Origin: SAR92 clade bacterium H455
GTDB taxonomy: Bacteria; Pseudomonadota; Gammaproteobacteria; Pseudomonadales; Porticoccaceae
Reading direction: 5' to 3'
Length of the DNA: 64,000 bases
NCBI GenBank assembly: GCA_024802545.1
Contig: CP103416.1
Location: 2,480,001 to 2,544,000, forward strand
This document shows positions 1 through 64,000 of the stretch, piece by piece. Under the pieces are notes generated by a model. That model was not told the origin of the DNA. It searched no databases and was given only the letters and a program-made list of their open reading frames with translations. The stretch's first letter is position 1; every line of letters starts with the position of its first letter. The position numbers were made by a program, and so were the translations under genes.

Positions 1-1
1 C

Positions 2-85
2 CATATCTGCGTCAAGGCCTGCCCTCTGCGCACCAACGACTGTCAGCCTTGTATTAAACGCGCCAAAAAGTGCCTGGCTCCCTAG
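2..85 (+). CDS. C-terminal end of a cysteine-rich protein (partial)
   Basis: An open frame enters from the left edge and stops at a TAG at 83-85, giving 27 visible residues. Five cysteines are packed into this tail (at visible positions 3, 7, 14, 17 and 24, including a C-x2-C pair) with several lysines and arginines at the end. Such spacing suggests a metal or Fe-S site or a zinc knuckle, but the fragment is too short to name a family. It could also be chance coding, because no start or upstream domain is visible. Confidence 0.35.
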   Translation, partial: HICVKACPLRTNDCQPCIKRAKKCLAP

Positions 86-124
86 AATGACTCCCAAGAA
101 AGGCCCCTGAGCAAACTAACTTAT

Positions 125-760
125 CTAAGCCGGGTCAGAACCATAGGCATAAAATCCACCGCGCTCAAGGGCAGCCTTATAGGCTGGACGCTGCTGCATG
201 CGCTGACGATAGGCGGCGATGTTCGGCAGTGTCTCCAAGGAATAGAGCAGCGGTGTAATCTCAACTACAAATGAAAGCTGAATATCAGCGCCAGAAAAAC
301 TGTTATCCACTAACCAATCAACCCCCTGCAGTGAATTCTCTATATAGCCGAGATGACGCTGCAGCTCGTCACTGATGCGCGGTTGCAGTGGCGCACCGGC
401 GTCGCCCAAGCGTGCCGTATACATTTTCAGCATCATGGGCAACATCGCACTACCCTCTGCATAATGCAGCCACTGCAGGTACTGCTCATAGCTATCAGTG
501 TCGGTTTCAGGCTGCAAACGACCAGCGCCATAGTGGCGTAAAACATAGTCAATAATCGCGCCAGACTCAATAATGGTGGCTTCGCCATCAGTTAAAACGG
601 GCGACTTACCCAGCGGATGAACCAGCTCCAACTCCGGGGGTGCAAGATTGGTCACTGGATCGCGCTGATAGGCTTGTAACTGATACTCTAGGCCGAGCTC
701 TTCGAGTAACCAGAGGATGCGTTGCGAACGGGAATTATTTAAATGATGGACAGTCAACAT
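125..760 (-). CDS. Glutathione S-transferase family protein
   Basis: 211-residue cytosolic GST-fold protein. The N-terminal thioredoxin-like domain (about 1-80) holds N-N-S-R-S at 8-12, where Ser10 is the likely thiol-activating residue, the cis-Pro loop K-S-P-V-L at 52-56, and the E-S pair at 65-66 that binds the glutathione gamma-glutamyl group. The all-helical C-terminal domain (about 88-205) ends with the usual aromatic-rich tail. The N-terminal motif resembles the Gtt1/Ure2-like class rather than the alpha/mu/pi classes. Such enzymes conjugate or reduce electrophiles and peroxides, and the physiological substrate cannot be read from sequence. It stands alone, divergent from rlmA across a 212-base gap. 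Confidence 0.88.
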   Translation of the reverse strand: MLTVHHLNNSRSQRILWLLEELGLEYQLQAYQRDPVTNLAPPELELVHPLGKSPVLTDGEATIIESGAIIDYVLRHYGAGRLQPETDTDSYEQYLQWLHYAEGSAMLPMMLKMYTARLGDAGAPLQPRISDELQRHLGYIENSLQGVDWLVDNSFSGADIQLSFVVEITPLLYSLETLPNIAAYRQRMQQRPAYKAALERGGFYAYGSDPA

Positions 761-972
761 AGCTGAGACTCTAGTAGGAAAGATTAACTACTGCTCTAAA
801 GGGCAGTTCATTGCGCTGGCGGTCCAGCTGCCGGTGCAGTATACCTAAAAACTAAGCCGGTAAAATACAGCAACTAAAGCCAGCGCAACAGCTGCTGATA
901 GCATCAAACAATTGTTCTCTGATATTAACCGCTGTAAGCTACGCTCTCGATCGATTCCGCCCTGAGATTATC

Positions 973-1860
973 TTGCCCAAAGCCTTTGTCTACCCAGCGT
1001 TGCGCTCAACCCGCGACAATTTTAAATGTCCTAGCTGCGATCAAGCATTGATCATGCAGGATGATCCGCAACCGCGCACTTACCGCTGCAACAATCAGCA
1101 CAGTTTTGATCTGGCTCGCGAGGGTTATCTCAATCTGTTATTGCCCCAGCACAAGCGTAGTCGCAATCCCGGCGATAGCGACGAGATGATTCGCAGCCGC
1201 CAGCGCTTTTTAAATGCCGGTTACTATGAGCCCCTGTCTGACGCCATTGTTGCCGCCGTTGCCAAGGCCGCAAGCGGGCCCGAACAGACTGTTTTGGATC
1301 TCGGCTGTGGCGAGGGCTACTATATGCAGCAGCTGCGTATGGCTTCTGCAACGGCATCGACCAAACTTAAACTGTTGGGCATGGATATCTCAAAGTTTGC
1401 CGTGCGCCTAGCCGCGAAACGCAAGATGGATGCGCGCCTCGCAGTAGACAGTGTCTACAATATTCCGTTATTTGAGAATCGTGTCGACACGGCTATTTCA
1501 GTGTTTTCACCGATCAGTATCGAAGAGACCGCTCGCGTGCTTAAACCCGGCGGCCAGTTAATTATGGTCGGCCCTGGCGCAGAGCATTTAGCTGGGCTCA
1601 CGGCGTTAATCTATGAGCAGTCACTGCCCCACGGCGGCAACACCGCAGGTCTGGAAAAGACAAGTCAATTTAATTTGCTGGAACAGATTGAAATCAAGCA
1701 GACTATTGTCGTCACCGGCAGCGATATTCTCGACCTGCTAAAGATGACCCCCTACTACTGGCACAGTCGCCCAGAACAGCAGGAGATGTTGGCCAAGCTG
1801 GACAAGCTTGAAACCCTGATCCACTTCAAAATCAATGTTTATCAGAACCAAAGCAGCTAA
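973..1860 (+). CDS. rlmA: 23S rRNA (guanine-N1)-methyltransferase RlmA
   Basis: RlmA methylates N1 of G745 (or G748) in helix 35 of 23S rRNA. The N-terminal zinc ribbon has Cys19, Cys22, Cys39 and His43. It is followed by the family signature F-D-L-A-R-E-G-Y-L-N-L-L (45-56) and a Rossmann SAM-binding motif D-L-G-C-G-E-G-Y-Y at 109-117. Full length at 295 residues. Translation appears to begin at a TTG, since no ATG or GTG precedes the zinc finger in frame and no strong Shine-Dalgarno is visible. The following kinase gene starts about 25 bases after its stop on the same strand, so the two are probably co-transcribed. Confidence 0.92.
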   Translation: MPKAFVYPALRSTRDNFKCPSCDQALIMQDDPQPRTYRCNNQHSFDLAREGYLNLLLPQHKRSRNPGDSDEMIRSRQRFLNAGYYEPLSDAIVAAVAKAASGPEQTVLDLGCGEGYYMQQLRMASATASTKLKLLGMDISKFAVRLAAKRKMDARLAVDSVYNIPLFENRVDTAISVFSPISIEETARVLKPGGQLIMVGPGAEHLAGLTALIYEQSLPHGGNTAGLEKTSQFNLLEQIEIKQTIVVTGSDILDLLKMTPYYWHSRPEQQEMLAKLDKLETLIHFKINVYQNQSS

Positions 1861-1885
1861 CATAATCACAAATAAAAGATCTAAT

Positions 1886-2767
1886 ATGAGCCCTGCAGAG
1901 CAACAGTTTTTAACCCGCAACAAACTCCCTGAAAGCTATTTGTTGAGCGCCGCAAGATGGTTTTCGCCACTGCTTGAGAAATACCAAAGCGCCGGTGACA
2001 AGCCATTGATTATTGGTATCAATGGCTCTCAGGGTTCTGGCAAATCGACCCTGGCCGACTATCTCTGCACCATGCTTAGTGAGCGTTACCAACTGCGCTG
2101 TGTCTCCCTTTCACTGGACGATTTTTACCTGACAAAACGAGAGCGCCAGCAGTTGGCTGAGCAGGTACACCCACTACTGGAAACTCGCGGTGTGCCCAGC
2201 ACTCACGATATTCCTCTGGCCCTAGAGACCATTGCAAAGCTTGTCGATGGATCTGCAGAAACTCTGATCCCCCGCTTTGACAAAAGCCGCGATGACCGTA
2301 TGCCTGAGGCACAGTGCGATCGCATTAGTGGGGCAGTGGATATTATTGTTTTCGAAGGCTGGTGTGTTGGCGCACGGGCCCAGAGCGATGAGCAATTGAT
2401 TGAGCCGGTAAATAGCCTTGAATCAGAACAGGATGCTGACCTCGTTTGGCGCACAAGTGTCAATCAAGCCCTGACGGGAGAGTATCAGGTACTGTTTGAT
2501 TTACTCGACGAGCTAATTATGTTGCAGGCGCCCTCTTTTGAAAGCGTATTTAATTGGCGTCTGGAGCAAGAAGAAAAGCTTGCTGCAGGCTTGGGTAACT
2601 CAGTCAGTGATAAGCATCAGGGCATTATGTCCGCAAGTCAGATCAGCGAGTTTATCGCCCACTATCAGCGTATTACCGAACATAGCCTAGGCGAAATGCC
2701 CCAGCGAGCAGATCACCTATACAAGCTAGATAGCCAACGACAAATCGTTGACTACATACACCATTAG
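1886..2767 (+). CDS. P-loop kinase of the D-glycerate 3-kinase (GLYK-like) family
   Basis: 293 residues from the preferred ATG at 1886. An in-frame ATG at 1835 would overlap rlmA by 26 bases and add 17 polar residues lacking family resemblance. A Walker A motif G-S-Q-G-S-G-K-S-T lies at 47-55, followed by the S-L-D-D-F-Y-L-T segment typical of the uridine-kinase/phosphoribulokinase superfamily as found in plant-type glycerate kinase. The expected reaction is D-glycerate + ATP to 3-phosphoglycerate, feeding glycolysis or photorespiratory-type salvage. No other glycerate-pathway gene lies nearby except possibly the hydroxyacid dehydrogenase at 46.9 kb. Substrate assignment rests on family resemblance only; another small-molecule kinase remains possible. 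Confidence 0.82.
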   Translation: MSPAEQQFLTRNKLPESYLLSAARWFSPLLEKYQSAGDKPLIIGINGSQGSGKSTLADYLCTMLSERYQLRCVSLSLDDFYLTKRERQQLAEQVHPLLETRGVPSTHDIPLALETIAKLVDGSAETLIPRFDKSRDDRMPEAQCDRISGAVDIIVFEGWCVGARAQSDEQLIEPVNSLESEQDADLVWRTSVNQALTGEYQVLFDLLDELIMLQAPSFESVFNWRLEQEEKLAAGLGNSVSDKHQGIMSASQISEFIAHYQRITEHSLGEMPQRADHLYKLDSQRQIVDYIHH

Positions 2768-2808
2768 GCTACAGGGGAACAAAGGTATAAAACATAGCGC
2801 TTAAAAAA

Positions 2809-3219
2809 TCAGGCCGCAACATTGGCAAACTGGCTAACCACTGTGAGCAGTTGTCGGCAGGTTATCTGCCCAACCAACTTACCCTTATCCACAACCGGTA
2901 GACGGCGATGACCCTGTTTGATCATAAAATCTGCCACATCCACTACGTCTGCATGCAACTTACAGGAATCAACCTCTTCGGTCATATAGTCGCGAACGCT
3001 GCCAATATCACTATTGTTGTTATAGCTGGCATTGAGAATAGCCCTAAGACAATCAAGCTCTGACAGCACTCCTAACAAAGTACTCTGATCATCCACCACG
3101 CAGACACCAGAAACCTTGTGTTCAACAATCAATTCGATGGCGTCAAAGACATTATCAGTTGCAGATACACTAACTGGATTGCGCGACATATAGTCGCTCA
3201 AATCAACAGAACGCAGCAT
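2809..3219 (-). CDS. Stand-alone tandem CBS-domain protein
   Basis: 136 residues made almost wholly of two CBS modules, about 11-65 and 79-133, which together form one Bateman module. Both repeats begin with the characteristic Y-M-(S/T) segment, and the second ends with D-K-G-K-L-V-G-Q-I-T. CBS pairs bind adenosyl ligands (AMP, ATP, S-adenosylmethionine) and usually regulate a partner protein or act as energy sensors. No catalytic domain is fused. Convergent with the glycerate-kinase-like gene and oriented like purA, from which it is separated by a terminator. The regulatory partner cannot be deduced. Confidence 0.85.
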   Translation of the reverse strand: MLRSVDLSDYMSRNPVSVSATDNVFDAIELIVEHKVSGVCVVDDQSTLLGVLSELDCLRAILNASYNNNSDIGSVRDYMTEEVDSCKLHADVVDVADFMIKQGHRRLPVVDKGKLVGQITCRQLLTVVSQFANVAA

Positions 3220-3390
3220 GAAATTCCCCTTAATAAATTATCTAGACCGCTTAATAAACGTCTTACAAAATTTCTTGGTAAGTTGCAGCCTCAGCTAAAA
3301 CGTCAGCTACTCAACAACCCACAGTTTATATTCTAGCCTGAATATACAGGCCAAGGACAATATTGTCTTAAGCATAAATTTTAGCAGGAC

Positions 3391-3415
3391 AAAAAAAGGC
3401 CTCCAGAAGGAGGCC
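3391..3415 (-). terminator. Rho-independent terminator of hisZ-purA
   Basis: Perfect 7-bp GC-rich stem G-G-C-C-T-C-C (3398-3404) / G-G-A-G-G-C-C (3409-3415) with an AGAA loop. It is followed on the minus strand by seven T residues (the A-run 3391-3397). It lies 25 bases after the purA stop codon and so ends the hisZ-purA transcript before the CBS gene. Confidence 0.9.
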
Positions 3416-3439
3416 ATCTTAAACTGCTTAGCTTATCAG

Positions 3440-4762
<1,323 letters not shown>

Positions 4763-4792
4763 TTAGGCTGTCTGCAGGTTACTATTTTAACC

Positions 4793-5983
4793 TTAGGACA
4801 GCTTTTGAATAACCCAAGAACCGTCTTGCTCAACTAAAGCTCGGTCACAATTTAGTTCGCTGTAGTCAACCAGTTGGTCGGCAAAACCCTGCACAACTCG
4901 CTCACCCTGACTGCGCAACTCTGTAATCTGCTGGGTTATCTGTTCGGCCACCGCAGGGTTGCTGCTGTGAGCGACAAAGATACCCAGTTTGGCAGCCTCA
5001 TTATTCGCGCTTTGACTGACCAGAGATTTCAGATTGCAAGCAAATCCGGTGGCTGGACGCGGGCGGCCAAAGGCATCACCTACGTGATCATAGCGGCCAC
5101 CATTACCCAGCGCCTTGCCATAACCCTGTACATAGGCGGCAAATACCACACCTGTGTGATAGTGGTAACCAGGCAGCTCGCCGAGATCCAAATAGACGGT
5201 GACATTGCGCTGAGCAATCGCCGTGACAATCTCTTCTAACTGCGCCACTGCAGCTAATACAGCTGCTGGTGCACCGGCTAATTTGTCACGGGCGGCGGCC
5301 AACACTTCGACACTCCCAGCTAGACTTGGCAGTACATTTAACCAACCGGCCAACTGCGGATCACTGATATTGGATTCAATCCACTGAGCCAATTCCCGAG
5401 CTGCTTTGCGCTGAACCAGATCAAATAGCTGAGCTTCGCTGTCGGCACTGAGACCGGCATCGGCCAAGAGACCACGGAAAATATCCACATGGCCTAAATC
5501 CAGATGCACGTTTTCAACACCAGCGCTGCTGATGCTCTGTAATAAGAGTTCTATAACCTCAATATCGGCGGCCACTGTGGCTTCACCAAATAACTCGACA
5601 CCAATAGAGATTGGCGTGCGCGACTCCAGCGGGCCTCGCGGGCGAGTGTGTAACACTGTGCCTGCGTAACAGAGTCTACTAGGGCCTTCACGACGCAGGC
5701 TATGGGCATCCATTCTCGCAGTTTGCGGAGTGATGTCAGCACGAATACCCATCATACGGCCACTTAGCTGATCGGTAATTCGGAAGGTCATCAAATCTAA
5801 ATCGGAGCCGGAACCGCTGAGTAGCGAGTCGGTAAACTCCACCATTGGCGGGATCACCAGGTCATAGCCCCAACAGTTATAGAGATCGAGAAGCTGACGT
5901 CGCAGATGCTCGACAACCTGAGCGCGCTCCGGAAGCACCTCATCGACACCGTCTGGCAATAACCAACGATCAGCAATTGTCAT
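4793..5983 (-). CDS. hisZ: ATP phosphoribosyltransferase regulatory subunit HisZ
   Basis: 396-residue class II aminoacyl-tRNA-synthetase-like paralogue of HisRS that lacks aminoacylation activity. It forms an octameric complex with the short form of HisG and confers activity and histidine feedback control on the first step of histidine synthesis. Motif-2-like G-I-R-A-D-I-T-P-Q-T-A-R and the segment L-D-L-G-H-V-D-I-F are recognisable, and the C-terminal HisRS anticodon-binding domain is reduced. Presence of HisZ implies that this organism uses a short HisG elsewhere. Co-transcribed with purA. Confidence 0.94.
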   Translation of the reverse strand: MTIADRWLLPDGVDEVLPERAQVVEHLRRQLLDLYNCWGYDLVIPPMVEFTDSLLSGSGSDLDLMTFRITDQLSGRMMGIRADITPQTARMDAHSLRREGPSRLCYAGTVLHTRPRGPLESRTPISIGVELFGEATVAADIEVIELLLQSISSAGVENVHLDLGHVDIFRGLLADAGLSADSEAQLFDLVQRKAARELAQWIESNISDPQLAGWLNVLPSLAGSVEVLAAARDKLAGAPAAVLAAVAQLEEIVTAIAQRNVTVYLDLGELPGYHYHTGVVFAAYVQGYGKALGNGGRYDHVGDAFGRPRPATGFACNLKSLVSQSANNEAAKLGIFVAHSSNPAVAEQITQQITELRSQGERVVQGFADQLVDYSELNCDRALVEQDGSWVIQKLS

Positions 5984-6054
5984 GAATCTTTTTCAACCTC
6001 TAGCTTTGAAACGTTTGTACTCTAAATTAACGACTTAACTATAAGCCAACTAAC

Positions 6055-6246
6055 TCAGCGCAAGAAAAATAGAGCTATGGCACCAATGGCCATACTTAAA
6101 AAGCCGATACGGCGCATTTGGCTATCATCGACTGTCGCTATAACCTCGACCATGCCGCGCCATCTAGATGGCGATAAGAAGGGAATAATTCCCTCTAACA
6201 CCAGCATTAGGCAAATTGCTGTACCTATATCTTTAAGCATAATCAC
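6055..6246 (-). CDS. DUF2065 small inner-membrane protein (YjeT-like)
   Basis: 63 residues (a start at the second Met, 6240, is also possible). Two hydrophobic helices, about 5-24 and 46-62, flank a short loop with the P-S-R-W-R motif characteristic of DUF2065. The family is found between hflC and purA/hisZ in many proteobacteria, including yjeT next to hflC in E. coli, but its function is unknown. Here it follows the hflC terminator, so it probably has its own promoter or receives read-through, and hisZ starts 71 bases further on. Confidence 0.85.
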   Translation of the reverse strand: MIMLKDIGTAICLMLVLEGIIPFLSPSRWRGMVEVIATVDDSQMRRIGFLSMAIGAIALFFLR

Positions 6247-6291
6247 GACAACCCATAAAAATTGGCCTCTACATCAGTACTAAATCGGCAC

Positions 6292-6317
6292 AAAAAAACC
6301 GGGACTAACCCGGTTTT
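6292..6317 (-). terminator. Rho-independent terminator after hflC
   Basis: Perfect 9-bp stem AAAACCGGG (6295-6303) / CCCGGTTTT (6309-6317) with a 5-base loop. On the minus strand the right arm runs into seven consecutive T residues (6298 down to 6292). It sits about 140 bases beyond the hflC stop, separating the hfq-hflXKC group from the DUF2065-hisZ-purA group. Confidence 0.88.
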
Positions 6318-6457
6318 CTGATTTTAGCAAAGTCACCATCAATGTGGCAGGAGTTTTTACGCTAATTAGATTTTTAGCGCTTAAATGTCCTAAATGGCCC
6401 TAAAAAATTTCAACCCACCTAACTAGCGTCACAAGCATCCAACCGGCACAGGGCCGA

Positions 6458-7327
6458 TTATTTGCCGTCTTGATTTTGCAAGTACTTGAAAAAGTCACTA
6501 TCCGGTGCCACAAGCATCACATCACCCTTATTGGAAAACGAATTCTTGTAAGCATTGAGACTACGCACAAAGGAGTAGAACTCAGGATCCTGCTGATAGG
6601 CTTCGGCATAAATACCGGCCGCTTCAGCATCTCCAGCACCCCGCAGCTGCTCTGCATCACGATAGGCATTGGCCAGCTCAATGGTGCGCTCGCGATCTGC
6701 CGAAGCGCGAATCCGCTCAGCTTTTTCCTTACCGGTTGAACGCAATTCCGTCGCTTCTTTCTCTCGCTCGGCGGTCATACGTCTAAATACCTGACTGCTC
6801 ACTTCCTGTGGTAGGTCAATTCGCTTAACGCGCACATCCACCACTTCAATACCCAGACTGCCGAGCACTGACTCATTGAGATCAAAAGTAATATCTTCCA
6901 TCAGCGCATCGCGCTCTCCAGAGACCACTTCGTGAAGTGTGCGAGTACCAAACTGGTTGCGCAGTCCGTTGTTGACACGATTGGCAAGACGGTTGCGAGC
7001 TACAGTTTCAACGCCACCAGTGGCCTTGTAGTAAGTCTCAACATTGGCAATACGCCACTTGGCATAGGAATCAACGATTAAGCGCTTCTTCTCAACAGTG
7101 AAGAAACTGGCTGGCTGCGCATCTACAGTCAAAACTCGCGCATCAAACAGACGAACATCATCTGCAAAAGGCAGTTTGACGTGCAGGCCCGGCTGAATAT
7201 CAGCTTCAATCAAACGTCCAAAACGCAACTTTACACCGCGTTCGGTTTCGCTAACCACATAGAGCGTGCTGCTGGCCACGACCAACAAAAGAGCGAAGAC
7301 CAATACCGACTTTAATAAATTACTCAT
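6458..7327 (-). CDS. hflC: HflC, membrane modulator of FtsH protease
   Basis: 289 residues with an N-terminal signal anchor (about 6-26) and a periplasmic SPFH/Band 7 domain (about 20-210), beginning with V-S-E-T-E-R-G-V-K-L-R-F-G-R. With HflK it forms the large membrane cage that surrounds FtsH and limits degradation of membrane proteins. The Glu/Arg/Ala-rich segment around 180-240 forms the long coiled helix of the cage wall. The start overlaps the end of hflK by four bases (ATGA type), so the two subunits are translationally coupled. Confidence 0.97.
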   Translation of the reverse strand: MSNLLKSVLVFALLLVVASSTLYVVSETERGVKLRFGRLIEADIQPGLHVKLPFADDVRLFDARVLTVDAQPASFFTVEKKRLIVDSYAKWRIANVETYYKATGGVETVARNRLANRVNNGLRNQFGTRTLHEVVSGERDALMEDITFDLNESVLGSLGIEVVDVRVKRIDLPQEVSSQVFRRMTAEREKEATELRSTGKEKAERIRASADRERTIELANAYRDAEQLRGAGDAEAAGIYAEAYQQDPEFYSFVRSLNAYKNSFSNKGDVMLVAPDSDFFKYLQNQDGK

Positions 7328-8454
7328 CGTCTTCTCTCCATCAATGTGGGCTCAACTTTACGCTGCAACTTCTCAAGCACTTGGTTAGTAATTCGATCAA
7401 TCATTTGACCATTGCCTTCATCAGACCTGAGCTTCGACTGAGTGCCCTCTTGAATCAACTTATCCAATGGCAGGTAGAGCATATTGTTGCCGCTCTCAGT
7501 GTCCACCAGAATTTTGGTGCTGTTCATCATGACGTTTTCAACCGCGTCTAAATAGAGACGATCTCGAGTCACTCTCGGCGCTTTGGCGTATTCTGTGTAT
7601 AGGTGAGTAAAGCGCTGAGCTTCACCCTCTGCTTTCGAGACTACTTGAGACTTATAAGCACCTGCCTCTTCACGCATACGCTGAGCTGCACCTCGAGCTT
7701 CAGGAATAATACCATTGGAGTAGGACTGGGCTTCGTTGACCAATCGCTCCAAATCTTCTCGGGCCTTGATCACGTCATCGTAGGCAGACTTGACCTCATT
7801 CGGTGGTCGCGCCTCTTCGATATTGATCTTCACCACGTTGATTCCGCTCTTGTAATTATTCAGCAGATCCTGCAGCTTGTCAGCAGTGGAGATAGCAATC
7901 TGTTCGCGGCCAGTGGAGATAACGCCATCTAGACCTGTGCTGCCCACTACATGGCGCAAGGCGCTGTCGGTGGCATGTTTTAAGCTAGTCTCTGGATCGC
8001 GAATATTGAGCACGAAAGCCTTGGCGTCTTCAATGTTGTACTGAACCGTCAAGGAAATCTCAACAATATTTTCATCCTGGGTCAGCATCAAACCGCGAGC
8101 TGAGTACTGTCGCTCTTCGGTTACGCGCACTGTATAAACCTTGTCAATTAACTTGGGATTCCACTGCAAGCCGGAACCCAGCGTGTCGTGGTATTTACCC
8201 AGACGCAAGACAACAGCTTGCTCTTTCTCATCGACCTGATAGAAACCCATAAGCCCCCAGAGTACCAGCAGTACTATGGCTACTACTGGAAGTAAACTTT
8301 TGCCATCAGGGCCGCCGGATCCGTTTGATCCACCGCCGAAGCTACTGAACTTTTTCTTCAGTTGATTGAGCGCTTCATCGAGATCTGGTGGGCCATCATT
8401 GCCGCGCTTTCCACCCCAAGGGTCCTTGCCACCACCCGGTTCATTCCAGGCCAT
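7324..8454 (-). CDS. hflK: HflK, membrane modulator of FtsH protease
   Basis: 376 residues. The Gly/Pro/Trp-rich cytosolic N-terminus (M-A-W-N-E-P-G-G-G) and the HflK N-terminal segment with paired glycines precede a single transmembrane helix (about 54-72). A periplasmic SPFH domain starting at D-E-K-E-Q-A-V-V-L-R-L-G-K follows, then a long charged helix and a polar C-terminal tail. Partner of HflC in the FtsH-HflKC complex. Lies 87 bases after hflX; the intervening gap contains a strong hairpin annotated separately. Confidence 0.97.
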   Translation of the reverse strand: MAWNEPGGGKDPWGGKRGNDGPPDLDEALNQLKKKFSSFGGGSNGSGGPDGKSLLPVVAIVLLVLWGLMGFYQVDEKEQAVVLRLGKYHDTLGSGLQWNPKLIDKVYTVRVTEERQYSARGLMLTQDENIVEISLTVQYNIEDAKAFVLNIRDPETSLKHATDSALRHVVGSTGLDGVISTGREQIAISTADKLQDLLNNYKSGINVVKINIEEARPPNEVKSAYDDVIKAREDLERLVNEAQSYSNGIIPEARGAAQRMREEAGAYKSQVVSKAEGEAQRFTHLYTEYAKAPRVTRDRLYLDAVENVMMNSTKILVDTESGNNMLYLPLDKLIQEGTQSKLRSDEGNGQMIDRITNQVLEKLQRKVEPTLMERRR

Positions 8455-8484
8455 AAGTATTCTCCAATTTAAGTAATTGTCTTA

Positions 8485-8511
8485 CCGGCGTCTAAACGAT
8501 TTTAGCGCCGG
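8485..8511 (-). repeat. Intercistronic hairpin between hflX and hflK
   Basis: Inverted repeat CCGGCG (8485-8490) / CGCCGG (8506-8511), extended inward by CTAAA (8492-8496) / TTTAG (8501-8505) around a 4-base loop. This is an 11-bp stem with a single-base bulge. No T-run follows on the minus strand, so it looks more like an RNA stabiliser, processing site or partial attenuator than a terminator. Confidence 0.6.
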
Positions 8512-8541
8512 CATAATTCTAAAGCCTTTGACTTCAACTAG

Positions 8542-9837
8542 CTACAGTGTCACCAAATCGTCTTCATCTAGCCCTGAACTTTTAATCAAGCGCAAGAAGT
8601 CAACCTGCGAGAGTTTGACCTCCAGATTAATCCAGCCGTTTTCATCGACCTGCTCTTTTAATACGGCTTTATGGCTATAAAGGGATGCACGCAGAGCGCC
8701 CTGATCAGGTTTTAGGCGCAGAGTTTTATGCACAAACTGTCCGGGCAAGCGCTCGGCTACGGCTTGTAGCAACAAATCCAACCCTTCATTTTTTAGTGCC
8801 GACAGCCAAACGGCCACTGGCTGACCCTCGGTATTGCGGTCAATGCGCGCGGTGAAATCCTCAAGTAGATCGACCTTGTTGTAGACCATTAGGGTCGGCA
8901 ACTTGTGGGCATCAATCTCTTTTAACACTTCTTCAACGCGCTTGATATTAGTAGCGCGATCCTCGGCCGCTGCATCCACCACATGCAAGAGCAACGTTGC
9001 GTTCGCCGCCTCTTCCAGCGTGGCGCGAAAAGCATCCACCAGTCGGTGGGGCAAATGACTGATAAAGCCCACGGTGTCGGCAAAGACAACCTGACCCTGC
9101 TCCGGCACTTCAAGCTTGCGCATGGTGGGATCTAGGGTGGCAAATAATTGGTTGGCAACGAATACATCGGACTGAGTGAGATTATTAAACAGCGTCGACT
9201 TACCGGCGTTGGTATAGCCCACCAATGATACTGCAGGGACCTCGGCTCGAACACGGGCACGGCGTCCCTGAGCACGCTGCTTGCGCACTTTTAGCAGACG
9301 ACCCTGGATCGACTTGATGCGATCGCGAACCATACGACGATCTGATTCCAGCTGCGTTTCACCAGGACCGCGCATACCAATACCACCGCGCTGGCGCTCA
9401 AGGTGAGTCCAACCGCGCACCAGTCGTGTCGACAGATGTTGCAGCTGGGCCAGCTCTACTTGCAGCTTGCCCTCGTGGGTTCGCGCGCGCTGCGCAAAGA
9501 TATCGAGAATAAGACCGGTACGATCGAGTACTCGACACTTGAGTTCGGCTTCAATATTGCGCTCTTGGCTGGGGGATAGGTTGTGATTAAAGATAACTAA
9601 TTCGGCACTGTGGCTATTGACAGACGCAGCGATCTCTTCGAGCTTGCCGGTACCAACAAATAATTTGGCGTGGGGAGCGGAGCGGGAGCCAGTGATAAAA
9701 TCCACTGGATCGCCGCCCGCAGATAGGACTAACTCTTCAAACTCCCTCGGATCTTCGGGTTCGGACTCACTCTGCAATTTCAAATGAACAAGAATCGCTC
9801 GTTCCCCAAATTCGGGACGTTCAAAAAATAATGACAC
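8542..9837 (-). CDS. hflX: Ribosome-associated GTPase HflX
   Basis: 431 residues. The N-terminal HflX domain ends in the glycine-rich signature R-G-G-I-G-M-R-G-P-G-E-T-Q (150-162), then a coiled-coil linker, then the G domain with Walker A G-Y-T-N-A-G-K-S-T (207-215). The G3 D-T-V-G-F and G4 N-K-V-D motifs are also visible. HflX splits stalled or heat-inactivated 70S ribosomes. Starts 5 bases after the hfq stop. This is the standard hfq-hflX-hflK-hflC order. Confidence 0.97.
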   Translation of the reverse strand: MSLFFERPEFGERAILVHLKLQSESEPEDPREFEELVLSAGGDPVDFITGSRSAPHAKLFVGTGKLEEIAASVNSHSAELVIFNHNLSPSQERNIEAELKCRVLDRTGLILDIFAQRARTHEGKLQVELAQLQHLSTRLVRGWTHLERQRGGIGMRGPGETQLESDRRMVRDRIKSIQGRLLKVRKQRAQGRRARVRAEVPAVSLVGYTNAGKSTLFNNLTQSDVFVANQLFATLDPTMRKLEVPEQGQVVFADTVGFISHLPHRLVDAFRATLEEAANATLLLHVVDAAAEDRATNIKRVEEVLKEIDAHKLPTLMVYNKVDLLEDFTARIDRNTEGQPVAVWLSALKNEGLDLLLQAVAERLPGQFVHKTLRLKPDQGALRASLYSHKAVLKEQVDENGWINLEVKLSQVDFLRLIKSSGLDEDDLVTL

Positions 9838-9842
9838 TCTAT

Positions 9843-10130
9843 TTAGTAGTCGTCAGCGTAGTTTCCGCCGTCATTGTCAAAGCCACCCTGAGCGGGATTT
9901 CCCGCCGCACCAGAGATTGGTAATTTAACTACACGTGAAGGAACAATTGTGGATATAGCGTGCTTATACACCATTTGGCTAACGGTGTTTTTTAGCAGCA
10001 CGACAAACTGATCGAATGATTCTACCTGTCCCTGTAGCTTGATTCCGTTGACCAAAAAGATGGATACCGGGATGCGTTCTTTCCTTAACACATTAAGAAA
10101 AGGGTCTTGTAAATTATGCCCTTTTGACAT
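9843..10130 (-). CDS. hfq: RNA chaperone Hfq
   Basis: 95 residues. Sm1 motif around residues 20-55 and the Sm2 segment [10 protein letters not shown] carry the uridine-binding K-H pair, giving the hexameric Sm-like ring that pairs small RNAs with mRNAs. The C-terminal tail is short, Gly/Asn-rich and ends acidic (D-D-Y), the feature linked in other bacteria to RNA release and autoregulation. A near-ideal AAGGAG ribosome-binding site precedes the ATG. Between miaA and hflX as in most gammaproteobacteria. Confidence 0.97.
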
Positions 10131-10165
10131 TTATACTTCTCCTTATTAACTAAATAAATAAAGCC

Positions 10166-10194
10166 GCTATTCCAGCAGCAAAAATGCAAGTCAA
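10166..10194 (-). promoter_or_regulatory. Possible sigma-70 promoter for hfq
   Basis: On the minus strand, TTGACT (10194-10189) is followed after a 17-base spacer by AATAGC (10171-10166). The -35 box is good (5/6), the -10 weak (3/6). It lies in the 109-base miaA-hfq gap, a place where several species carry internal hfq promoters. Confidence 0.3.
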
Positions 10195-10239
10195 ACTTGA
10201 CCTGCAACTAAATCAACAACACTGACCGCCAATTTTTCA

Positions 10240-11229
10240 TTAACTTTCCATGTTCCTTGAATATATGGGCGCTACGGGCAGTTTTTTCAAGGCCAACTGA
10301 CAAATATTATTGATCGACAGTAGTTCCGTCTCATTATCTACCTGTATTTCGCAGCTGGATGGCCAGTTTCTCAGCCAGGTAATTTGCCTCTTCGCCAGCT
10401 GGCGGGTCGCAATAATACCCTTTTCAACCGCCTCATCTAAACTGCATTGTCCCTGCAAGTACTGCCAAATCTGACGATAGCCAACCGAGCGGATTGCTGG
10501 CAAGTCTGCATGGAGATCACCACGCTGAAATAATGCGCGCACTTCCGCTTCAAACCCAGCTTCCATCATCTTGCGAAACCTAATGTCTATACGTCTATGA
10601 ATGAGCTTTCGATTATTTGGCAGCAAGGCAATTTGCTTAATATTGTAACTTTGGGCAACACTGCCGACGTTTGGTTCGCTGCGCAGCAGCGACATAGGTA
10701 CGCCGCTGATTCTATAAACTTCTAACGCTCGCTGAATACGCTGGGAATGATTGGGGTGCAAACTGGCTGCACTCTCAGGGTCCACAGCGCGCAATTGCTC
10801 ATGCACTGAGGCCCAGCCAAAGTCTTGGGCGTGCTTAAGTATCTCAGCGCGAATATCGGCATCTGCTGGAGGCATATCCGACAGTCCTTCAAGCAGCGCC
10901 TTAAAGTACAGCATGGTGCCGCCCACCAGCAGTGGGATTTTTCCTCTACTGCTAATCTCCGCCATCTCTCGGGTCGCGTCAGTAATAAAATCCGCCGCGG
11001 AATAGCTCTCAAGAGGGTCGAGGATATTGATCAGCCGGTGGGGAGCCACTGCTAGAGTTGCCTTGTCCGGCTTGGCACTGCCAATATCCAGCTGTCGGTA
11101 AATCTGTGCTGAATCCACATTAATGAGTTCAACCGGCAGGTGCTCTTGCAAGGCTATGGCTAAATCGGTCTTGCCACTGGCGGTGGGGCCCATAATAAAG
11201 ATCGCCGGTGGCCGCTCTGTGCTAACCAC
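10240..11229 (-). CDS. miaA: tRNA dimethylallyltransferase
   Basis: 329 residues. Transfers dimethylallyl to N6 of A37 in tRNAs reading UNN codons, the first step to ms2i6A. P-loop G-P-T-A-S-G-K-T at 14-21, the catalytic and anticodon-recognition D-S-A-Q-I-Y-R at 39-45, and the R-(T/S)-V-G-Y-R-Q segment near 250 are all present. Starts 4 bases after the mutL stop, so it is probably translated from the mutL transcript. Confidence 0.97.
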
Positions 11230-11233
11230 GCTA

Positions 11234-13087
11234 TTAGCGCCCTCTCAAAAATAGCTTGTCGAGCTGATCTAAAGTCAACTGCGACCAAGTAGGTCGCCCA
11301 TGATTACATTGGCCGCTGCGCTCAGTGGCTTCCATATCCCGCAGCAGGGCATTCATTTCCGGAATACTCAACTTGCGGTTGGCGCGCACGGAACCATGGC
11401 AGGCCATAGTGGAGAGAATTTCATTGATATGGTCTCGAATGCGTTCGGAGTTCCCGTGCTCGAGTAGATCCGAGAGTACATCCCGCAGCAGCGCTTCAAC
11501 TTCTGATCCACGAAGGATTGCCGGAATTTCTCGAACGATCACGCTCTCGGCTGCAGCCCGCTCAACGACAAAGCCAAGCTTGGCAAAGACCTCATTGTGC
11601 TGCTCAGCAGCATCGGCCTCCCGCTGACTAACAGCGAGACTTTCTGGCACTAGCAAGGGCTGAGACACTAACCCCTGATCATCAAAGGCTCCTTTCATGC
11701 GTTCATAGGTAATACGCTCATGAGCCGCATGCATATCGACAATAATCAGGCCCTCGCGATTCTCGGCAAGAATGTAGATACCTTTTAATTGCGCAATGGC
11801 ATAACCCAGAGGTGGAATATCCTGCTGGTCGCCAAGAGGGTTAGCAGATTCAGGCAGATTGATCCCGCTAGTAGAGTAGAGGCTCTGATAGTTTTGCATG
11901 GACCCAGCTGAACCCGACATAGTGCCAGATGAGCTGCCAGCAAAATTAGTCCGCGAGGAAAACTGCATCGCTGGCTGAGTTTGCGGCGCAGCCTGCCAGT
12001 TGGGATCGGGCTGATTGACCATGCCTGGGAACTGTTCGCCACCCTCCGCGAACTCACCGGTACTATTTGCCTGCAAGTGATCCTGAGGACGATCTTCCGC
12101 CAGTGCCTTCTTCAGAGTGCTGGAGATAAAGCTGTGAATCGAGCCACTTTCGCGAAAGCGCACCTCATGCTTGGTCGGATGCACATTGACATCCACGTCC
12201 CCTGGGGTGATTTCAAGAAACAGTACAAAGGCTGGATGACGACCGTGATAGAGCACATCCTGATAGGCCTGACGCACGGCATGGGAAACAACTTTGTCGC
12301 GGATACAGCGACCATTGACAAAAAAGTGTTGCAGATCCGCCTGACTACGAGAAAAAGTCGGCAGACCAATCCAACCCCAGAGGCGCAGACCTGGACGGAC
12401 ATTATCCACATAGAGCGCCTGCTCCATAAAGCTGGTGCCGCAGATATCGGCAACGCGTTTTTCCTGCTCTAACTGAGTCTTGGCAGGCCTCAAACTTAGC
12501 TGGGCACGCTGATTATGGCGCAGGTTAAAGGCCACATCAAAACGGCTCAGAGCGAGCTTTTTAATACTGTCATCGATACGGTTATATTCAGTTTTTTCGG
12601 TGCGCAGAAATTTGCGACGCGCCGGAGTGTTAAAAAATAGATCGCGCACTTCAACACTGGTTCCTTGAGGATGGGAGGCGGGAGTCACTTCCACCTGCAT
12701 ATCCCTGCCTTCTGAAATCGCGTTCCAGGCGCTGCTACCACCGCTGTTTGAGGTCAAGCTGAGACGTGACACCGAGGCTATACTGGCCAGGGCTTCACCG
12801 CGAAAACCCAGGGTAGCCACAGCTTCAAGATCTTCGAGATCATCAATTTTACTGGTTGCGTGACGGCTCAAGGCTAAAGCTAGATCGTCATGGCCAATAC
12901 CACCGCCATCATCGCGAATGCGGATTAACTTAACCCCACCCTGTTCAATATCGATTTCGATACTCTGGGCGCCGGCATCCAGGCTATTTTCCACCAACTC
13001 TTTGAGCACTGACGCCGGGCGCTCAACCACTTCACCTGCGGCAATCTGGTTGGCCAACTGCGGGCTAAGAATTTTGATCACGGACAT
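11234..13087 (-). CDS. mutL: DNA mismatch repair protein MutL, endonuclease type
   Basis: 617 residues. The GHKL ATPase domain has [10 protein letters not shown] (30-39), D-D-G-G-G-I (59-64) and G-F-R-G-E-A-L (94-100). A Ser/Gln/Asn-rich linker (about 335-420) leads to the C-terminal dimerisation domain. The latter carries [12 protein letters not shown] at 451-462, matching the metal-dependent nicking motif DQHA(X)2E(X)4E with Met for Gln. It also has A-C-H-G-S-V-R-A and the C-terminal C-N-H-G-R-P-T motif. E. coli MutL lacks these; Pseudomonas-type MutL has them. The amiC-mutL-miaA order is standard. Confidence 0.97.
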
Positions 13088-13178
13088 AAGCGGTGGCCTT
13101 TCTTGGGCGTGTTAGCGGCGTATTAGCAGCCTGTTAAAAATAGAATCAACGTTATATCTGCGACGACATTTAACGAAG

Positions 13179-14522
13179 TTAGCCAGCCGGAATCATAATT
13201 TTCTGACCGACTTTGATGCTGCTGGAACGCATTTTATTATAGCTCAATATGCGATTCACCGAGGTATTGTAGCGCTGAGCTATACCAGACAATGTATCGC
13301 CGCGAGCAATCACATAGCTCCGCACTTTGGTGTTTTTAGCAGCTGCAATAGCCGTACCTGCTGGCGGATGATCGGCAAAATAGCTTGCCAGGCCAGAATA
13401 AATCGCCTGCGCCATTTTTTCTTGGTAGGTGTTATTGCTGAGGCGTCTGGCCTCAGTGGGATTAGAAATAAAACCGGTTTCAATTAACAGTGACGGAATA
13501 TCCGGCGATTTAAGCACCAGAAAACCCGCTTGCTCGACCTTCTTTTTATGCAGCCGCGCCACACCGCCCATATTTTTAAGCACATAGCTGCCGGCATCTA
13601 AACTGCTGCTCAGGGTCGCTGTCATGGATAGATCAAGTAATACTTCCGCTAGAGCATCGTCTTTGTCATCGAGACTCAGAGAACCGGCTCCACCAATTAA
13701 ATCCGCACGGTTTTCTTTGCCGGCCAAATAACGTGCAGCCTCACTGGTAGCGCCTCGTGTAGAGAGAGCGTAAACCGAGGCTCCATTGGCCTTCGGATTA
13801 GTGAACGCATCAGCGTGAATAGAGATAAAGAAATCGGCGCGTTTGTCATGGGCTATAGCGGTGCGCTTACGGTGGGCCAGATAATAATCACCAGTGCGCA
13901 CTAGCTCGCCGGTGAAATAAGTATCCTGATCAAATAGCCGCTCAAGACGCTTGGCGATTTGCAGCGCCACCACTTTTTCTCGGACCTTTTTCGGTCCCAA
14001 CGCGCCTGGATCTTCTCCGCCATGACCGGCGTCGATGGCGATAACAATGCGCCGATTATCCACTGGCACCACTTTGCTAACCGACTTAGTAGCGCGCAGT
14101 TTTTTGTCATAAATATCGACAACTAGTCGATCGCCGTACTGCTCATAGGCTTTGAGAGTAAAGCTTTTTACTGAAACCGGCTCTTTGAGATCAAATACCA
14201 ATCGCAGATCAGCACTGCCGCGCAAGCCTGAACGCATGGCAGCGATGGGCGTGGAGCTGACTTCAAGATTATCAAAAGTGGTCTTAAGGGTACTATCTTT
14301 AATATCGATAACCAGACGACTGGGGTTATCCAGGGTAAAGACGTTATGTTCAACAGGGCCGCTGAGATCCAGTACTAGGCGAGTATTATCCGGTGCCCGC
14401 CAGAGTCTTACGCTGTCTACCTCAGCAGCATAGCTAGAGCTGTTCCAGAGCATTGTCAGGCAAGCCGTAAAACAGGCTAACTGAGTAGTGCTTTTAAATA
14501 TTGAAGTGCTTTTAATCTGCAC
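13179..14522 (-). CDS. amiC: N-acetylmuramoyl-L-alanine amidase (AMIN-Amidase_3-LysM)
   Basis: 447 residues starting at GTG. Signal peptide about 1-32; AMIN domain about 36-140, which targets the enzyme to the septum or peptidoglycan. The zinc amidase domain (about 158-375) has ligands His167 (D-A-G-H-G-G), Glu182 and His236 (S-I-H-A-D-A-F) and catalytic E in L-I-E-T-G-F. A LysM repeat lies at about 404-446. Cleaves the peptide stem from MurNAc in the periplasm for daughter cell separation. The AMIN-plus-LysM layout and position between tsaE and mutL correspond to AmiB of E. coli, so the amiB/amiC label is interchangeable here. Confidence 0.94.
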   Translation of the reverse strand: MQIKSTSIFKSTTQLACFTACLTMLWNSSSYAAEVDSVRLWRAPDNTRLVLDLSGPVEHNVFTLDNPSRLVIDIKDSTLKTTFDNLEVSSTPIAAMRSGLRGSADLRLVFDLKEPVSVKSFTLKAYEQYGDRLVVDIYDKKLRATKSVSKVVPVDNRRIVIAIDAGHGGEDPGALGPKKVREKVVALQIAKRLERLFDQDTYFTGELVRTGDYYLAHRKRTAIAHDKRADFFISIHADAFTNPKANGASVYALSTRGATSEAARYLAGKENRADLIGGAGSLSLDDKDDALAEVLLDLSMTATLSSSLDAGSYVLKNMGGVARLHKKKVEQAGFLVLKSPDIPSLLIETGFISNPTEARRLSNNTYQEKMAQAIYSGLASYFADHPPAGTAIAAAKNTKVRSYVIARGDTLSGIAQRYNTSVNRILSYNKMRSSSIKVGQKIMIPAG

Positions 14523-15066
14523 TGTTAACCCCAGTTGTTTCTCTATCGAGCTGAGAAATTATTATTCTTGCCTGTTCCGAATTTCCACTCAGAGTCAGTT
14601 TGCGCCCTTTATGCAGCTGAACAATCTCAATCAACATATCGGCCTCAGGCAAAAAGCCGACACCGCGTTCGGGCCATTCTACCAAGCACAGCCGCGACTC
14701 CACCAGATAATCTCGGAAACCCATATACTCGAGTTCTTCCGGGTCCTGAAGTCGATAAAAGTCGAAGTGACAGACCTGCCCCATTTCAAGTTCATAGGGC
14801 TCCACCAAAGTATAGGTCGGACTTTTGACAGCGCCAACATGACCAAGACCTAATAACAGACCGCGACTGAGCGTTGTTTTACCGGCGCCCAGGTCACCCT
14901 GCAAGGCAATCAAGAACGCGGACCCTGAGACCTTCGGAAAATCATTATTGTCGAGACTATTTTCAAACCCACGACTGATCGCCGCAGCAATACGATTGCC
15001 AAACTGCAACATCGCCGCCTCATCGATCAACTCCAACGTTATGGAATGAGTTTGTCTCTCAGTCAC
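14512..15066 (-). CDS. tsaE: tRNA threonylcarbamoyladenosine biosynthesis ATPase TsaE
   Basis: 184 residues, slightly longer than E. coli TsaE (153). Walker A G-D-L-G-A-G-K-T-T at 57-65, followed by S-P-T-Y-T-L-V and the D-F-Y-R-L motif of the family. TsaE energises the TsaB-TsaD complex that makes t6A37 in ANN-decoding tRNAs. TsaB is also in this window, at 49 kb. The end overlaps the amiC start by 11 bases, indicating coupling; the start lies 43 bases after the nnr stop. Confidence 0.95.
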   Translation of the reverse strand: MTERQTHSITLELIDEAAMLQFGNRIAAAISRGFENSLDNNDFPKVSGSAFLIALQGDLGAGKTTLSRGLLLGLGHVGAVKSPTYTLVEPYELEMGQVCHFDFYRLQDPEELEYMGFRDYLVESRLCLVEWPERGVGFLPEADMLIEIVQLHKGRKLTLSGNSEQARIIISQLDRETTGVNSAD

Positions 15067-15109
15067 CAGGCTATGCTCTCATCTTCTTACAGTCTTTTTT
15101 ACAATCGTT

Positions 15110-16663
15110 TCAGCTAAGCTCGCCGTTTAATAACTTGCGCAAATAGCTCAATAAATCTGTTGCTGTCAGTCCGCGCATACCCTGCTCTTCCAAGGCCATA
15201 TCGGCAGCTGCTGAGTGCAGACAACACCCCAGTTGCGCAGCCAATTTTGGCTCTAAGCCCTGGGCTAATAGTGCACCGATAATACCCGAGAGCACGTCAC
15301 CCATTCCGCCAGTGGCCATACCGGGATTACCATAAGGACAAACTGCAATAATTTCATCACCTGGGGCAGCGATTAACGTGCCCACGCCTTTTAATAAGAT
15401 CACTGCATTGTATTTTTCTTGCAGCTGCCGCACCGCGGCAAAACGATCTGCCTGCACCTCGTCGACACTGACATTTAAAAGTCGCGCTGCCTCGGCCGGA
15501 TGGGGGGTCATTATCCAGCCACTGCCATCAGGCTGGGATACCACTCGCCCTTCAGCAATTATATTCAGTGCATCAGCGTCGACCACCATGGGGCGCCCCG
15601 TGGCGACGGCTTTTTGCAATAACTGTTCAGACCAGGGCGAACGACCAAGACCGGGGCCGACAATTAATACAGACGGCTTGTGTAATAGTGGCTCTAACTC
15701 TTGGCCTGAGACAATCCCACTGACCATGACTTCCGGCTGCCGTGCCAGCGCTCCAGCAACATGGGCTGGGCGCGTGGCCATACTCACTAACCCTGAACCA
15801 GAGCGCAGAGCTGCTTCAGCCGCCATCATCGCGGCGCCACCGAAGCCGTGATCACCGCCGATAACCATGCTGTGACCAAACTGATTTTTGTAGGCATCTG
15901 TATCCCGTGTCGGCAGATTTTCAATCAACTCGTGTAGATCCATCAACTGCGCTGAAGGCTCAACCTGCTGAAAGATCTCTTCGTCCACATCTAGGGAGTG
16001 ATAAATCACTTCGCCACAGAGGGCCGGACCGCGACCGCTAAACATGCCCTGCTTAGCAGCGATAAATGTCACGGTGACATCGGCACTGATCGCAGTTTCT
16101 GCTGCAGCACCTGAATCCGCATAAAGCCCGGAGGGCAGATCGATTGCTAAGACAGGTAAAGCAGCCTGATTAATCATTTCGATGGCTGCGCCATAGGGCT
16201 CGCGCATGGGGCCAGTGGCACCTATGCCCAGTAGTGCGTCCACCACAACGCCTTCGGAAAGATCAATAGTTTCACTGAAAGGGGCAAAAATCACACCAGC
16301 GTTAACCGCATAGTCTCGGGCTACGGCGGCATCGGCGGATAGTTTAGCTGGAACCGACAACTCGACCACTCGCACGGCGAGGCTTTTCTCAGCGGCCAGT
16401 GTGGCCACTATATAGCCGTCGCCGGCATTATTGCCGGAACCGCAAAATACAGTGATCAATGAAGGTTTGCCAAAGGCTTCGAGCAATTCATTAAAAGCGG
16501 CTCGGCCAGCGCGCTTCATAAGGATCATGCTTTGGCTATTGGGCATCGCGGCAGCGGCCGGTTCACCGACCGAAGCGTTAAAGAGCGAGGCAATAGCAAG
16601 CTGATCCAGTTTACGAACAGATTCAGCCTTATATAAGGCGTCTTGAATAACAATGTGCGACAT
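15110..16663 (-). CDS. nnr: Bifunctional NAD(P)H-hydrate epimerase/dehydratase
   Basis: 517-residue fusion. The N-terminal YjeF_N epimerase domain (about 10-230) includes F-C-G-S-G-N-N-A-G-D-G-Y and the V-V-D-A-L-L-G-I-G segment. The C-terminal ribokinase-like dehydratase domain (about 240-510) has P-H-P-A-E and the nucleotide-binding G-N-P-G-M-A-T-G-G-M-G-D-V-L-S-G. Together they repair hydrated NAD(P)H (S and R NADHX). This is the usual neighbour of tsaE. Divergent from queG with only 56 bases between start codons, so the two promoters must overlap. Confidence 0.96.
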   Translation of the reverse strand: MSHIVIQDALYKAESVRKLDQLAIASLFNASVGEPAAAAMPNSQSMILMKRAGRAAFNELLEAFGKPSLITVFCGSGNNAGDGYIVATLAAEKSLAVRVVELSVPAKLSADAAVARDYAVNAGVIFAPFSETIDLSEGVVVDALLGIGATGPMREPYGAAIEMINQAALPVLAIDLPSGLYADSGAAAETAISADVTVTFIAAKQGMFSGRGPALCGEVIYHSLDVDEEIFQQVEPSAQLMDLHELIENLPTRDTDAYKNQFGHSMVIGGDHGFGGAAMMAAEAALRSGSGLVSMATRPAHVAGALARQPEVMVSGIVSGQELEPLLHKPSVLIVGPGLGRSPWSEQLLQKAVATGRPMVVDADALNIIAEGRVVSQPDGSGWIMTPHPAEAARLLNVSVDEVQADRFAAVRQLQEKYNAVILLKGVGTLIAAPGDEIIAVCPYGNPGMATGGMGDVLSGIIGALLAQGLEPKLAAQLGCCLHSAAADMALEEQGMRGLTATDLLSYLRKLLNGELS

Positions 16664-16719
16664 AACCGCGAGTTCCCAGTAAGATTAGCGCGATTATATG
16701 TCAGATTAGCCCTGAAACC

Positions 16720-17859
16720 ATGCCCGAAACCAATAAGCTCAAGGATCTCGCGAAAAAAGTTAAAGCCTGGGGCTTGGAGCTGGGTTTTCAGCAGGTGGCT
16801 ATTTCTCAACCAGATCTCAGTTCGGCATCGAAGAATCTTTTGAGCTGGCTGGATAAGGGCTATCAAGGTTCCATGCAGTGGATGGGAGAGCACGGGGAAA
16901 AACGTTACACCCCAGATCAGCTTGTAGAAAAAACCCTGCGGGTAATTTCAGTGCGCATGGACTATCTTGCCGACAACAATATGATCGCAGTTTTGAAGGA
17001 CGACAATAAAGCTTATATATCAAGATATGCGCTGGGTCGCGACTATCACAAACTGATTCGCAAACGCCTGGCTAAGTTAGGCAAAAAAATTGAAACCGAA
17101 ATAGATTTTCTCGGACTCAATCATCTGCAGTTAACCCAGCGACCCTTTGTCGACAGTGCTCCAGTAATGGAGAAACCCATTGCCGAACAGGCTGGGCTAG
17201 GTTGGATTGGTAAAAATACCCTATTACTTAACGATAAGGCCGGTTCTTGGTTTTTCCTTGGGGAGATTTATATTTCCCTGGAATTACCGGTTGATATCAG
17301 CGAGCAAACTAATAAGTGCGGCAACTGTCGCGCCTGTTTAAAAGTCTGCCCCACCAATGCCTTTCCCGAACCCTATGTGTTGGATGCGCGCCGATGTATT
17401 TCCTATCTGACTATCGAGAGCCAGGAACCGATTCCAAAAGAGTTGCGCCCGCTGATGGGCAATCGGGTATTTGGCTGCGATGACTGCCAGATTATCTGTC
17501 CCTGGAATCGCTATTCCTCGAAAACCAAAGAAATGGACTTTTCCCCGCGACACAATCTCGACAACTCGGATTTAGTGACGCTGTTTGAATGGACTGAAGA
17601 AGAGTTTTTGAACAACACCGAGGGTTCACCAATTCGCCGTATTGGCTATCAGCGCTGGCTGCGTAATCTCTCGGTGGGGTTAGGTAATGCGCCGGCTTCT
17701 CAGCGGATTGTCGATGCACTGAACAAAAGGGCCGACGACCCCTCTGCCCTGGTCCGTGAGCATGTTCTCTGGGCTATTGATCAACAGCAGGCCCTTGATA
17801 AGCCACAGGCGCCAGAGCAGCAATCAAGTGATAGCGGCGTAAAGTTTTTTAAAGCTTAA
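16720..17859 (+). CDS. queG: Epoxyqueuosine reductase QueG
   Basis: 379 residues. Reduces epoxyqueuosine to queuosine in the wobble position of GUN-decoding tRNAs, using cobalamin and two [4Fe-4S] clusters. The first cluster motif is [12 protein letters not shown], and a second cysteine group occurs in [11 protein letters not shown] with the upstream D-A-R-R-C-I-S-Y. The DUF1730 cobalamin-binding domain and the segment [11 protein letters not shown] are typical. A HEAT-like C-terminal tail is included. Converges with orn, overlapping by 11 bases. Confidence 0.95.
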
Positions 17860-18415
17860 TAAATACTTCGCGGTAATATTCCAACTCGCGGATCGAATCG
17901 TAGATATCATCCATGGCCAAATGACTGCCACGCTTTTTAAAGCCATTGGCCAGTTCCGGCTTCCAGCGCTGAACCAATTCTTTTAGGGTGCTGACATCCA
18001 AATTGCGGTAGTGAAAAAAGCGCTGCAAGTCGGTCATATAGTTGGCTAAAAAGCGTCGATCCTGACAGATCGAGTTGCCACACATGGGCGACTTGCCCGC
18101 TGGCACCCATTGACGCAAAAACTCAACCGTCTCCATCTCCGCTTCAGCCTCAGTCACAACACTCTGGCGTACCCGTTCGGTGAGACCTGAACCGCCGTGC
18201 TGGCGGGTATTCCATTCGTCCATACCGTCGAGCAACTCATCCGACTGATGCACTGCAATCATCGGACCCTCAGCCAGAACATTGAGGTCTTTGTCGGTGA
18301 CCACTGTGGCGATTTCAATAATCCGGTCATGTTCGGGACTCAATCCAGTCATTTCCAGGTCGATCCAGATTAAATTCTGTGGGTCAGTGTTGGCATTCGC
18401 AGCTACAGCGGTCAT
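17849..18415 (-). CDS. orn: Oligoribonuclease
   Basis: 188 residues. DEDDh 3'-5' exoribonuclease that degrades 2-5 nt nanoRNAs and pGpG, the product of c-di-GMP hydrolysis. The Exo I motif I-W-I-D-L-E-M-T-G has Asp19 and Glu21, and the central segment with D-R-R-F-L and the final H-x(4)-D arrangement H-L-A-M-D-D-I are visible. Divergent from rsgA. The queG/orn/rsgA arrangement is the one seen in Pseudomonas. Confidence 0.97.
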
Positions 18416-18524
18416 CTAAATCTTCCAAGTGGGGTTAGCAAAATGTTCCTCGAGGCGGATATGCTATATCCTTGCAGCCGATAACGCCAGACATGGCGCA
18501 TAACCTAATTCCGCGAGAGCATTA

Positions 18525-19550
18525 ATGGCGAAACGCAATCTCAGTAAACAGCAGAAAGGTCGTATTCAAACGATTCAGGAGCGGCGTCGAGCGCGAGCTA
18601 TTAGCAAAAAATCCGTATCCGAAGAGCAGCTTGAGAATCTTACTCAACTGGGTCCCGAGATACTGGGTACGGTGATCACCAACTTTGGCGCCCAGGTGGA
18701 TATCGAAGGCCTGGAAGATCGCTTTAAAGGCAACATTTACCGCTGCCATCTGCGCACCAATCTGGAACCTTTGGTAACCGGCGACCGCGTGGTCTGGCGC
18801 TACGCCGAACCTGTTGGCGTTGTGGTGGCCAGAGAGCCACGAGATTCAGAACTGCTGCGTCCTGACCCCTATGGCAAGCTGCGTCCAGTTGCGGCCAATG
18901 TGGACCGTATTGCCATTGTCTTTGCCGCCAAGCCAACCCCCTATAGCAACCTGATCGACCGCTATCTGATTGCTTCAGAAGCCCAGGGTATTCAACCTGT
19001 ATTGATTATCAATAAATTCGATATGCTCAGCGACAGTGATTTTCCCAAGGTTGAGCAGCTATTAAAAGATTACCGCACTGTGGGTTATGAGGTGCTCTGC
19101 GTCTCGGCGACCACTGGTGAGGGTCTAGAGGAACTGAAAGACTATCTGGCCACCCATACCTCGGTGTTTGTTGGCCAGTCCGGCGTCGGTAAATCGTCGC
19201 TGATCAATGAGCTGCAACCCGATGCCAATATCTTGGTCGGCGAGCTCTCCGCAGGCAAGGACAAAGGCCAACATACGACCACCGCATCGCGGCTATTTCA
19301 TCTTGAAAATGGCGGCCATCTAATCGACTCACCCGGTATTCGCGAATTTGCCGTGACCAATTTAAGTGATGAGCAAATTATAGATGGTTTTATCGAGTTC
19401 AGACCCTTCCTCGGTTACTGTAAATTTAGAGACTGCAAACATTCGGTTGAATTGGGTTGCGCGCTTCTGGCAGCTGCGGAAGAGGGAAAAATCCTTCCGA
19501 TCAGATTGCTGAATTATCGCAATATCCTCGCCAGTCAGGATGAAGAGTAA
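18525..19550 (+). CDS. rsgA: Small ribosomal subunit biogenesis GTPase RsgA
   Basis: 341 residues. OB-fold (about 50-110), then a circularly permuted G domain where G4 N-K-F-D precedes G1 G-Q-S-G-V-G-K-S-S and G3 D-S-P-G. The C-terminal zinc domain contains C-K-F-R-D-C-K-H-x(5)-C. The basic N-terminal tail binds rRNA. Acts late in 30S maturation and responds to (p)ppGpp. The stop TAA shares one base with the rhdA ATG (TAATG), so the pair is translationally coupled. Confidence 0.97.
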   Translation: MAKRNLSKQQKGRIQTIQERRRARAISKKSVSEEQLENLTQLGPEILGTVITNFGAQVDIEGLEDRFKGNIYRCHLRTNLEPLVTGDRVVWRYAEPVGVVVAREPRDSELLRPDPYGKLRPVAANVDRIAIVFAAKPTPYSNLIDRYLIASEAQGIQPVLIINKFDMLSDSDFPKVEQLLKDYRTVGYEVLCVSATTGEGLEELKDYLATHTSVFVGQSGVGKSSLINELQPDANILVGELSAGKDKGQHTTTASRLFHLENGGHLIDSPGIREFAVTNLSDEQIIDGFIEFRPFLGYCKFRDCKHSVELGCALLAAAEEGKILPIRLLNYRNILASQDEE

Positions 19551-20377
19551 TGTCGACTGATATTCCGCGCCTGTTAGAACCCGCGTTATTAGACACTATA
19601 TTGGGCTCCGCTCCAGACAAGGATAATCTCATTATTGTCGACCTCTGCAGCGACGCACTCTATCGCCAGAAGCATGTTCCGGGCGCTGTGCATCTGCAAC
19701 CCGGGTCTTTGATGGCTGGCACTGCACCTTATCCAGGCAAGCTTCCCGCAGTCGAACAGTTAGAAAATATTATTCAATACCTGGGTATAGATGGCGACAG
19801 CCATGTGGTGATCTATGACGATGAGGGTGGCGGCTGGGCTGGGCGATTTGCCTGGACGCTGGATCTGCTCGGCTATCACAACTGGTCCTATCTCAATGGC
19901 GGCATTGTTGCCTGGATAAAAGAAGGCTTTGTTACCGAAGCACAGGCTAATCAGCGAGTGGCTTCTGAGACCAAAATCAGCATCGCCAACCCAGGGGTGT
20001 TGATCAGCGCAGACCAGATTATCGGCCAGCTGGACAACTCAGATTTTGTCGTTTGGGATGCACGCAGTCCCGGAGAATACAGCGGCGACATGGTTCGCTC
20101 AGCACGGGGCGGTCATATTCCAGGGGCGATTAATATTGAGTGGACCGAGTTGATGGATTCACAGCGCAACCTGCGAATTCGCGATGATGCCGAAGCTATA
20201 CTCACAGCTGCTGGCCTAAGCAAAAACAAGACCATAACAACTCACTGTCAAAGCCACCATCGCTCGGGCTTCACTTATATGGTGGCGAGGATTTTAGGGC
20301 GGAATAATATCAGCGCTTACGATGGCTCATGGGCAGAATGGGGTAGTCTCGATTACACTCCAATAGAACGCGGATAG
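19550..20377 (+). CDS. rhdA: Rhodanese-type sulfurtransferase
   Basis: 275 residues with two rhodanese domains. The N-terminal copy (about 5-130) is inactive; the C-terminal copy (about 145-270) has active-site Cys233 in the loop C-Q-S-H-H-R-S. That loop is close to the C-Q-T-H-H-R loop of Azotobacter vinelandii RhdA, rather than the C-R-x-G-V-T/R loop of typical rhodanese or mercaptopyruvate sulfurtransferases. Transfers sulfane sulfur from thiosulfate or another donor; the in vivo acceptor is unsettled. Located between rsgA and psd exactly as in Pseudomonas. Confidence 0.9.
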   Translation: MSTDIPRLLEPALLDTILGSAPDKDNLIIVDLCSDALYRQKHVPGAVHLQPGSLMAGTAPYPGKLPAVEQLENIIQYLGIDGDSHVVIYDDEGGGWAGRFAWTLDLLGYHNWSYLNGGIVAWIKEGFVTEAQANQRVASETKISIANPGVLISADQIIGQLDNSDFVVWDARSPGEYSGDMVRSARGGHIPGAINIEWTELMDSQRNLRIRDDAEAILTAAGLSKNKTITTHCQSHHRSGFTYMVARILGRNNISAYDGSWAEWGSLDYTPIERG

Positions 20378-20426
20378 ATTTTTAGTCAATAATATAAATT
20401 TAACAAACAATGAAGAGCCGGAAATT

Positions 20427-21395
20427 ATGAATCACCAAGCAGAATTATTTGTTGCTCTGCAACGATTACTTCCCCAGCACGCCCTCTCAAGACTGATTGC
20501 TAGAGCCGCTGAATCAAAGACGCCCTGGCTAAAAAACCTGCTGATCAAGCGCGCTATTGCCGCCTTCGACATCAATATCAGCGAAGCCGCGAGCAGTGAC
20601 ACGAATGACTACAAAAACTTTAATGACTTTTTTACTCGCGCGTTAAAAGATGGTGCACGACCAATGGATCAGGATTCAGACTCCCTGATCTCACCAGCCG
20701 ATGGTGCAGTAAGTCAGGCTGGCCCTATTACCCAGCAGCGCATTATTCAAGCCAAGGGCAGTGACTACTCTGCCGCTCGCCTGCTCGGCAATTCCAAAGA
20801 GGCCAAGCTCTACGAAGACGGCGCCTTTACGACTATCTATCTGTCACCCAAAGATTATCACCGCGTGCATATGCCAATTGCCGGCAGCTTAATTAGCAGC
20901 CGTTATATTCCTGGGGACCTTTTTTCCGTCAATGACAAAACCGCTCAAGGCCTTCCCGGCCTATTTGCACGCAACGAAAGGCTTGTCTGTCAGTTTGATT
21001 CGGAACTGGGGCAATTTGCTCTGGTCTTTGTCGGGGCCATGTTGGTCGCCGGCATAGAAACAGTCTGGGGCGGATTTGAAACCCCTGGGCGCGGTGCTGT
21101 GCGCGACGCGGATTTTTCCGACCGTAATCTACACTTTGATAAAGGGGAAGAGATCGGACGCTTTAAGTTTGGCTCAACGGTTATTCTGTTATTTCAAAAG
21201 GATAAAATTGATTGGCAAGATTGGTTTATTCCTCAAGCCGCTGTGCGGATGGGTGAAAAAATCGCCAGTTTTAAAAAACAAGTTAACCGAGCAGACGCTG
21301 TTTTAAGGCGGCGAAAAAACCATTATTCGGGCCTGACTGACGCTGGTTTTGTGCCAATAGTCCGCCATTTGCGGAGAATGAAAAGGGCTTGGTGA
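20427..21395 (+). CDS. psd: Phosphatidylserine decarboxylase proenzyme
   Basis: 322 residues. Converts phosphatidylserine to phosphatidylethanolamine at the inner membrane. The self-cleavage triad is visible: Asp92 (P-A-D-G-A-V), His147 (Y-H-R-V-H-M-P) and Ser250 in F-G-S-T. Cleavage between Gly249 and Ser250 would create the pyruvoyl alpha chain. The conserved fold seems to end near residue 281 (M-G-E-K-I-A-S-F). The last 40 residues are basic and are encoded on the DNA opposite the end of the HD-GYP gene, a tail-to-tail overlap of 113 bases. Confidence 0.95.
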   Translation: MNHQAELFVALQRLLPQHALSRLIARAAESKTPWLKNLLIKRAIAAFDINISEAASSDTNDYKNFNDFFTRALKDGARPMDQDSDSLISPADGAVSQAGPITQQRIIQAKGSDYSAARLLGNSKEAKLYEDGAFTTIYLSPKDYHRVHMPIAGSLISSRYIPGDLFSVNDKTAQGLPGLFARNERLVCQFDSELGQFALVFVGAMLVAGIETVWGGFETPGRGAVRDADFSDRNLHFDKGEEIGRFKFGSTVILLFQKDKIDWQDWFIPQAAVRMGEKIASFKKQVNRADAVLRRRKNHYSGLTDAGFVPIVRHLRRMKRAW

Positions 21396-22731
21396 TCAGC
21401 AAATTGAGCATCTTTTCATCGACACCCAGGCTCTCCGAGTCGATATCTTTAACTATCGCTAATTTGGCCACATCGTAGGCTCGCCGTGTGCCAAATTGTT
21501 GTAGCTGAGTGCGAGCCTTATCTTGATTTTTAAGATCGACAAAAATATAGTTCTCGGGATTAGCCTTGCCATCAACCGAGTCGAATACTGCGAGCCTCGG
21601 TGACAATCTCGACTTAGGGTTCTGTTCAATCACCATACCCTGATCACCAGTGGTTAATTCCACCACGGTTCCAGCGGGATAGAGCCCCACTGACTGAATA
21701 AATTCAACTACCAAATCCTCAGCAAAGGCATGGCCTCGCAGCTCATAGAGCCTACCGGTAGCTTTAGAAGGTGTTAGCACCGCCGATACTTCACGGGGAT
21801 TACAGAGACGATCAAACTCAGAGGCTATGCCGACAATCGCGGCCAAGAACGGAATGCGCTGACCGCTGCATCCTTTGGGAAATCCACTGCCATCGAAACG
21901 CTCACAGTGGAACTTAATAATATTCATTACTCGCCGGTTATCAAAATCAGACTGCCTTAGCTTTTCTAAACTGGCACTGACAAAACCGCGGTATTCTGCC
22001 TCTTCTTTTTCGTTGCGATCTGACTTGCGCAATAGGCTTCGATCCATGCCAGACTTGCCAATGTCTTTTAACAATGCGGCGAGACAGAGGTCTTTTAGCT
22101 GATCTAACTCAAGACCAATATGGCGCGCAAACTGAGTCGCCCAAAGAGCGGAACGGATACTGTGGTCGTGGGTATGTCGATCCTTAGCGCGCAGTTGCAA
22201 TAACCAGGTGAAGGCATCGGGACAGCGGACAACGCTATCCACCATATCATCCACTGATTGCTGTAATTGTTGGAGATTAAACTGTCCACCTTTGGTGATT
22301 TGACGAGTGGCAACACTGAGGCAACCGACCAAATTGTTCATCACTCTTCGGGCGGCGGGCATCTCTTTTGAGAGCTCGACAGTTTTTCGATAGATATCTG
22401 GTTTGATCACAAAGCTGCGCGGTGCGGCAAGCTGGCGATTGTCCATTAAACCGCGAACAATCGGATTGATATCTTGAGCTTTGTTGCGAAGGTCATTGTT
22501 GAACTGTCGGCTACCGGCAGCTGGACTTTTCAAATCCAGTGGTGAGATACCTTTGGAGATATCTATATAGATGTAGTCACAATAGGCTTTGACGCGGGAC
22601 GCATCAGCGGCACTTTTAATCAAAAAACCCTGTATCGGGAATGGCGTCTCCGCCCATGGTTTGTCGAGTGCGGAAACAAACATTCCCACTTCAAGTTCAT
22701 GAATAAAGACTTTAAGTTGCTGTAATGACAT
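21283..22731 (-). CDS. Degenerate HD-GYP domain protein with DUF3391 N-terminus
   Basis: 482 residues. DUF3391 domain (about 3-130), then an HD-GYP-like domain (about 170-345), then a C-terminal extension. Active HD-GYP proteins hydrolyse c-di-GMP with a bi- or tri-nuclear metal centre. Here the H-D pair reads K-D (L-L-K-D-I-G-K, Lys222), the second histidine pair reads H-C (F-H-C-E-R-F-D-G-S-G-F-P, 274-285), and GYP is G-F-P. The late metal Asp appears as Ser (I-A-S-E-F-D, 302-307). His190 and Asp223 remain. By eye several ligands are lost, so hydrolysis is doubtful. It may bind c-di-GMP or act through protein contacts. Confidence 0.88.
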   Translation of the reverse strand: MSLQQLKVFIHELEVGMFVSALDKPWAETPFPIQGFLIKSAADASRVKAYCDYIYIDISKGISPLDLKSPAAGSRQFNNDLRNKAQDINPIVRGLMDNRQLAAPRSFVIKPDIYRKTVELSKEMPAARRVMNNLVGCLSVATRQITKGGQFNLQQLQQSVDDMVDSVVRCPDAFTWLLQLRAKDRHTHDHSIRSALWATQFARHIGLELDQLKDLCLAALLKDIGKSGMDRSLLRKSDRNEKEEAEYRGFVSASLEKLRQSDFDNRRVMNIIKFHCERFDGSGFPKGCSGQRIPFLAAIVGIASEFDRLCNPREVSAVLTPSKATGRLYELRGHAFAEDLVVEFIQSVGLYPAGTVVELTTGDQGMVIEQNPKSRLSPRLAVFDSVDGKANPENYIFVDLKNQDKARTQLQQFGTRRAYDVAKLAIVKDIDSESLGVDEKMLNLLITKPFSFSANGGLLAQNQRQSGPNNGFFAALKQRLLG

Positions 22732-22763
22732 ACAGTTTTTAGATCTCTCAGCGCTGTTAACAC

Positions 22764-22827
22764 AAAACCGAACCGTCTCGAAATGTAACGCTTTTACCGG
22801 TGTAAAAGCGTGCGTCGGTGCGGTTTT
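22764..22827. repeat. Nested palindrome downstream of hemE
   Basis: A perfect inner hairpin ACGCTTTTAC (22788-22797) / GTAAAAGCGT (22802-22811) with loop CGGT is enclosed by outer arms AAAACCG-a-ACCG (22764-22775) / CGGT-g-CGGTTTT (22816-22827). It fills the 128-base gap between the hemE stop and the HD-GYP start. It may end hemE transcription (the minus-strand outer arm ends GGTTTT) or regulate the HD-GYP gene. Confidence 0.55.
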
Positions 22828-22859
22828 AGTAAATATAGACTAAGAAAAGCTAGAGTAAA

Positions 22860-23918
22860 TCAGTACTTTGCGGAAAACTTGTGAACGGCATCAATAAACA
22901 CTTTCACATGGTCCGGATTAATATCCGGCGTAATACCATGGCCCAGATTAAAGATATGCCCGGGACCGGGGCCAAACCCTTTGAGGATAGCTTCAACCTG
23001 AGATTCGATCACTGCGGGATCGGCTCTTAAAACGGCCGGATCCATATTGCCCTGCAGGGCAACTCGATCGCCAACTCGGCCCTTGGCCGCGGCGATATCA
23101 GTGCTCCAGTCGAGACCCAGAGCGTGACAGCCTGTACCGGCCATCTTTTCAAGCCACAGACCACCGCCCTTGGTGAATAGAATCACCGGGACATCGCGAC
23201 CATCGTGATGGCTGATTAATCCATCGACAATTTTTTGCATATAGGCGAGGGAAAATTCTGCGTAAGCAGCGTGGCTCAGTGCGCCACCCCAGGTGTCAAA
23301 TATCTGCACTACCTGAGCGCCAGCTCGAATCTGAGCATTGAGATAATCAATCACCGACAGGGATAATTTTTCCAGTAGTTGGTGCATTAATTCAGGCTGG
23401 GTATAGAGCATGGTTTTGGCGCGAGCAAAGTCGCGACTGCTCTGACCTTCAATCATATAGGTAGCCAATGTCCAGGGACTGCCGGAAAAGCCGATTAGCG
23501 GCACACGACCATTGAGCTCACGGCGAATCATGGTCACTGCGTCGGTGACATAGGAGAGATCGCTGGCGGTGTCGATCACTTCAAGAGCTTCGATATCCGC
23601 CTCAGTTCTGACCGGCTTGCGAAACTTGGGGCCCTCTCCAGTTTCAAAATAGAGGCCCAATCCCATGGCATCGGGAATGGTTAAAATATCTGAAAATAGA
23701 ATTGCCGCGTCCATTTCATAGCGCTCTAGAGGCTGCAGCGTCACTTCACAGGCAAGTTCAGTGTTCTTGCACAAGCTCATAAAGTCGCCGGCCTGAGCTC
23801 TCACTGCTCGGTACTCAGGCAGATAACGGCCTGCTTGTCGCATCATCCATACAGGAGTGCGGTCAACAGGCTGGCGCATCAGCGCCTTGAGAAAGCGATC
23901 ATTCTTTAGTTCAGACAT
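22860..23918 (-). CDS. hemE: Uroporphyrinogen decarboxylase
   Basis: 352 residues, normal length. Decarboxylates the four acetate side chains of uroporphyrinogen III to coproporphyrinogen III in heme synthesis. The N-terminal signature [18 protein letters not shown], with the two substrate-binding arginines, and the second signature [12 protein letters not shown] are intact. It follows gltBD on the same strand by 88 bases, the gltB-gltD-hemE order seen in Pseudomonas. Confidence 0.98.
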
Positions 23919-24006
23919 TCAAATTCCAGAGTAATAAATTTAAGCGTTCTTTTTAAGGGCCATTTAGCTACAAGCTAATGTAGTCCACGCCAGTGAATAG
24001 CGTCGA

Positions 24007-25449
<1,443 letters not shown>

Positions 25450-25459
25450 CTAATCAACG

Positions 25460-28400
25460 CTATTGCGGGTTGTCATGGGCCTGAGCTAGAAGGCTATTCA
25501 GGGTGGCCGCTTTTGGCTTAACTAACCAAAACTTCGATGCGTAATCAGAAAAATTACTAATAAGCTCTTGTCCCCAGGCACTGCCAGTCTCTCTGACATG
25601 CTCGCGGATCATGTTTTTGAGGAACACTCGATGAGATTCCGTGGCCTCAGCCGTAATACGCTGAATATCCACCAGCTCCATATTGTAGCGATCGACAAAT
25701 TCACGCTCCATATCGAGGACGTAGGCAAAGCCACCGGTCATACCAGCGCCGAAGTTGTATCCAGCGGCTCCGAGTACGGCGACTATGCCACCAGTCATAT
25801 ATTCACAACAGTGATCACCAGCACCCTCGATTACGGCTGTGGCGCCTGAGTTGCGCACGGCAAAGCGCTCGCCGACTGTACCTGCTGCATGCAGACGACC
25901 ACCAGTGGCGCCATAGAGGCAGGTGTTGCCCATAATGGGTGTTTCGTTGGAGGCAAAACTACTGTCACTGGGTGGACGCAAAATAATTTTGCCGCCAGCC
26001 ATGCCCTTGCCAACATAGTCATTGGCATCGCCTTCAAGATAGAGTTCTAGGCCGCCAGCGTTCCAAACGCCGAGGGACTGCCCAGCAACACCTTTCAGGT
26101 TCAATCGAATCGGCGCGGCTGACATGCCAGTGTTGCCATAGCGCTTGGCTATTTCACCGGACAGTCGAGCACCGATGGAACGGTCACAGTTATTGACTGT
26201 AAAATCGAATGTGCCACCACTCTGAGACTCAATAAATGGCAGTGTCTGCTCAACCATTTTTTCTGCCAGTAACCCCTTATCTAGAGGATTGTTTTTCGGC
26301 TCTGAACAGGTCTGAGGCTTGCCGTCTAGTTCTGGGCGCACTTCAAGCAGCGGTGAAAGTTCTAAATGCTGCTGCTTGCTGGTTTCACCAGGCAAGGCCT
26401 CTAATAGGTCAACGCGACCAATCAACTGTTCCAGTGAGCTAATACCCAACACGGCGAGCCACTCGCGAGTTTCCATGGCAATAAACTTGAAGAAGTTAGT
26501 CGCCATAGCTACGGTGCCGCGATAGTGATCATTGCGCAGACGCTCATCCTGAGTGGCTACGCCAGTGGCGCAGTTATTCAGGTGACAGATACGCAGATAC
26601 TTGCAACCCAGGGCAACCATGGGTCCGGTGCCAAAGCCAAAGCTCTCAGCACCTAAAATAGCGGCTTTAATCACATCCAAACCAGTTTTTAGACCACCAT
26701 CGGTCTGCACCCGAACCTTGCTGCGCAAATCATTGGCGCGAAGAGTCTGATGGGTCTCGGTGAGACCTAACTCCCAGGGCGATCCAGCATAGCGAATCGA
26801 ACTCAGTGGACTCGCGGCAGTACCGCCATCGTAGCCAGAGATGGTAATCAGATCAGCGTAGGCCTTAGCCACACCAGCTGCAATAGTACCTACACCTGGG
26901 CGCGACACGAGCTTCACAGAGACCAGAGCACTGGGATTGACCTGTTTTAAGTCAAAAATTAGCTGGGCCAGATCTTCAATCGAATAAATATCGTGATGTG
27001 GTGGTGGTGATATCAATGTCACACCGGGTACAGAGAAGCGTAGTCGCGCAATTAGCTCATTGACCTTGCCGCCAGGTAGCTGTCCACCTTCGCCGGGCTT
27101 AGCGCCCTGAGCAACTTTAATCTGCAGTACTTCGGCACTGGATAGATAGGCTGGCGTGACACCGAAGCGTCCGGAAGCGATCTGCTTAATTTTCGATGAT
27201 TTGATCGTGCCATAACGCGCAGGATCTTCGCCGCCCTCACCAGAGTTAGAGCGCCCACCCAAAGTATTCATGGCCTCTGCCAGTGACTCGTGAGCCTCAG
27301 GAGAGAGTGCACCCAGGGACATACCTGCAGAGTCAAAGCGCTTGACGATATCTGCCATAGGCTCAACTGATTCAATATCTATGGGTGTGCAGGTGTCGCT
27401 CAATTTGAGCAAGTCACGGAGCGAAGAAACAGGCCGAGTATTCACCAGCCGCGCATATTCGGTATACGCTTTGTAATCACCGTTCTGAACTGCACTGTGC
27501 AGGGTCTGCACTACATCTGGGTTATAGGCGTGATACTCCTGACCATGCACATATTTCAGCAGGCCGCCGGGCTCGATAGGCTTGCGCAGCTTCCAAGCAA
27601 GTTTTTTAAGGGCAGACTGATCAACCTCGATATCGTCAAAAGTGGCGCCTTCAAGACGACTTACAAGACCGGGGAAACAGAGATCGATTACTTCAGTGCT
27701 GAGACCAATAGCTTCAAATAACAGAGCCCCGCGATAGGAGGCGATGGTTGAAATACCCATCTTCGACAGTATTTTTAACAGGCCTTTATTGATGCCTTTG
27801 CGGTACTGTTTAAATGCGGTATCCACGTCCACCAGCAACTCGCCGCTGGCGATCAAGTCACAGAGCACATGATAGCTGAGATAGGGATAAACCAAGGACG
27901 CACCGCAGCCAATTAGGGCGGCAATTTGGTGAGAGTCGCGAGCATAACCAGTACTGGCAATGATATTCGCATCAGTGCGCAGACCCTGATCGATCAGATA
28001 GTTGTGCACAGCACCCACAGCCAGCAGGATATGGATCGGCTGTTTTTCAGGGCTGATGTTGTGATCTGAGAGGATACAGATAACCGCACCGCCGCGAACC
28101 GCGTCTGCTACTTCAACACAGACGCGTTGAATCGCTTGTTGCAAATTCTCTTCCGTCGCATCGTAGTTCAGGGCAAATTTAGAGACCGGAAACTGCTCAA
28201 ATTCATTGCGCTTAAGAGCATAGTATTTGCGCGGTGAAAGCACCGGGCTAGATAGGCCAATTCGCGCACCCAAATAGGGATTCTCAGCGAAGACACTCTC
28301 TTCCTGTCCGAGCTCCACACCCAGTGACATAACTATGGCTTCGCGCAGTGGATCAATCGGCGGATTAGTCACCTGAGCAAACTGCTGACGGAAATAATCA

Positions 28401-29917
28401 AACAAATTGCGCTGCTTCTTGGACAACACTGCCATGGGAATATCGTCACCCATAGAGCCGGTCGCCTCTTGACCGCCTTCGGCCAACGGACGCAACACCT
28501 GATCTCGCTCTTCAAAGGAGACCTGGAACATTTTCATATAGCATTTGATTTGATCGCGGCTGAGAGAACCTTCAATCTCGATACTGTCCCGATCAAAACT
28601 CGACTGGATAGCGTAGCGACCCTCTTTAAGCCACTTTTTATAAGGATGACGAGCAGCCAGCTGATCTTCAATTTCATCGCGGAAGAAGATTTTTCCTTCC
28701 TGAGTATCAATCGAGAGAATATCTCCGGGCCCAAGACGCCCCTTGGCCACCACATCTTCGCTGCGGTAGTCGTAAACGCCGATCTCTGATGCCACTGTAA
28801 TTACATCATCATTGGTGATCACGTAGCGCGAGGGGCGCAGACCATTGCGATCAAGGGTACAAACGGCAAAGCGGCCATCGGTAATAACCAGACCGGCCGG
28901 ACCATCCCAGGGTTCTTGATGCATGGAAAGATAGTCGTAGAGTGCGCGATGATCTGGATTGCGATCTTCAACATTCTGCCAGGCTGGCGGAACCAGAGTT
29001 CGCACAGCAAGGTGCAGATCCATTCCTCCGGTAACTAGCATTTCAAGCATGTTGTCGAGGCTGGATGAGTCTGAACCAGTGCGATTAACCAACGGCGCAG
29101 CTTCAGCCAGATCGGGTAATAAATCAGTTTGATACTTTGGTGTCCGTGCAACAGACCAGTTGCGATTACCCATAATGGTGTTGATCTCACCATTGTGCGC
29201 CAACATTCTAAATGGTTGCGCCAGTGGCCACCGAGGCATGGTGTTAGTGGAAAAGCGCTGGTGAAATACACAGATTGCAGTTTCCAGACGTTCATCCGCC
29301 AAATCCAAATAGAATCCCGGCAGATCCACAGGCATCATAAGCCCTTTATAGCTGAGTACATTGGTGCCAAGGCTGGCAATATGGAAGCTGTCATCTTCAG
29401 TCAGCTGCTTCTCAGCCTTGCGACGGCCCATAAATAAACGCGCACTAAAGCGCTTCTCATCAGTGATATCACCTGGACCGACAAAAATCTGCTCAAAAGC
29501 TGGAAGCGACTCAATCGCAATCGGGCCCAAGCAGTTATTATCAGTGGGGACTTCGCGCCATGCGAGAATTTGCAGGCCCTGGGCGCTAAGTTCTTGTTCG
29601 AGAATATTTTTCGCTGCACTGCGCTGCTGCTCGTCAGTATTAAGCATAACGGCACCGACCGCATAGAGCTCAGGCAGCTCTATTTGTTGACTATCTCGCA
29701 ACACGGTGCGCAGAAAGCTATCGGGCTTTTGCATCAACAGACCGCAGCCATCGCCGGTTTTACCGTCGGCAGCAACACCGCCGCGGTGAGTCATACAGGT
29801 GAGTGCCTGAATCGCGTTCAGCAGCAACTTATGGCTTGTCTTACCCTTAATATGAGCAATTAAACCAAAACCGCAGTTATCTTTAAAATCGTCAAGCCGA
29901 CATAAGCTCTGAGCCAT
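25460..29917 (-). CDS. gltB: Glutamate synthase large subunit
   Basis: 1485 residues. The mature N-terminal nucleophile is Cys15 (D-N-C-G-F-G-L-I), preceded by a 14-residue propeptide. The class II glutaminase domain runs to about 420. Central and FMN-binding synthase domains follow, with the [3Fe-4S] motif C-x5-C-x4-C ([12 protein letters not shown]). The C-terminal beta-helix domain has repeated G-x-x-G-x-x-x-G turns. Makes two glutamates from glutamine and 2-oxoglutarate, so ammonia assimilation probably runs by GS-GOGAT. A promoter is predicted about 140 bases upstream. Confidence 0.98.
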
Positions 29918-30061
29918 AAATAAACTCTAAGTAAAATTCCAAGTTAAACCCTTCACGCAGCGCGGTTCCAGCGCCGAGATGCGCTAATAAAACAGCACTG
30001 AAGAGCGAAGTGATAATAGCCTTGAGAAACGCAGATAGGCTAAACAGACAAAGTGAGACGC

Positions 30062-30090
30062 ATTCTACACATTGCCAAACTATACGACAA
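30062..30090 (-). promoter_or_regulatory. Predicted sigma-70 promoter of gltBD
   Basis: On the minus strand TTGTCG (30090-30085) and TAGAAT (30067-30062) are separated by exactly 17 bases. Transcription would begin near 30054 and leave a leader of roughly 140 bases before the gltB ATG. I see no named riboswitch in that leader; a 70-codon open frame crosses it (29892-30104) but has no family resemblance and runs into gltB. Confidence 0.5.
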
Positions 30091-30165
30091 TTGTCTCTAC
30101 GCACTAAACGGCGGGATGGAGCCTAATTGAGACGAAAAAGTCGCACAATATACGACCCTAGGCTT

Positions 30166-31260
30166 TCAACTAGCAGTGCAGGCTTTGATCAATACCTGAT
30201 TGAGGTGATCAATTGAAAACTGATCGGTAACACAGGCTTCGCCGAGGTGCTTTAGCAGAACTAGGCGCAATTGCCCGTCGAGGACTTTCTTATCCCTAAG
30301 CATTAACCGGATAAAATCTTCCGCTGCCATATCAGCAGGCGGCGTCACAGGCAGTGAGCAGCGCTTTAACAGCGCTTTAGTTCTGCTTAAATCCGCTTCC
30401 GGCAGATCTCCACTAATCACCGATAACTCTGCAGCCATAACCATTCCCGCAGCTACGGCTTCGCCGTGAATCCACTGCTTGTAGTTCTGGAAGGTTTCAA
30501 TGGCGTGACCAAAGGTGTGGCCTAAATTTAAAATAGCCCGGATGCCCTGCTCGGTTTCATCTTCGGCAACAATCCGCGCCTTGCTCACACATGATAGCTC
30601 TACGGCGTAAGCCAGTGCCTGTTTGTCACGCTGCAATAATAGGTCGACATTGTTTTCCAACCACTGGAAAAACACAGCATCGACAATCAGGCCGTACTTT
30701 ATAACTTCGGCGAGACCAGCATGAAATTCTCGATCAGGCAGCGTAGACAACGTATCTGTATCAATAATCACCGCCTGAGGCTGATAGAAAGCGCCGATCA
30801 TGTTTTTGCCCATGGCATGATTGACCGCGGTCTTGCCACCCACAGACGAATCAACCTGTGCCAGCAATGTGGTTGGAATCTGAATAAAGGGCACACCGCG
30901 CTGATAACAGGCGGCGGCGAAGCCGGTCATATCACCCACCACACCGCCACCTAGAGCAATCAGCGTGGTCTTGCGATCATGATGGCCGCCAATTAGCTGA
31001 TCAAAGATAAGGTTGAGGGTGTCGAGATTTTTGTGTTGTTCACCGTCGGCGAGAATAACGCTATCGACCCGTTTGTCCATCAACTGGCCCTTGAGTAACT
31101 CAAGATAGAGGGGAGCAATCGTCTCATTGGTAACAATCAGGACTTTTTTACCGCCAATGTAGCTGGCTATATCGGTATTGCGAATTTCATCGGAACCAAT
31201 AAAAATAGGGTAGGAACGATCACCCAATGAAACCTGAACTTGTGTTGATTTTGAGGCCAT
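30166..31260 (-). CDS. aroB: 3-dehydroquinate synthase
   Basis: 364 residues. NAD- and metal-dependent conversion of DAHP to 3-dehydroquinate, second step of the shikimate pathway. NAD-binding [11 protein letters not shown], the A-A-C-Y-Q-R-G segment, and metal ligands in the [14 protein letters not shown] and W-I-H-G-E-A-V segments are all visible. Follows aroK by 71 bases. In E. coli and Pseudomonas a damX-type gene comes next; here the 249 bases to gltB hold none. Confidence 0.97.
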
Positions 31261-31331
31261 GAATCACTCTGAATGAGGCTAGTAAAGGGCGCGGCCACGG
31301 AGTGACGACGAAAAATAGACTCAGAAGTTTA

Positions 31332-31850
31332 TCATAGGGAAGAAACAGCTTCAGCCAGTTTCTTTGCCAACTTGAGGGGCTGTGTCGACCCTGAGGGGAA
31401 GACTAGGTCAGCGACTTGATTGTAAAGCGGGCTGCGGGTTTCTATAAGTTGCTTGATCACCGCTTCACGATCATCAACCTGGAGTAATGGCCGGGTTTTG
31501 TCACGCTTGGTGCGTTCAACTAACTGTTCGAATGTGGCAGATAGGTAGACTACCAGACCACTGGCCTGAAGGATTCCACGATTGTCGCCGCTAAGGACTA
31601 TTCCACCCCCGGTGGCTATAACTTTTGGCTGCTTATCGGCCACCAGATCAACCAACACCTTGCTCTCGCGCTCACGAAAACCGGCCTCACCTTCCATATC
31701 AAAGATCCATTGAATATCGGCGCCAGCGCGGGCCTCAATTTCTGAATCCACATCGATAAAGGACAGCCCCAGCAATCCTGCCAGGTGCTTGCCTATAGTG
31801 GTTTTGCCAGCACCCATGGGGCCAACGAGAAAAATATGTTGTGATTTCAT
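31332..31850 (-). CDS. aroK: Shikimate kinase I
   Basis: 172 residues. Phosphorylates shikimate at O3. Walker A G-P-M-G-A-G-K-T-T-I-G-K at 10-21, the substrate-binding D-V-D-S-E-I-E-x-R, the Walker-B-like A-T-G-G-G-I-V motif and the lid R-D-K-T-R-P-L-L are present. The start overlaps the pilQ stop by four bases (ATGA), so its translation is coupled to that of the type IV pilus secretin, a conserved gammaproteobacterial arrangement. Confidence 0.97.
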   Translation of the reverse strand: MKSQHIFLVGPMGAGKTTIGKHLAGLLGLSFIDVDSEIEARAGADIQWIFDMEGEAGFRERESKVLVDLVADKQPKVIATGGGIVLSGDNRGILQASGLVVYLSATFEQLVERTKRDKTRPLLQVDDREAVIKQLIETRSPLYNQVADLVFPSGSTQPLKLAKKLAEAVSSL

Positions 31851-34159
31851 CGATCCAGCAAATTATCGTCAATTATTTTAGGTGTTATGAAAATAAGTAT
31901 TTCACGTTTTTCAATATTGCGCAGGTCATTTCGAAACAACTTACCCAACAAGGGTAAATCACCCAGCAATGGTACCTTCTCTGTGCCATTAACTTCTTCT
32001 GTTTGAAAAATACCCCCTAATACCAGTGTTTGCCCGTTGCCGACCAATGCCTGAGTTTCGATCTGAGTAATATCGATCGACGGCTCTCCTGTGGGAGTAA
32101 ACGCACCTACTGAATCCTGTGAAACCAGCAAATCCATGATAATTCTATTGTCCGGTGTGATCTGAGGGGTAACCTCTAACTGTAACACCGCTTCCTTGAA
32201 TTCTATGCTAGTTGCGCCGCTCGAGGTAGCCTTTTGGTAGGCTATTTCAGTTCCCGATTTAATCACCGCTTGCTGCTTGTCGCCGGTAAGTACTTTTGGC
32301 TGGGAGACAATTTCGCCAAAGCCATCGGACTCTAAGGCGCTCAGCTCTAGATCAATGAGGAAATTATCGGTTAGGTAACCAAGACTGAAAGAACCGGTGG
32401 GATTGGCGACACCGAGATCTACCGCCAAGCTGTCACCCAAGCCAAAGTCAAAAGCTCTGGTATAGGTCGTTGGGCCATCATCACCACCCCCCGGCACCCC
32501 ATCAGCACCGTTATCCGTTTCTATCTCATCAGCAGAATAAGTGAAACTTTCCTTTACACCAGCACCAGGTGCAAGCCCAGATCTACGCCCGGAAAAACCC
32601 AGAGTTCGATCACCAAATGCACTGCTAGTGGTACTACCAGCAAGCTTATCAATACCTGCCAAGCCCCAGGTTACGCCGAGCTCTTTTTTGAAGTCGGTAT
32701 TGGCAATGACAATACGCGCTTCAATTAATACCTGCTTAATCGGTACATCAATTTCATCGATCAGACGTTTAAAAGCATTAATCTTATCTTCTGTATCGGT
32801 GAGAATGATTGTGTTAGTGCGCTCGTCGACTATGGCACTGCCGCGCTCTGACAAGATAGTGGTAGTGGCGTTGCCTTCACGACCGCCACCACTGGACTGA
32901 CCCTCATCGCTGCGGCTGGCGGTAAACAATTCAAAAATTTCTGCGGCGTCAGCATATTTAATCCGCACAAAAGTCGTTTCCAGTGGGGCTAATTCCTGAA
33001 GCTGTTTGTTGGCCTCAACCTGCAGGCGCTCCTGCTCGGCAATTTCAGCTGCTGGCGCGACCATCAGAACATTGCCTTCCTGACGCTTATCTAGGCCCTT
33101 GGCTTTAAGAATAATTTCCAGAGCCTGATCCCAGGGCACATCATCCAACCACAGCGTAATATTACCCGTGACCGTGTCACTGGCCACCAGGTTCAGTGAG
33201 GTGAATTCAGCGATAATTTGCAGTACTGAGCGCACCTCAATATCTTGAAAATCCAGAGTTAAACGCTCGCCACTAAAGGCAAACTTTTTCGATTGCTCCT
33301 CAACTTCAGCATCGGTGAGCGGCTTGATATTAACCACATATTGACCATCGGCTTGATAGGCGAGATAGTCATATTGCCCAGAGGCGTCGATAGTCACAGT
33401 GGTAGTGGTGCCCTCTTGCTTGCTATCGATGGTCTTAACTGGCGTGGCGAAATCCACAACATCGAGACGCCTATCGAATTGATCGGGCAACTCAGTCTGA
33501 TAAAAAGACAGTTGAATCTGGTGATTGCTGCGATCAATATCCACATTAACCGAGGGCTGGCTAAGACTAATATGTATGCTACCTGAACCATCTTCGCCGC
33601 GACGGAAATCCACATCGGTGACAGCTAAAGCATTGTGCTTAAGCGCTGTAGTAACAGCTGTATTAGCAGTGCTAGATCCCTGTGAAAGAGCTACTTGAGA
33701 AGCAACTGCCGCCAGTGAATCAGACCGGCTTGATAAGTTGGTTTCAATACCAGTTCCAGCACCTGCGCGCACAGTAACGCTGTTATTGTCGCTGTCTATT
33801 TCAAAAGGTATGGATTGATTAAGATTAACTATAAGTCGCGTCCGGCTACCATCTGAAATAATCACAGCCTCATTGGCATTTTCAAAACCCAAGGCATATT
33901 TTTTTTGCGACAAACTGCTTTCGACTCCAGGAAAATCTACAACCAAACGTGCGGGATTGCCAATCTCATAGGCGTTGGTCTCGGGTGGCTGCTCGGAAAA
34001 CTGCAATCTGATCTCAAACTGATCTCCTTGAAGAGAAGCAAATTCAATATCTGTTACCTGAGTTGCTGCACCAGCAAGTCCCGGCAAAAGCGCCAATAAA
34101 AAATAGATGTTGCGTTTGATTCGACTGATCATTTTTTGTTTCCCTAGCGAGTTGCTCAT
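31847..34159 (-). CDS. pilQ: Type IV pilus secretin PilQ
   Basis: 770 residues. Signal peptide ends near A-L-L-P-G-L-A-G-A (translation may start at the first Met, overlapping pilP by four bases, or at M10). Two AMIN domains (about 35-130 and 180-275) bind peptidoglycan, then an STN/N0 domain (about 300-370), an N1 domain (about 395-475) with a Gly/Ser-rich loop, and the C-terminal secretin barrel (about 585-768) with the V-P-L-L-G-D-L-P-L-L-G-K-L-F signature. Forms the outer-membrane gate for the pilus fibre. Last pil gene of pilMNOPQ. Confidence 0.97.
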   Translation of the reverse strand: MSNSLGKQKMISRIKRNIYFLLALLPGLAGAATQVTDIEFASLQGDQFEIRLQFSEQPPETNAYEIGNPARLVVDFPGVESSLSQKKYALGFENANEAVIISDGSRTRLIVNLNQSIPFEIDSDNNSVTVRAGAGTGIETNLSSRSDSLAAVASQVALSQGSSTANTAVTTALKHNALAVTDVDFRRGEDGSGSIHISLSQPSVNVDIDRSNHQIQLSFYQTELPDQFDRRLDVVDFATPVKTIDSKQEGTTTTVTIDASGQYDYLAYQADGQYVVNIKPLTDAEVEEQSKKFAFSGERLTLDFQDIEVRSVLQIIAEFTSLNLVASDTVTGNITLWLDDVPWDQALEIILKAKGLDKRQEGNVLMVAPAAEIAEQERLQVEANKQLQELAPLETTFVRIKYADAAEIFELFTASRSDEGQSSGGGREGNATTTILSERGSAIVDERTNTIILTDTEDKINAFKRLIDEIDVPIKQVLIEARIVIANTDFKKELGVTWGLAGIDKLAGSTTSSAFGDRTLGFSGRRSGLAPGAGVKESFTYSADEIETDNGADGVPGGGDDGPTTYTRAFDFGLGDSLAVDLGVANPTGSFSLGYLTDNFLIDLELSALESDGFGEIVSQPKVLTGDKQQAVIKSGTEIAYQKATSSGATSIEFKEAVLQLEVTPQITPDNRIIMDLLVSQDSVGAFTPTGEPSIDITQIETQALVGNGQTLVLGGIFQTEEVNGTEKVPLLGDLPLLGKLFRNDLRNIEKREILIFITPKIIDDNLLDR

Positions 34160-34680
34160 TCTTCCATGGCCATTGTGCGCGGTCGGTTAATCCATCCGCC
34201 TTTACCGTCCGGAACGGTTTCGATAAGCTCGATCTCACGGCGATTTATATGCGTGATTAAGCCAAAATTTCTACCTAAATAATTGCCGTCTGTTACGCGA
34301 TGAACCTTGCCTCCACCATCGTCCACAAGCGCCCACATCGTATTACCTTTGGCCAGTATTCCGACCATGGAGAGAGATGTATAATTAATTAGTTCGAGGG
34401 GTTCTTTGGCTCTCGATTGATCGGGGGCCGACACCGCTTTACCCGAAATTTTTTCATCTCCAGTGATAATGGCTGGTGCCTCAAAAGGACTGCGCAATGC
34501 CAGGACAGAATAATTAAAGCGCTCCGCCGCTGGATATTCAGGAAGTGGCTCTATAACGCCCTGAGGTCTAGTGCGCGCATCGCTCATTTTCTTATCCAGA
34601 TCACTGTGCTGGCGGTCACTTGAACATCCCGCAAGACTGACCAAAGAGACTAAAGCTATTACTACAAAATGATTGCTCAC
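34156..34680 (-). CDS. pilP: Type IV pilus inner-membrane lipoprotein PilP
   Basis: 174 residues. Lipobox L-A-G-C near residue 19 after a short hydrophobic signal makes it a periplasm-facing lipoprotein. The C-terminal beta domain contains V-G-I-L-A-K-G-N-T-M-W-A-L-V-D-D-G-G and G-N-Y-L-G-R-N-F-G. PilP links the PilN-PilO dimer to the N0 domain of PilQ. ATGA overlaps of four bases join it to both pilO upstream and pilQ downstream. Confidence 0.95.
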   Translation of the reverse strand: MSNHFVVIALVSLVSLAGCSSDRQHSDLDKKMSDARTRPQGVIEPLPEYPAAERFNYSVLALRSPFEAPAIITGDEKISGKAVSAPDQSRAKEPLELINYTSLSMVGILAKGNTMWALVDDGGGKVHRVTDGNYLGRNFGLITHINRREIELIETVPDGKGGWINRPRTMAMEE

Positions 34681-35288
34681 TGTTCTGCCTCCGCTTTATA
34701 TCTGTAGGTCCGAGCATCGATCTGCATATTCAGGCGAGAGCCATCAGATTGCTTGATTACGTAATCATGGAGAGTAACTATGCGCGGCAGTGAAGCGACA
34801 CCACTGACAAAGGAGCCAAAGTCATGATAGTCGCCTGTGACATCTATTTTGATTGGCAACTCCACATAGAATTCTGAAATCCTTTCCGGCTGTAAATTGA
34901 TTGACTTCATCACTAGACCGCTGCCATAGGCAACCTCAGTAATATCTTCTAAGAGGCCGGGTACCTCTGTATCCTTGGGCAGTTGCTTGAGCAGTGCGCC
35001 AAAAGTTTCATCCAGCTCAATCATCTGCTGACGGTAAGCATCCAGATTAGCTGCGAGAAAGGCTTTACTCTGGTACTGCTGCAGTAACTCGCGCTCTTGG
35101 GCAACAGCTCGCTCAGTTAAAAGACTAATATCCTTGATCTTTAAAAAATAACCCAAGCCAATGATCAGCAACAGGATTGATGCGACTAAAACGGTTTTTA
35201 ATGCCGCAGGCCAAACGCCAATCTGCTGAATATCCAGATCGGCGAAGTCGATATCCTTAAGCTCATTTAGACTCTCTTTAAATGACAT
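34677..35288 (-). CDS. pilO: Type IV pilus alignment protein PilO
   Basis: 203 residues from the ATG at 35288, which has an AGGG Shine-Dalgarno about 8 bases upstream and gives the usual M-S-F-K-E-S-L-N-E-L PilO N-terminus. An in-frame TTG at 35339 would add 17 residues but has poor support. A single transmembrane helix (about 32-50) is followed by a periplasmic coiled coil (about 60-105) and a ferredoxin-like domain. Dimerises with PilN to form the inner-membrane alignment platform. Separated from pilN by 79 bases, the only sizeable gap in this operon. Confidence 0.93.
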   Translation of the reverse strand: MSFKESLNELKDIDFADLDIQQIGVWPAALKTVLVASILLLIIGLGYFLKIKDISLLTERAVAQERELLQQYQSKAFLAANLDAYRQQMIELDETFGALLKQLPKDTEVPGLLEDITEVAYGSGLVMKSINLQPERISEFYVELPIKIDVTGDYHDFGSFVSGVASLPRIVTLHDYVIKQSDGSRLNMQIDARTYRYKAEAEQ

Positions 35289-35340
35289 AACATCCCTGCT
35301 AATAATTTTGTTCTGTTGTCGTAATTTAAGTGCTAGCAAT

Positions 35341-35366
35341 CCTATTTAAGAGCCCTATTTAAGAGC
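35341..35366. repeat. Perfect 13-bp tandem duplication in the pilN-pilO gap
   Basis: CCTATTTAAGAGC occurs twice head to tail (35341-35353 and 35354-35366), one base before the pilN stop codon. The unit length is not a multiple of three and the repeat lies outside both coding regions when pilO starts at 35288. Confidence 0.9.
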
Positions 35367-35367
35367 T

Positions 35368-35940
35368 CTATTGAAGCGATCTTTCTGGTCCTGCTGGCGC
35401 AGGTCTCTCTATCTCCACCTGCAAATCAAAAACGCTACCCTGCTCACCCATTCTTGCATCATGCTGTACTCTGGTGAGATTTGAATTAGCGTATTTATGA
35501 GACATATCCAGATTTCTCATAAGGGTAGAAATGCGACTATTGGACTCGGAGTAACCAGATACTTTAAAGGTCGCTTCGCTGAGTTCCAGTGAGTCCAAAT
35601 AGGTGCCGTCGGGCACTGCGCGAACCAGTTCGTCAAATATTTTTACAATCTCAGAACGGTTACCCTGTAGATCCTGAATAACTTTCATTCTCGACAGCAT
35701 TTCCTGCTTCTTGTTTTTTAACTGGCTGATTTCGGCAACCTTTTTATCCATCTCAGCAATATTTGACTGCAGATAGCTGTTCCTTGAGTTCTGATTATCC
35801 AATTGGTTCTGAGCCAAAAAGACCCATAAAAGAACCAGCGCAAAACCGCTAAGGGCAGAGGCAATCAGCTTGCCGAGAAACGCTTTGCGCTGTAACTCAC
35901 GTGCTTCTTCCCGCCAGGGGAGTAGATTAATTGTCGTCAT
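35368..35940 (-). CDS. pilN: Type IV pilus alignment protein PilN
   Basis: 190 residues. The cytoplasmic N-terminus I-N-L-L-P-W-R-E is the conserved peptide that docks into a groove of PilM. A transmembrane helix at about 22-43 is followed by a periplasmic coiled coil (about 47-90) and a small alpha/beta domain. Assembles with PilO. Begins directly after the pilM stop codon with no intergenic bases. Confidence 0.96.
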   Translation of the reverse strand: MTTINLLPWREEARELQRKAFLGKLIASALSGFALVLLWVFLAQNQLDNQNSRNSYLQSNIAEMDKKVAEISQLKNKKQEMLSRMKVIQDLQGNRSEIVKIFDELVRAVPDGTYLDSLELSEATFKVSGYSESNSRISTLMRNLDMSHKYANSNLTRVQHDARMGEQGSVFDLQVEIERPAPAGPERSLQ

Positions 35941-37008
35941 TTAATCAAAACTCCTCATGGCTAAGCCCACGGCAAGCAGCATAGCTGGTGCATCATTAGC
36001 CAGGGCAGTTGGGTTGATTGACTTGTGCAATTGCATATTGGCAAAGGGGTTGGCCACCGCCGTCGGTAGACCTATAACCTGCTCAACTTCATCTACCAAC
36101 CCCTCCAGTGCCGAAACACCCCCGGCCAAGAAAAGCTGATCGACATAATTAAAGTGACTGGAGCTATAAAAAAATTGCAGTGAGCGAGTTATGTGTTGCA
36201 CTAGAGACTCTTTGAACGGTGCCAAGACTTCCGTGGCATAGTCTTCCGGCAGCCCCCCTTTGCGTTTTGCCTCTCCGGCTTCCTCCCAGGAGAGTCCGTA
36301 GCGCCGCTGAATTTCTTCGGTGAGCTCCTTGCCGCCAAACTGCTGCTCTCTACTGTAGATGATTTTTCCGTCCACCAGTACGGTAAAGCTAAAGACGCTG
36401 GCCCCTATATCGGCAATGGCAACCACCTGATCACTGACCTCGTCCAGCTGCCCCTCAATAAGCTTGTAGGCGCGCTCCACCGCAAAGCTCTCGACATCGA
36501 TGACTTTCGGATTGAAACCTGCCATCTCTATAGCCTGACGGCGATGTTCAACATTTTCTTGGCGACAGGCGGCTAACAGCACTCGGACTAAATCGGGATT
36601 GTTTTCGGCTTCGCCCAAGACATCGAAGTCGAAGGCCACTTCTTCCATTGGGTAGGGGATATATTGATCGGCTTCCACTTCGATTTGCATTTCCATCTGC
36701 AACTCAGTGAGACCCGCGGGTAATTCAATCTCTTTGGTAATCACCGAAGAGGAGGACACTGCTGCCACTATATCGGTGAGTTTGCTACCGGAGCGCTTTA
36801 CCACTGCGGCGATAGTCTCTGACAGGGCGTCGAGATCAGCTATATTTTTATCAACTATGGTATTTGGCGGCAGGGGAAGAACGCGGTAGGCCTCGACTTT
36901 AAAGCTGTCTCCGGCCTTGCTCAGCTCAATCAGCTTGACCGCTGACGAGGAAATATCCATTCCCAATATAGGCTTCGAGGGCTTGGCGAAAAAATCGAAA
37001 AAATCCAT
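35941..37008 (-). CDS. pilM: Type IV pilus assembly ATPase-like PilM
   Basis: 355 residues. Actin/FtsA-like cytoplasmic protein with the phosphate-1 motif G-M-D-I-S-S-S-A-V-K-L (16-26), the phosphate-2 region A-D-I-G-A-S-V-F-S-F and the adenosine motif L-A-G-G-V-S-A-L-E-G. Binds ATP and the PilN N-terminus, linking cytoplasmic events to the alignment complex. First gene of pilMNOPQ, divergent from mrcA across 239 bases. The same junction is found in Pseudomonas. Confidence 0.97.
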   Translation of the reverse strand: MDFFDFFAKPSKPILGMDISSSAVKLIELSKAGDSFKVEAYRVLPLPPNTIVDKNIADLDALSETIAAVVKRSGSKLTDIVAAVSSSSVITKEIELPAGLTELQMEMQIEVEADQYIPYPMEEVAFDFDVLGEAENNPDLVRVLLAACRQENVEHRRQAIEMAGFNPKVIDVESFAVERAYKLIEGQLDEVSDQVVAIADIGASVFSFTVLVDGKIIYSREQQFGGKELTEEIQRRYGLSWEEAGEAKRKGGLPEDYATEVLAPFKESLVQHITRSLQFFYSSSHFNYVDQLFLAGGVSALEGLVDEVEQVIGLPTAVANPFANMQLHKSINPTALANDAPAMLLAVGLAMRSFD

Positions 37009-37121
37009 TTTCTTATATAAGTCCTTTATTTAGGCTACTCTTGTCCACAATTCTAAGTGGCGGCTCACGGTAACAACCGATGGTATCCTTGCAAATGATG
37101 CACTTCACATTCCCTACACTC

Positions 37122-37127
37122 TATAAT
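37122..37127 (+). promoter_or_regulatory. Likely -10 element upstream of mrcA
   Basis: A consensus TATAAT in the pilM-mrcA divergent region, about 120 bases before the mrcA ATG. The -35 at the proper distance (TGCACT, 37099-37104) is weak, so this is a tentative promoter. An inverted repeat lies about 25 bases downstream. Confidence 0.4.
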
Positions 37128-37151
37128 AGACACTGATTTTGCCGGTGCCGG

Positions 37152-37170
37152 AAATTGGTGCACCCAATTT
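37152..37170. repeat. Operator-like inverted repeat upstream of mrcA
   Basis: AAATTGG (37152-37158) and CCAATTT (37164-37170) form a perfect 7-bp inverted repeat around TGCAC. It lies between the putative mrcA -10 element and the mrcA start. Size and symmetry fit a dimeric regulator site, but the regulator is unknown. Confidence 0.4.
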
Positions 37171-37247
37171 AATAAGAGTTAGAACGCTATTGAAGTAACT
37201 CTTTGGTAATTTTTAACTAAAAACGACCCCACGGCTAAGCGATAGTT

Positions 37248-39791
37248 ATGCGAAGACTGATTAAACCCCTAGCGCTGCTAGCCCTCCTTGGAATAGGCGG
37301 CTTCCTTGTCGTCGCCTCTTGTTTGTACCTCTACCTTAGCCCAAAACTCCCATCAGTCGAGGAACTAAAGGAGATCGAGTTACAAATTCCACTGCGAATC
37401 TATTCACAAGATTTGAAAGTTATTGCGGAGTTCGGCGAAAAGAAGCGTTCGCCAGTATCATTCGACGAAATACCTCAACCAATGATCGATGCGTTTCTTG
37501 CCGCCGAGGATGACGGATTCTTTGAACACAGCGGAATCGCTGTAACTGGCCTACTTCGCGCCGCAGGTGAATTGATTACTACGGGCCGAATACGAAGCGG
37601 TGGCAGCACTATCACCATGCAGGTGGCGCGCAACTTCTTTCTCAGCAATCGCCAGGAATTTACCCGCAAATTCAACGAAATACTGCTCGCTTTTAAAATT
37701 GAGGAGGGCCTCACCAAGCAGGAGATACTCTCTCTTTATACCAATAAGATTTATTTCGGTAACAGAGCCTATGGCATTGGGGCTGCAGCCAACGTGTATT
37801 ATGGTAAAAAACTCAATCAGCTGACCCTGGCAGAAAGCGCGATGATTGCAGGTCTGCCAAAAGCGCCTTCATCCTATAACCCCATAGCCAACCCCGAGCG
37901 CGCACTGATTCGTCGTAATTGGATACTCAAGCGCATGCTGTTCCTCGACAATATCACCGAGGAACAGTATCAAGTCGCCTTGCAAGAGCCTGATAGGGCT
38001 TCTTACCACGGCTCTATATCGGAACTCAGTGCCGCTTATGTTGCCGAAATGGTACGCCAGCAGGTAGTGGATAAATTTGGCCTTAAGGCCTATACCGAAG
38101 GCTACTCTGCAATCACCACCATAGATTCAACCATGCAAAAACAGGGGGTCAGTGCTGTGCAAATAGGCATTCTCGCCTATGACCAACGGCACGGTTACCG
38201 CGGCCCAGAAGAGACCGCAGTGGCGGAGGAGGAGTGGTCTGAATTACTGAGCAAGACATCAACGTTTGGCACACTCGAGCCGGTTATTGTCAGCGATGTG
38301 GCCGACGACCGCCTCTGGGTACTCAATCGCGGCGGCGATATTGAGGAGTTAAATTGGCTCGATGGGCTTAAAGATCTGCGACTCTACAAAACCGTCAATA
38401 CCCGAAGTGCGCCCATTACCAGCGCCGAGGATCTATTTAGCCGCGGCGACTTGATTCGTATAATTCGTCGAGACGACGGCTCTCCCACTTTGGCTCAGAT
38501 GCCTGAAGTACAGGCTGCACTGGTGGCGCTCAATCCTCAGGACGGCGCCATCCGCACATTGGTCGGTGGCTTTGATTTCCGCCACAGCCGCTTTAACCGA
38601 GTCACTCAGGCTCTGCGTCAGCCAGGGTCGAACTTCAAGCCCTTTATCTATGCCGCTGCACTCAACAGTGGTTTTACACCGGCTTCGATTATCAATGATG
38701 CGCCGGTAGTGTTTAACGATAAAAACTTAGAGGACATGTGGCGGCCGGAAAATGACGGCGGCAAGTTCTACGGCCCGACCCGCCTCCGCGAGGCGCTCTA
38801 CCGCTCACGCAATATGGTGTCGATCAGACTGCTGCGCCGCATGGGTATTGATCGCACTCTGGAGGGTCTGCAGGCGTTTGGTTTTGATACGGGTGATATG
38901 CCTATAGATCTGTCTCTGGCTCTCGGAAGCCACGCCTTAACACCACTCAAAGTAGCCAGTGCCTATAATATTATTGCCAATGGCGGTTACAGTGTTTCTC
39001 CCTATGTGCTGGACACCGTGATCGACCGCGACGGCAATATTATCTATCAAGCGACACCAAAAACACTGTGCAATAGCTGTGAAACCGGCACAGTTGATAG
39101 TGAGACCAATCCTGTAGCCTTAGCCGCAGATCCATCTAACACTGATGCGAAAGCTTACTCCGCTGCAGTGAACCAAGTGGATATGCAACTGGAAGAATTG
39201 CTCAATAGCCTCGCCGATGAATCAATTGCCGAGGAAGAGCGCAAAAGCTTAGAAGTTATTAAGCGCGCACTGCAGCAGCGGCCAACCGACAAGGCGGCCA
39301 AGCCCAGGGCCGATAGAGTGGTCAATAAACAAACCGCTTTTCTGATCGACTCAATGTTAAAAGATGTCATTTCACGAGGCACGGGGGTCAAAGCAAAGGT
39401 GCTCAAGCGCACCGATCTTGCGGGTAAAACAGGTACTACCAACGGACCCAGAGATGCCTGGTTTTCTGGCTACTCGCCGCATCTGACCGTGACCACCTGG
39501 GTCGGATTCGACAACAATGCAAAGATCGGTCGCAATGAATACGGTGGATCAGCTGCACTACCGATTTGGATCGACTTTGCCCGTCAGGCTCTTGAGGGCA
39601 AGCCTGATATAGAGAGGCCGCAGCCGGACGGAATCGTTATGGTGAAAATAGACGCCAAAACCGGCAAGCGTGTGGCGCCAAATAAAAGCGGTATTTTTGA
39701 GTTTTTCAGAACAGAAAATGTGCCTGAATTGATCGGCGGAGAAACACTGCCAGGCGGCGCTGTTAATAGCCTGCCAGATGATCTGTTCTAG
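37248..39791 (+). CDS. mrcA: Penicillin-binding protein 1A
   Basis: 847 residues. N-terminal signal anchor (about 8-30), glycosyltransferase domain with catalytic Glu87 in E-D-D-G-F-F-E-H-S-G, an OB/linker region, and a transpeptidase domain with Ser461-x-x-Lys464 (S-N-F-K), S-R-N, and K-T-G-T-T at 727-731. Polymerises and cross-links peptidoglycan in the periplasm. A low-complexity insertion in the transpeptidase domain around 610-690 is normal for this class. Divergent from pilM and followed by yrfG. Confidence 0.97.
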   Translation: MRRLIKPLALLALLGIGGFLVVASCLYLYLSPKLPSVEELKEIELQIPLRIYSQDLKVIAEFGEKKRSPVSFDEIPQPMIDAFLAAEDDGFFEHSGIAVTGLLRAAGELITTGRIRSGGSTITMQVARNFFLSNRQEFTRKFNEILLAFKIEEGLTKQEILSLYTNKIYFGNRAYGIGAAANVYYGKKLNQLTLAESAMIAGLPKAPSSYNPIANPERALIRRNWILKRMLFLDNITEEQYQVALQEPDRASYHGSISELSAAYVAEMVRQQVVDKFGLKAYTEGYSAITTIDSTMQKQGVSAVQIGILAYDQRHGYRGPEETAVAEEEWSELLSKTSTFGTLEPVIVSDVADDRLWVLNRGGDIEELNWLDGLKDLRLYKTVNTRSAPITSAEDLFSRGDLIRIIRRDDGSPTLAQMPEVQAALVALNPQDGAIRTLVGGFDFRHSRFNRVTQALRQPGSNFKPFIYAAALNSGFTPASIINDAPVVFNDKNLEDMWRPENDGGKFYGPTRLREALYRSRNMVSIRLLRRMGIDRTLEGLQAFGFDTGDMPIDLSLALGSHALTPLKVASAYNIIANGGYSVSPYVLDTVIDRDGNIIYQATPKTLCNSCETGTVDSETNPVALAADPSNTDAKAYSAAVNQVDMQLEELLNSLADESIAEEERKSLEVIKRALQQRPTDKAAKPRADRVVNKQTAFLIDSMLKDVISRGTGVKAKVLKRTDLAGKTGTTNGPRDAWFSGYSPHLTVTTWVGFDNNAKIGRNEYGGSAALPIWIDFARQALEGKPDIERPQPDGIVMVKIDAKTGKRVAPNKSGIFEFFRTENVPELIGGETLPGGAVNSLPDDLF

Positions 39792-39827
39792 CACTAACAA
39801 CCCCATGTAATCGCTGGATTAAAAATA

Positions 39828-40496
39828 ATGACGCTAAATTGGCGCGACATCGACACCGTACTATTGGATATGGATGGCACATTGCTAGACCTGCACTTCG
39901 ATACCTTTTTCTGGCTGCAACATCTGCCCAAACGCTATGCCGAGCAGAACAATATGTCAGTGGAGCAGGTCGCCAAGCAACTCGCCAGACGCATGGATGA
40001 TTTTCAGGGAACCCTAAACTGGTATTGCACTGATTTTTGGTCTGAGGAATTCGACTTGGATATTCTCGCCCTGAAACAGGAAATTGATCATCTTATCGGC
40101 TATCGTCCCCATGCCCTCTCGTTTCTTGAAGTCCTGGGAACCCATAACAAGCAACGTGTTCTGGTAACCAATGCTCATCGCGACAGCGTTGATCTAAAGT
40201 TCGCCCTAACCGGTATTGACGCGCATCTTGACTCGGTTATCTCCTCTCATGACTACGGCCAGCCAAAAGAAGACCAGCGCTTCTGGCGGCAACTACAGGA
40301 GAATATTAATTTCGACCCAAAACGCACTCTGTTTATCGATGACTCGGAACCGGTACTGCGCTCTGCCGAGAAATTTGGTATTGCCCATTTGCTCTCCATA
40401 GAACAACCGGACAGTCAGAACGCTCGACGCCAGCCGTCCAACTTCCCAATGCTCGATTCATTTGCTCATCTTATGACCAGCGAAGGGTTGGCTTAA
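39828..40496 (+). CDS. yrfG: HAD-family nucleotidase YrfG-like
   Basis: 222 residues, the same length as E. coli YrfG. Motif I D-M-D-G-T-L-L-D supplies the nucleophile and acid/base aspartates, motif II is V-T-N-A-H, and motif IV is F-I-D-D-S-E. E. coli YrfG hydrolyses GMP and IMP to nucleosides. The mrcA-yrfG-hslR-hslO-pckA order matches the E. coli order with nudE and igaA missing. The stop is three bases before the hslR start. Confidence 0.9.
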   Translation: MTLNWRDIDTVLLDMDGTLLDLHFDTFFWLQHLPKRYAEQNNMSVEQVAKQLARRMDDFQGTLNWYCTDFWSEEFDLDILALKQEIDHLIGYRPHALSFLEVLGTHNKQRVLVTNAHRDSVDLKFALTGIDAHLDSVISSHDYGQPKEDQRFWRQLQENINFDPKRTLFIDDSEPVLRSAEKFGIAHLLSIEQPDSQNARRQPSNFPMLDSFAHLMTSEGLA

Positions 40497-40499
40497 GCT

Positions 40500-40874
40500 G
40501 TGGACAAAGTGCGCATTGATAAATGGCTATGGGCCGCGCGGTTTTTTAAAACGCGCTCTCTGGCTAAGTCCGCCATCGAAAGCGGCAAGGTTCACATAGA
40601 TGGCAACAAATCCAAAGCCAGCCGACAGTTAGAAATGGGCACCATTTTGACCATTCGCCAGGGCTTTGACAGTAAAACCGTCAAGGTTATAGGTCTATCA
40701 GAACAGCGCCGTGGCGCACCAGAGGCACTCTTGCTCTACGCTGAAACTGCTGAGAGTATCGCCCTGAGAGAGAAAGACAGCGCTCTGCGCAAAGCAGCCA
40801 ATGGCTCATTGATCAGCGACGGTAAACCGAACAAAAAACAGCGTCGCCAGATTCACCGTTTTTTAAGTAATTAA
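40500..40874 (+). CDS. hslR: Heat shock protein 15 (Hsp15), ribosome-associated
   Basis: 124 residues from a GTG start. The S4 RNA-binding domain begins at once (V-R-I-D-K-W-L-W-A-A-R-F-F-K-T-R) and is followed by a basic helical C-terminal tail (K-P-N-K-K-Q-R-R-Q-I-H-R-F). Hsp15 binds 50S subunits that carry a nascent chain and peptidyl-tRNA, helping recycle aborted complexes. Immediately follows yrfG, so probably co-transcribed. Confidence 0.95.
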   Translation: MDKVRIDKWLWAARFFKTRSLAKSAIESGKVHIDGNKSKASRQLEMGTILTIRQGFDSKTVKVIGLSEQRRGAPEALLLYAETAESIALREKDSALRKAANGSLISDGKPNKKQRRQIHRFLSN

Positions 40875-40967
40875 GCCGTGAAGCTTCACTCAACAGGCCC
40901 AAGCCTGCATAAAATAAGCCCGGGGTTTTGATTAAATAAAGTAGGCCCGCAGAAAAATATCAGTACA

Positions 40968-41852
40968 ATGCTGCCCATGAATAATAAAGACAACGACACA
41001 CTTCAGCGCTTCATCTTCGAGAGCACCGATATCCGTGGTGAAATCACTACTCTATCCACAAGCTATCTGGACCTTTTAGCGCTACAAAAATACCCTCCTC
41101 AGGTAGCACTGCTGTTTGGCGAATTTCTTGCCGCAGCAAGCCTTCTGAGCTCGAGCCTAAAGCACAGCGGTATGATCACCGTGCAAGCCAACGGCAATGG
41201 CCCGATAAAAGCCATCATGGCCGAATGCTCCCAGGACAATAAGCTGCGCGGCATAGTGCGCGGCGACTTTGAGAATCTTGCAAGTTTGAGCACATTGCAA
41301 GAGCTGCTCGGCAAGGCGACACTGGCCATCACCCTCGAACCCGAGGGCCGAGAGCGCTATCAGGGTGTTGTGCCTCTCGATGATGATAATCTCAGCAAGT
41401 GTCTCGAATTCTATTTTTACCAATCGGAACAGCTGCCGACCAAGATCAAGCTAGCCTCGAACTCAGAAATTGCCACCGGATTATTTATCCAACAGCTGCC
41501 CTCCTCCGGTGATCCCGAAGAAAGCTTAGAAGACTGGCAGCGCGTCGCGACCCTATTTGAAACTCTTTCTAGCAACGAACAACTGCAACTCTCTCATAAT
41601 GACCAGTTATATCGATTATTCCATGAGCAGAAACTGCGCCTGTTTGATGCCAAACCCATGCAGTTTTCCTGCAGCTGTTCAAGGCAGAGAACCGAGAACG
41701 CACTACTCTCTCTGGGACGCAAAGAAGTCCTTGAACTGTCCGAAGAGCAGGGCTTGATCATGATTCACTGCCAGTTTTGCTCACAGGAATACCGCTTTAC
41801 CGCGGCTGACGTCACTCAGTTATTTGATCCTCCACAGCCTCTGCTACACTAA
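40968..41852 (+). CDS. hslO: Redox-regulated chaperone Hsp33
   Basis: 294 residues; a start three codons later at 40977 is equally plausible. The C-terminal redox switch has zinc cysteines C-S-C (235, 237) and C-Q-F-C (268, 271), which form disulfides under oxidative heat stress and unfold the linker to activate holdase function. The N-terminal domain has the expected F-x-F-E-x-x-D-I-R-G-E segment. Lies 93 bases after hslR. Confidence 0.96.
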   Translation: MLPMNNKDNDTLQRFIFESTDIRGEITTLSTSYLDLLALQKYPPQVALLFGEFLAAASLLSSSLKHSGMITVQANGNGPIKAIMAECSQDNKLRGIVRGDFENLASLSTLQELLGKATLAITLEPEGRERYQGVVPLDDDNLSKCLEFYFYQSEQLPTKIKLASNSEIATGLFIQQLPSSGDPEESLEDWQRVATLFETLSSNEQLQLSHNDQLYRLFHEQKLRLFDAKPMQFSCSCSRQRTENALLSLGRKEVLELSEEQGLIMIHCQFCSQEYRFTAADVTQLFDPPQPLLH

Positions 41853-41903
41853 CTTTTATTGGCCACAGCTATTCGTTAATCACACTTAGATTCACTGTGG
41901 ATT

Positions 41904-41912
41904 TCTGGCATA
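41904..41912 (+). promoter_or_regulatory. Extended -10 promoter candidate for pckA
   Basis: TG-g-CATAAT (TG at 41904-41905, -10 at 41907-41912) matches an extended -10 element about 80 bases before the pckA ATG. The -35 at 17 bases (TTAGAT, 41884-41889) is poor, which extended -10 promoters tolerate. Confidence 0.4.
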
Positions 41913-41991
41913 ATTGGCGCCCAAATTTAGATAGCACTTTAGACCGTAAGAATACCTTAAAATCGTTCACCCTTTGGAAGAGAGGAAGAGA

Positions 41992-43539
41992 ATGACCGAC
42001 GCTGCTGTATACAGAGACCCCAGCTCCCCTGAGCTTGTTGAAATGGCCATTAAACGCGGGGAGGGACGCCTTGCCGATACTGGCGCATTTGTTGTCACCA
42101 CCGGCCACCGCAGCGGGAGATCTCCCGCAGATAGATTTATCGTCGACGAGCCCAGCTCCACCGATGCCATAGACTGGGGTTCAGTCAATCGCCCCTTTGA
42201 TGCAGCCCGCTTTGACGCGCTCTGGGAGCGTGTTGCTGAATATATTGCCAGTCGGGAGCGTTTCATTTCTGAACTGCATGTTGGCCAGGACTCAGAGCAC
42301 TACATTCCGGTGCAGGTCACTACCGAAACCGCTTGGCACAGCTTGTTCGCACGCAATATGTTTATTCGCACCGACAAATATAACCCCACTAACAAAGCGC
42401 CGTGGAAAATTCTCCATGCCGCCAACTTTGTCTGTGATCCGAAGCGTGACGGCACTAACAGCGATGGCGTAGTTCTGATCAACTTTGCTCAGCGCAAAGT
42501 CCTGTTAGCCGGTATGCGCTATGCAGGGGAAATGAAGAAAGCGATGTTCTCAGTACAGAATTTTCTGCTCCCTGAAAAGCAAGTTATGTCTATGCACTGT
42601 GCAGCCAATGTCGGTGAAGACGGCGATACAGCACTGTTTTTTGGCCTTTCAGGCACAGGTAAAACTACCCTTTCGGCTGACCCCGATCGCTATCTAATCG
42701 GCGATGACGAGCACGGCTGGGGAAAGGGCACAGTCTTTAATATCGAAGGTGGCTGCTACGCTAAGACAATAGACCTGAGCCAGAAAAACGAACCGGTTAT
42801 CTGGGACGCGATTCGCTTTGGTTCGATTGTTGAAAATGTGGTGATATCCGACGGCCAGCGCACTGCTGACTATTCAGACACCACACTCACCGAGAATGGC
42901 CGCTGTAGCTATCCCCTCGAGCACGTGGAAAAGCGCTGTGTGGAAAACCAAGCCGGTGAACCGAAAAATATTATCTTCCTCACCTGTGACGTAACTGGTG
43001 TATTGCCACCAGTATCAATGCTCAGCAAAGAAGCCGCAGCCTACCATTTCTTAAGCGGCTACACCGCGCGAGTGGGTTCAACAGAGTTGGGTGCAGAAGC
43101 GGGCATTCATCCGACGTTCTCAACCTGCTTTGGGTCACCCTTTATGCCGCGCCCTGCAAGTGTCTATGCAGAGTTGCTAATGAAGCGCATTGAAGATTTT
43201 GGCTCTAAAGTGTATCTGGTCAACACTGGCTGGACCGGCGGATCTGGTGGTGCCGGTGGTGTTGGCAACCGATTCCCTATCCCGGTAACCCGCGCTGTAG
43301 TCACTGCGATCACTAACGGCTCTCTGGAGAACTGCGAGACGGAACACTTGGATCTGTTAAATCTCAACATTCCCACTTCGATTGATGGCGTTGATAGCAA
43401 GTACCTCAATCCACGCAATGCTTGGGCCGACAAGGATGCCTATGATAAACAGGCTGGGATCTTGGCTAAGCTGTTCATAGAGAACATCGTTAGCTTTGCA
43501 CCCTCCCAGGATATTATTGATGCAGGGCCTCAGCTTTAG
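41992..43539 (+). CDS. pckA: Phosphoenolpyruvate carboxykinase (ATP)
   Basis: 515 residues from the ATG at 41992, chosen because GAGGAAGAG sits directly upstream as a Shine-Dalgarno; a TTG six codons earlier is less likely. ATP P-loop [11 protein letters not shown], metal-binding G-D-D-E-H-G-W-G, and the oxaloacetate-binding R-S-P-A-D motif are present. Converts oxaloacetate + ATP to PEP + CO2 for gluconeogenesis. Followed by a strong terminator. Confidence 0.97.
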
Positions 43540-43579
43540 TGCCAAAGCTGTGTATTGGAAAGCCTGCTAGCTGAAAACT

Positions 43580-43613
43580 AAATACCCGCTTTGAGAAAAG
43601 CGGGTATTTTTTT
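43580..43613 (+). terminator. Rho-independent terminator of pckA
   Basis: Perfect 13-bp stem AAATACCCGCTTT (43580-43592) / AAAGCGGGTATTT (43597-43609) with GAGA loop, continuing into a run of T residues to 43613. Lies about 40 bases after the pckA stop. Confidence 0.93.
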
Positions 43614-43682
43614 GTCTGCTGTTTTGATTCTCGACTTAACCTATAAAGATTGAGTTATAAATTAGGCATGAAAAAGAGACGT

Positions 43683-43710
43683 AAAAAAACCCGCCTCAGC
43701 GGGTTTTTTT
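43683..43710 (-). terminator. Terminator of the cytochrome c gene
   Basis: Perfect stem with core CCCGC (43690-43694) / GCGGG (43699-43703), flanked by seven A and seven T, and loop CTCA. It works in either direction, but it lies 27 bases beyond the stop of the minus-strand cytochrome gene. It forms a back-to-back pair with the pckA terminator. Confidence 0.9.
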
Positions 43711-43737
43711 AAACTGCGGAAGATCTTTCTGAAGGGA

Positions 43738-44187
43738 CTACTTACTGCCTTCGAGAATATGATCTACTGCCGCCTTTACTTCGTCGTCGCTGCAATCCAT
43801 GCAAGTACCGCGCATTGGCATGCCGCGAATACCGTTAATCGCATTGGTATAGACAGTCTCCAAACCCTGCTCAAGCCGAGCAGACCAAGCGGCCACATCA
43901 CCCATTTTAGGTGCGCCAGCAACGCCTGAGCTGTGACAGGCAACACAATTGACCGCGTAGATATCACCACCGGCACGGGCAGATTCTGCGCCAGCTGAAG
44001 CCATAGTCACAACCTGTCCAGCCATGGATACATGACCAGCTGGAGCGATTCTCGCAGCTACTTGCTGCTCCTGATTGGCGGTCAAATTAACTGTCTTATC
44101 AGCTGATCCACAGCCCCACAAAACGGCACTGGCGATAGTGATCAAAACAAGGTTCTTCAGTCGGCTGCTCATGATTGTATTCATCAA
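43738..44187 (-). CDS. Cytochrome c5-like monoheme cytochrome, probable lipoprotein
   Basis: 149 residues. The heme c motif C-V-A-C-H and the distal Met in G-M-P-M-R-G are typical of class I cytochrome c. Following the Met, the pair C-M-D-C-S-D-D-E resembles the disulfide-forming cysteines that mark the cytochrome c5 subfamily. The N-terminal hydrophobic stretch ends L-W-G-C-G, a plausible though not ideal lipobox, so the protein may be membrane-anchored. A spacer rich in Ala/Gln separates anchor and heme domain. Likely a periplasmic electron carrier to a terminal oxidase or reductase. Monocistronic. Confidence 0.9.
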   Translation of the reverse strand: MMNTIMSSRLKNLVLITIASAVLWGCGSADKTVNLTANQEQQVAARIAPAGHVSMAGQVVTMASAGAESARAGGDIYAVNCVACHSSGVAGAPKMGDVAAWSARLEQGLETVYTNAINGIRGMPMRGTCMDCSDDEVKAAVDHILEGSK

Positions 44188-44280
44188 AGGTCGTCTCCGG
44201 TAACATCTTAATTAAATAGCTTAGCTGTAGACTTAGTCTCTGTGCCTAGTGTGCAAAGCTCAGTAGCAAATTTGGGCCGC

Positions 44281-44286
44281 ATTATA
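44281..44286 (-). promoter_or_regulatory. -10 element candidate upstream of the cytochrome gene
   Basis: A perfect TATAAT on the minus strand, about 95 bases before the cytochrome gene start, inside a GC-alternating context. No good -35 hexamer is found at 16-18 bases, so it may need an activator or be fortuitous. Confidence 0.35.
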
Positions 44287-44402
44287 GCGCGCAATACATA
44301 AATACTCATCAGCAATACGTTGAATTTTTCGCTTCGTATCCCTGCACTGCATTTATTCTTGTAAACTCACCTAGCTATTCCTAACCTATATCTGCTCTAC
44401 GC

Positions 44403-45410
44403 TTAAACCAAAGGCCTAATTCCCACTGCATGACGTACCTTGGCAATCAGAATTTGGCTCTCCGCACGGGCCTTTTCAGCGCCCTGTTGCAAAATCTTTT
44501 CTATTTTAGCTGGGTCTTGCATCAGCACTTCGTAGCGCTCTCGAGCGTCCGCCAACTGAGCATTAACCAATTCAAATACCTGCTTCTTGGCCTCGCCCCA
44601 TGCAATACCCTCGGCAAACTGCTCTCGCATAGAGGCCGTTTCAGCTTCTGTGGCAAAGGCTTCCCATATCTGGAATACCGCTGAGGAGTTCGGATCTTTT
44701 GGTTCGCCCGGCTCCAGCAGGTTGGTTTTAATCTTATTGATATGTTTCTTCAGCTGCTTTTCGGTTAAAAACAGTGGAATAGTATTGCCGTAACTCTTGC
44801 TCATCTTACGACCATCCATACCCTGCAACACTGCCACGTTATCATCCACCACCGCCGCTGGCAGCACAAAGTGCTCGCCATAGTGATGATTGAACCGTTG
44901 AGCCACATCACGGGCCATTTCCACATGCTGGATTTGATCGCGACCAACGGGAATTTTGTGAGCATTAAACATTAAGATATCCGCAGCCATCAGTATCGGA
45001 TAACTAAATAGTCCCATATTGATTCCATGATCAGCATCTTCACCCTGCTCTTCATTGGCTTGCACCGCACCTTTGTAGGCATGAGCTCGGTTCATTAACC
45101 CTTTGGCTGTCATGCAGGTTAAAAACCAGGTTAACTCGGGGATTTCAGGAATATCAGACTGACGGTAAAAGGTCACCTTATCTGGATCTAATCCCATGGC
45201 CAACCAAGTGGCAGCAATTTCCATGGTTGAGCGATGAACCATTTCCGGATCTTGAGACTTGATCAATGAGTGATAGTCGGCCAAGAAGAAAAAAGATTCA
45301 AAATCGCCGCTGCGACTGGCCTCAATCGCCGGACGAATAGCCCCCACATAGTTGCCCAGATGGGGAGTTCCGGAGGTAGTGATGCCGGTTAAAACGCGCT
45401 GCTTACTCAT
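44403..45410 (-). CDS. trpS: Tryptophanyl-tRNA synthetase
   Basis: 335 residues. Class I synthetase with the HIGH-type signature S-G-T-P-H-L-G-N-Y (13-21) and the K-M-S-K-S loop inside [11 protein letters not shown]. Charges tRNA-Trp in the cytoplasm. Its length and motifs are those of the normal bacterial housekeeping enzyme. It lies 112 bases after the M18 aminopeptidase gene on the same strand; the gap holds no clear terminator. Confidence 0.97.
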
Positions 45411-45522
45411 ATTGACTCAATACTTTATATAAATTGGAAGAATAGTTTGGCAAATCATGCTGAGCATAATAATCGATTCGCTAAAACACTGCAGACAAAG
45501 CGTAAAGCTCTACCTGCCTCTG

Positions 45523-46863
45523 TTAAGAATTATCGCTGACGGCGACCTGCAAACGTCCAGGGCGATTAAAAAAGGCGGTCAGTACTCTGCTCAGACGCTC
45601 GGGATCCAAAGTTCCAGTCAGTTCACGACAGGAGTGCATAGCAAGCTGAGGAATTCCCACGTCCAGTGTTGGGATACCTAATTTCGCTGCGGTAACCGGG
45701 CCAATAGTGCTGCCGCAGCCAAGATCTGTGCGTGTTACAAAAGACTGCACTGGCACATCAACTTCGGCGCAGAGCTGGCGAAATAAACTCGCAGTTACAC
45801 CATTGGTGGCATAGCGTTGATTGGAGTTCACCTTGATTACCGGCCCACCATTTAACACCGGAGTATGACCGACCTCATGTTTAGCGGCAAAATTTGGATG
45901 CACTGCATGGGCATTGTCACAGGAAATGAGCAGCGAACCGTCAAGTACTCGCGCTTTATTACTGGCCCCTGCATCGCTGCACAGATCATTGCACAGACGA
46001 TCCACAACTGACGCTAAGAATGGCCCATCGGCGCCCACAGAGGAAACGCTGCCCACCTCTTCGTGATCATTGCACACCAATACCGATGTGCAGCTAGTAT
46101 CAGCATTAATGAGTGCTTGAGTCGCAACAAAACAGCTGAGCAGATTATCCAATCGTGCCGCAGCAAAGAACTCTTTATTTAGACCCACTGTTGCCGCACC
46201 CTGCACGTCGTAAAAGCAGAGTTCATAATCCAGAACCTTCTCTCCCTCAGCTAAAAAGCGTCCGCCTAGCAATTCGCGGAAATCAGCTTTTTTATCTGCC
46301 TGCATCAGGATCGGTGGAATATCGGTCTGGGCATTAATCGTGCGATCGTTGTTAGCCGTGCGATCTAGATGAATAGCCAGACTGGGAATAATCGCAATCG
46401 CTTCATCAAAGTTGATCAACTTTTGTTTTAGCTGGCCGCTGACATCGCTGTACACCAAGCGTCCCGCGAGAGACAAATCCCGGTCAAACCATGGGTTGAG
46501 CAATGCACCGCCATAGACTTCGACGCCGAGCTGAAAATAGTTATTATTGAGCATCTCAGGTTGCGGTTTAACCATCAGGCAGGGACTATCTGTGTGAGCA
46601 CCAGCCATGCGGATGCCACTCTCAGCCAGATCTTCGCTACCGGCCACAAAGGCGATAATCGATGAGCCATTGCGCGTGACAAAATACTTTTCACCCTGCT
46701 TTACTGTCCACTCTTCAGATTCGCTGAGAGACTGAAAACCTGCCTCACGCAACAGAATCGTCATATTAGCCACAGCATGAAATGGCGTCGGTGAACCATT
46801 AATAAATTCAGCCAACTGCTTATTAAAGCTCTCTGTTTGAGTATCGACCACGTCCACCTTCAA
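45523..46863 (-). CDS. apeB: M18 family aspartyl aminopeptidase
   Basis: 446 residues. Co-catalytic zinc ligands are recognisable: His in G-A-H-T-D-S-P, Asp/Glu in C-N-D-H-E-E-V-G-S, and His in the C-terminal Q-L-A-M-H-S-C-R-E. The R-T-D-L-G-C-G-S-T-I-G-P segment is also diagnostic of M18. These dodecameric tetrahedral cytosolic peptidases remove acidic N-terminal residues from peptides. The apeB name is the one used in Pseudomonas for this family. Confidence 0.92.
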   Translation of the reverse strand: MKVDVVDTQTESFNKQLAEFINGSPTPFHAVANMTILLREAGFQSLSESEEWTVKQGEKYFVTRNGSSIIAFVAGSEDLAESGIRMAGAHTDSPCLMVKPQPEMLNNNYFQLGVEVYGGALLNPWFDRDLSLAGRLVYSDVSGQLKQKLINFDEAIAIIPSLAIHLDRTANNDRTINAQTDIPPILMQADKKADFRELLGGRFLAEGEKVLDYELCFYDVQGAATVGLNKEFFAAARLDNLLSCFVATQALINADTSCTSVLVCNDHEEVGSVSSVGADGPFLASVVDRLCNDLCSDAGASNKARVLDGSLLISCDNAHAVHPNFAAKHEVGHTPVLNGGPVIKVNSNQRYATNGVTASLFRQLCAEVDVPVQSFVTRTDLGCGSTIGPVTAAKLGIPTLDVGIPQLAMHSCRELTGTLDPERLSRVLTAFFNRPGRLQVAVSDNS

Positions 46864-46897
46864 CTCCTTGTTGATTGCTCGCTATAAAACATTTTAT

Positions 46898-47785
46898 TTA
46901 GCCTTTGTCAGCACTCTGTTCAAGTCTGGCCAATAGACTCGAAGTATCCCAACGATTGCCACCGATCTCCTGAACTTCCCGATAGAAACCATCGACCAAT
47001 TGCGTCACAGGCAAATCACTACCATTGGCTTTCGCCTCATCTAGGGCAAAAGCTAGATCTTTGCGCATCCACTGCACCGCAAAGCCATGTTCATATTCAC
47101 TGGAAAGCATAGTCTGATAGCGATTTTCCATTTGCCAAGACTGGGCTGCACCTTTGGAGATAACCTCAACAACCTGTTGCGCGTCGAGACCGGCGCGCTT
47201 GGCAAAGTTAAGCCCTTCGGCAAGGCCCTGAACCACACCGGCAATACATATTTGATTGACCATCTTGCAGAGTTGGCCACTGCCTACATCACCCATTAGT
47301 TGGAGAGATTTAGCGTAGCTCTGAATCGCTTGCTGCACCGCATCAAAATGATTCTGCTGGCCACCACACATTACGGTCAGCTGTCCGTTTTCTGCACCCT
47401 GCTGGCCGCCAGATACAGGCGCATCAACGAAACCAATAGACAAAGTCTGTGCCTGCTCCGCCAGCTCCCGCGCCAACAACGCCGAGGTTGTAGTGTGATC
47501 AACAAAGATAGAACCCGACTTCATCGAGGCCAGCGCGCCTGCCTCTCCGGCAACTACGGCTCGAACATCATCGTCATTGCCTAGACAGCTAAAGACAATC
47601 TCGGCACCAGAAACAGCCTCTGCAACTGTATCGGCTGAGGTACCGCTGTAGTCGCTCAACCAGCGCTGGCTAACGGCCTGGGTACGATTGTAAACCATCA
47701 CTGCATAGCCATGTTTACTGAGCCATCCCGCCATGGGATAACCCATTACGCCAAGGCCTAAAAATGCCACCGCCTTTTGCATCAC
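46898..47785 (-). CDS. Beta-hydroxyacid dehydrogenase (3-hydroxyisobutyrate dehydrogenase family)
   Basis: 295 residues. NAD(P)-binding G-L-G-V-M-G-Y-P-M-A-G near the N-terminus, substrate-binding V-D-A-P-V-S-G-G-Q-Q-G-A, and the catalytic Lys segment G-S-G-Q-L-C-K-M-V-N-Q define the family. Members include 3-hydroxyisobutyrate dehydrogenase, tartronate semialdehyde reductase and glyoxylate/succinic semialdehyde reductases; the substrate cannot be fixed from sequence. If it is a tartronate semialdehyde reductase, it would make glycerate, the substrate of the kinase at 1.9 kb, but the two genes are 44 kb apart. Confidence 0.88.
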   Translation of the reverse strand: MMQKAVAFLGLGVMGYPMAGWLSKHGYAVMVYNRTQAVSQRWLSDYSGTSADTVAEAVSGAEIVFSCLGNDDDVRAVVAGEAGALASMKSGSIFVDHTTTSALLARELAEQAQTLSIGFVDAPVSGGQQGAENGQLTVMCGGQQNHFDAVQQAIQSYAKSLQLMGDVGSGQLCKMVNQICIAGVVQGLAEGLNFAKRAGLDAQQVVEVISKGAAQSWQMENRYQTMLSSEYEHGFAVQWMRKDLAFALDEAKANGSDLPVTQLVDGFYREVQEIGGNRWDTSSLLARLEQSADKG

Positions 47786-47814
47786 AGCTCCTTTACAATA
47801 CTTAGCTAAATAAT

Positions 47815-48621
47815 TTATGCGGATTGAAAGTAGATCAAGCCGATAAGCACAGCGCCTAACAGCATTCTATAGATCACAAAAGGCATCATGCCGACCCGCT
47901 GGATCACTTTCAAAAACAGCGCAATACAAAGATAGGCGGTGATAGCTGATAGTACTACACCAACCCCTATCAGGGTCCAGTCAACCGACTGGGTACCCAG
48001 TAACTGCAGTCCTTTATAACCACCGCTCAAAATAATTATCGGGATCGCCATCAGAAAGGAAACGCGCGCTGCGGTCTCGCGATCAAAACCCAAGGCCAGT
48101 GCCGCAGTAATGGTAATACCCGACCTCGACGTGCCGGGAATCAACGCCAAGGCTTGCGCCATGCCTACAACAAGAGCGGTGCGCCAGCTAAATTGATCAA
48201 TACCCTGAGTGCCGCCGCCGCGACGATCGGCCCAGGCCAGCAACAATCCAAAAAATATGGTGGTAAACGCAATAACAGCCATAGAGCGCAAATTGATTTC
48301 AATAAAGCCACCCAGTAACAGGCCGACTAATGCAGCCGGCACTGTGGCCAAAGCAATGTACCAGGCGAGGTGACTTTCGGGACTGTGGCAGCGCAGGAAA
48401 ATACTGTCCAGCCAGGCGCGAGTGAGTATTGATACGTCATAACGAAAATAGGCCACCACAGCGATAAGCGAACCCACATGCACAGCCACATCGAAAGCTA
48501 ACCCCTGATCCGGCCAACCCAGCACTGCGGAGGGCAAAATAAGGTGCGCGGAACTGGAGATCGGCAAGAACTCCGACAATCCTTGAATAATGGCCAGCCA
48601 AACAGCCTGCATAAAATCCAT
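47815..48621 (-). CDS. uppP: Undecaprenyl-diphosphatase
   Basis: 268 residues, strongly hydrophobic with about eight transmembrane helices. The signature L-P-I-S-S-S-A-H-L-I-L (about 20-30) and the active-site P-G-T-S-R-S-G-I-T-I are intact. Dephosphorylates undecaprenyl diphosphate to regenerate the lipid carrier for peptidoglycan and other glycans; overproduction gives bacitracin resistance in known cases. Starts 2 bases after the tsaB stop, so translation is probably coupled. Confidence 0.97.
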   Translation of the reverse strand: MDFMQAVWLAIIQGLSEFLPISSSAHLILPSAVLGWPDQGLAFDVAVHVGSLIAVVAYFRYDVSILTRAWLDSIFLRCHSPESHLAWYIALATVPAALVGLLLGGFIEINLRSMAVIAFTTIFFGLLLAWADRRGGGTQGIDQFSWRTALVVGMAQALALIPGTSRSGITITAALALGFDRETAARVSFLMAIPIIILSGGYKGLQLLGTQSVDWTLIGVGVVLSAITAYLCIALFLKVIQRVGMMPFVIYRMLLGAVLIGLIYFQSA

Positions 48622-48623
48622 TT

Positions 48624-49325
48624 TTAAACAGCCCTTAGCCTAGTGTGTTTTTTCCATGCATCAGTGCCGCGCAGATAGACCAATTCAACCGAGCCAATAT
48701 CCACAGCTTCATTGCGAGCCTGTTTTACTAAAGCAATTTCAAGCAGATCTAGAGCATCGGGATAAAGACTCTGATAACTGTGCTGCAGCCCAGCAGCATC
48801 TATTAGAGCCATTGCGTCACCAACAATAACCTGCGGGTTTAATCGCTCTATAAGCGCCTGTGCTGTGTCGGTGCCGAGCAACTGATCATCTATAGCAGAT
48901 TTATACTGCCCATCCCTGTCGAGCTGGTAGCCACCACAGTTGAATTCGCCCATACGCGCATCCAATAGTGGCATCACAAGTCCCTGGGTCTGATCGTTGT
49001 CACAGTATTTGCGCTTATAGGTCTGAGCCATGACCTGTAATGTGGATACCGGGATTACCGGCAGCTGCGCACCAAAAGCCAAACCCTGAGCCGTAGCAAA
49101 ACCAATACGCAGACCGGTAAACGAACCTGGCCCAACGGTAACCGCAATACTATCGAGCATGGCAACCGTGATGCCCGCCTCAACTAACACAGCATCAACC
49201 ATCGCCATAATCAGTCTAGTGTGGGATCGGGGCTCTTCCGAATAGCGTGAAAATATCGATTCGCCGACACTCAGCGCAACCGAACACGCGGCTGTAGAGG
49301 TCTCGATTGCTAGAATGGATGCCAT
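48624..49325 (-). CDS. tsaB: tRNA threonylcarbamoyladenosine biosynthesis protein TsaB
   Basis: 233 residues. ASKHA-fold paralogue of TsaD with N-terminal I-L-A-I-E-T-S-T-A-A-C-S-V-A-L and the G-P-G-S-F-T-G-L-R-I-G signature. TsaB dimerises with TsaD and recruits TsaE for t6A37 synthesis. Near adk as in Pseudomonas, though a histone-like gene lies between. A 24-base near-palindrome (49350-49373) sits just upstream of its start. Confidence 0.95.
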   Translation of the reverse strand: MASILAIETSTAACSVALSVGESIFSRYSEEPRSHTRLIMAMVDAVLVEAGITVAMLDSIAVTVGPGSFTGLRIGFATAQGLAFGAQLPVIPVSTLQVMAQTYKRKYCDNDQTQGLVMPLLDARMGEFNCGGYQLDRDGQYKSAIDDQLLGTDTAQALIERLNPQVIVGDAMALIDAAGLQHSYQSLYPDALDLLEIALVKQARNEAVDIGSVELVYLRGTDAWKKHTRLRAV

Positions 49326-49349
49326 TGATTAGATGCCGTTATAGAGCTA

Positions 49350-49373
49350 CTCGATCTCCTTAAGGGGTTCGAG
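49350..49373. repeat. Near-palindrome upstream of tsaB
   Basis: CTCGA (49350-49354) pairs with TCGAG (49369-49373), and inner CTCC/GGGG bases also pair around a TTAA loop (one mismatch, one wobble). It lies 25 bases before the tsaB ATG. It could be an RNA hairpin in the tsaB leader or a protein site. Confidence 0.4.
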
Positions 49374-49400
49374 AAGCTTAATTTCAATTGGGGCATAAAC

Positions 49401-49431
49401 AAAAAATCCCCCACCGTAAGGCGAGGGATTT
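49401..49431 (-). terminator. Terminator of the histone-like gene
   Basis: A 12-bp stem with two G-T wobbles (49420-49431 with 49404-49415) and loop TTAC, running into six T residues on the minus strand. It lies about 70 bases beyond the histone-like gene stop and separates it from tsaB. Confidence 0.87.
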
Positions 49432-49501
49432 TACAGGTCTAAAGACAATTAAACTATCTACAATTTTGCGACTTAGGAACCTGGAAGCTTAGATCGCAGT
49501 A

Positions 49502-50410
49502 TTACTTTACGGCGACTGGTGCTGGCGCCGCAGCTTTCTTAGCTGTAACTTTTTTGACTGCTGGCTTTTTGGCAGCTACTTTCTTAGCCGCAACTTTTTT
49601 GCCTGCTGGCTTTTTGGCAACTACTTTCTTAGCCGCAACCTTTTTAACCACTGGCTTCTTGGCTACATCTTTCTTAGCAGTGGCTTTTTTAGCAACTGGC
49701 TTCTTGGCAACAACTTTCTTAGCCGCTTTTTTAGCTACTGGCTTCTTGGCAACAACTTTCTTAGCCGCTTTTTTAGCTACTGGCTTCTTGGCAACAACTT
49801 TCTTAGCTACTGCAACCTTGGCTACAGCTTTCTTAGCAGTTGGCTTTTTGCCTGCAGCTTTTTTAGCTGCGGCTTTAAGCTTGGCTACCACGGCTTTTTC
49901 AGCGGCCTGGACTTTAAGGGCGGCTTTCTTTTCAGCTGCTTTCATTTTCTTTGCAGTTACTTTGGCGCGAGCCTTTAACCAGCGCTTTTCAAATCGCTTC
50001 ACTGCGGCCGCAAGATCAGCATCCTGAGCAGCCTGCAAACGAAGTTCAGCTTTCAGTACAGCAGCTTTAGCGGAAGCTTCAGCAGCTGCAATCTTGTGCT
50101 TTAACTGCGCAGCCTTTAGCTCAGCTTTCGCAGAACGCAAACCATCGCGCAGTGCAGCAGCAACTTTGCGGCTAGCGGAAGCTTGCTTTCGCGCTGCAGC
50201 CAAACTGGCTTTAGCAGCAGCAGTTGCCTTAACGGCAATTTTTGCTTTGGCTTTATTTACTTTAACAACAACAGCGGCATGTTTTTTGTCATGAGCTACG
50301 ATTTGCTTTTTAAAGGAATCGACAACTTTAGCTGCAGCCTGTGCAGGTGAAGTTTGTGGTTTAGCTTTTGCTTTTGCTTTAGATACTGTTTTTTTAGCTG
50401 GACGTTTCAT
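49502..50410 (-). CDS. Histone H1-like Lys/Ala-rich repeat protein (AlgP-like)
   Basis: 302 residues composed mostly of Lys, Ala and Val. The N-terminal part (about 1-180) is an Ala/Lys/Arg/Gln helix-forming region, and the C-terminal 110 residues repeat K-K-(P/A)-V-A-K and K-K-V-V-A-K motifs like eukaryotic H1 tails and Pseudomonas AlgP. Such proteins bind DNA non-specifically; AlgP has been linked to alginate gene control. Almost no acidic residues in the tail, so it is strongly basic. Includes perfect 42-bp DNA repeats, implying length variation between strains. Good RBS (GAGGAA). Lies between adk and tsaB. Confidence 0.9.
   Translation of the reverse strand: MKRPAKKTVSKAKAKAKPQTSPAQAAAKVVDSFKKQIVAHDKKHAAVVVKVNKAKAKIAVKATAAAKASLAAARKQASASRKVAAALRDGLRSAKAELKAAQLKHKIAAAEASAKAAVLKAELRLQAAQDADLAAAVKRFEKRWLKARAKVTAKKMKAAEKKAALKVQAAEKAVVAKLKAAAKKAAGKKPTAKKAVAKVAVAKKVVAKKPVAKKAAKKVVAKKPVAKKAAKKVVAKKPVAKKATAKKDVAKKPVVKKVAAKKVVAKKPAGKKVAAKKVAAKKPAVKKVTAKKAAAPAPVAVK
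49695..49805. repeat. 42-bp perfect tandem repeats in the histone-like gene
   Basis: Two identical 42-bp units (49695-49736, 49737-49778) and a third partial copy of 27 bases or more from 49779. Each unit encodes the 14 residues K-P-V-A-K-K-A-A-K-K-V-V-A-K. The unit is a multiple of three, so copy-number change keeps the frame and alters tail length only. Confidence 0.95.
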
Positions 50411-50450
50411 TTATGCGTTCCTCACGTAAATAAATACAAGTTTCACCATC

Positions 50451-50478
50451 ACGATAAAAAGACGTTAGGTCATGTAAA
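50451..50478 (-). promoter_or_regulatory. Predicted promoter of the histone-like gene
   Basis: Minus strand TTTACA (50478-50473) and TATCGT (50456-50451) with a 16-base spacer, about 40 bases before the ATG. A perfect 11-bp inverted repeat lies just upstream of it. Confidence 0.45.
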
Positions 50479-50510
50479 GCGGGAGTTTAAGCAGTTGTGG
50501 AATATTTTTC

Positions 50511-50552
50511 CAATTAAAACCGCAATTTTCGATAGAAATAGGGTTTTAATTG
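50511..50552. repeat. 11-bp inverted repeat upstream of the histone-like gene
   Basis: CAATTAAAACC (50511-50521) and GGTTTTAATTG (50542-50552) are perfect complements separated by 20 bases. The repeat lies upstream of the predicted -35 of the histone-like gene and past the adk hairpin. AT-rich symmetrical arms could bind a regulator or the basic protein itself. Confidence 0.55.
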
Positions 50553-50578
50553 CAAAAAAACAGGATTTGAAGAAATAG

Positions 50579-50616
50579 TTTTAACAAGCAGTGTTTTTAC
50601 ACACTGCTTGTTAAAA
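50579..50616. terminator. Hairpin terminator candidate after adk
   Basis: A perfect 16-bp stem, TTTTAACAAGCAGTGT (50579-50594) with ACACTGCTTGTTAAAA (50601-50616), loop of six bases. It starts 3 bases after the adk stop codon. Arms end in A/T runs of only four, so it is an atypical but very stable terminator or 3'-end protecting structure. Confidence 0.7.
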
Positions 50617-50618
50617 CA

Positions 50619-51269
50619 TTAAGCTAATGCGGAAACTAGTCTAGCTTGGACATCATCGAGACTACCAAGGCCATCTACAGTTGTGAATTTCGGCGCGTCA
50701 GTTTGCGTGACTGACAGACCTTTGTAAAACTCAACCAATGGTTTAGTTTGACTGTGGTAAATACTGAGTCGATTGCGAATAGTTTCTTCTTTATCATCTG
50801 GACGCTGAATCAATGGATCTTGAGTCTCATCATCAAGGCCAGCATTTTTCGGTGGATTGTGCTCAATATGATAAACACGGCCCGAATCTTCATGCACACG
50901 ACGGCCGCTAAGGCGAGACACAATCTGTTCATCATCGACGGCAATTTCAACCACATATTCAATCGGCACATTGGCATCTACCAGAGCTTGAGCCTGGGGA
51001 ATCGTGCGCGGGAAGCCATCAAACAGGAAACCACCAGCGCAGTCTGGCTGTTCTATGCGCTCTTTGACCAGCGCGATAATAATCTCGTCAGAGACCAAAC
51101 CGCCAGAAGTCATAATGTCTTTTACTTTAAGACCCAGTTCAGTGCCTGCTTTCACTGCACTGCGCAACATATCGCCAGTGGATATTTGCGGTACCGAATA
51201 TTTCTCAGTAATAAACTGTGCTTGAGTACCTTTACCTGCGCCTGGAGGGCCTAACAAAATAACTCTCAT
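50619..51269 (-). CDS. adk: Adenylate kinase
   Basis: 216 residues, the long-lid type. P-loop [10 protein letters not shown] (7-16), AMP-binding T-G-D-M-L-R, and the D-G-F-P-R-T motif are intact. The lid (about 120-160) has R-R-V-H but no zinc cysteines, so it is the hydrogen-bonded Gram-negative form. Balances AMP, ADP and ATP. Apparently monocistronic, with a 190-base gap upstream. Confidence 0.98.
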
Positions 51270-51427
51270 TACTATGATTCCTTAAATTAAAACTACATGG
51301 GACCTTAATACAGTTGACTGGAATGTTGGGCTATTTCAATGCCACAATAAACCTCGGCTGCAGCTGCTGTCCCGAAAAGGCCGCTCACAATACACGGATT
51401 AAATTAACCAGACAAGCAGCAGTTAAG

Positions 51428-51467
51428 GCTGAGTAAGCTAGCAGCCTAGTGCCAGTACTTACTCAGC
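51428..51467. repeat. Inverted repeat spanning the mazG stop codon
   Basis: GCTGAGTAAG (51428-51437) and CTTACTCAGC (51458-51467) are perfect 10-bp complements with a 20-base loop; the mazG stop codon lies inside the right arm. No T-run follows on the minus strand. It may stabilise the mazG mRNA 3' end or affect termination of translation. Confidence 0.45.
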
Positions 51468-52283
51468 TAGCTTGACCTCAACCCACAGTTCTTCCATTTT
51501 GTCGGTGCTCAACTGCGAAAAATCACTCCCAGCCTGCTGCGCCAATTCTTCCATAGCTTGGAAACGTCGCTGAAATTTGCCATTGGCCCGACACAGTGCG
51601 CGCTCTGGATCTACGTCCAAGTGGCGAGCCAAGTTCACGCAGCTAAACAATAGATCACCCAGTTCATCTTCAATGGCTGCCGTATCATTTATCGCAATCT
51701 CGGCTTCAAGCTCCTCGAGCTCATCGCGAACCACCTCCACCACCTGGTTCAGATGCTGCCAGTCAAAGCCTTTGCTGGCGGCTCTTTTTTGCAATTTCTG
51801 GGCACGGCTTAAAGCCGGGATCGCCAGGGGAATATCATCTAGAGTTTTGCCCTCGCCTTTTGCTGCTCGCTCCTCGGCTTTAATCTCTTCCCAGACTTTT
51901 TTGATTCGAGCTTGTTCCTCAGCATTATCCACCCTGCTGCCGGGCTCTATTTGGCTCTCAAGAGTACCCAGAGGGAAAACATGGGGATGACGGCGCACAA
52001 GTTTTTCTACCAGCCCTTGAACAACGCTGTCGAAATCAAAAATCTTCTGCTCTGCACCCAGCTCTGCGTAAAAAATAACCTGAAATAATAGGTCGCCTAA
52101 TTCCTCACCCAAATGGTGGAGATCATTCCGCTCAATAGCATCTATAACCTCATAAACCTCTTCCAACGTATGCTTGGCGATAGTGGAAAACGACTGTTTT
52201 AGATCCCAGGGACAACCGCTCTCAGGATTTCGCAATCGCTGCATTAAATAACGCAGATCATCAACCGTGTATTGTCTAGTCAT
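51459..52283 (-). CDS. mazG: Nucleoside triphosphate pyrophosphohydrolase MazG
   Basis: 274 residues from the ATG at 52283, preferred over a GTG 13 codons upstream because AAGG lies about 8 bases before it and the product then begins like E. coli MazG. Two MazG domains are present, each with an E-E-x-x-E-x-x-D type metal motif (N-terminal L-E-E-V-Y-E-V-I-D-A-I and central E-L-E-E-L-E-A-E plus E-D-E-L-G-D-L-L-F). Hydrolyses (d)NTPs to monophosphates and can modulate ppGpp. Lies downstream of relA in the same direction, the widely conserved relA-mazG pair. Confidence 0.93.
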   Translation of the reverse strand: MTRQYTVDDLRYLMQRLRNPESGCPWDLKQSFSTIAKHTLEEVYEVIDAIERNDLHHLGEELGDLLFQVIFYAELGAEQKIFDFDSVVQGLVEKLVRRHPHVFPLGTLESQIEPGSRVDNAEEQARIKKVWEEIKAEERAAKGEGKTLDDIPLAIPALSRAQKLQKRAASKGFDWQHLNQVVEVVRDELEELEAEIAINDTAAIEDELGDLLFSCVNLARHLDVDPERALCRANGKFQRRFQAMEELAQQAGSDFSQLSTDKMEELWVEVKLAE

Positions 52284-52405
52284 TGAAATTACCTTGTTGT
52301 GGAGAGCACTTACGGAGAGCACCTGCGAAAAGTCCCTGTGACTGGGCTTGTAATTTAAGCTTGTAGTTTAAGGCCTGATAAATAAATCATTCGGCTGCCA
52401 TCAGT

Positions 52406-54700
52406 CTAATCGCTCACACGCCTAGCGGCTACCACATTGGGAATTTGATTTAATTGTGACAATACAGCGCTCAGCTGATCGAGACTGGGTACATCCAGGG
52501 CCAGTAAAATATGCGAGCTGTTCATGGTTTTTTTACGTCGAGTTTTCTCATTACTTGTCATTGAGGCTATATGTAAGCCGAGGCGATCGACGGCTTTGGT
52601 AATATCCAATAACAGCCCACTGCGGTCATAGGTATCCAGAGCGATTTTCACTCTGTAACTTTTCTGTGGCTGGCTGCCCCAGTCAACTTTGATAATGCGT
52701 TGGTGATCGGCCCCCTGAAGACGTAAAAAATTGCCACAATCTTGACGATGAATGGAAATACCACGCCCCTGAGTAATATAACCGCCGATACTATCACCAG
52801 GCAGCGGGCGACAGCAGCGCGCCATCTGAGTGAGCAGATTGCCGACACCATGGATATACACATCAGAGGATTCAAAGCGCTGGGCTGTGGAGAGTTCTGC
52901 TGTCGAGTCGAAAGACTCCAGAGAACTAACCGAGTCGAGAGCGCCGAGACTTTTACTTGTGCCCTGACGGCCCTGCAGCGAATTAAGCACCTGTTCAATA
53001 CCCACATCGCCGGCGCCTATAGCCGCATATAAACCTGCAGTACCCTGCTTATTGAATCGCTGGGCGGCTTTCTGCAGATCAATTCCGCTGATATTTAACT
53101 GGGCGAGCTCGCGCTCTAAAAGCTTCTTCCCCTCAATCTGATTCTGCTCTTGGTTTTGCTTGCGAAACCAATACTGCACTTTGCTGCGAGCACGACTCGT
53201 TTTGAGATAACCCATGGAAGCGGATAACCAGTCTCGGGAAGGTTCTCCCTGACGAGTGGTAATGATACTCACTTGATCTGCGGTGCGCAGCGCTCGACTC
53301 AGGGGCACAATGCGACCATTCACTTTGGCACCGCGACAGCGATGGCCGAGATCCGTATGCACGTAGTAGGCAAAATCCAGTGGCGTTGCCCCAATCGGCA
53401 GATCAACCACATGGCCCTCAGGGGTGAAGACATAAACCCGACCTTCACTCACTGATTGCTGTGAATCTTGAGAGTATGCCGATGACTCTTTACTCTCAAT
53501 TTCCTTTGACCAATCGAGAACATGGCGCAGCCATTCAATTTTTTCTTCATAGCTTTTATCTGCAGATTTTATACTACCGCCCTTGTAACGCCAGTGGGCA
53601 CAGACACCCAATTCGGCAGCATTGTGCATCTCAAAAGTACGAATCTGAATTTCTAAAACTTTGTTTTCAGGCCCAATAACCGCAGTATGCAATGAGCTGT
53701 AACCATTTTCTTTTGGCGCAGCTATATAGTCATCATATTCCCTGGGCAGGTTTTCCCAGCGACTGTGCATCCAACCTAAAACTGCATAACAGTCTGCCAC
53801 TGTGGGCACCAAAACACGCAGGGCGCGAATATCGTAGACCTGAGTAAAACTCAAATTTTTGCGCTGCATTTTCGACCAGATCGAATAGATGTGCTTTGGC
53901 CGTCCGCTCACCTCACCCTGTATATTAAGGTTGCTTAGCTGCTCCTCAACCTGACCAATAGTCTCGGCAATATAGGCTTGGCGGTCGCGGCGCTTTTCCG
54001 CCAGCAGGGTTGCCACAGTGGCGTAATCCAAAGGCTGCAGATAACGGAAGGCCAGATCTTCAAGTTCCCACTTAAGATTGCCTAGACCCAGACGATGAGC
54101 CAAGGGCGCGTAGACATCCACCACTTCACGAGCAACGCGAATCTGTTTGTCTGAACTGGCGGTTTTAACCGCGCGAATAGCACAGGTGCGCTCGGCAATT
54201 TTAATTAATGGCACACGAATATCGTCGATGATCGAAACCAGCATCTCGCGAATTTTATTTGCCTGCTGGCCGGCAATATGACCAAAAACCGATCCGCCCT
54301 GGGCATTACTGATAGTGCTAATCACCGCCATGCGCAGCACTTTATCAATCAGGCCAGCAACTTCTGAACCGAACTCACGGCGCACTTTATCCAGAGAGAT
54401 GCGACCTTCGCGAATGGCACGATAGAGTATTGCCGCCTGAAGAGCAGCTGTATCAAGGGATAATTCGGCAAGAATCTCGGCCATTTCGAGGCCAGTTTGC
54501 AGACAGGCTGTGACTGAATCCCACAGACGTTCAGGATCAAGTTCTTCGCTTAGAGCCTGGCGAGTAAATGTGCAGGTATGTAGTAGTATTTGGGCATCGC
54601 TTTGGGCCATTGCATGGCGTTGAATAAGCTCGTCAACCCAGCGTTGAATATCAACCTGATTGGCGTCATCCCGAGGATGATGTTGACGAACGTTGACCAT
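52406..54700 (-). CDS. relA: GTP pyrophosphokinase RelA
   Basis: 764 residues. The N-terminal pseudo-hydrolase domain has lost the HDxxED motif (A-I-L-Y-R-A-I-R-E-G), as expected of monofunctional RelA. The synthetase domain contains Y-D-I-R-A-L-R-V-L-V and the Y-I-A-x-P-K-x-N-G-Y-x-S-L-H-T segment. TGS (V-Y-V-F-T-P-E-G, then D-F-A-Y-x-V-H), a zinc-finger/CC region with R-C-C-R-P-L-P-G-D, and a C-terminal ACT domain follow. Makes (p)ppGpp when uncharged tRNA enters the ribosome. In many relatives rlmD lies between cysM and relA; it is absent here. Confidence 0.97.
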   Translation of the reverse strand: MVNVRQHHPRDDANQVDIQRWVDELIQRHAMAQSDAQILLHTCTFTRQALSEELDPERLWDSVTACLQTGLEMAEILAELSLDTAALQAAILYRAIREGRISLDKVRREFGSEVAGLIDKVLRMAVISTISNAQGGSVFGHIAGQQANKIREMLVSIIDDIRVPLIKIAERTCAIRAVKTASSDKQIRVAREVVDVYAPLAHRLGLGNLKWELEDLAFRYLQPLDYATVATLLAEKRRDRQAYIAETIGQVEEQLSNLNIQGEVSGRPKHIYSIWSKMQRKNLSFTQVYDIRALRVLVPTVADCYAVLGWMHSRWENLPREYDDYIAAPKENGYSSLHTAVIGPENKVLEIQIRTFEMHNAAELGVCAHWRYKGGSIKSADKSYEEKIEWLRHVLDWSKEIESKESSAYSQDSQQSVSEGRVYVFTPEGHVVDLPIGATPLDFAYYVHTDLGHRCRGAKVNGRIVPLSRALRTADQVSIITTRQGEPSRDWLSASMGYLKTSRARSKVQYWFRKQNQEQNQIEGKKLLERELAQLNISGIDLQKAAQRFNKQGTAGLYAAIGAGDVGIEQVLNSLQGRQGTSKSLGALDSVSSLESFDSTAELSTAQRFESSDVYIHGVGNLLTQMARCCRPLPGDSIGGYITQGRGISIHRQDCGNFLRLQGADHQRIIKVDWGSQPQKSYRVKIALDTYDRSGLLLDITKAVDRLGLHIASMTSNEKTRRKKTMNSSHILLALDVPSLDQLSAVLSQLNQIPNVVAARRVSD

Positions 54701-54799
54701 GTTCTTGATCTCGAGTTGCGGCGCTGCGGCCTACCCTTGTTCCCCTATTACTCACGCGCCTGCCTGAGTTAGTTGTGAGAGTTCTTTATCCTCGCGCCG

Positions 54800-55687
54800 C
54801 TATCCGTAAATCCCGGAAGAGAGGTAGCGATCACCCCGATCACAGATAATAGCAACGATAACAGCATTTTCCACCTGCTTACTGATTTCTAAGGCTGCAG
54901 ATACGGAGCCACCAGCAGATACACCACAGAAGATACCCTCTTCCGTAGCCAAACGACGCATGGTCTGCTCCGCGGCTTGCTGGGAAATATCTAGGGTTTG
55001 ATCCACCTTGGCGGCGTCAAAAATACTCGGCATATAGGCTGCAGGCCAACGTCGGATGCCGGGGATAGAGGCGCCCTCTTGCGGCTGCAGACCAATAATT
55101 TGAATGTCTGGGTTCTGCTGCTTTAAATAAGCCGAGGTGCCCATAATGGTTCCGGTGGTGCCCATTGAACTGACAAAGTGAGTGACAGAACCCTTGGTAT
55201 CACGCCAGATTTCTGGCCCGGTACCCTCATAGTGAGCTAGGGGGTTATCTGGATTATTAAATTGGTCCAACACCTTACCCAATCCCTGCTCCTGCATCTG
55301 GCGGGCCAGATCACGAGCACCCTCCATACCCTCTAGCTTGGTCACTTCAATCAATTCAGCACCGTAGGCAGTCATCGCCCACTTGCGTTCATCCGTGGCA
55401 TTGTCAGGCATAATCAGGGTCATGCGGTAGCCCATCATCGCCGCAACCATGGCCAGAGCAATTCCAGTATTGCCGCTGGTGGCTTCGATCAACCGATCTC
55501 CAGGCTTAATATCGCCACGAGCCTCGGCCTTTTTTATCATACTCAAAGCCGGACGATCTTTGACTGAGCCCGCAGGGTTATCCCCTTCCAGTTTCGCAAG
55601 AATGGTATTCGAGGTATTGCCAGGCATACGCTGTAGCTGAACTAATCTGGTGTTACCTATGCCTTGCTCAATGGTTGGGTACTGCAT
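54800..55687 (-). CDS. cysM: Cysteine synthase B
   Basis: 295 residues. PLP enzyme of fold type II: Schiff-base lysine in G-S-V-K-D-R-P-A-L, substrate loop T-S-G-N-T-G-I-A-L, phosphate-binding G-T-T-G-T-I-M-G. The S-V-K-D-R-P-A segment and length favour CysM, which can use thiosulfate as well as sulfide, over CysK. Upstream of relA by 99 bases in the same direction. Confidence 0.95.
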   Translation of the reverse strand: MQYPTIEQGIGNTRLVQLQRMPGNTSNTILAKLEGDNPAGSVKDRPALSMIKKAEARGDIKPGDRLIEATSGNTGIALAMVAAMMGYRMTLIMPDNATDERKWAMTAYGAELIEVTKLEGMEGARDLARQMQEQGLGKVLDQFNNPDNPLAHYEGTGPEIWRDTKGSVTHFVSSMGTTGTIMGTSAYLKQQNPDIQIIGLQPQEGASIPGIRRWPAAYMPSIFDAAKVDQTLDISQQAAEQTMRRLATEEGIFCGVSAGGSVSAALEISKQVENAVIVAIICDRGDRYLSSGIYG

Positions 55688-55859
55688 GGGCGCTACTCTT
55701 TATAGGGTTAAGGAATTGAGGGTTAAAGCGATCAACAATTCAGCTGGCTATTGTGCCTTAACAGTGACTCTGTCGCCTCTGCAGGACTGTTATAGGTCAT
55801 AATTGTTTGGCATATGCCGCAGACTCTTTTTTTCGACCACCAAACCCTTAGGCTGTTAT

Positions 55860-56237
55860 TTATTCGGAAAGCATGGCGTAGGCAATAGCGTAATCACGCT
55901 CGTCGGCTAGACTGAGTAAGACCCGCTGGCCACCGCGACTGTGCAGCACTTCCACGGCACCACCAGACAGCTGCACATGGGGAGCCCCCCTATCATCATT
56001 GCTGATCTGCATATCCTGGAAGCTGACGCCGTGACCTATGCCGGTACCCAGTGCCTTTGCTATGGCTTCTTTGGCGGCAAAGCGCGTTGCAACAAAGGCA
56101 ACAGGATTGCCCCGGGCTGCATATTGCTCAAGTTCACTGGGGCAGAGAATGCGCTCCAAAAAGCGTCCGGCCTGGCGCTCTAGCACCTTAGCAATACGGG
56201 CAATCTCGACTATATCTGTGCCTATGGCGATGATCAT
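55860..56237 (-). CDS. acpS: Holo-[acyl-carrier-protein] synthase
   Basis: 125 residues. Transfers 4'-phosphopantetheine from CoA to apo-ACP. Magnesium-binding G-T-D-I-V-E-I at the N-terminus and F-A-A-K-E-A-I-A-K-A-L-G at about 54-65 are intact. Starts 36 bases after recO. In E. coli and Pseudomonas pdxJ lies between recO and acpS; here it does not. The 172-base gap to cysM shows no gene. Confidence 0.97.
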   Translation of the reverse strand: MIIAIGTDIVEIARIAKVLERQAGRFLERILCPSELEQYAARGNPVAFVATRFAAKEAIAKALGTGIGHGVSFQDMQISNDDRGAPHVQLSGGAVEVLHSRGGQRVLLSLADERDYAIAYAMLSE

Positions 56238-56273
56238 TGACGCTTCTCTCGATTTATTTCAGTGAGCATTATT

Positions 56274-57002
56274 CTACACAGAACTCTGTGACTGCAAATG
56301 CTGGCGATAGAGTTCACGGCTGTGTAACTGCCTACCACCGAGATAAAAATTAATCACACTGCGCAACAGCTGCTTGGCGGTTCTCTGAGCCGAGCCCTGA
56401 GCAAATTCACCTGCGGCTATATTCATAAGGTCGGCACCAGAGTAACTGCCGGGCGCAGCCTCCCGCTGATTAACTGACATAACCAAACCCTGCTCAGGAA
56501 TGTACTGATAGTACTTGTCCGGAATCAGCGCGGCACCTGTCTGGCCCTCGCCGTCTAACACCAGGCCATAACCCAGCTCTTCAAGCAATGTCATTTCCAA
56601 CTGGCGCAAACGCACCTCATCGGGCTGAGCTGCACAGAGCACAGCCATAAACCGTTGGTACTGCTGATAGAGATATTGGTGGATATCCTGCTCTTGGAGC
56701 AGGCGATAGAACAACTCATTAATATAAAGCCCGGTAAACAGGCACTCTTGCTTAAGAAATACCGGTGTCTGAATGCCATCAGCTTTAGTCAGAGTTTTTA
56801 ATTCACCGCGACCCTGCCAACTAAAATGATGTTCGGTGTAGGGAAAGATAGAGCGATTGATACCCTGTTTATTGGGCTTGCGAAAGCCCTTGGCCACACA
56901 GCGTACACGGCCGTGATTGGCGGTGTACAGATCCACCAGCAGGCTGGTGTCACGATAGGGCGTCGAGTGTAATAAAAACCCCGGCTCTGCCTCAATGCGC
57001 AC
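56274..57002 (-). CDS. recO: DNA repair protein RecO
   Basis: 242 residues. N-terminal OB-fold (about 1-80) with the conserved E-x-x-x-L-L-T-x-x-x-G-x-x-x-x-V-A-K-G pattern, followed by a helical bundle. The C-terminal zinc-finger cysteines found in many RecO proteins are not evident, as in other gammaproteobacteria. Loads RecA on SSB-coated gaps together with RecR. Starts 5 bases after the era stop, so part of the lepB-rnc-era-recO transcript. Confidence 0.93.
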   Translation of the reverse strand: MRIEAEPGFLLHSTPYRDTSLLVDLYTANHGRVRCVAKGFRKPNKQGINRSIFPYTEHHFSWQGRGELKTLTKADGIQTPVFLKQECLFTGLYINELFYRLLQEQDIHQYLYQQYQRFMAVLCAAQPDEVRLRQLEMTLLEELGYGLVLDGEGQTGAALIPDKYYQYIPEQGLVMSVNQREAAPGSYSGADLMNIAAGEFAQGSAQRTAKQLLRSVINFYLGGRQLHSRELYRQHLQSQSSV

Positions 57003-57007
57003 AGTGC

Positions 57008-57907
57008 TTACCTGTCGGTGTAGCCGAGGCTGCGCAGTGCGCGTTCGTCATCAGACCAGCCGCTGCGAACTTTGACCCAGGTTTTAAGCATGACTTTACA
57101 GTCGAGCAGGCTTTCCATATCAGCCCGCGCCTGCTGACCGATACTTTTAATACGCTCGCCTTTATTGCCAATAATAATTTTCTTCTGCCCTTCCCGCTCA
57201 ACTAGAATCAAAGCACCTATATGGGTGACATTGCGCTCGACGCGAAACTCTTCAATTTCAACAGTAACCTGATAGGGCACCTCAGCACCCAGCTGACGCA
57301 TAATTTTTTCGCGAACCATTTCAGCAGCCAAAAAGCGCTCGCTGCGATCGGTAATCTGATCATCGGGAAACATATGCATGGCTTCAGGGATAAATTCGCT
57401 AATTTTGGCTTCGAGCTGGTCAAAGTTGGTTTTGCGCAGTGCCGACAGTGGAATTAAATCCGCGGCCTTCACTTTCTCGGAGAGAAACTGCAGATGCGGC
57501 AGCAGCGCTTCTTTATCCTCAATAAGATCCACCTTGTTGATCGCAATAATCACTGGCACATCATAGTTGGCAATATATTTGGCTACATACTCATCGGCCT
57601 CGCTCCACTCGAAGCGATCAACCACAAAGATCACCACATCTACATCGGCTATCACACTGGCCGCGGAGCGGTTCATAACTCGGTTAATCGCGCGCTCCTG
57701 GTTGGTGTGAATACCCGGTGTGTCAACAAAGATCACCTGGGTTTGCTCAACCGTTTTGATACCCAGCAGAGTATGTCTGGTAGTCTGAGGTTTGCGTGAG
57801 GTAATACACAGCTTCTGCCCCAAAATATGATTGAGCAGCGTCGATTTGCCCACATTGGGACGACCGACTATGGCCACATAGCCACAGCGTGTTGGTGCAT
57901 CAGTCAC
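57008..57907 (-). CDS. era: GTPase Era
   Basis: 299 residues from a GTG that shares one base with the rnc stop. The G domain has G1 [10 protein letters not shown]3 D-T-P-G-I-H, G4 N-K-V-D, and the C-terminal KH domain has [10 protein letters not shown]. Era binds the 3' end of 16S rRNA and checks 30S maturation. rnc-era coupling is conserved across bacteria. Confidence 0.98.
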
Positions 57908-58584
57908 TAAATATTCTCCAATTTTTTTACTAATTTTTCGGCAACCAGTTGCTCTGCTTTGCGGCGGCTACTGGCCGTTGCCTCAGCAGTTTCTTCCACT
58001 GCGTCGATGGTGCAACTCATGGTGAAGAGACGACTATGATCCTCTCCTTCGATTTTTACAACCAGATACTCAGGTAAGGGCTTGCCGCGGGCCTGCAACC
58101 ACTCCTGGAGGGTGGTTTTGGCATCCTTGACTGGGGAATCGAGAGTCAGAGTATCGAGAGATTCACTAAACCAGTTTTGTATACAAGCTTCGACTGCCGT
58201 CAGACCCCGATCGAGAAACACCGCACCGATCAGTGCTTCAACAGTGTCGCCGAGAATCGAATCGCGGCGATAGCCGCCACTTTTCATCTCTCCTGGGCCG
58301 AGTAATAATTCAGGGCCTAGGTTGAGATTGCGCGCAATTGCAGCCAGGGACTCAGCGCGCACGATCTGCGAGCGAATACGACTGAGGTCGCCCTCTCGGG
58401 CTTCAGGGAAACGCTGAAAAAGAAAACTGGAAATGGCCATGCCTAGAACAGCATCACCGAGAAATTCGAGTCGTTCGTTGTTATTGCTGCCGCAGCTCCG
58501 GTGAGAGAGCGCCAGAGTCAATAGCTGTGGATCGCTGAACTGATATTGCAGGCGGTCCTGAAGTTGCTTGGCATTGCTCGCCAC
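57907..58584 (-). CDS. rnc: Ribonuclease III
   Basis: 225 residues. Endonuclease domain with signature [12 protein letters not shown] (about 36-47), which holds catalytic Glu and Asp, and a C-terminal double-stranded RNA binding domain (about 153-222). Processes rRNA precursors and structured mRNAs. Followed by era through a one-base overlap. Confidence 0.98.
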
Positions 58585-58598
58585 GAAGTATCCTCAAT

Positions 58599-58973
58599 TT
58601 AATTATGCCACTGGGCACTGTCATATTGGTTGCTAAAGCTAAGCACTACATCGACGTTGCCAAACATTGCCAAACGCTTTTCATAGTCTAAGCTGATGCG
58701 TATTGCTGCATCGTCACGGGCAATGACGATCTTTGCTATGTCGACATCGCGAATATTGTTAACGGTGAAAAAACTGGCAATCGTATGGCGTATTTGCGTA
58801 TCTGACTTGCCATTAATATTCGATTCACCCACCTGATTAAACGCGGATTGAATCATCCTGTTATCCAGGTAATGGGGTGCCAACTTAAACACAACTGTGA
58901 CAAAAAACCCGACTATAGCGAGCACAAAAAGTGTCGACACTGTGGTCATGCCCGACTGTTTATTTCGTCCCAT
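58599..58973 (-). CDS. DUF4845 membrane protein
   Basis: 124 residues. A cytoplasmic N-terminus with Gly/Met-Thr (Q-S-G-M-T) resembling a pilin-like or type II signal anchor, a transmembrane helix at about 13-32, then a soluble periplasmic domain of about 90 residues. DUF4845 genes typically sit between lepB and rnc in gammaproteobacteria, as here, but no function is assigned. The pseudopilin-like N-terminus lacks a full G-F-x3-E motif, so prepilin peptidase processing is unlikely. Confidence 0.85.
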   Translation of the reverse strand: MGRNKQSGMTTVSTLFVLAIVGFFVTVVFKLAPHYLDNRMIQSAFNQVGESNINGKSDTQIRHTIASFFTVNNIRDVDIAKIVIARDDAAIRISLDYEKRLAMFGNVDVVLSFSNQYDSAQWHN

Positions 58974-59057
58974 CTGTTTAACTCCCTTTTCGCTATTCTG
59001 ATTACATCCTGCAACCGCGATATTTAGCTCTTTAGCTGTTAACTTTTATACGCAGGC

Positions 59058-59789
59058 TTAATCTATGCTTCCGGCTCGTTCAAAACTTGGCAGACTCAAG
59101 AACTTATCCCAAAACATCCAGCGGGCAAAGGCTTTACCTACAATACGCTCTTCAGGAACCGGGCCCCAAACGCGACTGTCACTTGAGTTATCACGGTTGT
59201 CGCCCATCATAAAGTAATGCCCCTGCGGCACTACGGCGGTAAAGTTTTGACTCAGTCGTGTTGGCAAAGTACGCCTCTGCATGGCGTGCTCCAGACCGTA
59301 GAGATCTTCGGTCATGACCACTGAACGGGGCGCAGGAACCTCTCCTTGCAGGACTTTCTGACTCATCTTGTCGCCATTAATATATAGCACACCGTCTAAT
59401 ACGTGAATCTCATCGCCGGGTAGTCCGATCACACGCTTAATAAAATAGCGCTCTTCATGGGGCGGAAAGAAAACCATCACATCGCCACGCTCAGGTGAAT
59501 TGAGCTCGATAATTTTAGTTCGCAGTACCGGCAGTCTTATACCGTAGGTCCATTTATTCACCAGAATAAAGTCGCCAACCTTAAGGGTCGGAACCATTGA
59601 TGAAGAGGGAATTTGAAACGGCTCGACAACAAAAGAGCGCAGTACTAAGACCAAACCCAAAACCGGTGCCAGCGAGGCAACAAATTCAACGGCACCTTCG
59701 GTCTGGCGCACAACAAATTTGTTAAGCAGCCAAAACAGCGCTGAAACCAGAAAAATGACGGTTAAGATTAGTTCGAAATTTAGATCCAT
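59058..59789 (-). CDS. lepB: Signal peptidase I
   Basis: 243 residues from the ATG at 59789, which has AAGGAG about 11 bases upstream; a start ten codons further up adds only polar residues. Two N-terminal transmembrane helices, then the catalytic Ser in P-S-S-S-M-V-P-T-L and general-base Lys in R-Y-F-I-K-R-V-I-G. The G-D-N-R-D-N-S-S-D-S-R box is present. Cleaves signal peptides on the periplasmic face. Downstream of lepA by 40 bases. Confidence 0.96.
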   Translation of the reverse strand: MDLNFELILTVIFLVSALFWLLNKFVVRQTEGAVEFVASLAPVLGLVLVLRSFVVEPFQIPSSSMVPTLKVGDFILVNKWTYGIRLPVLRTKIIELNSPERGDVMVFFPPHEERYFIKRVIGLPGDEIHVLDGVLYINGDKMSQKVLQGEVPAPRSVVMTEDLYGLEHAMQRRTLPTRLSQNFTAVVPQGHYFMMGDNRDNSSDSRVWGPVPEERIVGKAFARWMFWDKFLSLPSFERAGSID

Positions 59790-59829
59790 AGCGATGTTAC
59801 TCCTTTTACATTGATCCACATTGGGCTGA

Positions 59830-61623
59830 TCAACTTTTTAATACGGCGAGGAAGGCATCTTGGGGAATTTCAACATTACCCACCTGCTTCATGCGTTTCT
59901 TGCCGGCTTTCTGCTTCTCAAGTAATTTCTTTTTACGCGACACGTCGCCACCGTAGCATTTCGCGGTCACATTTTTACGCAGCGCTTTAACCGTTGTTCG
60001 AGCCACTACACTGCCACCGATCGCGGCTTGAATAGCAACATCAAACATCTGCCGGGGAATCAGTTCTTTCATTTTGTCAGCCAGAGTACGGCCTTTATTC
60101 TGCGAGCTATCTCTGTGCACAATAGCTGCTAGAGCATCGACACGGTCGCCGTTAATCAACACATCCAGACGCACTAGATTGGCAGCCTGAAAGCGTACAA
60201 AGGTATAATCCAATGAAGCAAAACCGCGACTGACTGATTTGAGTCTGTCAAAGAAGTCCATAACCACTTCACTCATGGGCAGCTCATAGCTGATCGAAAC
60301 CTGACCACCGACGAACTGCATATCTTTTTGCACGCCGCGCTTTTCAACACAGAGAGAGATAACATTGCCCACATAATCTTTCGGTACCAAAATATTGGCT
60401 TCACAGATTGGCTCGCGCATCTCGTCGATCTGAGCCGGATCTGGCAGCGCAGAGGGATTGGACATCTGCAGAATATCGCCACTGTTGGTAAGAATTTCGT
60501 AGACTACTGTAGGGGCAGTGGTGATCAGATTGAGATCGTACTCACGTTCGAGACGCTCTTGGATAATCTCCATATGCAGCATACCAAGGAAGCCACAGCG
60601 GAAACCAAAGCCCAGTGCATCAGAACTCTCAGGTTCATAGAACAGTGAGGCATCGTTGACGGCTAACTTGGACAACGCTTCGCGGAAATCTTCAAAATCA
60701 TCTGAGTCAACCGGAAACATGCCAGCATAGACCTGAGGCTTAACGCGCTGAAATCCGGGCAGCGCCTCAGTGTCTGAGGTGCTCAGATTAGTAATGGTGT
60801 CGCCTACAGGCGCACCTAAAATATCTTTAATGCCGGCCACCATAAAGCCCACTTCACCGGCTCTTAGCACACCAGTCTCTTTGCGCTTCGGGGTAAATAC
60901 ACCAACACTGTCGACCACATGGCCCTTGCCAATGGTCTTGGCGATAATTTTACTCTTGGTGGTCAAGGTGCCCTGCATAACGCGCACTAGGGAGACTACA
61001 CCCAGATAGTTATCAAACCAGGAGTCAATAATCAGCGCCTGTAGCGGTGCATCTACATCACCCACTGGGGGCGGCACCTTACATACTAGCTCTTCGAGTA
61101 TGTCATTGATGCCTTCACCGGTTTTAGCACTGCAGCGAACCGCGTCAGTGGCTTCAATACCGATAATATTTTCAATTTCATTGATCACTTTTTCTGGTTC
61201 GGCCTGGGGCAGATCCATTTTATTTAGTACCGGAATCACTTCTAGGCCCTGAGCAATCGCCGTGTAGCAATTGGCTACAGACTGAGCTTCAACGCCCTGG
61301 GCCGCATCGACGATCAATAGTGCGCCTTCACAGGCAGCCAGTGAGCGGGACACTTCATAGGAAAAGTCTACGTGTCCTGGAGTATCGATAAAGTTCAGCT
61401 GGTAGGTTTTACCATCCTTCGCCGTATAGGGCAGCGTCACGCTCTGGGCTTTGATGGTAATACCGCGCTCGCGCTCAATATCCATGGAATCGAGAACCTG
61501 AGCGGCCATTTCACGATCAGCCAAGCCTCCACAGACCTGAATAAAACGGTCAGCGATAGTCGATTTGCCGTGGTCAATATGGGCAATAATTGAAAAATTT
61601 CGGATATGACTTAAATCGGACAA
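59830..61623 (-). CDS. lepA: Elongation factor 4 (LepA)
   Basis: 597 residues. Begins at TTG; the product start [12 protein letters not shown] matches the family, and no better start is available. GTPase domain with [16 protein letters not shown] and N-K-M-D; EF-G-like domains II, III and V; and the LepA-specific C-terminal domain ending K-K-R-M-K-Q-V-G. Acts on ribosomes during initiation or under ionic stress. mucD/degP-lepA-lepB order is conserved, but an extra gene and a strong hairpin lie upstream here. Confidence 0.97.
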
Positions 61624-61688
61624 GGGTTTGTTCTGCCAGTAGAAAATGCGAGCGCAGTTTAGCCTATTCGCGGCCCCTGCGCTATCGG

Positions 61689-61717
61689 CTGCGCCCCCTA
61701 TTAGTCAGGGGGCGCAG
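61689..61717. repeat. Strong GC hairpin between the methyltransferase-like gene and lepA
   Basis: CTGCGCCCCCT (61689-61699) and AGGGGGCGCAG (61707-61717) form a perfect 11-bp stem with a 7-base loop. On the minus strand no T-run follows, so it is not a classical terminator in the direction of the genes. It lies in the leader of lepA, about 65 bases upstream of the TTG. A GCGCAGTTTA direct repeat (61652-61661 and 61712-61721) overlaps its edge. Confidence 0.65.
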
Positions 61718-61814
61718 TTTAAAGAGAGCTTAGATATTTAGATCTGTTTCTGAGTGCATTCTGATCTAGTTGCGAACAGGCTCAAAAGGCGCTTAGAACC
61801 CATTCATAAGATAC

Positions 61815-62657
61815 TCAGAGCTTAACAAAACGCAATGTCATGCGATCAGTTTCGCCGATAGCACTGTACTTTTTTCTGTTATTGTCTTTCTCACGATAAC
61901 TGGGGGGCAGAGACCAAACACCCTTGGGGTGATCCTTGGTGTCTTTAGCATTGGCATTAATTTCAGACTGGGCCACCAGCTTAAAGCCCATACTTTCCAC
62001 CAATTTAATTAAATAGGCTTGTGGCACATAGCCCTGCTCAGCAGCTTGCTTAATGTCGGCATCCGATGCAGCGCGATGTTGCACTACACCGAGCACGCCA
62101 CCTTTTTTTAAAACACGGTTAAATGCCTTATAAGCTTGCTCTATGCCACCGTAGCGTATCCAGTTATGGCTGTTTCTGAAGGTCAGGACCATATCCTGAG
62201 AACCATTGGCAATCTTGGTTAGGTATCCTTCATTTTCGAAGACTTCAGTCTTAACTTGCCCGTAGACCTCAGGGCTTGCCTCCAACTTGGCTATATATCG
62301 ATTGTGCACATTGCGCATATAGTCAGAGGGGTTATCGGCACCAAAGCTGGCTACGGTTAACTGGCCTTGATCTTTTAAGATCGGCGCCAGAACTTCGCTG
62401 TACCAACCGCCGCCAGGAAGTATTTCAAGCACCTTCATAGCCGGCTTTATGCCAAAAAAAATCAGCGTCTCTTTGGGGTGGCGCTGGCTATCCCGAGCCC
62501 TGTTTTTGTCACTGCGGTGATCACCGGCAATAGCATTATCAATCACTCGGCTGACTGCTGATTCAGAACTAGAAACTGCATTGGCATTGAGCGATAACAA
62601 TGAAAATGTAATCGCCAGTAGCAACGTTAACCTCGTCGTCTTCGTATTTTTTTTCAT
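61815..62657 (-). CDS. Exported class I methyltransferase-fold protein (COG4798-like)
   Basis: 280 residues. A signal peptide (basic K-K-N-T-K, hydrophobic 10-22, A-N-A cleavage near 27) precedes a Rossmann methyltransferase domain. The domain has motif I V-L-E-I-L-P-G-G-G-W-Y (76-86), a motif-IV-like M-V-L-T-F-R-N-S-H-N-W, and K-K-G-G-V-L-G-V-V-Q-H post-motif. Predicted methyltransferases of this type with signal peptides occur in marine and freshwater proteobacteria; no substrate is known to me. A SAM-dependent enzyme in the periplasm is unusual because SAM is cytoplasmic. Sits between degP/mucD and lepA, probably in its own unit. Confidence 0.82.
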   Translation of the reverse strand: MKKNTKTTRLTLLLAITFSLLSLNANAVSSSESAVSRVIDNAIAGDHRSDKNRARDSQRHPKETLIFFGIKPAMKVLEILPGGGWYSEVLAPILKDQGQLTVASFGADNPSDYMRNVHNRYIAKLEASPEVYGQVKTEVFENEGYLTKIANGSQDMVLTFRNSHNWIRYGGIEQAYKAFNRVLKKGGVLGVVQHRAASDADIKQAAEQGYVPQAYLIKLVESMGFKLVAQSEINANAKDTKDHPKGVWSLPPSYREKDNNRKKYSAIGETDRMTLRFVKL

Positions 62658-62733
62658 ACCTGATGTTCCTGTTAAGGGTTAATTTTCATTCACTATCGCA
62701 GATTTAACATCAGTCTAGTACTGCGCGAGCAAT

Positions 62734-64000
62734 TTACTTATCCAAAATGATAGTCCGCGAAATCGCTCTACCCTGACGATAGAAGCGGATTAATACCGGC
62801 GTATCCAGAGGTAATTCTCGAACTACCTGAGCGTACTCATCGCCGTCATCAATACGACTGTAGCCAAGCTGCAAGATCACGTCGCCACGATTTAAGCCCG
62901 ACTCTGAGCCAGCAGAATCTGGCGAAACCTGCTCTATAACCACGCCGCCGCGAATACCCAGAGAGCTCATTTCACGATCACTGAGATCGGCAACTACCAG
63001 ACCCAGACGGTCGCTGCCATCGCTAGCACCGGCGACACTAGAATCACCACTATCAAGGCGTCCGATTTGGATGGTTAATTTCTTTAATTTGCCCTTGCGG
63101 TAAAGTTCCACCGGAGCCTTTTTTTCTGGAGCCAGCATACCGACAACATGGGGTAAATCACCAGAGTCAATAATCCGCTGCTTGTTAAACCGCACGATTA
63201 CATCACCCGGCTTAATGCCACCTTTGTCTGCTGGACTATCTGGCTCAACAGCATTGATTAGTGCGCCCTGAGGTCGGTCCAGCTCCAGTGATCGAGCTAA
63301 ATCTTTATCCACATCCTGAATCACCACACCAAGCCAGCCGCGCTGCACTTCGCCATTTTCCATAAGCTGTTCTATAACACCGACGGCGACACTGGTAGGA
63401 ATAGCAAAAGAGAGGCCAATAGAGCCCCCGGAGCGGGAATAGATCTGCGAGTTAATACCTACCACTTCGCCGTCCAGATTAAACAGTGGGCCACCGGAAT
63501 TGCCCGGATTAATCGCCACATCAGTCTGAATAAAGGGCACATAATTTTCCCCTTTTTCAGTGGGAATACTGCGCCCTATGGCACTGACAATGCCGACGCT
63601 AGCGGAATAGTCGAGACCAAAGGGAGAGCCTATGGCCAGCACCCATTCACCGACCTTAAGCTGGTCTGGCGCGGCCAGTTTAAGAGCCGGCAAATTATCC
63701 GCCTCGATCTTGAGCAGGGCGAGATCTGAGCGACGATCTTTGCCCACCACTGTGGCTGTAAATTCACGTCGGTCAGAAAAGCGCACAACAATCTCATCGG
63801 CACCATCGATTACATGGTGATTGGTAATAATGTAGCCATCTTCGGAGATCACAAAGCCCGAACCCATGGCCATTACTGGGCGCTGGGTTTGCGGTCGCTG
63901 GCGCTGCTGAAATAGATCGCGAAAGATTTCTGGGATCTGGCCCGGCGCCATCTGCGCCGACTTACTTTTGCGGGCCTTCTGCACCGTATTGATTTTCACC
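62734..64000 (-). CDS. mucD: DegP/MucD-type periplasmic serine protease (N-terminus beyond window)
   Basis: About 421 residues are visible; the signal peptide and first part lie beyond the right edge, and the frame stays open to it. Trypsin-like domain with His in I-T-N-H-H-V, Asp in S-D-L-A-L-L-K, and Ser in N-P-G-N-S-G-G-P. Two PDZ domains follow (about 215-305 and 325-415). Degrades or refolds misfolded envelope proteins. In Pseudomonas mucD ends the algU-mucABCD stress operon and precedes lepA, and the same neighbourhood here supports the name mucD, though degP/degQ are alternatives. Confidence 0.93.
   Translation of the reverse strand, partial: VKINTVQKARKSKSAQMAPGQIPEIFRDLFQQRQRPQTQRPVMAMGSGFVISEDGYIITNHHVIDGADEIVVRFSDRREFTATVVGKDRRSDLALLKIEADNLPALKLAAPDQLKVGEWVLAIGSPFGLDYSASVGIVSAIGRSIPTEKGENYVPFIQTDVAINPGNSGGPLFNLDGEVVGINSQIYSRSGGSIGLSFAIPTSVAVGVIEQLMENGEVQRGWLGVVIQDVDKDLARSLELDRPQGALINAVEPDSPADKGGIKPGDVIVRFNKQRIIDSGDLPHVVGMLAPEKKAPVELYRKGKLKKLTIQIGRLDSGDSSVAGASDGSDRLGLVVADLSDREMSSLGIRGGVVIEQVSPDSAGSESGLNRGDVILQLGYSRIDDGDEYAQVVRELPLDTPVLIRFYRQGRAISRTIILDK

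What the first reader, a model, noticed from the sequence alone, without database searches (positions are those of the whole stretch)
21283..22731. HD-GYP protein that has lost most of its metal ligands
The HD pair reads K-D (K222-D223), the H-H pair reads H-C (275-276), GYP is G-F-P, and the late metal Asp appears as Ser (304). His190 and the overall fold remain. Active HD-GYP phosphodiesterases need nearly all of these residues. This suggests a c-di-GMP binding or signalling pseudoenzyme fused to DUF3391. Retained conservation would imply a non-catalytic role. The sequence is within 5 kb of orn, which removes pGpG, the product of active HD-GYP enzymes.
Basis: partly seen in the sequence, partly recalled or inferred. 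Interest (0 to 1): 0.6.

Follow-up and report, generated by a model that had tools for sequence, protein, structure and literature searches.

The report
Conserved inactive HD-GYP signalling protein
This gene encodes a relative of the enzymes that destroy the bacterial messenger c-di-GMP; it has lost its metal-binding residues, one of them always replaced by lysine, yet it is conserved at the same place in many marine bacteria and disappears when the rest of the c-di-GMP system disappears, so it most likely senses the messenger or relays its signal rather than cutting it.

Summary
Observation confirmed. The gene (21283-22731, minus strand; DUF3391 + HD_5) keeps 3 of the 8 metal ligands of PmGH: H190, D223, H275. 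Four are replaced (K222, F250, C276, S304), and the E185 position is H186.

This is not decay. Fifty-seven distinct orthologues all read K-D, form one group in the tree (support 96) and mostly sit between hemE and a convergent psd. Pairwise dN/dS is about 0.04-0.10, like the neighbouring psd. The second-shell and ligand-contact residues D184, K226, E277, D307 and R313 are kept.

In the genus the gene was lost or broken several times, each time with loss or shrinkage of the EAL/GGDEF set: 15 of 15 carriers have two or more EAL domains, against 1 of 19 non-carriers. Flagellin shows no such link.

Best reading: a non-hydrolysing member of the c-di-GMP network, most likely a metal-free nucleotide receptor, with Lys222 where a metal ligand was. 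Nucleotide binding is inferred, not shown. The precedent is DvhD, a degenerate HD-GYP domain that binds c-di-GMP without metal and without hydrolysis. Nearness to orn is no evidence of coupling.

Verdict: a new variant (the "K-D" type) of a known kind, degenerate HD-GYP proteins.

The parts
21283..22731 (-). DUF3391-HD-GYP gene (482 aa), the 'K-D' pseudo-phosphodiesterase
   Evidence: orthologues
22270..22713 (-). DUF3391 domain, residues 7-154
   Evidence: Pfam PF11871, E 2.9e-17
21730..22188 (-). HD-GYP domain (HD_5), residues 182-334
   Evidence: Pfam PF13487, E 7.7e-20; AF2 model matches Bd1817, DvhD, PmGH and PA4781
22162..22164 (-). H190 (PmGH H189), metal ligand kept; 67 of 67 K-D rows
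22063..22068 (-). K222-D223 in place of H221-D222 (the HD pair); 67 of 67 K-D rows
21982..21984 (-).
21904..21909 (-). H275-C276 in place of H276-H277
21877..21885 (-). G-F-P in place of G-Y-P; Y in 28 of 67 K-D rows
21820..21822 (-). S304 in place of D305; always S or T (one A) in the K-D group
21793..21795 (-). R313 (PmGH R314, DvhD R650), c-di-GMP contact kept in 67 of 67 K-D rows
21286..21315 (-). basic, hydrophobic C-terminal tail (GFFAALKQRLLG type), absent from most less degenerate relatives
22860..23918 (-). hemE, upstream neighbour on the same strand (128 bp gap)
20427..21395 (+). psd, convergent neighbour, 113 bp overlap at the 3' ends

Best explanation
The protein is a pseudo-phosphodiesterase of the c-di-GMP network. 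Shown: most metal ligands are gone, the sequence and predicted model are HD-GYP, and the changed residues are fixed and under purifying selection. Strongly supported by established knowledge: it cannot hydrolyse c-di-GMP, because single alanine changes at H221, H250 or H277 already essentially abolish activity in PmGH. Inferred: the old active-site cleft still binds c-di-GMP (or a close relative) without metal. Lys222, near Asp223 and Asp184 where the metal cluster was, would supply the lost positive charge, and Arg313 would contact the nucleotide. Binding would shift the domain against the N-terminal helix and DUF3391 and change a partner interaction, as in DvhD. The partner is unknown; the output may be at the membrane, given the basic C-terminal tail.
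For: Ligand loss. One origin and invariant K222 in 57 distinct proteins from several families of the order, while sister groups vary at this position (L, M, F, S, A, C). Purifying selection: pairwise dN/dS 0.04-0.10, psd 0.04-0.09. Kept second-shell and contact residues D184, K226, E277, D307, R313. Conserved gene position. AF2 model pLDDT 83.7, with domain matches Bd1817 Z 25, DvhD with c-di-GMP Z 21.7, PmGH Z 19. Presence follows EAL domains: 15/15 carriers with two or more against 1/19 non-carriers. On the hemE+psd tree the losses in G009 and G025 go with EAL 0 and GGDEF 1, against EAL 5-6 and GGDEF 5 in their near relatives; the pseudogene in G028 goes with GGDEF 1 against 4. Precedent DvhD (PMC13090378); PmGH mutations (PMC4159591).
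Against: No binding was measured. Several c-di-GMP contacts of PmGH and DvhD are not kept: K317->S316 (variable in the group), Y285->F284 in over half the group, DvhD Y652->V315, K582->E244. Co-loss with EAL genes also fits a partner protein that never touches the nucleotide. G004 keeps the gene with only 2 EAL and 2 GGDEF domains. The EAL statistic is not corrected for shared ancestry; independent losses are few (three to five). The structure tool gave no coordinates, so the position of K222 rests on the alignment.
Confidence: 0.5

Rival explanations
1. A pure adaptor: the HD-GYP fold is only a protein-binding surface that controls other members of the network (EAL or GGDEF proteins, or the two less degenerate HD-GYP paralogues) without binding a nucleotide.
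For: RpfG uses its GYP region to bind GGDEF proteins, and ECA3548 lacks HD yet affects c-di-GMP processes (PMC4159591, PMC4212101). Several nucleotide contacts are not kept. Bd1817, the best fold match, is an inactive HD-GYP protein with a closed cleft. The basic C-terminal tail could be an interaction site.
Against: Residues expected to line the cleft (D184, H190, K222, D223, K226, H275, E277, D307, R313) are among the most conserved of the protein; a pure surface adaptor would not need this.
Confidence: 0.28
2. A receptor for another nucleotide, such as pGpG, 3'3'-cGAMP or (p)ppGpp.
For: HD-family pockets bind varied nucleotides (VIA matches include PgpH with c-di-AMP, Z 13.6, and PPX/GppA). 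DvhD also accepts cGAMP (PMC13090378).
Against: Presence follows EAL and GGDEF genes, which points to c-di-GMP or its product.
Confidence: 0.12
3. A residual or different enzyme using one metal bound by H190, D223 and H275.
For: Three ligands and the D183/K225/D308-type second shell are kept. Mono- and dinuclear HD enzymes exist (PMC4159591).
Against: H221, H250, H277 and D305 equivalents are all gone. H221A, H250A and H277A each essentially abolished PmGH activity. K222 would be expected to repel a metal. V. cholerae HD-GYP proteins without an intact HD motif were inactive (PMC4212101).
Confidence: 0.07
4. A decaying pseudogene.
For: Most ligands lost; truly broken in one relative (two TAG codons in G028); cleanly absent from several same-genus genomes.
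Against: Open over its full length in all but a few of the orthologues; dN/dS 0.04-0.10; substituted residues are themselves invariant across families.
Confidence: 0.02

Closest known systems
DvhD of Desulfovibrio vulgaris (PDB 9RBZ, 9RC0; PMC13090378)
   Same: Degenerate HD-GYP domain; HD pair and HH pair lost; keeps the equivalents of H189, K225, E278, R314; binds c-di-GMP without metal and does not hydrolyse it. Fold match Z 21.7, rmsd 4.9, 189 residues.
   Different: DvhD is a transmembrane dCache-PAS-HD-GYP protein with SQ and MN; ours is DUF3391-HD-GYP with K-D and H-C. DvhD does not keep D183, D222, H276 or D308; ours does.
Bd1817 of Bdellovibrio (PDB 3TM8)
   Same: Inactive HD-GYP with a DUF3391-type N-terminal domain (PMC12943098); best fold match, Z 25.
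   Different: Bd1817 keeps a di-iron centre and lacks the GYP tyrosine (PMC4159591); ours has lost most of the metal site.
PmGH (PDB 4MCW) and PA4781 (4R8Z), metal-binding HD-GYP phosphodiesterases
   Same: Same domain fold; H189, D222, H276, D183, K225, D308, R314 equivalents of PmGH kept.
   Different: E185, H221, H250, H277, D305 equivalents of PmGH lost.
'xD' DUF3391-HD-GYP proteins, including two paralogues in this genome
   Same: Same three-part architecture (DUF3391, HD-GYP, small C-terminal beta domain), about 30-37% identity.
   Different: They lack H221 but keep D222, H250, H276-H277 and nearly always GYP and D305, and they mostly end in a neutral or acidic C-terminus.

Membership tests
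HD-GYP domain family (fold and sequence) | Significant match to HD_5 / HD-GYP sequence models and fold | tested here: met
   PF13487 E 7.7e-20, over cut-off; Foldseek E down to 2.5e-9 and VIA Z 19-25 to solved HD-GYP structures
Active HD-GYP c-di-GMP phosphodiesterase | HD pair | tested here: not met
   K222-D223
Active HD-GYP c-di-GMP phosphodiesterase | H250, H276-H277 and D305 metal ligands | tested here: not met
   F250, H275-C276, S304
Active HD-GYP c-di-GMP phosphodiesterase | GYP motif | tested here: not met
   GFP here; GYP in 28 of 67 orthologue rows
Active HD-GYP c-di-GMP phosphodiesterase | c-di-GMP hydrolysis | not testable with these tools
   needs purified protein
DUF3391 proteins | PF11871 match | tested here: met
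   E 2.9e-17, 63.9 bits over a cut-off of 27.8
Degenerate HD-GYP c-di-GMP receptors (DvhD-like) | Loss of metal ligands with the fold kept | tested here: met
Degenerate HD-GYP c-di-GMP receptors (DvhD-like) | Conservation of nucleotide-contact residues | tested here: inconclusive
   R314/R650 equivalent kept in 67 of 67; Y285 mixed; K317, DvhD K582 and Y652 not kept
Degenerate HD-GYP c-di-GMP receptors (DvhD-like) | Measured c-di-GMP binding | not testable with these tools
   needs calorimetry or a structure

The most novel reading that the evidence does not exclude
A separate orthologous family of c-di-GMP receptors in which an invariant lysine has taken the place of a metal ligand, so that a metallo-phosphodiesterase pocket became a metal-free, lysine-based nucleotide sensor, fixed once and kept across several families of Pseudomonadales.
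Probability: 0.3. Interest if true: 0.6.

Novelty: new variant of a known kind. Interest (0 to 1): 0.42.

Why it matters
Degenerate HD-GYP proteins are common but little is known of what they do; DvhD, described in 2026, is a clear structural case of one that binds c-di-GMP. Here is a defined orthologous family with one origin, an invariant lysine in the HD pair, a fixed gene position and repeated independent losses that track the c-di-GMP network. That makes a concrete test possible in named carriers (Simiduia, Microbulbifer, Marinimicrobium), and shows intermediate forms (xD, then K-D or SQ) for how a metalloenzyme may turn into a receptor.

Tried and rejected
Chance or sequencing error: rejected, K-D in all 57 distinct orthologues. 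Ligands at shifted positions: none seen in MAFFT or phmmer alignments. Functional coupling to orn: not supported; same-genus genomes without the gene keep rsgA-rhodanese-psd next to hemE. A flagellar role: gene presence shows no clear link to flagellin (10/15 against 8/19, p 0.19), and the one-contig genome G018 carries the gene without flagellin. A strict type IV pilus role: G004 keeps the gene without a strong PilM match; the overall link is weak (p 0.047), although canonical PilM and the gene occur largely in the same lineages. A C-terminal amphipathic helix as a proven membrane anchor: the tail is basic (+3 against -2 in xD proteins), but its hydrophobic moment is only moderately above shuffled tails, so it is kept as a lead. 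Fold of the C-terminal beta domain: best Z 5.7 (MazF-like and SH3-like barrels), within the range of unrelated matches, so nothing is claimed. The relaxed-selection test on the broken copy in G028 showed no raised pN/pS, so that decay would be recent. Literature: no paper in the library links HD-GYP with Cellvibrionaceae; PA4958, recalled from memory as a possible Pseudomonas neighbour of psd, gave one paper that was not read and was not followed.

Full report
Observation. The minus-strand ORF 21283-22731 is open over 482 codons and matches DUF3391 (residues 7-154) and HD_5 (182-334). Aligned to PmGH, whose eight metal ligands are E185, H189, H221, D222, H250, H276, H277 and D305 (PMC4159591), the protein reads H186, H190, K222, D223, F250, H275, C276, S304. 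So three ligands are kept. The GYP motif is GFP.

Not decay. Searches in 56 relatives, 342 genomes of the order and the named genome collection gave 67 K-D rows, 57 of them distinct and unbroken. All 67 rows have K-D. The group is one side of a branch in a 129-row tree (SH-aLRT 96; one change needed, 42.5 in shuffles). In the group, C276 is C in 53 rows (R, K or A in the rest), S304 is T or S in 66, F250 is F in 59. D184 (65), H190 (67), E277 (67), D307 (67) and R313 (67) are kept; K226 is K in 58 and R in 7. At the H221 position the other groups vary widely (S, L, M, A, F, C), so K is a fixed substitution, not free drift. Pairwise dN/dS is 0.04-0.10 for this gene, 0.04-0.09 for psd and 0.02-0.04 for hemE over the genome pairs tested.

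Gene position. In 50 of the 57 distinct proteins both hemE and psd lie next to the gene (several of the other seven sit on short fetched stretches). The usual order is gltD-hemE-gene, then convergent psd, rhodanese, rsgA, with orn beyond. In the window the gene is the last of a run on the minus strand: pilM, pilN, pilO, pilP, pilQ, aroK, aroB, gltB, gltD, hemE, gene (ORFs; pilM, pilN, pilP and hemE confirmed by Pfam; pilO, pilQ, aroK, aroB and glt genes named from their sequence and order). Named carriers include Simiduia aestuariiviva, Microbulbifer species, Marinimicrobium, Marinibactrum halimedae and a Cellvibrio MAG. In same-genus genomes without the gene, hemE and psd are direct neighbours with no remnant detected between them.

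Structure. AlphaFold2 on a 78-row alignment gave mean pLDDT 83.7, with the HD-GYP region mostly above 90. Against solved structures it matches Bd1817 (Z 25.4, rmsd 2.8, 224 residues), c-di-GMP-bound DvhD (Z 21.7, rmsd 4.9, 189), PmGH (Z 19.1, rmsd 3.2, 181) and PA4781 (Z 18.6, rmsd 4.2, 193).

Link to c-di-GMP signalling. Among 35 same-genus genomes, 15 carry the gene (in G029 the last part is in another frame), one carries a copy with two stop codons (G028), and 19 lack it. EAL domains: all 15 carriers have two or more, against 1 of 19 non-carriers, Fisher p 9e-9, not corrected for ancestry. GGDEF counts are also higher in carriers (p 5e-6; p 0.003 among genomes at least 88% complete, non-carriers of at least 1.9 Mb). 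Flagellin shows no such link (p 0.19). On a hemE+psd tree the gene was lost or broken separately in G028, G009, G025, one larger clade, and probably the small-genome lineage G010. G009 has EAL 0 and GGDEF 1, while its sister G029 has 5 and 5. G025 has 0 and 1, against 6 and 5 in its near relative G021. G028 has EAL 3 and GGDEF 1, while its sisters have EAL 3-5 and GGDEF 4. The larger clade has EAL 0 (one genome 1) although some members keep 3-4 GGDEF domains. The gene therefore behaves as part of the c-di-GMP network.

Mechanism. Hydrolysis is very unlikely: H221A, H250A and H277A each essentially abolished PmGH activity (PMC4159591), and V. cholerae proteins without an intact HD pair are inactive (PMC4212101). 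The closest functional precedent is DvhD, with SQ for HD and MN for HH, which binds c-di-GMP without metal, does not cleave it, and changes shape on binding (PMC13090378). The window protein shares with DvhD the residues equivalent to H189, K225, E278 and R314, the last being a nucleotide contact in both PmGH and DvhD. Unlike DvhD it keeps D183, D222, H276 and D308 and has an invariant lysine at the H221 position. I infer that this lysine stands in for the lost metal charge, either by pairing with D223 and D184 or by contacting a phosphate. Against this, several other contact residues are not kept. A pure adaptor role is the main rival.

Known and new. Degenerate HD-GYP proteins are known (Bd1817, ECA3548, VC1087, VCA0895, DvhD). 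What is new here is a defined orthologous 'K-D' family with a single origin, fixed position, fixed lysine and co-loss with EAL genes. No paper found in the library describes it; most subscription papers are not in that library. It is rated a new variant of a known kind.

A wider pattern. Two paralogues in the same genome and most other DUF3391-HD-GYP homologues found here lack only H221 among the generally shared ligands, with L, M, F, A, S or C before the D, and otherwise keep D222, H250, HHE, nearly always GYP and the late D. A third group in Marinobacter and Hahella has SQ or similar, HRE, GFP and usually E at the late Asp. The tree suggests stepwise loss: HD, then xD, then K-D or SQ. The root is a midpoint root and the deeper forks are weakly supported, so the direction is an inference.

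Noticed in passing
G000 contig 1, 1673295-1677134 (L031): Two further DUF3391-HD-GYP-type genes flank an EAL gene; both lack only the first residue of the HD pair (LD, MD). Most homologues found in other genomes share this 'xD-GYP' pattern; whether such proteins are active is unknown.
   Followed up: partly
window 21283-37008: The gene is the last of a run on one strand starting with pilMNOPQ (type IV pilus), then aroK, aroB, gltB, gltD, hemE; pilM lies about 10-15 kb from the gene in other families too.
   Followed up: partly
window 21283-21395: psd has a C-terminal extension that overlaps the 3' end of the HD-GYP gene by 113 bp in antisense in the closest genomes (L001-L003); in most others psd ends earlier.
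   Followed up: partly
L057, L064, L086 (Marinobacter, Oleiphilaceae, Hahella): Another degenerate DUF3391-HD-GYP group (SQ or SH for HD, Y250, HR or HA for HH, GFP, E or D late), with its own conserved neighbourhood near an ABC transporter and a small lipoprotein-like gene.
   Followed up: partly
window 21286-21315 and orthologue C-termini: The K-D group has a C-terminal extension ending in a basic hydrophobic stretch (median net charge +3 in the last 15 residues; -2 in xD proteins), resembling short membrane-binding or docking helices.
   Followed up: partly
L015 (G028), L016 (G029): The orthologue has two in-frame TAG codons and Q at the H275 position in G028, and a frame break after about residue 403 in G029; recent decay or assembly error.
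   Followed up: partly
G000 contig 1, 1675285-1675689: The GGDEF part next to the paralogous HD-GYP genes has an in-frame TAG before its EAL domain.
   Followed up: no
window 16720-18415: queG and orn are convergent and overlap by 11 bp at their 3' ends.
   Followed up: no
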